34,081 nucleotides of DNA from Candidatus Wolframiiraptor allenii (GTDB lineage: Archaea > Thermoproteota > Nitrososphaeria_A > Caldarchaeales > Wolframiiraptoraceae), in NCBI GenBank assembly GCA_023539495.1, contig JAKCEV010000007.1:1-34081 (forward strand), written 5' to 3'. Made by a program: the position numbers and the translations under genes. Below are positions 1 to 34,081 of the stretch, one piece after another. Positions within the stretch are counted from its first letter, which is position 1. Each line of letters opens with the position of its first letter. The notes below the pieces were generated by a model. That model was not told where the DNA came from. It saw only the letters and a list, made by a program, of their open reading frames with translations, and made no database searches.

Positions 1-27
1 AGATATATGCGTTTTGAGAGATCCGGA

Positions 28-612
28 TCAGCCTAAGAGCTCGCTGTAAATCTCCTTCATCTTCTTGTAGGTGTTCTCGTCGATTTTGCCCTCCCCCCGG
101 AGCTTCTCGAGCTTGGCTAAACACTCTGATATGCCCGCCCTTATCACGTTACTCTCGAAGAGGACTTTGCTCTCCACTTGGCTGGAGGCCGGCTCTACCC
201 CGCTTTCTACCAAGGACTCCTGAATTCCGAGCCTCTTAAGCCCAGATACCAGCTCCTCATCGCTGACCCCACGAGACCCCTCTAGCAGGGAATACAGTCT
301 AGAGGCGATCTCAAGCGCCTCTTCTCCAGCATAGGCTTGACCATCAAGTATGGCCGCTGGGAAGTCCATCACCCCAAACTTCGCCTTAAGCTCCTCTCGA
401 TAAGCCTCAAGCACGAAATATACATCAAGCTGAATAGTATCAGCTGCCCCTTGAATGATGCTAGTGGTGAGGACATAGGCTATAAAATCCCTTGAAGATG
501 ACGTGACCCTCGGGCCAAATCTTTCAATCAGGAGCCTTGTCACCCTATCTATGATTCTTAGCATCCTCTTTGAGCGCTCATCGCCCGCCAAGAAGAACTG
601 AATTCTAAGCAT
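28..612 (-). CDS. Hypothetical protein with thioredoxin-like segment and SHOCT-like tail
   Basis: The product is a 194-residue soluble protein I cannot assign to a named family. The first half is helical. Around residues 80-105 the motif FGVMDFPAAILDGQAYAGEEA resembles the cis-proline and C-terminal strand of thioredoxin-fold proteins (FPT-lhDG-y-Gee), but no CxxC is visible, so any redox role is unsupported. The last 30 residues (LEKLRGEGKIDENTYKKMKEIY) resemble a SHOCT-type helical hairpin, a short module often found at protein ends. It starts with ATG and no signal peptide or membrane segment is seen. It is divergent from the roadblock/GTPase operon that starts 90 bases away, and the two probably share a promoter region. 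Sure that it is coding, unsure of function. Confidence 0.72.
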   Translation of the reverse strand: MLRIQFFLAGDERSKRMLRIIDRVTRLLIERFGPRVTSSSRDFIAYVLTTSIIQGAADTIQLDVYFVLEAYREELKAKFGVMDFPAAILDGQAYAGEEALEIASRLYSLLEGSRGVSDEELVSGLKRLGIQESLVESGVEPASSQVESKVLFESNVIRAGISECLAKLEKLRGEGKIDENTYKKMKEIYSELLG

Positions 613-670
613 TTCATCAATCGTGTTAGATCATCGCTATTAAGCCTTCTTTCCTCAGTATCATGAGAAC

Positions 671-678
671 TAGATATA
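671..678 (+). promoter_or_regulatory. TATA-like box of the first roadblock/GTPase operon
   Basis: The sequence tagatata lies about 25-32 bases before the TTG start at 703, the spacing expected of an archaeal TATA box driving a leaderless transcript. No Shine-Dalgarno motif precedes the start, which fits that reading. Confidence 0.45.
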
Positions 679-702
679 TCCAAGCGGGCTCGTTGCATTA
701 TA

Positions 703-1236
703 TTGGGGGATGACCTCTACATGCTCGCGACGACGCTTGCTCTCATATCCTTAGCGGTTGCGATCACGGCCCTAATCTTGGCCATTAGGAGCTCCAAGAG
801 AACAGCTGGCACGGGATCTGAGATGCTGGTAGCTGAAACTGGCCAAGGAGGGTTCGAGAAGGCTCAGGGGATTAAAGAGCTGCCCGTGAGGCGTGTTAAT
901 GCCTTGGCGGAGGCGGCGGTGATCCTCGGGGCCGAGGCTCTCGTGCTCTTTGATAATCAGGGACTTGTTGTCGAGACCTATAACATGGCCGAGGAGCATG
1001 GGGCTAGGGCAGCCGCCTCCCTCGCGGAGCTGATAAATGTTCTGAAAGGCTTGGGCTTTCCAACGAGGGCTATTATGTTCAAGGATGGCTCCGTAAGCCT
1101 TATAGTGGAGCTGGGGAGGGTGGGCGACGTGACGCCCTACTGCCTCGTGATGGGCGGCCCAAGGCTGATAACCGATATGGAGTATGCCCGAGAAATCCTG
1201 CAAGGATATGTTGAGGGCATTATCAGGGGGAGGTGA
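703..1236 (+). CDS. Membrane-anchored roadblock-like protein, copy 1
   Basis: The 177-residue protein has one N-terminal membrane helix (about residues 7-28, LATTLALISLAVAITALILA) and a cytoplasmic domain (about 65-175) that reads as a roadblock/LC7-like alpha-beta fold. It is a paralogue of the 228-residue protein at 5526: both share the order membrane helix, linker, 'LG--ALVL-NQG--V-TYN', 'D/E-GA-AAASLAELI' and a final amphipathic helix. The linker here is short and lacks the Pro/Ala run of its paralogue. Roadblock proteins usually act as scaffolds or regulators of small GTPases, and a GTPase is encoded two genes downstream. The start is TTG at 703; an in-frame ATG at 721 is the alternative. 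The operon continues with a 6-base gap. Fold assignment is by pattern, not search. Confidence 0.8.
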   Translation: MGDDLYMLATTLALISLAVAITALILAIRSSKRTAGTGSEMLVAETGQGGFEKAQGIKELPVRRVNALAEAAVILGAEALVLFDNQGLVVETYNMAEEHGARAAASLAELINVLKGLGFPTRAIMFKDGSVSLIVELGRVGDVTPYCLVMGGPRLITDMEYAREILQGYVEGIIRGR

Positions 1237-1242
1237 ATTGGC

Positions 1243-1599
1243 GTGGAATCCGCGCGCTCAGAGCTCAAGTCCCTGATCGAGGACATCATGATCAGCTGTA
1301 GGGGATGGGTGGATGCAATAATCATAGTTTCACAGGATGGCGTGCCAGTGGCATATAGCGCCAATGTCGATATTGACCCGGAGTATGTCGCGGCAGCCAC
1401 ATCCTCGATAGCCGGGGCGACGGACGCGGTTCTAGAGCTCATCAACTCTAGGGGATTCGATGCGGTGGATGTGAAGCTTGGGGAGAAGCGCTATCTTCTC
1501 ATCAGGAGGTATAGGGATTATTATGTCGTTGCAGTTACTAAGCCCAACCCGAACCTAGGCTTCATAAACCTAGTATTCGAGGCCTATCTCTCGAAATGA
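1243..1599 (+). CDS. Roadblock/LC7 domain protein, soluble, copy 1
   Basis: A 118-residue single-domain roadblock/LC7 protein without a membrane helix. Family features are visible: the RGWVDAIIIVSQDGVPVA strand-turn-strand, the central helix EYVAAATSSIAGATDAVLELI, then strands around LLIRRYRDYYVVAVT and a PNPNLG turn before the last helix. It is a clear paralogue of the protein at 6209; RGWVDA, DGVP, EYVAAA, YYVV and PNPNLG are all shared. By analogy with MglB or CvnB it should dimerise and contact the GTPase whose ATG overlaps its stop codon (ATGA). The start is GTG at 1243, chosen because GGGGGAGGTGA lies 7 bases upstream. Confidence 0.88.
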   Translation: MESARSELKSLIEDIMISCRGWVDAIIIVSQDGVPVAYSANVDIDPEYVAAATSSIAGATDAVLELINSRGFDAVDVKLGEKRYLLIRRYRDYYVVAVTKPNPNLGFINLVFEAYLSK

Positions 1600-2132
1600 G
1601 GACCTATAAGATTGTCGTCACGGGGCCTTTCAACGCGGGGAAAACCACCCTCATAAAGACGCTATGCGGTAAGATACTGGAGTCTGATAGGAGGCTTCTC
1701 GTCGAGACGGTCAAGCAGACCACGACCGTGGCTCTAGACTTCGGGATACTGGAGATCGATGGACGACGTGTCAGGATATTCGGGACTCCGGGCCAGCGGA
1801 GGTTCTTCTTCATGTGGCGGGTTCTGGCCAAGGGGATGGATGGATACATACTCATGGTTGATTCCCAGGATCCGAGAAGCCTTCTGGACGCCGCATTCGT
1901 ATACGACTACTTTAGGAGGACCTTCCCCGGCGTGCCACACGTTATCGCGGCGAATAAGGCTGATGGGGGAAACATGATCCCCGAGAAGGTGATGCGATAT
2001 TCCCTCAAGGCTCCCCCAGAGATCCCGATAATACCGACTATCGCCCTCAACAGGGAGAGCGCGGTCAGCCTAGTGAAAACCCTACTGGATATGATCGAGT
2101 TTAGAGGAGGCAGCGGTGGCCTCCAGCCCTAA
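1596..2132 (+). CDS. Small GTPase of the CvnD/MglA-like group (COG2229-like)
   Basis: A 178-residue Ras-like P-loop GTPase. G1 is GPFNAGKTT near residue 10, the switch I threonines are in KQTTTVALDFG, G3 is FGTPGQRRFFFMW and G4 is NKAD. The Gly in place of the usual Asp in G3 (GTPGQ rather than DxxGQ) is characteristic of the predicted-GTPase group that includes the Streptomyces conservon protein CvnD, whose genes also sit beside roadblock genes. The start codon overlaps the roadblock stop (ATGA), indicating translational coupling and probably a complex. It likely acts in the cytoplasm as a nucleotide switch recruited by the membrane-anchored roadblock protein. Its stop overlaps the stop of the motor ATPase on the other strand. 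The role in controlling that motor is inferred from position. Confidence 0.9.
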   Translation: MRTYKIVVTGPFNAGKTTLIKTLCGKILESDRRLLVETVKQTTTVALDFGILEIDGRRVRIFGTPGQRRFFFMWRVLAKGMDGYILMVDSQDPRSLLDAAFVYDYFRRTFPGVPHVIAANKADGGNMIPEKVMRYSLKAPPEIPIIPTIALNRESAVSLVKTLLDMIEFRGGSGGLQP

Positions 2133-5100
2133 CCTCCCCTCAAAACCACCATTGATCTCGACATCTCTATCTTCCCGCTCTCCCTCAGCCTCTTCAGGGC
2201 CCTGAATACCATGATCTTCGAAGCCGGGGTCTCGACAAATATCCTCCACAGCGGGTATACTCCCCCATGCTGCCTAAGGAGGCCGAGCACCTTATCGGCG
2301 ATCGCAGCCTCGCCATCTTCATCCGCCCAAGCCCCCGCCCTAAAAGACTCGGCCTCAAAGCCCCCGGCACCTGCTCTAGAAGATCCCGCTGGGACCTCGA
2401 TCTCCTTCACGGCTATCCCATATTTCCTCAGCACCTGCTCTGGGTTAGAGTAGTATGTGTACACCTCCTTAGCTACATCGCTTATCTCGATCATGCCCCT
2501 CTCCACGAGGGCTTTGAGTATTTTGGCCCTCCTCTCGATCTCGGCTATTATCTCCTCCTTTGTTTTAGCCGTCTTAGCAGCTATCTTCTCTAAGACCATG
2601 CTGTCCATGAAATTTGTCACGAACTGATCAGTCGCCGGATTCCACTCGGCGATCGTCACGTACTTCCCGTAATCAAGAACCTCCCAAACATATCTCATCC
2701 TCCTAGCATAAGTCCTACCATCGACCGGCCTAGGCAGGCGAACCCTCTCAACAAGCGCCACCGCATCCAAGAGAGGAATATGGCTAGGTGGAATATTCAT
2801 CGGAGGGCTCACAAGCCTCTTCATCACAGACTCTATGCTCTCAGCGTGAATCGTCGAGAGGCCGCCATGGCCTGTATTGTGAAGGAGCACCGGCGTTGAT
2901 CCGCCATAAAATGCCTCGGTCTCAGGAACGGAAAGATCATATACATATCCATCATAGTCCTCTTCGACCACCTCGAGCACTGGGGCTAGAGCTATATCGC
3001 TTTGAAGCAGCAGACCCAGCCTAGCCAAGAGCTTATGATCCTCATCATCAAATTCGCGTCTCCTCCTCTGCAGAATCCAATCTAAGACCTCTCGGGCTTT
3101 CTCCCTGCTGACAAACCTCCTTCTACCATTAAGCATTTGTGTGAGCCTCCGAGGCATGTTGGATGGGTTCAAACGCTTGTATAGGTTAATGATCGGCTTG
3201 AGAGGTACTAGATCCGCGCTAAGAGGCTTCAACCCATCCCTAAGCCGTGAAATATATACTGCATGGTATGAGCCGTAACGCGCATGATCCTCCCTAACAA
3301 TATAAGAGTTTAAGCCCGCTACCCGCGCGAGCCAAGAGACCTCATATGCGAGCATAGCTTTCTTGGCGACATAACACCCGTCCTTTCCGTTCTTCACCCT
3401 TCTATGCGAATCTGCCGCATATCCGCTCAGGAATGCCTCAATTACCCTCCTAGGCGCGCACCACAGAAACCCTGGCACATGCTTTTCCTCCAATTTTCCT
3501 CCCATGAGCCTCTTGAAGAGCTCCGCGAGTATGGTCGAGTTGAAGGTTACTATGTGATAACTGCCCCTATCATCTATTGTCGGCTTGAGCTTGAATTTCT
3601 CCCAGAACACCCTGATTATCCTCTCCTCGATATCCCTTTCTCCTAGTCCTAGGCTGAAGCAGAGGCTCTTACCTCTATGCTCCTTCACGCAGCCATTAGC
3701 CAAGTAAACGCCCATAATGAATGCCAGGTCCTCGTCAACTTCTAAGACTGCTGGGATCCAGTTTCCGGTATACCATCTCCTTATCCTCAGGTTCTCCCTG
3801 GTATCGCGGGACCTCTCAACCTCCAAGTATGTTGCCAGGCTCACGGGGTTTCTACCCACTAAAGCTTTGATGCTCGGCGGGAGGCCATCAACGAAATCCT
3901 TACGTCGATCTCCCAGGATTTCTATTAGATCCAGCCTCGGATTCGGAGAATTCTCATCACGCCTCTTCAGGAAGCTTACGAGAACGTCTCCGCGCCTTAG
4001 CTCGCTGACCTTTTTCATCCTTATTGTTAGCGAGTCCTCGTCCAGCACGAAGACGCTATGTGATCCTGTGGCCCTAACCTCTCCACCAACATATCTTATC
4101 TTATAGATCTTGTTTGTCTTGTGTCTTAGAACGTATTGAATCGGTTTCCAGCAAGCCTCCCCACTCTTGCTAAGGGTCATTACCTCGAACCCATTAATGA
4201 ATTTCGGCACCCTTTCCTCCGACGGCTCGTAGAATTGATCCACGAACTCCCCGATCCTGACGAGCCTCGGCTCCCCACACTGAACATCTCTTATCAGTAT
4301 TGGCGTGTCCCAAGAGACGCTGGCTATGGCTTGGAATAGGACGAATGCTTCCTCTCCTCTTACCTCTCCAACTATGAGATAGTCCGGCCTATATCTGAGG
4401 CTTGTCCTGACTAGGTCGTAGAGGGTGATTTCTCCTGTTTTCTGTGCTCCGAGCCCGTAGCTTTCTCGCGTCACGAATCTTACCCAGTTTTCTGTTGGTA
4501 TGTTTAGCTCGGCTGTCTCCTCGCATGTTACGATCTTCATTCTGGGCTTGACGAAGCACATGAGGGCGTTTAGGATCGTGGTTTTCCCACTCCCGGTTGC
4601 ACCGGCTACAAGTATGTTCGCCTTATGCTCTATCAATAGCCAGAAGTATGCGGCCATCTCCGGGCTGAGGAGCCTTGACTGCAGCAGCTCTGTTATGCTG
4701 AACGGCTTCTCCCTGAACTTTCTTATCGTGAATGTGCTTCCGCGTGGCGAGATCTCCTCCCTGAATGTCGCGGCGAGCCTATGCTTGCCATAGATCATCG
4801 CGTCGAGTATTGGGAATGCTGATGAGATATGTTTCTCGGATTTGTGCGCTAGCTGGATTATGTAGTCGTCGAGGACGTCTCGATCCGTGAATATTATGTT
4901 CGTTGGGATGCTCTCGTAGTCCCTGTGCCAGACATATACAGGGATGTTTACGCCATCGCATGAGACGTCCTCGATCCTATAATCCTCCATTATTATGTTG
5001 AGGGGGCCGAATCCAGTCATATCCCTCTCGAGATAATAGAATAGCTTCTGCCTCGACTCCTCGTCGAATCTCCCGAGGGCCCGCTCGTATTTTTTCAGGA

Positions 5101-5416
5101 GCTTGTCAGCCGTCTCCAAGAGGATTCTCTTCGCATCCTCCTCCTCGCCCGGCTTCGGCGGCTCCAGCTCCTTCGAGAGTATATCCTTCAGCTTCTCCAG
5201 CGCCATGGCCTCCTGCGGCGTGAGCTGAACCTCTACGGCGAAGTATGTCGGCTCGGGGACCTCGCCTGGGGGTGTCGCGATAACGACCTCGGCCAAACCC
5301 TCCCTGATAGCATACCGGTCCAGCACCTCATACTCCTCTGGAACAGGCTTCACCTCTATGCCCTTCCAAGGGTTCGGCGGCTCCTCCAACTTTCCCCTCT
5401 TCTTCGCCAAGCCCAC
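2129..5416 (-). CDS. Type IV pilus/secretion motor ATPase (GspE/ArlI superfamily), intein-containing
   Basis: The 1095-residue precursor contains a 482-residue intein (residues 366-847); the spliced protein would be 613 residues. Secretion-ATPase landmarks: N-terminal domain to about 230, Walker A GATGSGKT at 272-279, Asp box TCEETAEL near 298, Walker B DYLIVGEVRGEE near 345, then, after the intein, His box TGHGGLSTIHAES. It should be a cytoplasmic hexamer powering pilin extraction or assembly with the platform protein encoded at 6607. The C-terminus is unusual: after a Gly/Ala/Glu-rich linker, residues about 1035-1095 read like a winged helix (VYPLWRIF...FRALKRLRESGKIEM). The start is GTG. 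The gene lies divergent from the second roadblock cassette and convergent with the GTPase. The KlbA-like archaeal ATPases, some known to carry inteins, are plausible relatives. Confidence 0.92.
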   Translation of the reverse strand: MGLAKKRGKLEEPPNPWKGIEVKPVPEEYEVLDRYAIREGLAEVVIATPPGEVPEPTYFAVEVQLTPQEAMALEKLKDILSKELEPPKPGEEEDAKRILLETADKLLKKYERALGRFDEESRQKLFYYLERDMTGFGPLNIIMEDYRIEDVSCDGVNIPVYVWHRDYESIPTNIIFTDRDVLDDYIIQLAHKSEKHISSAFPILDAMIYGKHRLAATFREEISPRGSTFTIRKFREKPFSITELLQSRLLSPEMAAYFWLLIEHKANILVAGATGSGKTTILNALMCFVKPRMKIVTCEETAELNIPTENWVRFVTRESYGLGAQKTGEITLYDLVRTSLRYRPDYLIVGEVRGEEAFVLFQAIASVSWDTPILIRDVQCGEPRLVRIGEFVDQFYEPSEERVPKFINGFEVMTLSKSGEACWKPIQYVLRHKTNKIYKIRYVGGEVRATGSHSVFVLDEDSLTIRMKKVSELRRGDVLVSFLKRRDENSPNPRLDLIEILGDRRKDFVDGLPPSIKALVGRNPVSLATYLEVERSRDTRENLRIRRWYTGNWIPAVLEVDEDLAFIMGVYLANGCVKEHRGKSLCFSLGLGERDIEERIIRVFWEKFKLKPTIDDRGSYHIVTFNSTILAELFKRLMGGKLEEKHVPGFLWCAPRRVIEAFLSGYAADSHRRVKNGKDGCYVAKKAMLAYEVSWLARVAGLNSYIVREDHARYGSYHAVYISRLRDGLKPLSADLVPLKPIINLYKRLNPSNMPRRLTQMLNGRRRFVSREKAREVLDWILQRRRREFDDEDHKLLARLGLLLQSDIALAPVLEVVEEDYDGYVYDLSVPETEAFYGGSTPVLLHNTGHGGLSTIHAESIESVMKRLVSPPMNIPPSHIPLLDAVALVERVRLPRPVDGRTYARRMRYVWEVLDYGKYVTIAEWNPATDQFVTNFMDSMVLEKIAAKTAKTKEEIIAEIERRAKILKALVERGMIEISDVAKEVYTYYSNPEQVLRKYGIAVKEIEVPAGSSRAGAGGFEAESFRAGAWADEDGEAAIADKVLGLLRQHGGVYPLWRIFVETPASKIMVFRALKRLRESGKIEMSRSMVVLRGG
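2876..4321 (-). other. Intein in the motor ATPase
   Basis: Splice block A begins at Ser366 (SVSWDTPILIRD), block B is ATGSHSVFV with the TxxH pattern, and the C-terminal blocks are VYDLSVPETEAFYGG and PVLLHN, followed by Thr as the +1 residue. Removing it rejoins FQAIA with TGHGGLSTIH, which restores the conserved sequence just before the His box. Nucleophiles are therefore Ser at position 1 and Thr at +1. The middle resembles a LAGLIDADG homing endonuclease: FIMGVYLANG and FLSGYAADSH sit where the two motifs should be. The first has Asn where an acidic catalytic residue is expected, and the second is not canonical, so nuclease activity is doubtful while splicing looks intact. Confidence 0.92.
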
Positions 5417-5446
5417 TCCTCGCTACTTATATTCTCATGCAGAGCA

Positions 5447-5457
5447 GATATATATTT
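5447..5457 (-). promoter_or_regulatory. TATA-like box of the motor ATPase gene
   Basis: On the minus strand the sequence AAATATATATC lies about 30-40 bases before the GTG start, placing the predicted transcript start within a few bases of the codon. Confidence 0.45.
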
Positions 5458-5486
5458 CGACCGGCCGGGAGGCTGGTAGGGGAAGG

Positions 5487-5494
5487 ATTATAAG
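5487..5494 (+). promoter_or_regulatory. TATA-like box of the second roadblock/platform operon
   Basis: attataag sits 32-39 bases before the ATG at 5526. Together with the minus-strand box 30 bases away it makes a compact divergent promoter shared by the motor gene and the second cassette. Confidence 0.45.
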
Positions 5495-5525
5495 CGGCTG
5501 AATACCTTCTATTTATTAACTGGAG

Positions 5526-6212
5526 ATGGACGGTTTACCCTTCATTAACGAGTCATCGTTTCTCATCCTCCTGATAATAGTTCTGGCAGTTGTCTCGATC
5601 GCGCTCTCCGTCATCTCCCTTCTTCTCGTCAGGTCTACGGCTCGTAAGATAGCGAGCCCTCCTCAGCCTGCAGCTCCCAGTATGGCGGCTCCTCCAGCCC
5701 CTCCACCAACACCCTCCAAGCCGGCTGTTTCCAAGCCTGTTACGCCTAGGCCTGCTACAGCTGCTAAGCCTGCTGGCGTGGCTGCTAGGACTGAGGCTAA
5801 GCCCGCGCCGCCTCCGCCGAGGCCGCTTGAGAGCCTTGAGATTAGGCCCGCTGAGGCGGGCGAGGAGTTAGGGTTTGCCTCGCTGGAGGAGGTTGCATCC
5901 ATGCTAGGCCTGAAGTCCGTGATACTCCTCAACCAGTCCGGGATACCGATTGACTCCTATAATGTTGGTGAGGATGATAGGGTTGCGGCCTCGGTCGCCG
6001 ACTTCATCTCCCTTGTCCGGAGGCTTAACCCCGGGTTCAGCTACATGGTCTCGGAGGATGCTGAGAGGATAATGCTCTTTCTTGTTGGGAGGATTGGCGA
6101 GTCCGAGGTTTACGCGCTCACAGTTGGCGGTGGCTCGGAGTTCGGCGTGGAGGAGGTTAGGGATCTCCTGAGAGCATATTTGTCGGGGAGCTTGGGGAGG
6201 TTTAAGCGATGA
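5526..6212 (+). CDS. Membrane-anchored roadblock-like protein, copy 2, with Pro/Ala linker
   Basis: A 228-residue paralogue of the protein at 703. It has one membrane helix (about residues 10-33, FLILLIIVLAVVSIALSVISLLLV), then a low-complexity Pro/Ala/Lys linker of about 65 residues (PPAPPPTPSKPAVSKPV and similar) and a C-terminal roadblock-like domain (about 115-225: LKSVILLNQSGIPIDSYNVGEDD, then VADFISLVRRLNP). The long flexible linker would let the domain reach away from the membrane, for example to the motor ring or a GTPase. The gene overlaps the next one by ATGA. The start is ATG at 5526. Function as a membrane tether is inferred from architecture. Confidence 0.82.
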   Translation: MDGLPFINESSFLILLIIVLAVVSIALSVISLLLVRSTARKIASPPQPAAPSMAAPPAPPPTPSKPAVSKPVTPRPATAAKPAGVAARTEAKPAPPPPRPLESLEIRPAEAGEELGFASLEEVASMLGLKSVILLNQSGIPIDSYNVGEDDRVAASVADFISLVRRLNPGFSYMVSEDAERIMLFLVGRIGESEVYALTVGGGSEFGVEEVRDLLRAYLSGSLGRFKR

Positions 6213-6574
6213 TCACGAGCGCTGAGGAGAGGCTGCTAGCCGGGCTTGTCCGCGCGATCAGGATGAATAGCCGCGGGTGGGTTGATGCCGTTGAGGCCGT
6301 CTCCGAGGATGGCGTGCCGATAGCCCATGAAAGCGATAACCCGAGCTTTAACTCGGAGTATGTTGCAGCGGCGGCTGCGGCTGTCTGCGGCGCCATATCC
6401 GCCGTGATAGAGCTCATGGGGGCCAAGGGGTATAAGAGGTTCAATATACAGCTTGATGATGGGAGGTTTATCCTGATCAGGCAGTATAGGGGGTATTATG
6501 TGGTCTGCTTGACAAGGCCAAACCCGAACCTCGGCTACGTGGAGCTCCTTCTCGAGGCCTATCTCTCGGAGTAG
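6209..6574 (+). CDS. Roadblock/LC7 domain protein, soluble, copy 2
   Basis: A 121-residue single roadblock domain, paralogous to the protein at 1243 across its whole length (SRGWVDAVEAVSEDGVPIA, EYVAAAAAAVCGA, RGYYVVCLTRPNPNLGY). It has no membrane segment. Its ATG overlaps the stop of the membrane-anchored partner, so the two subunits are probably made together, as in copy 1. In this copy the next gene is the platform protein rather than a GTPase, with a 32-base gap. The likely role is a homo- or heterodimer with the other roadblock proteins, possibly sharing the single GTPase encoded by copy 1. Confidence 0.88.
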   Translation: MITSAEERLLAGLVRAIRMNSRGWVDAVEAVSEDGVPIAHESDNPSFNSEYVAAAAAAVCGAISAVIELMGAKGYKRFNIQLDDGRFILIRQYRGYYVVCLTRPNPNLGYVELLLEAYLSE

Positions 6575-6606
6575 GCTTGCTGGGGGTGGCTTGAGACCTG
6601 GGCTTC

Positions 6607-8373
6607 ATGGATAACATGTATGGCTTCTTCTACGCCAGTTTTAGGGGGCTTGGCTCCCTCCTCCTCAAGATCTTCCCGGGGATCCCCTCGAAGCTTGAGG
6701 CCGCCGTGATGAGAGTTCATCCGGAGGCTTATGCGGCTACCGTCGCCGGGATCACGGTCATAGCCGCCCTAGCCTGCGTGCCCCTGGCCTTTATCATGTA
6801 TCTGGTTACTCGGAGCCTGTTCTCGCTGGCCGTCATGGCTGTGCCGCTGCTGGTCTTGTTGATGGGCGTCTTCTACCCCTATGCCCAGGCATCGTCCATC
6901 GCCTCGGTTTTCGAGAGCGAGGTCCCCTACGCGGCGACATATCTCGCCGTCATGGCGACCGGCGGAGTCCCGCCCTACACGAGCTTGAAGAGGCTTTCCA
7001 AGAGCGAGCTTATGCCGAATTTGGCCAAGATTGCTAGGGTTGCGGAGCTGAGGGTTGAGGCGACCGGCGAGGACCCGATCTCCGCAATAGAGGACATGGC
7101 CAGGAACATTCCATCGAAGGAGTATAGGGATCTTCTCATGGGCTATGTCTCGACGCTGAGGAGCGGCGGCGACGTGGTCCACTTCCTGATCAGGAAGACG
7201 GAGGTGATCTTTCAGGGCAGGACCGCGAATATGAGGATTGTCGGCGAGAGGCTTGGCATGCTCATGGAGTCATATGCGGCGACGGTCATGATGGTCTCCC
7301 TCGTCCTCTACATAATCTACATCGTCTCGAGGGCTCTTCCGAGCGAGTATTTCTCGTTCCCGGCCGAGCAGTTCGTGATCTTCGCCTACCTCATCATGCC
7401 CCTGATGGCCGGGATGTTCATCTACCTCGCCGACATCTCTCAGCCCAAGTATCCCTTCACGGATAAGAGGCCTTTCAGGGCTTTCCTCGCCGGGATGCCG
7501 GCCGGGATAATATTCATGATCCTCTTCGTTATGCCATTCTACGCTGAGCCGCTCAGGTATATCCCGCCATTCAGCCTGACCTCAGACCTGATTATCCAGC
7601 TTAGGAAGCTCATGGGCCTTGATATGGGCTATGAGGCGACTATAGGCCTCTGCCTCGGCTTCATAGTCCTGTTCCTGCCGGGCGCCATTGCCTGGGAGAA
7701 GTATGGCAAGGAGAACATGTCCGTCCTCCAGGGCTTGACGCGGTTCCTGAGGGACTTGACCGAGACCCGGAAGACGGGCATGAGCCCCGAGAAGTGTATC
7801 AGGACCCTCTCGGACAGGGATTATGGCGGGTTCACAAAACATCTCAAGCTCATGAGCAGGCAGATCGGCTGGGGGACCTCCCTCAGGGCCATTTACAGGG
7901 ATTTTGAGAGAAGGGTTCATGGATGGCTCGCGAGGGCCGGCATGTTCATCCTGATAGACTCGATCGACGTCGGCGGAGGCGCTCCCGAGACCCTCGATAC
8001 CTTGACAACATTCATGGAGGATTTGGAGGAGATGGAGAGGCAGAAAAGGGCCACCCTCAGACCCCTCATGCTCATACCATACATGACAGCCGTCATGCTC
8101 GTCGCCGTCGTGGTCATCCTCGTAGTCTTCATGAAGGGACTCCTCCAGATAGCGAGGATCTACATCTCGATATCAGAGTTCGTCCACATGTTCCTCCCAC
8201 CCGTCGTGCTCGTGGCCGTTATAAGCGGCCTCGTAGCCGGAAAGATCGCCGACGGGACCCTAGCAGGAGGATTCAAGCACGCGATAATAATGTCCGCGAT
8301 AACCCTGCTAGCCGTCTGGATAGCCGGAACCATGAGCGTCCAATTTATAACACTGCCAACCAGTATTAGCTAA
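6607..8373 (+). CDS. Pilus/archaellum-type platform membrane protein (ArlJ/TadC-like, two T2SSF domains)
   Basis: A 588-residue polytopic protein with about nine membrane helices (near 44-67, 70-93, 223-243, 255-275, 290-312, 343-363, 488-509, 525-546 and 556-578) and two cytoplasmic T2SSF-type helical domains (about 105-220 and 370-487). The motif GGVPPYTSLKRL in the first and SIDVGGGAPETL in the second match the conserved Gly-containing turns of the GspF/ArlJ family. The length and double-domain layout match archaeal platform proteins rather than bacterial PilC. It should anchor the motor ATPase and assemble the pilin encoded just downstream. The start is ATG at 6607, with another in-frame ATG three codons later. 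Confidence 0.9.
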   Translation: MDNMYGFFYASFRGLGSLLLKIFPGIPSKLEAAVMRVHPEAYAATVAGITVIAALACVPLAFIMYLVTRSLFSLAVMAVPLLVLLMGVFYPYAQASSIASVFESEVPYAATYLAVMATGGVPPYTSLKRLSKSELMPNLAKIARVAELRVEATGEDPISAIEDMARNIPSKEYRDLLMGYVSTLRSGGDVVHFLIRKTEVIFQGRTANMRIVGERLGMLMESYAATVMMVSLVLYIIYIVSRALPSEYFSFPAEQFVIFAYLIMPLMAGMFIYLADISQPKYPFTDKRPFRAFLAGMPAGIIFMILFVMPFYAEPLRYIPPFSLTSDLIIQLRKLMGLDMGYEATIGLCLGFIVLFLPGAIAWEKYGKENMSVLQGLTRFLRDLTETRKTGMSPEKCIRTLSDRDYGGFTKHLKLMSRQIGWGTSLRAIYRDFERRVHGWLARAGMFILIDSIDVGGGAPETLDTLTTFMEDLEEMERQKRATLRPLMLIPYMTAVMLVAVVVILVVFMKGLLQIARIYISISEFVHMFLPPVVLVAVISGLVAGKIADGTLAGGFKHAIIMSAITLLAVWIAGTMSVQFITLPTSIS

Positions 8374-8403
8374 TTTTATCATGATAATGGCTAGGGGAGA
8401 AAC

Positions 8404-8411
8404 CTTTTATC
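8404..8411 (+). promoter_or_regulatory. TATA-like box of the pilin gene
   Basis: cttttatc lies 22-29 bases before the pilin ATG, preceded by the purine-rich stretch ggagaaac that could serve as BRE. It gives the pilin its own leaderless promoter, sensible for an abundant subunit. Confidence 0.45.
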
Positions 8412-8432
8412 GGGGATAATTATCTATTTTTT

Positions 8433-8882
8433 ATGATGTCTAGGAGCAGGTCTGGTATAAGCCCTGTCGTCGCCACGGTGATCCTCGTCGCCATCGCCAT
8501 CGTCATCGCCATCGCAGTAGCATTCTGGGCAACAGGACTAGTAGGAATATTCACAAGATTTGAGAAACTGGAGATAACGTCAATATATGCTCAGGCAGCA
8601 GATGGTGGTGGGACCCAAGTTGTCTTGATTGTTAGAAATACTGGCTCCGCAGACGCAACAATAGATGATATCTATGTGAATGGGATACCATGCGCCGGCC
8701 AATGCAACATAAATCCCCCCAATCAGTTTATACGCATGCCTGTTGGGCATCAGCAGCAAATAATCGTAGGTAGCCCGCCTCCACAAGTTACCAATGGTCA
8801 ATGGCGATCAGGCATCAGCTACGAGGTCGCAGTACATACAGCTTCTGGCAAAATGTATCCTGCAGCCGTTTTAATTCCTTAA
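8433..8882 (+). CDS. Archaeal type IV pilin-like protein
   Basis: A 149-residue pilin. The N-terminus MMSRSRSG is a short positively charged class III signal. The hydrophobic helix ISPVVATVILVAIAIVIAIAV carries the ISPVVATVILVAIAI signature of the archaeal Pilin_N family. Prepilin peptidase (PibD type) would cut after the Gly. The rest is a beta-rich head (VVLIVRNTGSADATIDDIYVNG and so on) with two Cys in IPCAGQCN that might form a disulfide. It is the natural substrate of the motor and platform proteins upstream. Two ATG codons in tandem (8433 and 8436) make the exact start uncertain by one residue. No archaellin-specific partners are present, so an adhesion or secretion pilus is more likely than an archaellum. 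Confidence 0.92.
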   Translation: MMSRSRSGISPVVATVILVAIAIVIAIAVAFWATGLVGIFTRFEKLEITSIYAQAADGGGTQVVLIVRNTGSADATIDDIYVNGIPCAGQCNINPPNQFIRMPVGHQQQIIVGSPPPQVTNGQWRSGISYEVAVHTASGKMYPAAVLIP

Positions 8883-8904
8883 ATCTGTAATTTATAAAAC
8901 CATC

Positions 8905-8935
8905 TTCTCTATATCTATTTTTCTTTTATTTCTTC
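8905..8935 (+). terminator. Pyrimidine-rich terminator after the pilin gene
   Basis: About 25-50 bases past the pilin stop the sequence is T/C rich (tctatttttcttttatttctt), the kind of T-tract at which archaeal RNA polymerase terminates without a hairpin. Confidence 0.4.
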
Positions 8936-8958
8936 GCACTATAAGGTTCTTAGATACT

Positions 8959-8997
8959 GGAATTGAGGCCCCAATTCGGCTTAACGTCCTCAATTCC
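8959..8997. repeat. Inverted repeat between convergent pilin and HEPN/MNT genes
   Basis: GGAATTGAGG and CCTCAATTCC are perfect 10-base arms separated by 19 bases. Inside the loop, CCAATTC can pair instead with part of the left arm (GAATTG), so two mutually exclusive hairpins are possible. The location, between two convergent transcripts, suggests a bidirectional transcript-end element. Confidence 0.6.
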
Positions 8998-9023
8998 TAA
9001 TTATTTAAAAATAATAAGTTCTA

Positions 9024-9365
9024 TTATACTCCTATTTTTACATGTTTCCCTTTTTTGAGGTATTCTTCTGCCCTTTTCTTGTCTGTTATGTGTAGTTCTA
9101 CTGGCGCGTCCCATGGTAGCCCATAAACGTCAATCGCCTTCCCCAATATCTCACCATAGAGCCCTTTTCTATCTCTTGGGAGCTCACCTGCAACTATCAG
9201 GACATCTATGTCACTGAGGACTGTGGTCCTTTCTTCTGCAACTCCGCCAATCACATAGACCTCAACATCCCTGCCGAGAACATCTCTAGCAGCCCTGCAA
9301 ACACTTTCGGCATACTCCCTCCATCTCCGGAGATGCTCAAAATGATACCTAACCCAGCTTGACAT
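9024..9365 (-). CDS. MNT minimal nucleotidyltransferase (antitoxin-type), pair 1
   Basis: A 113-residue minimal nucleotidyltransferase. The pol-beta signature GGVAEERTTVLSDIDVLIV (G[G/S]-x-DxD) is intact, with a third acidic position plausibly in PVELHI. In HEPN-MNT systems the MNT protein neutralises its HEPN RNase partner, in at least one studied pair by adding AMP to it. The gene starts inside the end of the HEPN gene (17-base overlap), the usual arrangement. The start is ATG at 9365. Only the gene order and family are seen; the antitoxin role is inferred from the family. Confidence 0.88.
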   Translation of the reverse strand: MSSWVRYHFEHLRRWREYAESVCRAARDVLGRDVEVYVIGGVAEERTTVLSDIDVLIVAGELPRDRKGLYGEILGKAIDVYGLPWDAPVELHITDKKRAEEYLKKGKHVKIGV

Positions 9366-9765
9366 CCTTCACCACCTCATCTAATAAACGGATCAACTCA
9401 TCAGCAACTTTTACTAAAGCCTCAACATCCTTCTGATCATAATCCACTTCACCATATCTCCCACCAATATAAGCCTCCTCAGCGAGGGCAAGCTCAGCCC
9501 TATACTCATATACAAACCTCCTTATTCTTTCTGATTGCTCCTCATAACCACTTTTCCTTAAATATTGTGCTAGGAACCCGAGAAGCTCCCTGAGCCCATG
9601 ACCCCTAAACCTCTCCCCAAAAAGTTCATACAAGACCGCCTTAATGTAAAGCTGCATAGCCTGCTCCACGAAGAAGGCTGCTAGATCCGCGTCATCAACC
9701 TGATCCACCGCCTTGAGGAAGCCTAGAGCCCTCCTCTTCAGCTTGACAACATACTCGCCGCTCAA
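9349..9765 (-). CDS. HEPN domain protein (toxin-type), pair 1
   Basis: A 138-residue all-helical HEPN protein. Typical pieces are the second helix AFFVEQAMQLYIKAVLYELFGE, the HGLRELL segment and the late helix ending AYIGGRYGEVDY, where the Arg is a candidate catalytic residue. I cannot identify a convincing RX4-6H motif, so RNase activity is open. It sits upstream of, and overlaps, the MNT gene. The start is TTG at 9765; a TATA-like AGAAATAAGG lies 35-45 bases upstream on the minus strand. It is distantly similar to the HEPN gene at 12032, including the FxxEQAxQLxxKxxL helix. Confidence 0.86.
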   Translation of the reverse strand: MSGEYVVKLKRRALGFLKAVDQVDDADLAAFFVEQAMQLYIKAVLYELFGERFRGHGLRELLGFLAQYLRKSGYEEQSERIRRFVYEYRAELALAEEAYIGGRYGEVDYDQKDVEALVKVADELIRLLDEVVKDVKLG

Positions 9766-9859
9766 GCTCCCACAGTTGGATACTATGAAGAGCCCGCCCT
9801 TATTTCTTGGGGTCTATCCTGAAAATGGAGAAGAAATAAAATGTGGGGTGTTGTGATGT

Positions 9860-10255
9860 TTATGGCATGCTCGTCTCGGCGGTCTTCAGCTTAAATAGCA
9901 TTGTGTCCCATATCTCCTCCCAAACGTCTCCGAGGTACTTGATCAATTGATTCCAGCCCATTACCTTCATCATATCGCATCTTGTTATGCGCCTGTCGCC
10001 TTCGCATACGCCCCTGACCACGAAATATTTGACATCGTCCCCATCCCTGAACGGTATTATGAAGGACTGCTCCGAGGTCCTCCTATCGCCATGGAGCCTT
10101 ATGTTCAGCCGGCTTCCCAGCATCTCGACATCATCATAATAATCTTTCACTTTCAGGCGGGTCCCCAAGAAATAAGGGCAGGCATGTATTGGGATGGTAT
10201 TGTGGGGGGCATGGCTGATTACGTGGATGTCTTCGAGGAGGCTGGCCTCCTTCAA
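9860..10255 (-). CDS. Hypothetical protein, possibly with a later start
   Basis: A 131-residue ORF with mixed alpha/beta composition (strands around SFIIPFRDGDDVKYFVVRGV, helices MGWNQLIKYLGDVWEEIWDTML) that reads as a real protein but matches no family I know. It overlaps the opposite-strand ORF beginning at 10211 by 45 bases at the 5' ends, so one start is probably wrong. In-frame TTG (near 10168) or GTG codons would remove the overlap. It has no signal peptide or membrane helix. Its location between a HEPN/MNT pair and a dead transposon suggests accessory DNA. Confidence 0.5.
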   Translation of the reverse strand: MKEASLLEDIHVISHAPHNTIPIHACPYFLGTRLKVKDYYDDVEMLGSRLNIRLHGDRRTSEQSFIIPFRDGDDVKYFVVRGVCEGDRRITRCDMMKVMGWNQLIKYLGDVWEEIWDTMLFKLKTAETSMP

Positions 10256-10468
10256 GAGCTTATCGGGGTCTTGGATTACGTGGACTCGACGCTTGCCGCT
10301 GTTGAGAGATGCAGACCGCCATCAGTCATCGCTAGGACGCTTATCCATGATGACCTCAGGATGCTCGACGACTTCGCCAGAGAGTACCGTGGATACGTTG
10401 GCAAGGCGATGGACTACGTCCTCATGGAGCTGAGAAGCCTACTCTATGAAGTCCTCGGAGGTGAATGA
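10211..10468 (+). CDS. Small helical protein upstream of tnpB
   Basis: An 85-residue acidic, helical ORF (MADYVDVFEEAGLLQELIGVLDYVDST...). The ORF track extends it to 9947, but the extra 88 residues look like the antisense shadow of the minus-strand gene, and the ATG at 10211 after a G-rich stretch is preferred. The last codons overlap the start of the tnpB remnant by ATGA, suggesting the two were expressed together. I do not recognise the family. It may be a passenger of the transposon or a remnant of a host gene into which the element inserted. Confidence 0.5.
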   Translation: MADYVDVFEEAGLLQELIGVLDYVDSTLAAVERCRPPSVIARTLIHDDLRMLDDFAREYRGYVGKAMDYVLMELRSLLYEVLGGE

Positions 10469-11670
10469 AGGTGAGGAGGGCGTGTGTTGTGGAGCTGGTG
10501 GTTGATGAGGAGGCTGAGAAGAAGCTGAGACGGCTCTGCGACCTTTCATCGAAGCTATGGAACGAGGTCAACTATGTTAGGCTGAGGATGTGGCTCGAGA
10601 AGAAAGCCGCTGATAGGTGCGGTCACGGCCCAGACGATCATAAGGAAGAACGGTAATGCGTGGAAGACCTTCTTCGGGCTATTGGAGCTGAGGAGGGAGG
10701 GGAGGCTGCCGCCATTCATGAGGAAGGTTAGCCCGCCGGGATACAAGAAGAAGAACAAGTCTAGGACGTTGTGGACTGTCATTAGGAAAGACCAGTATGA
10801 GATGGATGGTGATAGGATTGTTCTTCAAGGTCTCGGCGCGATCGGATGGATAGAGGTGAAGTATAAGGGCATTATACATTTGAGAGGTGAGCGTGGAGAG
10901 CTCATGATACGCTATGACGCCGATAGAGGGAAGTGGTATGCTTACTATGCTTACATTGCTTTCTCCAAGATCTCCGAGAAGATGGTGAAAGGAGAATAGA
11001 AACCAGTACCACAGCAACCGAAAGGTAATCTGGCCGCTGGTGTGGACATCGGTATCAATAACCTGATGGCGATATATGTCGAGAATGGCTTGACGAGGCT
11101 CGTCAATGGTAGGCCGCTGAAGGCGATCTCATTCTATTGGAGGGAGAGGATCTCCAAGTATCAGTCGATGTTAAACAAGTATGGCCTGGAGACGTCTAAG
11201 AGGCTTAGACGGATGTATGCTAAGTGGCGGAGGCAGGTGAGACATTATATAGACACTAAGGTAAGGGAGGCCGTGGAATGGCTTTACGATGTCGGCATCT
11301 CCACGATGAAGGTCGGCTATCCAAAGGGCATTACGCAGGAGAACGGCGACTTCGATAACGTCCACGTCTGGACATATAGATACTTGTTGGGGCGGATAGC
11401 TGAGGTTGCCGAGGAATATGGAATCAATGTGATCTACATTGATGAGGCAGGCACCTCATCGAGATGCCGCTACATGGCGATGGCTGCGGTATAAGGGTAT
11501 ACCGAGGACTGTTCAAGTGTACGTGGCTGGGCAAGGTGTTTAATGCGGATCACGCAGCAGCGCGCAACATTTTAATGACGGCGACGTCGAATAATACCTC
11601 GATGACGCCAGTAACCCCTGAGCCCCGGAGAGGGGAGGGGGTAATGGCCGGAGACCCGGCCAAGGGCTGA
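10465..11670 (+). pseudogene. tnpB: tnpB of an IS605/IS1341-type element, broken
   Basis: A TnpB nuclease gene split into four pieces. The N-terminus (VRRACVVELVVDEEAEKKLRRL) stays open to 10656. A frameshift near 10615 moves the reading to AVTAQTIIRKNGNAWKTF and on through 10999, where an in-frame TAG interrupts KGE*KPVPQQPKG. The same frame resumes with GVDIGINNL (RuvC-I Asp) and reaches EAGTSSRC (RuvC-II Glu). A one-base slip near 11470 shifts the zinc-finger half CPLHGDGCGIRV...FKC and the RuvC-III motif NADHAAARNI to the last frame. All catalytic landmarks remain readable, so decay is recent, but no full-length protein can be made. No TnpA gene is present, so it was either a tnpB-only element or has lost it. 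Confidence 0.9.
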
Positions 11671-11725
11671 ACCTCCAGAAGGGGGGATGTAGCCCAAACC
11701 TCCCCACACCAAATGGGGAGGAGGT
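11600..11725 (+). ncRNA. Remnant omega-RNA/right end of the tnpB element
   Basis: The end of tnpB and the following 55 bases contain three close hairpins: CCCC-ggaga-GGGG (11623-11635), GGCCGG-agac-CCGGCC (11646-11661) and CCTCCCCA-N7-TGGGGAGG (11699-11721). In IS605-family elements the right end doubles as the scaffold of the TnpB guide RNA, with the guide read from flanking DNA. The region then ends close to the stop codon of the MNT gene at 11725. Identification is by position and structure only. Confidence 0.4.
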
Positions 11726-12012
11726 CAAATCCTTATTAGTTTGCCTCTCTGCCTATATTGCTCCAGCATGCTTCGGGGCCTAACATGTATCTCGAAGGGG
11801 TCGTTGACGCCAGCTTCCCAGAGCCTCGGCAAAACCTCCTCAACACTTTTATCGGTAACAATGAGCACATCAATATCGCTCGAATACGTGTAACGCCCCT
11901 CCGCAACAGAACCGAAGAGATAAACCTCAGCGCATGGATCAATCTCAAGCACCTTCCCCTTGATCAATTGGAGCCATTTATCAAGCTCTGCGAAAACCTT
12001 CTTCCTCCTCAA
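11725..12012 (-). CDS. MNT minimal nucleotidyltransferase (antitoxin-type), pair 2
   Basis: A 95-residue nucleotidyltransferase with the intact signature FGSVAEGRYTYSSDIDVLIV and a third acidic position likely in PFEIHV. It belongs to the same family as the protein at 9024 but is only distantly similar, so the two pairs are not a recent duplication. It lies 17 bases after the HEPN stop. The start is uncertain: TTG at 12012 is the only standard start before an upstream in-frame stop, yet the strong Shine-Dalgarno-like GGAGGTGAT lies about 36 bases upstream, so a non-standard upstream start is possible. Its 3' end abuts the right end of the tnpB element. Confidence 0.86.
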   Translation of the reverse strand: MRRKKVFAELDKWLQLIKGKVLEIDPCAEVYLFGSVAEGRYTYSSDIDVLIVTDKSVEEVLPRLWEAGVNDPFEIHVRPRSMLEQYRQRGKLIRI

Positions 12013-12031
12013 GGCTTCATCGATCAGGATC

Positions 12032-12430
12032 TTATCCGAGAAGGCCCATCACCTCCTCAACCACGGCCCTAACCCTCCTGTACTCCTCCTCCCTGAACTC
12101 CCTCAAAAAATAACGCGAGGAGATATAGGCATCCTCGAGGAAAGAGAGCTCCAAAGCCTTCTCCCTGATAAGCCTCCTAATATGAGGCTCATCTTCGCTC
12201 GAGACCGATGCGAGAATCTCGAGAAGCCTCCTAAGACTATGAGTCCTGGGATAATCGACGCCATGAAGGAGGAGCCGGGACTTGAGGAACAGCTGCAAGG
12301 CCTGCTCCAAGCTGAATATCGCGAGCCCATACATCCCCTCCTCAGCCTGATAATCCGCGGTCTTCAGAAACTCCCTAGCCCTCTTCTCCAAATGCTCAAT
12401 CTCATCACGCTTAACCAAGAAGCCCACCAA
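12032..12430 (-). CDS. HEPN domain protein (toxin-type), pair 2
   Basis: A 132-residue HEPN protein: helices around AEEGMYGLAIFSLEQALQLFLKSRLLLHG, then RTHSLRRLLEIL, and the late helix SFLEDAYISSRYFLREF. The Arg in SSRY is in the place of the candidate catalytic Arg of pair 1. It should be the toxin partner of the following MNT gene. The start is TTG at 12430 or the next codon GTG, with a TATA-like GTTTTAAC about 20-25 bases upstream on the minus strand, suggesting a leaderless transcript. Confidence 0.86.
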   Translation of the reverse strand: MVGFLVKRDEIEHLEKRAREFLKTADYQAEEGMYGLAIFSLEQALQLFLKSRLLLHGVDYPRTHSLRRLLEILASVSSEDEPHIRRLIREKALELSFLEDAYISSRYFLREFREEEYRRVRAVVEEVMGLLG

Positions 12431-12481
12431 GAGAATGCGAGATGAGAATGTTAAAACCCTTCCCCGCGAAAGAGGGGAGAC

Positions 12482-13066
12482 CTAGAACCTCGGCCTTAAC
12501 CCCCCTAGCTTCCTCAGCCTCGCGTACTCGTTCAGCTTCTTGTATACTGCCGAGTGGGGGGCGCCGTTTATCAGGTCTATCACAGCCTCTTCAGCCGCTC
12601 TAACATCCTCCTCCTCGCCGATGATGGCGACCGTGTCGCCGTAGATCGAGACATAAGTATTCGTGGTCTCCTCGATTATCCTCCGAGTTCTTCCCTCCCT
12701 GCCGATGAGCCTGGCCCTAACCCTGACGAGATTGTTCCTGCTCGGCTTAACATAATCCGCGATATCTATCACGCTGAGGACAACGCCGTCCTCGAAGAGC
12801 CTGAAAGCCCTCTCGGGCGAGAAGCCCCTGCCAATAGCCTGAACAACATCCCTAGCCTTGAATAGGGCAACGGGGTCACCACCCTCCTCAGGCCTCCTAG
12901 CAAGCCTAATCCTAACAGACCCGCTCCCGCTATCAACCTCGAGAACAACGCCCAGAGCCCCCTCAATTCTCTTCTTCACAGATCCCTGCGGCCCAATCAG
13001 GACACCAACCCTCTCCCGCGGAATATTCAACATGAACTCGGGCTCAGGCCGAAACTCCGCGCTCAA
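12482..13066 (-). CDS. Two-KH-domain RNA-binding protein (archaeal Dim2/Pno1/Krr1-like)
   Basis: A 194-residue protein with two KH domains. The first (about residues 10-75) has the RNA-binding loop GPQG in VGVLIGPQGSVKKRIE. The second (about 100-175) has GREG in ARLIGREGRTRRIIEE followed by the YVSIYGDTVAIIG strand. This architecture is that of archaeal Dim2p, a homologue of yeast Pno1/Dim2 involved in maturing the 3' end of small-subunit rRNA. The usual neighbours Rio1 kinase and eIF1A are not adjacent here. The start is TTG at 13066 with GGAGGG about 8 bases upstream; ATG at residue 12 is less likely. Confidence 0.9.
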   Translation of the reverse strand: MSAEFRPEPEFMLNIPRERVGVLIGPQGSVKKRIEGALGVVLEVDSGSGSVRIRLARRPEEGGDPVALFKARDVVQAIGRGFSPERAFRLFEDGVVLSVIDIADYVKPSRNNLVRVRARLIGREGRTRRIIEETTNTYVSIYGDTVAIIGEEEDVRAAEEAVIDLINGAPHSAVYKKLNEYARLRKLGGLRPRF

Positions 13067-13218
13067 CCCATGCCCTCCCCGGAGACAATCTCGCCCAATT
13101 TTTTACTTTTTATAATCCCCCAACTCAAATCATCGAGAATAAGCCTCGATAACGACAAGAGGGGGTCATGTCAAACCACCCCGTCTCGTGAACATAACAA
13201 GACAGGTCTGCTTTAAGG

Positions 13219-13225
13219 CTTAAGA
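13219..13225 (+). promoter_or_regulatory. TATA-like box of the YprA-like helicase gene
   Basis: cttaaga lies 26-32 bases before the ATG at 13251. The codon is also immediately preceded by aggtga. Confidence 0.35.
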
Positions 13226-13250
13226 TCGCCGGCGAGTGAGTAGTAGGTGA

Positions 13251-16200
13251 ATGAGGACGGCTGAAGTCCTGGAGAGGCTTGGATACGACTACTTCTCCTT
13301 CGAGATTCCACCCGAGCTTCCCGAGATCTCTGATATCAGGTTTGGTGATCTTATCCCGGGGCTCGAGAAATCGGATTCCCCTATCTGTAGGAGGATTGCT
13401 GGTCAGAGGCTTTACATGCATCAAGTTAGGGCGATGGAGGCTCTTAGGAGGGGTGAGAACCTCGTCTTGAAGTCCGGCACGGGATCCGGGAAGACTGAGG
13501 CATGGTTTCTGAGGGTGGCCCTAGATGATGTGAGCGCCCTCGCGGTCTATCCAACACTCGCGCTTGCAAATGACCAGCTCAATAGGCTGCGGGAATATGG
13601 TTCAGCGCTCGGCTTCAGGGTAATGGCCTTGGATGCCGTGAAGCGCGACGAGCTCGTGAAGAGCATCGGGTATCGCGGGCTCAGGAGGGAGATCGCCGAG
13701 TCGAGGATCATGATAACGAACCCAGCATTCCTCCTCAACGAGCTTAAGAAGATGGGCGCGGGGAAAGCCTCCCTATTGAGGCCATTCCTCGAGAAAGCCG
13801 GGATGATCGTCATAGACGACTTCGACTTCTATGGCCCAAGATCAATCGCGCTGCTATTCAGCATGATCAAGCTCCTCCTCAAGCTCACGAATCCCGGCAT
13901 GCAGCTCGCCTTCATGACAGCGGCCCTCGCGAACCCGGAGGAGGTCGCCGAATACCTCACATCGATAAATGGCAGGAAAACAGTCATAGTTGATGGCAAG
14001 CCGTTTCACCCGAGAAACCTAGTCTACATCGTGTTGGGAAAAAGCCTTACAGCCGTCTGGGAGAGGGTTAGAGCCGCGCTCGCTGACAAGATGGAGATGC
14101 TCGGCGACGATGTCAGAAGGGCGCTCAGCGATTTCCAGCAGTTCAAGAGGTATTACTTCAGGGTGCTGGATGCGGCTCGGGGGCTCGGCGTCGAGATACC
14201 TGACGCGTCACTCGACGTGGCCGAGATACTCGAGCATTATCTGGAGGGTGAGGGGGTCACGATTGTTTTCACGAGGAATATCGCGAGGGCTGAGGAGATT
14301 GCCAGGAGGGTGAGGCTCAGGGCTGGCGAGGGCGCGGGAATAGCCTCGCATCACCATCTCCTCTCCAAGAGGTTTAGGGAGGAGGTTGAGGAAGGCGCGA
14401 GAGCTGGGAGGATAAGGGTCATAGTCTCGCCTAGGACCCTCAGCCAGGGGATAGATATAGGCCTTGTTAAGAGGGTGGTGCATGTCGGGCTACCGGACTC
14501 CCTCAGGGAGTTCAAGCAGCGTGAGGGGAGGAAGGGTAGGAGGCTGGAGATAGAGGAGACGGAGACCGTGATAATCCCGCAGGGGGCATGGGATCATGAG
14601 CTCCTCTCAAGGGGCGTCGAGGCTCTAAGGAAGTGGATGGAGCTTCCACAGGAGAAGGTGATCGTCAATAGGGACAACATGTATGGCAGGCTCTTCGAGG
14701 CATTATTCAAGTATGTCTCGCCATCGCTCAGACAGGAGCTCACGCAGGATGAGCTAAGACTCCTCAGGGAGCTCGGCCTCGAGTCTGATGGAGAGCTGAC
14801 TAGGAGGGGTAAGATGACTTGGCTCAAGATGAACTTCTACGAGTTCGCCCCCGCCTATGGGATAAAGCGGATAAGGGTCTCGAGGCTCGGCGACCAAGAA
14901 TACCTAGAAGACGTCTCGCACGTGGATCTGGTCGAGAAGTTCCAGATAGGATGCATAGACTATAGCAGCGATGGGGTCGTCGTGGAGCATAAGCTTGGCG
15001 GGAGAAGCTCGAGGACCGTTACAGCGGTTTATGTCGAGGATCTTAGCGAGGGGGTTTTGAGGAGGCATGACACGCTCGCCCAGGTACTCGAGGAATATGA
15101 GAAGGCGAAGTGGAAGTGGGGGGAGAGGCCCGACCTCAGGAGAGACTACTTCGCAGGCAAGATCCACACGGATGTCAGGTGCGTCGTCCACGCGCCGAGC
15201 AACGGCTTCGGCCTATACACGAAGATACCGAATAGGGCGATCTGGAGGATAATATCGGATAGGAGGCTCATCAAGGTCATAGGGGAGAGGACCATCGCGG
15301 TCAGGGAGGGCAGGACCATAGAGGTCCCGGCGCCGACGAACGGCATCTACAGCGACTATACATATGGGATAAGCTTCGAGGTTAGCCCTGACGAGGATCC
15401 AGAGCTCCTCAGGCTTGGCCTCGCATTCCTCATAATAGCCCTCAGGAGGATTCTCGGGGTAGCCTTCGACACGATAAAATACGATATCATGATCATGGGC
15501 GAGAGGAAGGTTGTTGGAATGCATGAGACCGAGAGCGCCGGGCTCCTTCCAAAGATAGACTGGCAGGATCTCGCGGAGAAGATTAGAGGATATGAGCCGG
15601 ATGAGCTTGACGAGGTCTTCTTGGAGGAGGTTGATGAGCTCGCCTACTCGAGCTTCATCACGCTAAAGCTCGACTGGGATCTTGTCAAGAGGCAGGCGCT
15701 CAAGATCCTGGACTACCTCCTCCTGCGGGAGAGGCTGAGGGTTGAATTGGCTGGCAGGAGCATCACGATCCCGAAGCCCTCGAGGGCGCTGAAGCTCGCA
15801 TCAATCGCCGCGGCATCCATACTACTTAGGGAGGATTTGAGGAGCGGCCTATACGGGGTCGCGATATTCGATGGCGAGGATACTCTAGCATCCGCTGGAT
15901 TCTACGAGCTCGGCGCGCCGGACCAGTCGCATTCAAGCCTCCTAACATATCTCAACTCACTCATAGATCAGGGCTTCAGCATCATAGTCTATGACTTGAG
16001 GGCTGTTGGCAGGGCGCTCGAGGAGGCTGGCCTAGCATCCCTCAAGATAATGCTGGAGGGTCTCCGAGCATCGAATAGGCTAATAGAGGCTGGTAGGGAG
16101 CTCGTGGAAGCCCTTGGAGAGCCGGTGTCGCTGGAGCTCTTCGAGGAGCTCATGGGCCTCGAGAAGAAGGTTAGGCTCCAAGACCTAATCTACGCAGCAG

Positions 16201-16352
16201 AGGAGGAGAAGAGGAGGATACCGAGGATCTCGTTCTTGAGGAGTATTCCAAGGAGGCTTGCCCAGAGGCTTACCGAGCTTCTGGAGGCCGAGGCTAGGAG
16301 CGCATACCTGGCGCATCTGGTCGCGGGGGAGCTTCGCGGCGCGAGATCCTAG
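13251..16352 (+). CDS. Divergent SF2 helicase, YprA/Hrq1-like, with RNase H-like C-terminal region
   Basis: A 1033-residue superfamily 2 helicase. Walker A is SGTGSGKTEAW (near residue 75). Motif II is IDDFDFYG rather than DEAH/DExH, motif III is MTAALANPEEVAEYL (compare SATIANP in Hrq1/YprA), motif V is RTLSQGIDIG and motif VI is QREGRKGRR rather than QRxGRxGR. Around residues 720-770 ALRRILGVAFDTIKYDIMI...HETESAGLL resembles the DUF1998/MZB region of YprA-type helicases without its cysteines. The last 190 residues contain YGVAIFDGEDTLASAGFY and SIIVYDLRAVGRALEEAG, which read as RNase H-like strands without catalytic acids. The likely role is DNA or RNA remodelling, with weakened ATPase motifs. 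It ends convergently with the Lhr gene, overlapping by 4 bases. Confidence 0.82.
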   Translation: MRTAEVLERLGYDYFSFEIPPELPEISDIRFGDLIPGLEKSDSPICRRIAGQRLYMHQVRAMEALRRGENLVLKSGTGSGKTEAWFLRVALDDVSALAVYPTLALANDQLNRLREYGSALGFRVMALDAVKRDELVKSIGYRGLRREIAESRIMITNPAFLLNELKKMGAGKASLLRPFLEKAGMIVIDDFDFYGPRSIALLFSMIKLLLKLTNPGMQLAFMTAALANPEEVAEYLTSINGRKTVIVDGKPFHPRNLVYIVLGKSLTAVWERVRAALADKMEMLGDDVRRALSDFQQFKRYYFRVLDAARGLGVEIPDASLDVAEILEHYLEGEGVTIVFTRNIARAEEIARRVRLRAGEGAGIASHHHLLSKRFREEVEEGARAGRIRVIVSPRTLSQGIDIGLVKRVVHVGLPDSLREFKQREGRKGRRLEIEETETVIIPQGAWDHELLSRGVEALRKWMELPQEKVIVNRDNMYGRLFEALFKYVSPSLRQELTQDELRLLRELGLESDGELTRRGKMTWLKMNFYEFAPAYGIKRIRVSRLGDQEYLEDVSHVDLVEKFQIGCIDYSSDGVVVEHKLGGRSSRTVTAVYVEDLSEGVLRRHDTLAQVLEEYEKAKWKWGERPDLRRDYFAGKIHTDVRCVVHAPSNGFGLYTKIPNRAIWRIISDRRLIKVIGERTIAVREGRTIEVPAPTNGIYSDYTYGISFEVSPDEDPELLRLGLAFLIIALRRILGVAFDTIKYDIMIMGERKVVGMHETESAGLLPKIDWQDLAEKIRGYEPDELDEVFLEEVDELAYSSFITLKLDWDLVKRQALKILDYLLLRERLRVELAGRSITIPKPSRALKLASIAAASILLREDLRSGLYGVAIFDGEDTLASAGFYELGAPDQSHSSLLTYLNSLIDQGFSIIVYDLRAVGRALEEAGLASLKIMLEGLRASNRLIEAGRELVEALGEPVSLELFEELMGLEKKVRLQDLIYAAEEEKRRIPRISFLRSIPRRLAQRLTELLEAEARSAYLAHLVAGELRGARS

Positions 16353-19210
16353 CGGCCCGCCTCGAGGCGCTTCTGGAGCGCCTTCTTCTCCGCCTCTATC
16401 AGGAGCTCTATCAGCCTCATTGACTCGCCGCGCTCCTCCTCCAGTATCCTTGTTATCTCCTTTAACGTCAGGCCTCGCGCTGAGAGGGCTATCGCGGCCG
16501 CCCTACCATACTTTGAGACTAGGACGGCGTTCCTCTTCAGCTCCGCCATTATCCTCCGCTCCTTCCTGTTTATCGGCTTCCCCCTTCTCGCGATGAGTCC
16601 CAAGACCTCCTCCCTCGAGTGCTTTGTCAGCCCGATGAGCTTCGATCCGCAGACGGGGCACTTAGGCTCCTCTGGAAGCTCCTTCACCGCCAACTGCTCA
16701 TAGTATTCATAGCATTCTGTGCAGACCGCGAGCCATGGCTCGCCGAGAAGCCTTCCTCGAACCGCCATTAAGACGACCCTCTTCATCCGCTCCGGCGTCG
16801 AGACCTCTCCCTCGCTCTCAAACCTGCTAAGAGTGAGCTTTGCCAGGGGCGATGGGTCGCCGCTCGGCGACCTCCAGAAGTGAACGTGAAGCCCGCCCTC
16901 GACAATCTGCCTGAGGATCATCCTCGCCCTCTCGGGATCATAATCATGGAAGATCGTGTAGTTCATGGTCTCCCGGTATACCGGGGTATCCCTGAGGGCC
17001 TCGGCGAGCTGATTGATGTTCAGATCCGCTAGGCTCGCCTCATGCTCTATCACGCCCATCTTCCTCGCCACATGAACGAGCCTCCGCTTGAAGAGCGTGG
17101 ACCCCTCTATGCTCCTCCTCAAAACCTCGTCGAAGTTCTCCAAGACCTCCTGCATCGCCTTGAAGACGGCGTCCCCGGAGATCAGGCTGGATCTGAGCGC
17201 TATCCTGTATGGGTCCTGCTGGGCCCTGATTGGCGCTCCAAGCTTCTCGGAGAGATGGTGGCTTATCAGCCTCTGGATAGTCCGATTCACCTTGAGCCCG
17301 CCATGTATGTGGATGATCACGTATTCGCCTGCCTCCTCTATCACGATGTCGCGGTCGGTTGGCACGGGTATCCCGCGCCTCAGATGGGCCTCCACCTCCT
17401 TTAGGGCCTTGAGGATGATCTGCGCGTCCACGTTATACCTACCCGCGATATCCCTCGCGATGAGCTCCCTCGGCTCGCCGGCGAGGATCCTATCTCGATA
17501 CTCCCTCCTCAGGGCGCCGACCTCCATCGCCACCTCATAGGGAACCGGTATCTCCTCTCCAACCCAGCTCGGGATCGCCCCCTCATAATCCTCCAGAGGC
17601 GCGACGTAGATCCTGTCTCCGCCAACATGGTGGATCTCCCAAGCCCTCCCCATCAGGATGAATCTCGTGCCGGGCTCACCATACTCCGCGACGAACTCCT
17701 CGTCGAGTATTCCAACGGGCTCCCCGCTCGACTCGTCTACCACTATGTATTGCCTCTCCTCCGGGATCATGGAGAGATTGTTGAAGTAGTAGTCGTAGAG
17801 GGCTCGGCTATCCCTCGGCTTAACCACCTCGTCGTCCCTCAGATCCGCTACCCCGAGGCTCCTCATGTGCTCGATGACCTGCCTTAGCTCCTCAAGCTCC
17901 AGATCCCTATAGTTGTAGGATCTCCTGATTATCTCGAGGATCTCAGAGACCCCGATCCTGCCATATTCTATGAGGAGGCCGGCGACCTGGTGCATGAGCG
18001 CGTCATAGCATTTCACCGGTATCTCGGGCTTCTCGAGGAGCTCGAGCATCGCCCTCCTCGCTATCACCATGGCCTCGAGCGCGTCATCCGAGTCTATGGC
18101 TATCACCACGCCCTTCGCGGTCCTCCCAACGCCATGGCCGCTCCTCCCAACCCTCTGGATAAGCCGCGTAACCTCCCTAGGCGAATTATACTGGATCACG
18201 AGGTCTATTCTCCCCACGTCTATGCCGAGCTCTAGGGATGATGTGCAGACTATGCCGGCCAGCTTCCCAGTCTTCAACGCCTCCTCGGTCGAGATCCTTG
18301 TCGTCTTCGATAACGAGCCATGATGTATCCCTATGCGCATCTGCTCATCCCAGACCCTGAACCTGTTCGTCAGTATCTCGGCGAGCGGCCTGGTATTCGT
18401 GAAGATCAGGGTGGAGTTATGGGACTCGACCAGCTCCCTTATCACCCGCAGCCTCGCGGCCACATCCGGGTAAACCCCTATGCTCTCGGCGAGAACCCTA
18501 TCCTCCTCATCGGGGTCTGGGTAAAGGACCGTTATGCTCATGCTCCTCGCCACCGGCACCTTAACTATCTCGCAGCCCCTGCCGACACCGGCCAAGAACC
18601 CCGCGATGGACTCAGGCTCACCTATCGTCGCGGATAATCCTATCCTCTGAAAATCCCTCTCCGTGATCCTAGCCAGCCTCTCGAGGCCGACGGAGAGCTG
18701 GGCGCCCCGCTTATCGGTCGCAAGCTCATGAGCCTCGTCAATTATAACCCAGCGCACGCTCCTGAGATGGCTCCTCAGAACCCTGCCTGTTAAGATGACC
18801 TGGAGGGTCTCGGGCGTTGTTATCAGGATGTCGGGCGGCTCAAGCGTCTGGATCCTCCTCTCCCTCGGGCCTGTATCACCATGCCTGACAGCGATCCTGA
18901 GGTCAAGCCTCTGCGCCCACCACTCGATCCTCTCCAGCAGGTCCCTATTCAAGGCCCTGAGAGGCGTTATGTAGATGACCTTGATTCCGGGGGACCTCGC
19001 CTCCACTAGGAGCTTGCTCAGGATTGGGAGGAGGGCGGCCTCCGTCTTACCAGTCCCAGTCGGCGCCATGAGAAGGAGGTTCCTGCCGGCTAGGATCTTG
19101 GGTATCGCCTCCCGCTGAGGCTCCGTGAGATGCTTGAACCTCTCCCTGAAGAGGGCCGCGACAGGCTTAGCCAGCATCCCGAGAACAATCTCCTCATCGA
19201 GTAGCGACAT
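16349..19210 (-). CDS. lhr: Lhr-family ATP-dependent helicase
   Basis: A 953-residue Lhr helicase. Landmarks: LTEPQREAI Q-motif region, Walker A PTGTGKTEA, motif Ib TTPETLQ, motif II IIDEAHEL, motif III LSATIGEPE, motif V SSLELGIDVG and motif VI QRVGRSGHGVGR, followed by the winged helix and the Lhr-associated domain with IHIHGGLKVN. Near the C-terminus four cysteines (CTECYEYYE...CPVCGSKLIG) form a probable zinc site, found in only part of the archaeal Lhr family. Lhr proteins unwind DNA-DNA and RNA-DNA duplexes in repair or recombination. The start is ATG with GGAGG a few bases upstream. It is tail-to-tail with the divergent YprA-like helicase. Confidence 0.96.
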   Translation of the reverse strand: MSLLDEEIVLGMLAKPVAALFRERFKHLTEPQREAIPKILAGRNLLLMAPTGTGKTEAALLPILSKLLVEARSPGIKVIYITPLRALNRDLLERIEWWAQRLDLRIAVRHGDTGPRERRIQTLEPPDILITTPETLQVILTGRVLRSHLRSVRWVIIDEAHELATDKRGAQLSVGLERLARITERDFQRIGLSATIGEPESIAGFLAGVGRGCEIVKVPVARSMSITVLYPDPDEEDRVLAESIGVYPDVAARLRVIRELVESHNSTLIFTNTRPLAEILTNRFRVWDEQMRIGIHHGSLSKTTRISTEEALKTGKLAGIVCTSSLELGIDVGRIDLVIQYNSPREVTRLIQRVGRSGHGVGRTAKGVVIAIDSDDALEAMVIARRAMLELLEKPEIPVKCYDALMHQVAGLLIEYGRIGVSEILEIIRRSYNYRDLELEELRQVIEHMRSLGVADLRDDEVVKPRDSRALYDYYFNNLSMIPEERQYIVVDESSGEPVGILDEEFVAEYGEPGTRFILMGRAWEIHHVGGDRIYVAPLEDYEGAIPSWVGEEIPVPYEVAMEVGALRREYRDRILAGEPRELIARDIAGRYNVDAQIILKALKEVEAHLRRGIPVPTDRDIVIEEAGEYVIIHIHGGLKVNRTIQRLISHHLSEKLGAPIRAQQDPYRIALRSSLISGDAVFKAMQEVLENFDEVLRRSIEGSTLFKRRLVHVARKMGVIEHEASLADLNINQLAEALRDTPVYRETMNYTIFHDYDPERARMILRQIVEGGLHVHFWRSPSGDPSPLAKLTLSRFESEGEVSTPERMKRVVLMAVRGRLLGEPWLAVCTECYEYYEQLAVKELPEEPKCPVCGSKLIGLTKHSREEVLGLIARRGKPINRKERRIMAELKRNAVLVSKYGRAAAIALSARGLTLKEITRILEEERGESMRLIELLIEAEKKALQKRLEAGR

Positions 19211-19360
19211 AATCCTCCAGCCTTTCCAGCAACCATGAGTGATCTGAGCCCGAGGAAATAAGTATGTATCGGCTTGAAGCCTGGGCTGGAGAAAAGCCTA
19301 GAACTCAGCCCCGAATCATGTTAGGGAAGGAAAAATAAAGGGGGATCATGCTTCGGCGCC

Positions 19361-19726
19361 TTAGCGCGGGACATGTAGCCCCTCGACGCGCTCAATATTC
19401 TTCAGGCTCGTGATTCCAGCCATGTGGCGGCTCACCATGAGGATCGTGGCCCAGGTTAGCGTGACCGCCGCTGTCATCGCGACCCCTATCGTTGCCATTT
19501 CATGGAGCATTATCTGGATGCTCGCGGGGCTCGTCATCGCGGTCAGGAATGGGGGCCATGGGACAAGTTCTCCATGCCAAGCATGCTCGAGCGCCAGCAG
19601 GATTGATCCTCCCCAGAGAAGCGCGTTGAGAATCCATAGCTTCAGCCTCTCAGCCAGGCCTCGAGCCGTCCTCCGGACAACCGAGGTTGCCACGGCGAGG
19701 ATCATTGGAACGAGGAAGCACGCCAT
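19361..19726 (-). CDS. Small polytopic membrane protein
   Basis: A protein of 121 residues from the ATG at 19726 (136 from TTG at 19771). I prefer the ATG because GGGGAG lies 5 bases before it and the TATA-like box at about 19774-19780 would place the transcript start near 19750, downstream of the longer start. Three to four membrane helices are visible (ACFLVPMILAVATSV, LWILNALLWGGSILLALEHAW, MLHEMATIGVAMTAAVTLTWATILMV). Several His and Glu residues lie in or near helices (EHAWHGE, HEMA), as in metal- or heme-binding proteins, but no motif is diagnostic. Family not recognised. The neighbouring gene at 19826 is divergent and also a small membrane protein. Confidence 0.7.
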   Translation of the reverse strand: MACFLVPMILAVATSVVRRTARGLAERLKLWILNALLWGGSILLALEHAWHGELVPWPPFLTAMTSPASIQIMLHEMATIGVAMTAAVTLTWATILMVSRHMAGITSLKNIERVEGLHVPR

Positions 19727-19825
19727 ATGCTCTCCCCTTGTAACACCATTGATGTAGTCGAGTAACACCAATATAAGCCTTCCCAGAAAGACTTATCTCG
19801 AGATCAGCATATCGCCATAGCCGCC

Positions 19826-20134
19826 ATGTGGCTCCTGATCCTAGCCTTCGCGGCCGCCATCATCACCCCGCTATGGTATTCAATGGCCGATGATGACCGG
19901 TATATGCTCAGGCTTCTCTGCCTCATCCTCTGGGGGGCCACGATAATGGCCTTCATAGACCGTGTAGTTGGATACCTGATGAAGGGGGGCGAGTTCATGG
20001 AGCTGACGCCAGAGGCCGCGGCGCTGGGCTTCATAATGCTGTTAGCAGCCCTGATAATATGGGAGATAATATTGCTGGTGAAAGATCCGAGAGGCATACT
20101 GCGTAAGGGACGTGGCCAAGTGAAAGAGACATGA
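19826..20134 (+). CDS. Small membrane protein
   Basis: A 102-residue protein with three predicted membrane helices (WLLILAFAAAIITPLWYSM, LRLLCLILWGATIMAFI, LGFIMLLAALIIWEIILLV) and a basic cytoplasmic tail (KDPRGILRKGRGQVK). No family recognised. It starts with ATG at 19826. Convergent with the UPF0282 gene and divergent from the membrane protein at 19361; the opposite-strand ORF through it is a shadow. Confidence 0.7.
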   Translation: MWLLILAFAAAIITPLWYSMADDDRYMLRLLCLILWGATIMAFIDRVVGYLMKGGEFMELTPEAAALGFIMLLAALIIWEIILLVKDPRGILRKGRGQVKET

Positions 20135-20159
20135 TCCCGATGCTCGTGATGGCGCGTTG

Positions 20160-21038
20160 CTACTCCTTTCCACCGAGCTCCTCATACAGCTTCTTTCTAT
20201 TTGCCTCTAGGAGGTTCTCGTTAAACCCCATGTAGGCGGCTGCCGTGCGTACTCTCACGCCGCATGTATCCGCCCAATCCATCACGGGTCTCACCCTATC
20301 CCTCCACTCCAAGTCCCGAAGAAGATGATGATCTAAGATCATTTCCTGGAGGAATCCTCCGCCGATGATCTCAGACATGTTTCTTATCGATTCCCTGAAA
20401 ACATTATCCCCCAGCCTGTATCCGAGCATGTATGTCATGGGCCCATCGCAGACCAGTATATCAGGCCTATTGTCCAAGATGAACTTCACCTGATCTCTGG
20501 AGACGAAGCCCTCCACATCTGACGAGTGTATGAGCTTCTCGCCGCGATCTACTATGAGGACCTCGACCACGTAGCCAAGCCTTGGATCATCTCCATGCTC
20601 AACCGGGCTGGAGAACCTGACCCTGCATCCACCGATCCTCAGCTCCCGGGAGTCCGCGACCTCAACCCTCGCATCAAGCCTCCTCAACCTCTCAAGGAAG
20701 ATTCCCGCCCTAGTCCTCTGGCTGAAGTTTATCATGTGCTCCGGATCCTTCAGGAGAATCCTCTTGCCTCTCAGCCATCCAATATCCTCCCCCGGCCTTG
20801 GGAAATGATCATAATGATAATGCGTGATTATTATCAGGTCCGCCTCGGATGCCTCACGCTCTATGGCCCGCTTATGTTCTCTCAGCCTCTCAAGCTCTAT
20901 TGGATGCGGCTTCAGTCCATATCTCCATGGCCCGAGAGCGGCTCCCGGATCAATAATGATCCGCGCGTCATCAGTCTCTACCAGCGTGCACATGCTCCGG
21001 GTCCCCATGCTATCGAATGCAAGAAACTTCACCCTCAT
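20160..21038 (-). CDS. UPF0282 metallo-beta-lactamase-fold hydrolase (COG2248-like)
   Basis: A 292-residue MBL-fold protein. The N-terminus FLAFDSMGTRSMCTLVETDDARIIIDPGAALGP and the phrase RYGLKPHPIELERL are characteristic of the archaeal UPF0282 family. The metal motif is THYHYDHF (HxHxDH), with further ligands likely in PVEHGDD, HSSDVEG and LDHHLLRD. No substrate is established for this family to my knowledge. The ATG overlaps the stop of the upstream membrane/zinc-ribbon gene (ATGA), so the two are translationally coupled. Confidence 0.9.
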   Translation of the reverse strand: MRVKFLAFDSMGTRSMCTLVETDDARIIIDPGAALGPWRYGLKPHPIELERLREHKRAIEREASEADLIIITHYHYDHFPRPGEDIGWLRGKRILLKDPEHMINFSQRTRAGIFLERLRRLDARVEVADSRELRIGGCRVRFSSPVEHGDDPRLGYVVEVLIVDRGEKLIHSSDVEGFVSRDQVKFILDNRPDILVCDGPMTYMLGYRLGDNVFRESIRNMSEIIGGGFLQEMILDHHLLRDLEWRDRVRPVMDWADTCGVRVRTAAAYMGFNENLLEANRKKLYEELGGKE

Positions 21039-21556
21039 TTCTCCTCAGCAACCTTGGAGCCGCATAATGGGCAGTAAATGGAGTCTGATGGTATCTGGCC
21101 ACCACATGATGGGCATTCGATAAGCTCTATCTCCTCCTCGGCCACCTCGGCCTCCGGCCTCACGGCCTCCTCCACCGCCGCCACCTCAACCTCGCGCTCA
21201 ACCTCCCGCTCAGCCCTGAGATCTGTGATGAGAAGGGCCAGCGCCGGGGATGCTATGAGGCCTAAAACCCAGTAAGGCCAATCAAAATACATCTGGGATG
21301 ATGCGGCCAAGAATAATCCCGAGAGATAGTTCGTCAAGAATGCTGCAGCGAAGCCCGAGACTGGAGGTATGATGGAATAACGACCGCGAATCATCAAGCC
21401 CGAAATGATTCCGGAGACAATCGCGGCGAACATGATTATGATAACGAGGATTATGTATGAGCTCGTTAAAGTTGATAGCAAGTAGGGTAACAGGAAGAAT
21501 AGGTAGGAGATTATTGAGACGGCGACAAGCCTACCAATCAACTCCCAATACACCAA
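21035..21556 (-). CDS. Membrane protein with C-terminal zinc ribbon
   Basis: A 173-residue protein with about four membrane helices in the first 115 residues (ISYLFFLLPYLLSTL, YIILVIIIMFAAIVSGIISGL, VSGFAAAFLTNYLSGLFLA, YWVLGLIASPALALLI), a charged Glu/Val-rich linker and a C-terminal zinc ribbon CPSCGG-x7-YCPLCGSK. Such ribbons are common at the ends of archaeal membrane proteins with unknown roles. TTG at 21556 gives the longest form, but the TATA-like box at 21569-21580 is close, and starts at the next codon (GTG) or at TTG 21541 are possible. Coupled to the UPF0282 gene, so a shared function is likely. Confidence 0.78.
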   Translation of the reverse strand: MVYWELIGRLVAVSIISYLFFLLPYLLSTLTSSYIILVIIIMFAAIVSGIISGLMIRGRYSIIPPVSGFAAAFLTNYLSGLFLAASSQMYFDWPYWVLGLIASPALALLITDLRAEREVEREVEVAAVEEAVRPEAEVAEEEIELIECPSCGGQIPSDSIYCPLCGSKVAEEK

Positions 21557-21568
21557 CCACTGAACACC

Positions 21569-21580
21569 ATTTTATAGATT
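21569..21580 (-). promoter_or_regulatory. TATA-like box of the zinc-ribbon/UPF0282 operon
   Basis: On the minus strand AATCTATAAAAT is a good TATA match just upstream of the operon. Confidence 0.4.
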
Positions 21581-21721
21581 ATGGTTGATGCACTTCCCAC
21601 GCGGCACAGGCTTCCGAGCCACAATCCTCCAGTAAGATCCATGAACCATCATTGTCAGACTCATCGATTATCATCCCTCGGGCAATTCATGTTTCTCATA
21701 CTCCGGCAATGCGGATCAAAG

Positions 21722-21729
21722 TTTTTATC
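21722..21729 (+). promoter_or_regulatory. TATA-like box of the GlcNAc-1-P transferase-like gene
   Basis: tttttatc lies 26-33 bases before the ATG at 21755. This spacing supports that ATG over the ORF-track start at 21581. Confidence 0.45.
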
Positions 21730-21754
21730 CCAAGCTTTGCTCCGGGGTGCGAGG

Positions 21755-22720
21755 ATGCTGGAAGCAATAGTCTCCGGCCTGCTTACATTTTTTCTGGCGC
21801 CAGCGGCGATTATACTGGGGAGGCGGCTTAGGGTCGTGGGCGTGGACGTCCATAAGCCTTGGAGGCCCATCGTCCCTAAGACCGGCGGCCTCGCGATAAT
21901 CCTCGGCGCGACCGCCGGCATGATCCTCGGAGCACATGCAAGCGGGTTCCAGCTCTTCATACCGGTAATCCTCTCCTGCCTAGTCGCCGCCTCCATAGGC
22001 CTTGTAGAGGATCTACGGGAGGAGATAGATCCAAGGCTCAAGCCCCTCCTGCTCATCTTCGCATCCCTACCTGTTCTTGTCTTGGGAGCATATTCTCCTA
22101 GGCCGCTCATCCCATTCCTCGGGAAGACGAGGCTCTACAGGGTGTATCCCGTGCTAGTCATGGCATCATATCCGGTGATCTGCAACGCCGTCAATAGCCT
22201 CGATGTCCTTAATGGGTCGGCGCTCCTAACATCCATTCCCTTCCTCATAATGAGCTCTGTGATCTTCTATATGCGGGGTGATCTCCAGCTCCTCATCCTG
22301 AGCCTGATATTCCTCGCGGCCGCCGTGGCCATGCTTCCCTACAACATGTATCCGGCTAGGACGTTCATAGGCAACTCCGGGAGCCTCTTCATCGGGGCAG
22401 GGATAACTTCCATAGCCATAATGGGAAGCATTGAGGTGGCGGCGATAATAGCCCTCATGCCCCAGATAATGAACGAGATGTATGTGTTATTCTCCATTCG
22501 CGGGCTCAAATCGGCCAAGAATATCGGCAGGAGACCCGTCGTGGTTGAGAATGGCATGTTGGCGGCCTCCGAGGACCCGGATGCGCCGATAACGCTCCTG
22601 AGGATGATCTGCGCCGGCATTAAGGTTGATGAGAGAAGGGCTGTCTATGCCATGGCCCTGATCTCCGCCTTCGCCGCGTTCCTCGGATTCCTCACTCACA
22701 TCCTGCTATTGGGGGGCTGA
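21755..22720 (+). CDS. Glycosyltransferase family 4 enzyme (dolichyl-P GlcNAc-1-P transferase/MraY-like)
   Basis: A 321-residue polytopic enzyme of the polyprenyl-phosphate N-acetylhexosamine-1-phosphate transferase superfamily. Signatures: VDVHKP and PKTGGLAIIL after the first helix, IGLVEDLREEIDPRLKPLL (DDxxD region, with Glu at the first position), CNAVNSLDVLNG (NxxNxxDGxxG-like), and GNSGSLFIGA (usually GDTGS). About ten membrane helices. It should transfer a sugar-1-phosphate from a UDP-sugar to a dolichol-type lipid, the first step of a lipid-linked glycan for N-glycosylation or similar. The 58 residues before ATG 21755 lack any transmembrane or family character, so they were dropped. 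The small membrane protein at 22727 follows 6 bases later. Confidence 0.88.
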   Translation: MLEAIVSGLLTFFLAPAAIILGRRLRVVGVDVHKPWRPIVPKTGGLAIILGATAGMILGAHASGFQLFIPVILSCLVAASIGLVEDLREEIDPRLKPLLLIFASLPVLVLGAYSPRPLIPFLGKTRLYRVYPVLVMASYPVICNAVNSLDVLNGSALLTSIPFLIMSSVIFYMRGDLQLLILSLIFLAAAVAMLPYNMYPARTFIGNSGSLFIGAGITSIAIMGSIEVAAIIALMPQIMNEMYVLFSIRGLKSAKNIGRRPVVVENGMLAASEDPDAPITLLRMICAGIKVDERRAVYAMALISAFAAFLGFLTHILLLGG

Positions 22721-22726
22721 GAGAGA

Positions 22727-22984
22727 ATGGGCTTGGCGAGAAACATCCTCATGATAATTATTCTACTGACCCTGGTTTGGGCAATATTCCTCTTTGCAAG
22801 CTACGTGATCACGGCTACAGTGCTCTATACGCTAGAGCTCCCCGGAGACACGATTACAAGCATCGCAAGGGTTGTGCTTGGAATCATAATCGCCGGAGCA
22901 TGGATCCTAGGATGGTATAAGCTAACCAAGCTCTGGCTATACAGGGTCCTACTAGCCGGAAGGCGGGGAAACCACTCCAATTAA
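22727..22984 (+). CDS. Small two-helix membrane protein
   Basis: An 85-residue protein with two membrane helices (ILMIIILLTLVWAIFLFASYVI and SIARVVLGIIIAGAWILGW) and a basic C-terminal tail. It begins 6 bases after the glycosyltransferase stop, preceded by a purine-rich stretch (gggggctgagagag), so the two form an operon. No family recognised; a partner or regulator of the transferase is possible. Confidence 0.7.
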   Translation: MGLARNILMIIILLTLVWAIFLFASYVITATVLYTLELPGDTITSIARVVLGIIIAGAWILGWYKLTKLWLYRVLLAGRRGNHSN

Positions 22985-23093
22985 AAATAGAAACATAAAC
23001 TAAGGAAAAAGAACTTAGCATCCTCCCTTTATTAGGTTGTCTCGGGATAGCATGTCTTCGCCTCACTCTTGCCACATAAATACTGTTGACGGT

Positions 23094-23309
23094 CTATGAA
23101 GTGAACCTTCTCCTCGACATGCTACTTATCCTTTTTAGCATAATCATCGATATCTTGAGACCATTCTCTCCAGCTCTATCTCTTATCTCCCTGCTATCAG
23201 GTCCATAGGTGGTAAGAATTTCAACCTTCCATCCACCATACTCCTTAAGAGCTTTATAACGTCTAGCGTCATGTCCACCTCTCACCACCTCCTCCCTGAT
23301 TGGTTTCAC
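23094..23309 (-). CDS. Short hypothetical ORF in a 419-base intergenic region
   Basis: A 71-residue basic ORF from a GTG start, with no recognisable domain (VRGGHDARRYKALKEYGGWKVEILTTYGPDSREIRDR). It is the only candidate gene between 22985 and 23403. The rest of that region shows an A/T-rich stretch after 22984 and nothing else I can name. It may be a real small protein or a decayed remnant. Confidence 0.3.
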   Translation of the reverse strand: MKPIREEVVRGGHDARRYKALKEYGGWKVEILTTYGPDSREIRDRAGENGLKISMIMLKRISSMSRRRFTS

Positions 23310-23403
23310 GCCTTCTTCATCCTTGGTCCACCCTTCTCCTTCCCCTCTTGGAAATGCGTTCCGGTAAAATGCTTAATACCAGTAGTATTGAGGGGGAGGA
23401 GAC

Positions 23404-24378
23404 TTGAAGACCATAATTATTCTCGTGGCAATCCTCTCAGCCCTCCTACCGCTCGCCTCGCAACAGGCCGCGATGCTCATCACGATAGATCGGGGCGGGG
23501 TCGCAGAGGCCCATCTGAGCCTGAGCGCCGTCGAGGGCTTGAATGAGGTTAGGCTGCCTGCTGAGCCTATCCCAGAAACCATCTGGATCCGGGTGAACGG
23601 GGAGTATGTGGCCCCGATCTACGAGAATGGCGTCCTGTACTTCTTCTCGCGGGCCCCGGGAGACGCTGAGATAGACTACATGATCAACATCTCCGCGAGG
23701 AATGATATTCTCAGCTTCGAGGTTAATTGGGGGAACCTCACGAGGCTAAGGATACCCCCACAGGTGATCCTGCTAACGGTCCCGAGGAACATAACTGGGA
23801 TGGAGTATGTTGAGGGCGATCTCGTGATAGAGTTCTATGGCCCGGAGAGGATAGAGTATGCCGTGAGGACATTCCAGCCAACAACCACGGCAACCAAGAC
23901 AGGGGCGGCCACCATTACCAAGGAATCCATTACAACTATAACGTCCCTAGGGGCCTCCACGGCGGCCTCGACAACCACTATGGGAACAGGGATCATTGGG
24001 GGTCCCACCACGGCCACAATGGCCCAGGCCACGGGCACCTATACCATTACTGGGCCTCCTGGGATAAGTCAGGTCATGATTATTGTGGGTTTAGCTGCTC
24101 TCATGGCGATCGCGGTGGCCGCGGCCGTCGCCTATTCAAGATCAAGGAGTAGGGGCCTGCCTCACGAGGATCATTCCCTGACGGGGCTCGATAGGATGAT
24201 CTTGGAGGCCATCGGGAATGCTGGCGGCTCCATCCTCCAAGGGGAGCTCCAGGCCTCACTTAACCTCCCGAAGACCACGTTATGGAGGCGTGTCAGGAGG
24301 CTTGAGAAGCTCGGATACATACAGATCGTGAAGGAAGGAGCCTTCAACAGGCTGATACTGCTCAAGAAGCCCGACTAA
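23404..24378 (+). CDS. Membrane-anchored winged-helix regulator with extracellular domain
   Basis: A 324-residue protein with an unusual topology: signal peptide (1-20), an extracellular beta-rich domain (about 25-155), a Thr/Ser/Gly-rich stalk (about 157-215), one membrane helix (about 221-244, QVMIIVGLAALMAIAVAAAVAY), a basic stop-transfer (SRSRSR), then a cytoplasmic winged helix (about 258-322: LDRMILEAIGNAGGSILQGELQASLNLPKTTLWRRVRRLEKLGYI). It reads as a one-component transmembrane regulator that senses something outside and binds DNA from the membrane, a layout known among archaeal predicted regulators. The start is TTG at 23404 with GGGGGAGGA just upstream. A repeat cluster and the secreted coiled-coil gene follow. 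Confidence 0.85.
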   Translation: MKTIIILVAILSALLPLASQQAAMLITIDRGGVAEAHLSLSAVEGLNEVRLPAEPIPETIWIRVNGEYVAPIYENGVLYFFSRAPGDAEIDYMINISARNDILSFEVNWGNLTRLRIPPQVILLTVPRNITGMEYVEGDLVIEFYGPERIEYAVRTFQPTTTATKTGAATITKESITTITSLGASTAASTTTMGTGIIGGPTTATMAQATGTYTITGPPGISQVMIIVGLAALMAIAVAAAVAYSRSRSRGLPHEDHSLTGLDRMILEAIGNAGGSILQGELQASLNLPKTTLWRRVRRLEKLGYIQIVKEGAFNRLILLKKPD

Positions 24379-24402
24379 AATGGCCTCAAGGTTTTCGGCC
24401 AA

Positions 24403-24448
24403 GTTCCTAGCAATGGAACCATTTGGAACCGGGATTCCCAAAATTCCC
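24403..24448 (+). promoter_or_regulatory. Candidate operator: GGAACC/GTTCC and ATTCCC repeats
   Basis: In the 110 bases between two genes there is an inverted pair GTTCC-N7-GGAAC (24403-24419), a direct repeat GGAACC at 24415 and 24425 (10-base period, one helical turn), and ATTCCC at 24434 and 24443. The cluster ends just before a TATA-like stretch (taaaattatga, about 24449-24459) that is well placed for the gene starting at 24493. A binding site for the adjacent winged-helix regulator is an inference. Confidence 0.4.
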
Positions 24449-24492
24449 TAAAATTATGAAACCACCCTGCAATATTCGGTGATCATGCGGTG

Positions 24493-25632
24493 ATGAAAGC
24501 GAAGTTGAGCTTCCAGGCAATTGCTGTCGCGCTTCTCCTCCTGCTTGCAGTAGTTCCCATTATGGCTGCATATGGCCAGGCGAACCTCGACCCTTCCAGC
24601 AAGGAGCTTGAGAAGCTGAGGCTGCGGGCCCAAGTCCTGCAAGGCACCCTGAATAAAGCATTGGATACGCCATGTATCCCGGACTCGTTGAGGGGTGAGG
24701 TTAAGGCGCTGGCCTCCATGAACACCTCAACACTATCCGAGGATGATCTAAGAAAGTTCATCGCAGAGGCCGAAGCCCTTCTAACAGAAGTCAGAGGATA
24801 CCTGTCGAGGTGTAATGTGATACTCCATCAGGAGGATGTCGCCTTAAGCCTCCTCAAGAGGGCTGAGGAGAGGTTGAACACGACGCTGGCAAGGGTGAAC
24901 ATGACGCGGGATGAGGCTGAAAGGGTCAAGGAGCTTATCAAGGAGAGGACTAGAGGAAATATGACCGTCAGAGATGTCGCGCAGCTCATGAAGAAGGTTA
25001 GAGAGATGCTGAGACATAGGTGGGCCGCGAGGCTCTCCGACGAGATGATAAATTATACCGAGAACATGAGAGTATCCGGCGCCATATTCGGCCTAATGAA
25101 TGCCCTGAATGCCTCGAGCAAGGTCCTAGCGGTTCTTGAGAGGGTTAGGGAGAGGCTCATTGAGGTTAATGCATCGGAGAGGGCTGTCGAGGCGATAGAG
25201 CGTAATATAGAGAGGATAGCGGCGGCGAGGGAGGTCTTGAGGCAGCTGATCGAGAGGATGGCCGCCGGACACCCGCCTGGAAGGATCACGCCACCCGGCC
25301 CGCCTGGAAATGTCACACCCGGAAACATCACACGCGAGAGGTCTAGGGAGCTGGAGTCAGCCGCGAGGGAGAGGGCCATTAAGATGATCGACGAGTGCAT
25401 TGACAGGCTCCAGGAGCTCAGGGACAAGGCCCTCAAGATGAACCTAACGGATCTTGCGCGTGAAATAAATGCAACAATAACAAGCCTGAGGGTGCTCAGG
25501 GATAGGGTAGCATCCGGTGAGCTAAACCTGAAGGAGCTGACGGATACCATAGCATCCGCCAAAGGAGTGATCAAGCATGCCGAGGAGAGCATTGAGAAGG
25601 TGGCTATACCTCATAAGGGCGGGAGAAAGTGA
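24493..25632 (+). CDS. Secreted coiled-coil protein rich in N-glycosylation sequons
   Basis: A 379-residue protein with an N-terminal signal peptide (FQAIAVALLLLLAVVPIMAAYGQA) and long helical, coiled-coil regions on both sides of a Gly/Pro linker (PPGRITPPGPPGNVTPGN). At least eight N-x-S/T sites (NTT, NMT, NYT, NAS, NVT, NIT, NLT, NAT) suggest glycosylation outside the cell. Two cysteines near the start of the mature protein (TPCIPD and SRCNV) may pair. No C-terminal anchor is seen, so it is secreted or held by partners. ATG 24493 is preferred over GTG 24490; GGTGATC lies upstream. Function unknown; a surface-layer-associated or stalk protein is one possibility, regulated by its neighbour. 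Confidence 0.8.
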   Translation: MKAKLSFQAIAVALLLLLAVVPIMAAYGQANLDPSSKELEKLRLRAQVLQGTLNKALDTPCIPDSLRGEVKALASMNTSTLSEDDLRKFIAEAEALLTEVRGYLSRCNVILHQEDVALSLLKRAEERLNTTLARVNMTRDEAERVKELIKERTRGNMTVRDVAQLMKKVREMLRHRWAARLSDEMINYTENMRVSGAIFGLMNALNASSKVLAVLERVRERLIEVNASERAVEAIERNIERIAAAREVLRQLIERMAAGHPPGRITPPGPPGNVTPGNITRERSRELESAARERAIKMIDECIDRLQELRDKALKMNLTDLAREINATITSLRVLRDRVASGELNLKELTDTIASAKGVIKHAEESIEKVAIPHKGGRK

Positions 25633-25760
25633 TGCCGACGCCCCCGATAACTTCGCCGACATCGCTAGGCCCATCACCACCAATGCCGCCGAAGGGAGGC
25701 ACTAAGCCGCAACCTCCTTTCCTTTTTCTAAACCTCCTACATACCCGCAATGTGGGATAG
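25632..25760 (+). CDS. Possible 42-residue Pro-rich peptide
   Basis: The stop of the coiled-coil gene overlaps an ATG (TGATG) that opens a 42-residue frame, MPTPPITSPTSLGPSPPMPP and onward. The composition is low-complexity. It could be a coupled peptide, the shifted tail of the previous protein or chance. The remaining bases to 25946 show a pyrimidine tract (cctttcctttttc, about 25717-25729), a possible terminator, and no gene; the ORF at 25769 looks random. Confidence 0.2.
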   Translation: MPTPPITSPTSLGPSPPMPPKGGTKPQPPFLFLNLLHTRNVG

Positions 25761-25946
25761 GTTTATGCTTGCCTGGGAAAATATTGGCTCAGAAAATAGG
25801 GTTGCTGCCGGCTTTTAGAGCTATGAAGGCTCGTGGGCCAGCTCACCCCATTTTTGTTATCTTAATTTTAAACTTTCCGCCTTCGTGTGTAAGAAGCTTA
25901 AGAGCGGGCAATTCGCTTGTGAGGCTGATTAGGCTTGCGGAGGGAT

Positions 25947-26900
25947 TTGAGCATCGGCGTTGTCGGTGTCGGCTCTTGGGGTAGAAATCATGTTAGGGTG
26001 TTGAGGTCGCTCGGCGTAATCGTGGCCGCCGTATGCGATGTTAACGAGGAGCGGGCGAGGAACGTGGCGAGGGAGTATGGTGTGGGGAGATACTACACGA
26101 GCCTTGACGCTATGTTAAGCCGGGAGAGCCTTGACGCCGTGACGATCTGCACGCCCTCGGTAACCCATGCGGACTGTGCTGTTAAGGCTCTTGAGATAGG
26201 CCTCCACACCTTCGTCGAGAAGCCCCTAGCATCAAATGTCGAGGGATGCTTGAGGATAGTTGACGCGATGAGGTCGAGCGGCAGGATAGTCATGACCGGG
26301 TTCATCGAGAGGTTTAACCCGGCGGTCAGGAAGGCTATGGAGCTCCTCGAGACCGATGAGATAGGGGAGATACTGATGATCCATGGTAGGAGGATTGGCT
26401 GGTGGCCCGAGAGGATCGGGGATGTGGGGGTGGTCAAGGACACGGCGATCCACGACATAGATCTCACGAGATTCATCCTGAAGAAGGATCCAACGCAGGT
26501 TTACGCGAGAGGTGGGAGACATTTTCACAAGCTCGAGGACCATGTCCAGGCGATACTCTCGTTCGAGAACGGCTCGAAGGCGGCGTTCATAGAGGCTAAC
26601 TGGCTCACTCCGAGGAAGAAGAGGGAGATGGAGCTTACTGGGAGCGGCGGCGTCATCTCGATAAAGTTCCTAACACAAGAGGTCTCGCTCGAGAAGGCTG
26701 ACATGGTGATCGAGCCGATAGTGAAGCAGGAGGAGCCGCTCAAGCTCGAGCTCCAGCACTTCGTGGAGTGCGTGTCAAGCGGTGGTAGGCCGCTTGCTGA
26801 CGCCTTTGACGGGTTAAAGGCGGTGGCCATCGCCGAGGCAATACTCGAGTCCATCGAGACGGGACGCGTTATCGAGCTTGACCTGAAAAACATCGTGTAG
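25947..26900 (+). CDS. Gfo/Idh/MocA-family NAD(P)-dependent oxidoreductase
   Basis: A 317-residue sugar dehydrogenase-type protein. The Rossmann motif IGVVGVGSWGRNHVRVL is at the N-terminus, the family motif VEKPLA (Lys in catalysis) is near residue 95, and DTAIHDIDLTRFIL carries the Asp/His of the active site. Length and the TPSVTHAD...FVEKPLA spacing fit the family. The substrate is not readable; UDP-N-acetylhexosamine 3-dehydrogenases of archaea belong to this family, and a glycan-synthesis gene lies about 4 kb away, so nucleotide-sugar oxidation is a reasonable guess. Start chosen at TTG 25947 because GGAGGG precedes it; TTG 25935 would add four residues. The next gene starts 15 bases later. 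Confidence 0.9.
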   Translation: MSIGVVGVGSWGRNHVRVLRSLGVIVAAVCDVNEERARNVAREYGVGRYYTSLDAMLSRESLDAVTICTPSVTHADCAVKALEIGLHTFVEKPLASNVEGCLRIVDAMRSSGRIVMTGFIERFNPAVRKAMELLETDEIGEILMIHGRRIGWWPERIGDVGVVKDTAIHDIDLTRFILKKDPTQVYARGGRHFHKLEDHVQAILSFENGSKAAFIEANWLTPRKKREMELTGSGGVISIKFLTQEVSLEKADMVIEPIVKQEEPLKLELQHFVECVSSGGRPLADAFDGLKAVAIAEAILESIETGRVIELDLKNIV

Positions 26901-26915
26901 GGAGGAGGGCCTGGC

Positions 26916-27962
26916 ATGGCCTCGGAAGTCTGGACTATTAGATGGGTTGATGGTGTTGTGGAGATCCTTGATCAGAGGCTTCTGCCTCATAGGGTGAAGT
27001 ATCTCCGCCTCAGGACTGCGAGGCAGGTGGCCAGGGCCATAAGGGATATGGCGATTAGGGGTGCTCCAGCGATAGGCGTCGCCGCCGCGATGGGGATAGC
27101 GCTAACGGCATACCACTCGAGGGCGAAATCCCGTGAAAAGCTCCTAGAACAGCTTAGGAGAAGCTATGATGTTTTGAGGAGCAGCAGGCCTACGGCCGTG
27201 AACCTCTTCTGGGCCCTTGACAGGATAATGAGGCTCGCCGAGTCACTTGGCAGCGTCGAGGAAATCAGGTCAAGGCTTGTTGAGGAGGCCCTGAGGATAA
27301 TGGAGGAGGATGTTGAGGCGAATATGAGGATAGGGGAGAATGGCGCGAGGCTCATAGAGGATGGAGACCGGATACTGACCCACTGTAATGCTGGAGCCTT
27401 GGCGACGGCGGGCTATGGGACTGCCCTCGGCGTGATAAGGGCTGCACATGCACAGGGCAAGAAGATCATGGTCTATGCATGTGAGACGAGGCCAAAGCTT
27501 CAGGGGGCCAGGCTTACTACATGGGAGCTCCTGAGAGATGGGATTCCCGTCAAGCTGATAACGGATAACATGGCAGCATTCCTCATGCAGCGCGGGGAGG
27601 TGGATAAGGTGATCGTCGGGGCTGACAGGATACTCGCGAGGACCGGCCACGTAATAAACAAGATCGGGACCCTATGCCACGCGATATGCGCGAAATACCA
27701 TGGGATACCGTTCCTCGTGGCCGCACCCACCTCAACGATAGACTTCAAGAGCAGGCTCGAGGACGTGGTCATAGAGGAGAGGGATCCGAGGGAGGTTCTT
27801 TACGTGAATGGCAGGAGGATAGCGCCGGAGGGCATCGAGGCCTGGAACCCCGCCTTCGACATAACACCACCCGAGCTCGTCACATACATAATCACCGAGA
27901 AGGGCGTTTACAGGCCGGATGAGCTTAGAGGAATAGGTTCAGGAGAGTTATCAGGAGAATAG
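26916..27962 (+). CDS. mtnA: S-methyl-5-thioribose-1-phosphate isomerase
   Basis: A 348-residue aIF2B/MtnA-family isomerase converting 5-methylthioribose 1-phosphate to 5-methylthioribulose 1-phosphate in methionine salvage. Signatures: MAIRGAPAIGVAAA, LTHCNAGALATAGYGTALGV with the catalytic Cys, ETRPKLQGARLTTWEL, DNMAAFLMQ and VGADRILARTGHVINKIGT with the catalytic Asp. The family also includes ribose-1,5-bisphosphate isomerase and eIF2B-like proteins, but the CNAGALAT and full-length N-terminal domain favour MtnA. The start is ATG at 26916 with GGAGGAGGG upstream. Its 3' end overlaps the convergent VIT1-like gene by 38 bases. Confidence 0.94.
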   Translation: MASEVWTIRWVDGVVEILDQRLLPHRVKYLRLRTARQVARAIRDMAIRGAPAIGVAAAMGIALTAYHSRAKSREKLLEQLRRSYDVLRSSRPTAVNLFWALDRIMRLAESLGSVEEIRSRLVEEALRIMEEDVEANMRIGENGARLIEDGDRILTHCNAGALATAGYGTALGVIRAAHAQGKKIMVYACETRPKLQGARLTTWELLRDGIPVKLITDNMAAFLMQRGEVDKVIVGADRILARTGHVINKIGTLCHAICAKYHGIPFLVAAPTSTIDFKSRLEDVVIEERDPREVLYVNGRRIAPEGIEAWNPAFDITPPELVTYIITEKGVYRPDELRGIGSGELSGE

Positions 27963-28518
27963 TGGCGACCCCTATCGCGAGGGATTTCAGGCCTGATACT
28001 ATCATGCTGCTCCTCGCGATCCTTCCCAGGAATAGGCCTAGGGCGAATAAGAAGCCTAGGGAGAGTCCTAGAGAGATGTAGAAGGCGAGATGTGGGGTCA
28101 GCGAGCCGGAGAGAACGGCGAAGTATGGCGATAATGGGACCAGGCCTGCCATAAGCGCCGCGAGCGCGTCCACTATCGCCGAGAAGACCGCAGCCCTCTT
28201 CCTCGCCTCCGCTATAATCGAGTTGTCGAGCTTCATGAGCATGGCCTCCTCGAGCTCTCTTATCCTCCTCTCCTGCTCAGCCTTCTCAGCCATGTATGTC
28301 CCGCTCACGCCTGAGACCGCCATGGCTATTAGGGCGCCGACGCCGGCGGCGACGATATTGCCCGCGCTGGCCTCACCGAGCAGCGTCGAGCCGAGAACTA
28401 TCCCGAGAACAGTCACTATTCCATCAAACGCGTTCATGACAGCATATCTCCTAGAGAACTCACCAGCGCCCGAATACCTCGTTATCCTCGATATGGAGCC
28501 CCTTAGCAGCCTGAACAT
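27925..28518 (-). CDS. VIT1/CCC1-like membrane protein
   Basis: A 197-residue protein with about five membrane helices and the family signature RRYAVMNAFDGIVTVLGIVLGS near the N-terminus, followed by a charged helical stretch (MAEKAEQERRIRELEEAML) between helices, as in vacuolar-iron-transporter-like proteins. These export or store Fe2+/Mn2+ in eukaryotes; in archaea the substrate is untested. The gene follows the DUF211 gene by 17 bases, a pairing that suggests a common function. ATG start at 28518. Alternative: a membrane protein of the same fold with another role. Confidence 0.84.
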   Translation of the reverse strand: MFRLLRGSISRITRYSGAGEFSRRYAVMNAFDGIVTVLGIVLGSTLLGEASAGNIVAAGVGALIAMAVSGVSGTYMAEKAEQERRIRELEEAMLMKLDNSIIAEARKRAAVFSAIVDALAALMAGLVPLSPYFAVLSGSLTPHLAFYISLGLSLGFLFALGLFLGRIARSSMIVSGLKSLAIGVATILLITLLNLFL

Positions 28519-28535
28519 CTCAAGCTCACCCCTCC

Positions 28536-28796
28536 CTACTCGAAGACCACCTCATCCACGCTATGGATCGCGCCGCCCAACTCCCTCACCCGCTCCCTCA
28601 GCGCCTCGAAGTCTATATCCCTCCCCTCAACAGTGATCTTCACGGTATCCGTCTCAGCATCAACCTCCATGACCACCGCCGAGACCTTCTTCACGCCCTC
28701 AACCTCGGAAAGCGATCTACAGAACTCGATTAGATCTGGAACATGGGGCTTTAACACATCGAGGACAAGCCTAGACAATGAGGGGCGTTTAGACAC
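28536..28796 (-). CDS. DUF211 family protein
   Basis: An 86-residue ferredoxin-like-fold protein of the DUF211 family: RLVLDVLKPHVPDLIEFCRSLSEVEGV, then VVMEVDAETDTVKITVEGRDIDFEAL and ending LGGAIHSVDEVVF. The family is archaeal, small, and forms ring-like oligomers in known structures; no activity is firmly assigned. GTG start at 28796. It is the first gene of the operon with the VIT1-like protein, so a regulatory or metal-sensing role for the transporter can be suggested. A TATA-like TTTTTAAC lies about 40-48 bases upstream. Confidence 0.92.
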   Translation of the reverse strand: MSKRPSLSRLVLDVLKPHVPDLIEFCRSLSEVEGVKKVSAVVMEVDAETDTVKITVEGRDIDFEALRERVRELGGAIHSVDEVVFE

Positions 28797-29068
28797 CCTC
28801 TATTCACCCGACCTAGATATCGCCTATGAAACCGGGTTAAAAAGATTAGGTCCTATGCTTAAAACGGCGGCGAGCAAAAGAGCCTGAAACCTTTAATCCC
28901 GCTCGTGGGAGAATCAAATTACGGGGCAGGTGCGGCGATCCATTCCTCTCTTGGCAATTCCCTAATTATTAGTACACAACCTTCCCCAAAACAATCTGTT
29001 TACCAAGATTCTCTCCTTCCCCGCTCCCGATGCCCGTCCACCTCCTGATGATGATCATATGAGAAGTC

Positions 29069-30505
29069 TCATGTTACTGGTATTAGGTCTGGTATTGGTG
29101 ATGTTTTGCCTGGTTTTAGCTGTATTGCGTATAGTGGTGTTCTGGGTTTTATTCCGTAGAGTAGGAGGCACCCATGTTCTCGTGTTATCTTTAGGTGCAT
29201 GTCTGATATTGGGGCGAGCCTCTCAACAATCCACGGCATAATTGGTTTAACGAGCCAAAACATTAAAGAATGATATTCTCTTATTATATCCTGAGCTATG
29301 GCTAGCTGTTTTAATCCCTCCTCACCAGCTGTCCGAACGATTCTATCAACCCCTATATTCGCGATTACCGGGTTACCTGTTTTCTCGACAATTTCTATAC
29401 CAAATTCTATGATCTGCCTACTTGTATCCTCAACGTTCCTAAGATCAACTTCTATTATGTTTCTCTCTTTCTTAATTAGCGCACCCTTCTCATAAAATAT
29501 GTGAAAACGTTCTAGAAATAGTTGCTCGCTTATACCATAGTAGCTGTTCATTTCCTTCACTAGGTCCGGGCTGATCCCTCCGCTTGGAATTGTTAAATCA
29601 TGTCTTCCCTTGAGGACGAAGCTTGCTATCGCAGGAGCAATTATCACGTTATATTCCCAGGGGGTAAGCCTAGGGTCGATTTCGAAGAGAACCGTTGATC
29701 CACGTGGATATCCCCCTATCTCGCGGTCTAGGTCCGGTATCCCGGTCGTGTAGGCTCCGGGCGGATCAGGCGGCAGCCAGGTCTCGGGAGCCGCCTGCCA
29801 TGCAGGCTTCTCGAGCCTAGGAATCTTCACCGGGGATATCACTGTGAGGCCTTCATGGATTGTGCAGACCAGCCGTGGGAATATTATGTCTGCTCCTCTT
29901 AGTTTCAGGATCTCTAGGCGGCGTAGCGGCCTTCCCTCGAAATATCCTCTCTCAAGATGTATTACTGCGTCTGCGACGTATTCCTCGAAGTCGAGTGGCC
30001 CTGTTAATGGGTCACCTTCTTTGATGAGTATCGTGGTGCATTTGAGGTTCTCGACTATCTTTGAGAGGAGTGTTTGTAGGAGTATTCGTGTCTCGAGGGG
30101 GTCCTTGAATTGTTGTTTTAATGCTGTTATGGAGTCTATTATGAGCCTCTTGGCGCCCATCTTCTCAATTTGTTCGAGGATCATGTCTATGGCCGTCGCG
30201 GCCCCAGCCTCCATCGTGACCGGCATCCAGATGTGTTTGAATAATCCCTTCTCCTCGAGCTTTTCAAAGTCCATTCCAAGCCTCTTGGCGAGCTGGAGGA
30301 ATCTTTCTCTGCTCTCGTAGACTGAAATGTATATGCCCGGCTCGCCAGCCTCCAATGCTCCGCGATAGATGAATGTCATCCCCATTATCGTCTTGCCCGA
30401 CCCGGGCTTACCCGAGACCAGTATGAGCCCGCCTCTAGGAAATCCTGGAATAGCATCGTCAAGACCCGGTATACATGTTTTGATGAAGATCTCGTTATCC
30501 TTCAT
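29069..30505 (-). CDS. KaiC-like ATPase with degenerate second domain
   Basis: A 478-residue two-domain RecA/KaiC-family protein. Domain 1 (about 8-235) is intact: TCIPGLDDAIPGFPRGGLILVSGKPGSGKT Walker A, YISVYESRERF, RLIIDSITALKQQF Walker B, and the C-terminal LRRLEILKLRGAD. Domain 2 (about 252-470) restarts with TTGIPDLDREIGGYPRGSTVLFEI, but where the P-loop should be there is DPRLTPWEYN with no GK[T/S], so it cannot bind ATP in the usual way. Likely a signalling or scaffold ATPase rather than a clock. ATG start at 30505 with GGTGATC just upstream; the NitrOD5-like gene ends 7 bases before. Confidence 0.9.
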   Translation of the reverse strand: MKDNEIFIKTCIPGLDDAIPGFPRGGLILVSGKPGSGKTIMGMTFIYRGALEAGEPGIYISVYESRERFLQLAKRLGMDFEKLEEKGLFKHIWMPVTMEAGAATAIDMILEQIEKMGAKRLIIDSITALKQQFKDPLETRILLQTLLSKIVENLKCTTILIKEGDPLTGPLDFEEYVADAVIHLERGYFEGRPLRRLEILKLRGADIIFPRLVCTIHEGLTVISPVKIPRLEKPAWQAAPETWLPPDPPGAYTTGIPDLDREIGGYPRGSTVLFEIDPRLTPWEYNVIIAPAIASFVLKGRHDLTIPSGGISPDLVKEMNSYYGISEQLFLERFHIFYEKGALIKKERNIIEVDLRNVEDTSRQIIEFGIEIVEKTGNPVIANIGVDRIVRTAGEEGLKQLAIAQDIIREYHSLMFWLVKPIMPWIVERLAPISDMHLKITREHGCLLLYGIKPRTPLYAIQLKPGKTSPIPDLIPVT

Positions 30506-30512
30506 GTGTTGA

Positions 30513-30869
30513 TCACCTTCGATAGGGTGGCTTGATAGCCCTCCTCATCCTCTCCGCGGCCTCCTCACCACCCTTCTCCAAGAGTTCTATAAACTTGTCG
30601 GGGTCTAGGCCCTCCATGTAGCCGTTTTCATTCAGCCATCGGGCGACAAGCCTCATAAGCATCTCGGCGCCACTTCCAAGAAGCTCCCTCAAAACCTTAT
30701 AAAACCTGCCAGGATCCTCGTAAAAGACCTCATACATGTCCCTGCCGAGCCTTCTCTCAACATGAAACCTAAGAGCCATAACGCTAGTAGGGCCTAGGAG
30801 GGACTCAAAGGCCCTAGAAATGAAAAGTTTAAATACTTCCCCCCCAAGGCCCTTCCCACCAGCTTGCAT
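30513..30869 (-). CDS. Small protein with NitrOD5-like domain, coupled to KaiC-like gene
   Basis: A 118-residue helical protein. The segment LLGPTSVMALRFHVERRLGRDMYEVFYEDPGRFYKVLRELLGSGAEMLMRL resembles the NitrOD5 signalling-output domain of archaea (G-x-AxxxLxxHL ... dpxxfxxxLxxifG-GAexll). It lies 7 bases upstream of the KaiC-like gene in the same operon, a typical place for an output or adaptor protein. The start is uncertain: ATG 30869 follows GAGGAGGT too closely, and a TATA-like TATTTAAA lies inside the first 15 codons, so a later start is possible. Family call from memory of the pattern. Confidence 0.6.
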   Translation of the reverse strand: MQAGGKGLGGEVFKLFISRAFESLLGPTSVMALRFHVERRLGRDMYEVFYEDPGRFYKVLRELLGSGAEMLMRLVARWLNENGYMEGLDPDKFIELLEKGGEEAAERMRRAIKPPYRR

Positions 30870-31038
30870 ACCTCCTCAAAAATATATTGATGTCTGATTT
30901 AAATTAGTTTTCATGAAGAGCTGTGACAGAGCGGGTGCATTATGTACGTGCAGCGTTATTCGGCCACACCGTTAATCATCTCTAAAACGTGAACATTTCT
31001 CTTGGATTGGGAATAATCTCCCAGCTCCACAGTTATCC

Positions 31039-31389
31039 CTATAAACCCCGTAAAGCCTTCCTCGCAACTATCTCCTTCCCGCCGCTCAGCCTCTTATACA
31101 CATACCTGTAGCCATCTACATCCATTATGCCCTTCCTTCTCAGCTCCTCAATGAAGCTCTCCGGCAACTCGTCGGCAAAACACCACTCGCCCTCACCGCT
31201 TGGATAACTCCTCCACTTAACTTCCGATAATGTCACTGGGATCTCCTCCTTGGATTGCTCCGCGCTAGGTCTTCTCACCTTGTCCTCCATGATCTCCTTA
31301 AGGCCTTTCAGGAGCTTGAGCTCCTCCTCAAGCATCCTGATCCTTGAGTCGAGGTACTCGATCAGCTGCTTAAGCTTCTCCTCGCTCAT
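31039..31389 (-). CDS. Coiled-coil protein coupled to the Hef-like helicase
   Basis: A 116-residue protein. An N-terminal coiled coil (residues 1-37, KLKQLIEYLDSRIRMLEEELKLLKGLKEIM) is followed by a small domain with the phrase WRSYPSGEGEWCFADELPESFIEELRRKGIMDVDGYRYVYKRLSG. I do not recognise the domain. The ATG overlaps the helicase stop (ATGA), so the protein is made with the helicase and is a likely partner. Confidence 0.8.
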   Translation of the reverse strand: MSEEKLKQLIEYLDSRIRMLEEELKLLKGLKEIMEDKVRRPSAEQSKEEIPVTLSEVKWRSYPSGEGEWCFADELPESFIEELRRKGIMDVDGYRYVYKRLSGGKEIVARKALRGL

Positions 31390-33980
31390 CCTACCTCCTC
31401 CAGGATGTCATATACTCTCAGGTGCATCTTCCCATCAATCTTGACTAGCGATCCTAGGACCTTGAGCTCCTTGCCCTTCTTCCAGACGCTCCTCGACGCC
31501 GGCGGGGCGTCATAGAAGTCCATTGGGACGGAAGCCCTGAACCTATCGTTCACCACTACCACCGCGGCCCCGGGGTACATTTCCTCGACATAGACCCTAT
31601 ACACCTTCGCATCCCCGCTATACAATCCCATCCTCTTCTTCTCCAGTATCCTCCTGCCGGCGGGATACAGCCTCTCATCCTCCTCGAGGATTGCCCCGGA
31701 CTTGACGAGCCTCCTGATTGCGCTCCTGACCGTCGCAGGGTCGAACCCCTCATACTCCAAATCCTCTACTAGTAGTGGTATCGAGACCCCCCTCTCGCCG
31801 GCCTTGAGGACGCGCCTGTAGACATTCTTCGCCACGCCCTTTATGATCGTCTGGAACCCCCTATACATTAGCCTCTCCTCATCCGGCTCAACGATCGATA
31901 TCTCCTCCATCGAGGGCCTAGCTTCCCCAACCTCCCTGATGGGCTCAATGGCAGCCGGCTCGACAGGCTCCTCCCTAACCGGCTCCGCGCCCTTAGCCTT
32001 CTCCTCAAACATCTTAACGTGGGGCTCGGCAGGGATCTTTAGGGCCTCCGCCTTCACGGGCTCAGCCTCCTCCTTCATGACCTCCATTATTGTGGCCTGT
32101 TCAAGCCTCCTCGCCATGAGCTCCTCGAGCTCCCTGTCCGCCTCCTCCATGTATCCCGCCTCCATGGGCCTTGGCTCGGGCCATATCCTGTGCTTCGCCT
32201 CGCCGAGCGACTTGTTCAGCCTATCCATTATGGCCCTCATCTTCCTCAATCTTGCGGTGGCGCCCATCAGGTATGCCATGTCGAGGGTCTTATCCGCCAC
32301 GAGTATCACGCATCTCCCGACCTTAACCCTCCCAGTCCTACCCCTCCTCTGGATGAACCTTATCTCGCTGGGAACAGGCTCATAGAACACGACGAGCTCA
32401 ACCTCTGGAATATCAAGACCCTCCTCACCTATGCTCGTCGAGACCAATATGCTGAGATCGCCCCTCCTGAACCTCTCGAGGATCTCAAGCTGCTGTTTCT
32501 GCGACAATGCCGGGGCCTTGTCAAGAGCCCTCCTACCCCTCCTGCCCTGCCCGACGAATATCTCGGCCCTCAACCCCTCGGCCTTCAGGACGTCGACTAT
32601 GTGCTGGGCGCTATCCCTATACTGCGTGAAGACTATTATCCTGCTGCCGGGCGCCCTTCGAAGCTGATCTTTAACGACCTCTATTAGGACTGGTATCTTT
32701 GGATGCTCCTCCAGCCTCTCCCTCCTCATCCTCTCGACAAGCTCCCTCCACCTCGGATCCCTTGCCAGCCTCCTATGGCTCTGCCTCCCCCTCTCCTCCA
32801 TAACCTTCTCCAAGAAGTTCCTGAAGGCATACTGGCCCTGGCTTAGCAACAGGTCTATGGCATGATAGATTATCAATGCCATGCTCTGGTGCACCAGTAA
32901 ACCCCACATTCTCCCTCTCTCCTCATCGAGCATATTCACCCCTATCTCATACCTCAGCATGTCTCCTACCTCTAGGAGATCCCTCCTGAAGACGTGCTCT
33001 GGATCCTTCTTTATCAGGCCGGCCATCATCAGCTTGGCCAGCTGCTCGTTTAACATCTCCCTCAGGATCTTGACATATTCGCCGTAGCTCTGGGGCGGAT
33101 CAACGACCTTATACTCGGTCTCAACCCCGTGGACATATGGTTTGACGTCTGGATCCATCTCGCTCCGATACTCTATATGCTCTATGTAGAGCTTCTCGAG
33201 TATCTCCCTAACCTTCTTCTCCTGGCCTCCGGGCGATGCCGTCAGGGCGAGTATGACCGGGCATGGGCTCTGCGACATATACGCCTCCGCGACCCTCGTG
33301 TATGCATACTCCTTCCTAGCCCTATGGGCCTCATCGAATATCAGTAGGCTGAAGTCCCTCAAGCTCAGGCCGAGCTCAAGATCATTCCTAACAACCTCGG
33401 GCGTCGCGAAGTAGATCTTGATGCTTGGATCCCTCCACCAGTATAGCCTGTATTCCGGCTCAAGCTGGCCTGTCAATATCTTTGCCTCGGATGGCTTGAC
33501 CCTCAACAGCTCCAAGATCCGCTGATAATGCTGGTGGACCAGGGGCCTCGTCGGGGCCATCATCAATATCTTCATCCACGGGTAGTTGAGGAGATAGTAT
33601 GCGGCCACGTATGCGGCTATAACCGTCTTGCCTAGGGCCGTCGGCAGGACTACAAGCGTGTTCCTGCCAAGGGCCGACTCCGCTATCCTAACCTGATACT
33701 CCCTAACCTGCACCCTATCCCATCTTATCATGGGGTTTCCAAGTATCGGTGATGAGGCGGCTAATGCCCCCTGCTCCCCATGAGATGTTGCATTATCCAC
33801 GCCTTCCCGCGCGATGAGTTGCTTGGCCCTCAAGAGCTCCTTCACGAGCCTGATATGCTTACATTCCTGCCTCCTGTAGGTATAATGTGGGCAGGTGCAC
33901 GTGTAGTAATCGTCAGAGATTCTCCTGACTAGGTATGTTACGCCCGGCCTGCTCTCACTGGGGATGGCCCAAGTATCCAA
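31386..33980 (-). CDS. Hef/XPF-like SF2 helicase with N-terminal SWIM zinc finger, no nuclease
   Basis: An 864-residue protein. A SWIM-type zinc motif (C28-x-C30-x9-C40-x-H42) opens the protein. The helicase follows: VREYQVRIAESAL, Walker A PTALGKT, TPEVVRNDL, motif II LIFDEAHRA, motif III LTASPGG, an insertion domain, then motif V STSIGEEGLDIPE and motif VI QRRGRTGR, all of the Hef/FANCM group. No XPF-type ERKxxxD nuclease is present. After a charged Glu/Pro/Ala linker (about 610-690) come a winged helix (about 700-765, GVSIPLLVEDLEYEGFDPATVRSAIRRLVKSGAI) and a beta-rich OB-like end (about 785-860). It likely remodels stalled forks or branched DNA. TTG start at 33980, after GGTGA placed just beyond the stop of the upstream gene. 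Confidence 0.9.
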   Translation of the reverse strand: MDTWAIPSESRPGVTYLVRRISDDYYTCTCPHYTYRRQECKHIRLVKELLRAKQLIAREGVDNATSHGEQGALAASSPILGNPMIRWDRVQVREYQVRIAESALGRNTLVVLPTALGKTVIAAYVAAYYLLNYPWMKILMMAPTRPLVHQHYQRILELLRVKPSEAKILTGQLEPEYRLYWWRDPSIKIYFATPEVVRNDLELGLSLRDFSLLIFDEAHRARKEYAYTRVAEAYMSQSPCPVILALTASPGGQEKKVREILEKLYIEHIEYRSEMDPDVKPYVHGVETEYKVVDPPQSYGEYVKILREMLNEQLAKLMMAGLIKKDPEHVFRRDLLEVGDMLRYEIGVNMLDEERGRMWGLLVHQSMALIIYHAIDLLLSQGQYAFRNFLEKVMEERGRQSHRRLARDPRWRELVERMRRERLEEHPKIPVLIEVVKDQLRRAPGSRIIVFTQYRDSAQHIVDVLKAEGLRAEIFVGQGRRGRRALDKAPALSQKQQLEILERFRRGDLSILVSTSIGEEGLDIPEVELVVFYEPVPSEIRFIQRRGRTGRVKVGRCVILVADKTLDMAYLMGATARLRKMRAIMDRLNKSLGEAKHRIWPEPRPMEAGYMEEADRELEELMARRLEQATIMEVMKEEAEPVKAEALKIPAEPHVKMFEEKAKGAEPVREEPVEPAAIEPIREVGEARPSMEEISIVEPDEERLMYRGFQTIIKGVAKNVYRRVLKAGERGVSIPLLVEDLEYEGFDPATVRSAIRRLVKSGAILEEDERLYPAGRRILEKKRMGLYSGDAKVYRVYVEEMYPGAAVVVVNDRFRASVPMDFYDAPPASRSVWKKGKELKVLGSLVKIDGKMHLRVYDILEEVG

Positions 33981-33990
33981 GCCCGGTCAC

Positions 33991-34081
33991 CTATATCTCG
34001 AAGACCTCCTCCCCTCCCGCACCCATCCTCCTCCTAGCGGCCATACTTCTCGGGTTCACCTCATCTATCCTGCTCATCAGG
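33991..34081 (-). CDS. C-terminal end of an unidentified upstream gene (partial)
   Basis: An open frame runs from the window edge to TAG at 33991-33993, encoding ...LMSRIDEVNPRSMAARRRMGAGGEEVFEI. Its stop lies 10 bases before the helicase start, so it is the upstream member of that operon. Too little is visible to name it, and an internal ATG two codons in could even be a start. Confidence 0.55.
   Translation of the reverse strand, partial: LMSRIDEVNPRSMAARRRMGAGGEEVFEI

Follow-up and report, generated by a model that had tools for sequence, protein, structure and literature searches.

CadC, ToxR and TcpP are bacterial regulators whose N-terminal domain is a winged helix of the OmpR type. 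Little is known of how archaea monitor the condition of their surface, and few archaeal membrane-bound regulators have a known operator, ArnR being one. ArnR and ArnR1 of Sulfolobus acidocaldarius are membrane-bound one-component regulators of surface structures; ArnR has an N-terminal HTH, HAMP-like and sensor domains and two C-terminal transmembrane helices, and its box reads TCGAC-N5-GTCGA (PMC6396743). A survey of transmembrane transcription regulators (TTRs) lists the Thermoproteota as a TTR-enriched phylum (Demey et al. 2023, PMC10269533). In Pyrococcus furiosus, TFB-RF1 is described as an activator that recruits TFB at weak-BRE promoters (PMC5937170).

Here we analysed a 34,081-nucleotide stretch of DNA from Candidatus Wolframiiraptor (Caldarchaeales), referred to as the window, in which two co-directional genes encode a membrane regulator and a secreted partner. 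As expected of a TTR, the regulator has a predicted DNA-binding domain (HTH_24, MarR_2) and at least one transmembrane region.

Anatomy of the regulator

The regulator is a protein of 324 aa encoded on the + strand at 23404-24378, in an ORF with a TTG start and GGAGG upstream. It begins with a signal peptide or hydrophobic segment (approximately aa 1-19, 23404-23460; mean hydropathy over the 19 aa of 2.24) that is followed by a predicted extracellular beta-sandwich domain (aa 23-154, 23470-23865; AlphaFold2 pLDDT of about 95) with three sequons at N95, N111 and N129. Next comes a disordered Thr-rich stalk (aa 155-222, 23866-24069), with 23 Thr among the 70 residues of aa 153-222 and a pLDDT below 50 in the AlphaFold2 model over aa 159-222, and then a single transmembrane helix (core aa 224-242, 24073-24129; hydropathy 2.84; modelled helix 222-250). 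Directly after this helix stands the basic sequence YSRSRSR, which by the positive-inside rule would place the C-terminal winged helix in the cytoplasm. This last domain (aa 258-320, 24175-24363, recognition region LPKTTLWRRVRRLEKLGYI) matches the Pfam models HTH_24 (E 1.7e-9, 37.5 bits, cut-off 21.9) and MarR_2 (E 3e-7, 30.9 bits, cut-off 27), and its residues P289, K290, T291, T292 and R295 are invariant in 18 distant relatives. A sequence search of the PDB matched Lrp/AsnC/MarR-type and Z-DNA-type winged helices only. The layout of ectodomain, Thr-rich stalk, one membrane helix and winged helix, which the original prediction had proposed from the sequence of this region, is therefore borne out by the ORF, Pfam, hydropathy and AlphaFold2, and its proposal that no phosphorelay is involved agrees with Pfam matches that include neither a kinase nor a receiver domain.

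The ectodomain has no Pfam or NCBIfam name. Its best Foldseek matches (E 1.7e-5) are to the beta-rich part of M1 aminopeptidases, a likeness of fold only, and we rejected the idea that the ectodomain is an enzyme.

Just upstream of the pair, a gene for a glycosyl transferase of family 4 (21581-22720, + strand), a family that starts N-glycan assembly, and a gene for a small membrane protein (22727-22984, + strand) were seen beside the window copy only. A metallo-beta-lactamase-fold protein is encoded on the - strand (20160-21038) some 2.4 kb ahead of the regulator gene, and an apparent orthologue adjoins the regulator in two Pyrobaculum-like loci (L056:4143-5063, L057:4483-5403). Elsewhere in the window (29069-30869, - strand), a KaiC-like ATPase gene has a neighbour with a weak match to NitrOD5, the Nitrosopumilus output domain.

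A sequon-rich secreted partner

The partner (380 aa, 24490-25632, + strand, starting at GTG 24490 or ATG 24493) has a predicted signal peptide (approximately aa 1-36, 24490-24597; hydropathy 2.65 at aa 10-28), and no second clear transmembrane segment was found beyond it. The original prediction had claimed at least eight glycosylation sequons; we counted 11, against 1.76 expected from shuffles, and 11 of the 17 Asn of the mature part sit in sequons. Over the whole partner set we observed 518 sequons against 114 expected, a ratio inflated by a set partly chosen on sequons, while control proteins carry 406 against 401. These figures rule out sequon richness as mere composition, and from sequence we regard the partner as probably N-glycosylated.

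In the AlphaFold2 model, the partner forms helical hairpins with several sequons at the hairpin turns. The N227-A-S turn between modelled helices 160-225 and 230-259 is well defined (pLDDT 85-89); the global arrangement is unreliable because the overall pTM is only 0.30. The protein is thus predicted to be helical, as had been claimed, though several helical hairpins describe it better than the label of coiled coil. Neither Pfam nor NCBIfam yielded a family above cut-off, and no PDB fold matched the model with E <0.001 (Foldseek best E 0.09). Kinship with Spy/CpxP-type periplasmic helical proteins was considered and gained neither a family match (Pfam, NCBIfam) nor a PDB fold match.

Regulator and partner genes are linked

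Within the genus, regulator orthologues with an adjoining partner were found in 8/8 genomes examined (in G006 the contig end falls within the partner gene), and the intergenic box array described below accompanies the pair in all eight. The genome of the window holds a second pair on another contig (G000:C60, L047:2749-3978), with regulators 70% and partners 63% identical between the two copies. Since this second pair is complete with its own array, the unit has been duplicated or moved whole. The C60 pair lies in a pyrG / HtpX-like context common to several other genus members, and of the two copies that in the window is probably the supernumerary one.

Near-identical tracts between the window and C60 copies (partner aa 203-257; regulator PRNITGMEYVEGDLVIEFYGPERIEYAVR) suggest gene conversion between them. 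The genus also has a third regulator type (G000:C48, L065:2533-4051; G003:C16, L173; G014:C16, L148), encoded beside a convergent membrane-anchored helical partner and a MacB/FtsX-like ABC exporter operon; at this C48-type locus the partner is present and no GTTYC array was found upstream of its gene.

Beyond the genus, the regulator profile (A3) matched in 235 of 299 Thermoproteota genomes and 98 of 131 genera, and a scan of genome contigs with two peptide patterns, extended beyond the Thermoproteota, gave matches in that phylum exclusively. We examined about 80 loci around regulators, mostly one per genus and mostly from MAGs, which comprise 83 unique regulators with genes called mechanically as ORFs. 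A strict partner was defined by a signal-like N-terminus, at most one further transmembrane segment, at least three sequons and a helix-favouring composition, and controls were 377 genes from 19 regions of 20 kb in genomes of the same phylum. Such a partner is adjacent to 50 of the 83 unique regulators and to 0/377 control genes, under a definition that, like the pentamer set below, was fixed after part of the loci had been seen. With a looser definition (secreted neighbour, at least two sequons) the counts are 66/83 for regulators and 11/370 for controls. Besides divergent and convergent arrangements, the genes occur in tandem with either of them first, and this variability indicates that the linkage reflects more than operon inheritance. 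The claim that the two genes form one unit accordingly holds throughout the genus and, in several orders, phylum-wide.

The partners are related in sequence as well. A 55-residue profile built from genus partners alone, corresponding to aa 203-257 of the window protein (25096-25260, + strand) with the N227-A-S sequon in the turn, matches partners in other families, including Pyrobaculum-like L056 and L057 and Geothermarchaeota. This helical-hairpin motif is common to partners of about ten lineages and matched 0 control proteins; its core, L..[VI]...L...NAS..A[VI]..[VI]...I, describes a helix-NAS-helix hairpin. Partners at the phylum loci frequently reach great length, with a maximum of 1062 aa.

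At two other Pyrobaculum-like loci (L058:4554-5195, L059:3929-4800) we observed ectodomain-transmembrane genes without an in-frame winged helix, or with the winged helix in another frame; these may be decoy receptors, split genes or sequencing errors.

Putative operator boxes at partner promoters

Between the two genes of the window lies a putative operator array (24403-24448, + strand) consisting of GTTCC (24403-24407), GGAACC (24415-24420), GGAACC (24425-24430), ATTCC (24434-24438) and ATTCCC (24443-24448). GGAACC repeats with a 10-base period had been predicted here, and the two copies are indeed exactly 10 bp apart; the predicted motif was correct for this pair and too short in extent, omitting the upstream GTTCC and the two downstream ATTCC boxes. 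Adjoining the last box we read from the sequence a TATA-like core promoter element (CTAAAATTA, 24448-24456, + strand) with no A-rich BRE. The exact GGAACC 10-bp repeat arose in 0/5000 dinucleotide shuffles; some 6-mer was repeated at 10 bp in 134/5000 shuffles of the intergenic region, and for this reason the window repeat alone is only moderately significant.

What makes the array convincing is its conservation among the genus loci. The pattern GTTCCTAG..GRAACC-N4-GRAACC-GGGATTCC-N4-ATTCCCTAAWATC is alignable in nine of them, being weaker in G006 and G007, so that the repeats proved conserved when relatives were searched. Conservation centres on the boxes and the TATA-like element, and CCTAAWAT is kept in most loci. 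Across the genus genomes, the core pattern with 0-1 mismatch is confined to this promoter, and matches elsewhere with two mismatches are about as frequent as those of a reversed-pattern control.

Outside the genus, GTTCC/GTTTC boxes repeated at approximately one helical turn were first noticed in partner promoters, which we analysed in windows from -170 to +60 because the called start lies too far upstream in several genes. When all 512 5-mers were counted with strands merged, GTTTC and GTTCC showed the strongest enrichment in 47 partner relative to 370 control promoters, with uncorrected Fisher values of 7e-12 and 7e-11, respectively. At least three boxes within 45 bp occur in 29/47 partner promoters (62%) and in 1/370 controls (0.3%). 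As the loci are related by descent and phylogenetically non-independent, the per-lineage counts are the safer figures: in 15 of 28 lineages at least one member has at least three boxes within 45 bp, and in 21/28 at least two boxes. Same-strand spacings of GTTYC/GRAAC peak at 10-11 and 21-22 bp, and the boxes cluster just upstream of the TATA region, abutting a YCCYTAA-type sequence without an A-rich BRE in core promoters predicted from sequence. Boxes are absent in some lineages that have both regulator and partner (f7, f50 and the C48-type locus).

The boxes are specific to the partner promoter. We rejected them as a mark of secreted genes in general, since at least three boxes were found at 0/30 control secreted genes and boxes were found at only 2/37 non-adjacent secreted genes within the same loci. 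In tandem loci, the regulators' own promoters have at least two boxes in 2/30 cases, by which autoregulation through the same boxes was rejected for such loci and the partner is indicated as the target.

A scan of 151 genomes with the 28-base operator pattern GAAACGCNGCGTTTCANNGTNTYCCTTA, allowing up to three mismatches, gave 16 sites, against 0 with the reversed control; 14 of the 16 are at partner genes, counting four sites (G127, G078, G070, G135:C5) from loci used to derive the pattern. Ten of the 12 sites outside the derivation set are at partner genes, with the partner assigned by ORF reading in five (L206, L207, L208, L209, L139), by position beside a regulator in four (G092, G084, G021, G015), and in L203 by a short ORF resembling a partner remnant. 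L206 and L207 are new pairs revealed by the scan. The other two sites precede the gene of a secreted DUF4382 protein (L204) and an ABC transporter operon (L205), and together they suggest a small regulon in some species. At the latter (L205:2020-5434, G135:C11) the operator stands before genes for a transporter ATPase and for a large surface protein of CARDB/DUF11 type, a possible second target.

Discussion

We consider it likely that these elements constitute a dedicated transmembrane one-component regulator-operator-target module. The regulator would be a membrane-anchored one-component transcription factor whose beta-sandwich ectodomain samples the cell surface and is joined to the winged helix through one transmembrane helix and a Thr stalk that is flexible and probably glycosylated; tethering and the long stalk would let the ectodomain respond on the S-layer side. 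From co-occurrence only, we infer that the winged helix binds the GTTYC/GRAAC boxes, which stand one or two helical turns apart and abut the partner core promoter; two or more subunits would most likely occupy boxes on one face of the DNA helix. Conservation of the operator lends indirect support to the binding of target DNA from the membrane that is expected of a TTR. The presumed BRE position carries YCC, not an A-rich element, and the bound regulator would most likely help TBP/TFB load on a weak promoter, a mode of activation for which TFB-RF1 is a precedent (PMC5937170). On the position of the boxes alone the regulator is most likely an activator: they stand immediately ahead of the core promoter, as do the activating ArnR boxes (PMC6396743). 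The output would be a secreted, N-glycosylated helical-hairpin protein that acts at the surface, perhaps in a chaperone-like or structural role. The data establish the anatomy, the pairing of the genes, the conservation of the operator and its specificity for the partner promoter; the surface signal, the glycosylation and a possible action of the partner back on the ectodomain are steps that we infer.

The same module might instead operate with the regulator as a repressor that blocks TFB or polymerase at the boxes until it is freed by a signal at the surface. The last GTTCC box of several lineages continues directly into the TATA-like sequence (GTTCCTTAA in L167 and L168; GTTCCTTATA in L161), and occupancy there could exclude TFB. 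However, most boxes are upstream of the TATA-like element and not over it or the start site, and the archaeal membrane regulators ArnR and ArnR1 activate from upstream boxes (PMC6396743), and repression is in our opinion unlikely. A different role for the partner, compatible with the activator module, is that of an accessory co-sensor: by binding the ectodomain it would shield or adjust the regulator, much as TcpH serves TcpP and ToxS serves ToxR (PMC11323476, PMC7496328). The very tight linkage in all gene orders, an operator found almost exclusively at the partner promoter and only two other putative target promoters fit this role; yet TcpH is a single-pass membrane protein, whereas the partner lacks a clear second transmembrane segment and in many loci is very long, and we hold the co-sensor role to be possible, if somewhat doubtful.

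A reading in which another, cytoplasmic factor of envelope genes occupies the boxes, the regulator being a co-inherited neighbour with other targets, seems improbable. Boxes without an adjacent regulator do occur, at the DUF4382 gene and the ABC transporter operon, but they are rare at other secreted genes, close pattern matches in the genus are confined to the space between the two genes, and the winged helix hardly varies in its recognition region among lineages that have the box in common. Finally, a low-complexity helical protein and a chance repeat beside an unrelated regulator could be imagined from the frequency of 10-bp 6-mer repeats in intergenic shuffles; conservation, linkage and enrichment in independent lineages contradict such an artefact, which we give practically no credence. 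Returning to the activator module, the original reading of the region, direct surface sensing coupled to expression of a surface protein, is as a whole partly supported.

More speculatively, the pair might form a phylum-wide surface-homeostasis circuit, a two-gene closed loop across the membrane in which the partner is both output and ectodomain ligand; we advance this only tentatively and think it rather less probable than otherwise. If true, it would be the equivalent in archaea of the envelope-stress pathways of bacteria, achieved with neither kinases nor proteases nor sigma factors. The module itself supplies regulator, operator and target together, for a regulator family present in 98/131 sampled Thermoproteota genera, and it makes membrane-bound gene control tractable as a two-gene, one-promoter question. 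It points to a widespread family of secreted proteins for which Pfam and NCBIfam lack a model, and regulons can be mapped through GTTYC boxes spaced by one or two helical turns. Across the phylum, it looks like direct surface sensing and response in heat-loving archaea.

Comparison with known systems

In the open-licence papers searched, we found no prior description of the regulator-partner pair. Transmembrane transcription regulators are already known, and what appears to be new is the matched set of membrane regulator, secreted partner and repeat operator. TTRs likewise combine a DNA-binding domain and a transmembrane helix in one polypeptide with no phosphorelay, and the consulted portion of the survey gives counts and domain classes with no mention of this ectodomain family, a secreted partner or an operator (PMC10269533). 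The Pfam entry DUF7343 (PF24034) covers the winged helix only; a relationship to it is likely because a Thermofilum relative passes the cut-off (30.4 vs 27.6 bits), while the window protein itself stays below it (14.7 vs 27.6 bits).

The likeness to TFB-RF1 concerns the proposed mechanism only; the abstract on that factor describes neither membrane attachment nor pairing with a secreted protein (PMC5937170). CadC, ToxR and TcpP resemble the window regulator in joining membrane-embedded sensing to DNA binding, some of them with a cognate protein such as ToxS or TcpH (PMC5430869, PMC7496328, PMC11323476). In contrast to them, the window regulator has a C-terminal, HTH_24/MarR-like winged helix, no Trans_reg_C match was found for it in Pfam, and its partner is a long secreted helical protein. 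ArnR and ArnR1 share with it an archaeal origin, membrane attachment and paired boxes upstream of the core promoter (PMC6396743). The window regulator, which has no HAMP match and no ArnR architecture, reverses their order, with ectodomain, one transmembrane helix and C-terminal winged helix, and the fully read intergenic region holds, in place of TCGAC-N5-GTCGA, which is absent from it, the GTTCC/GGAACC array of the GTTYC/GRAAC box.
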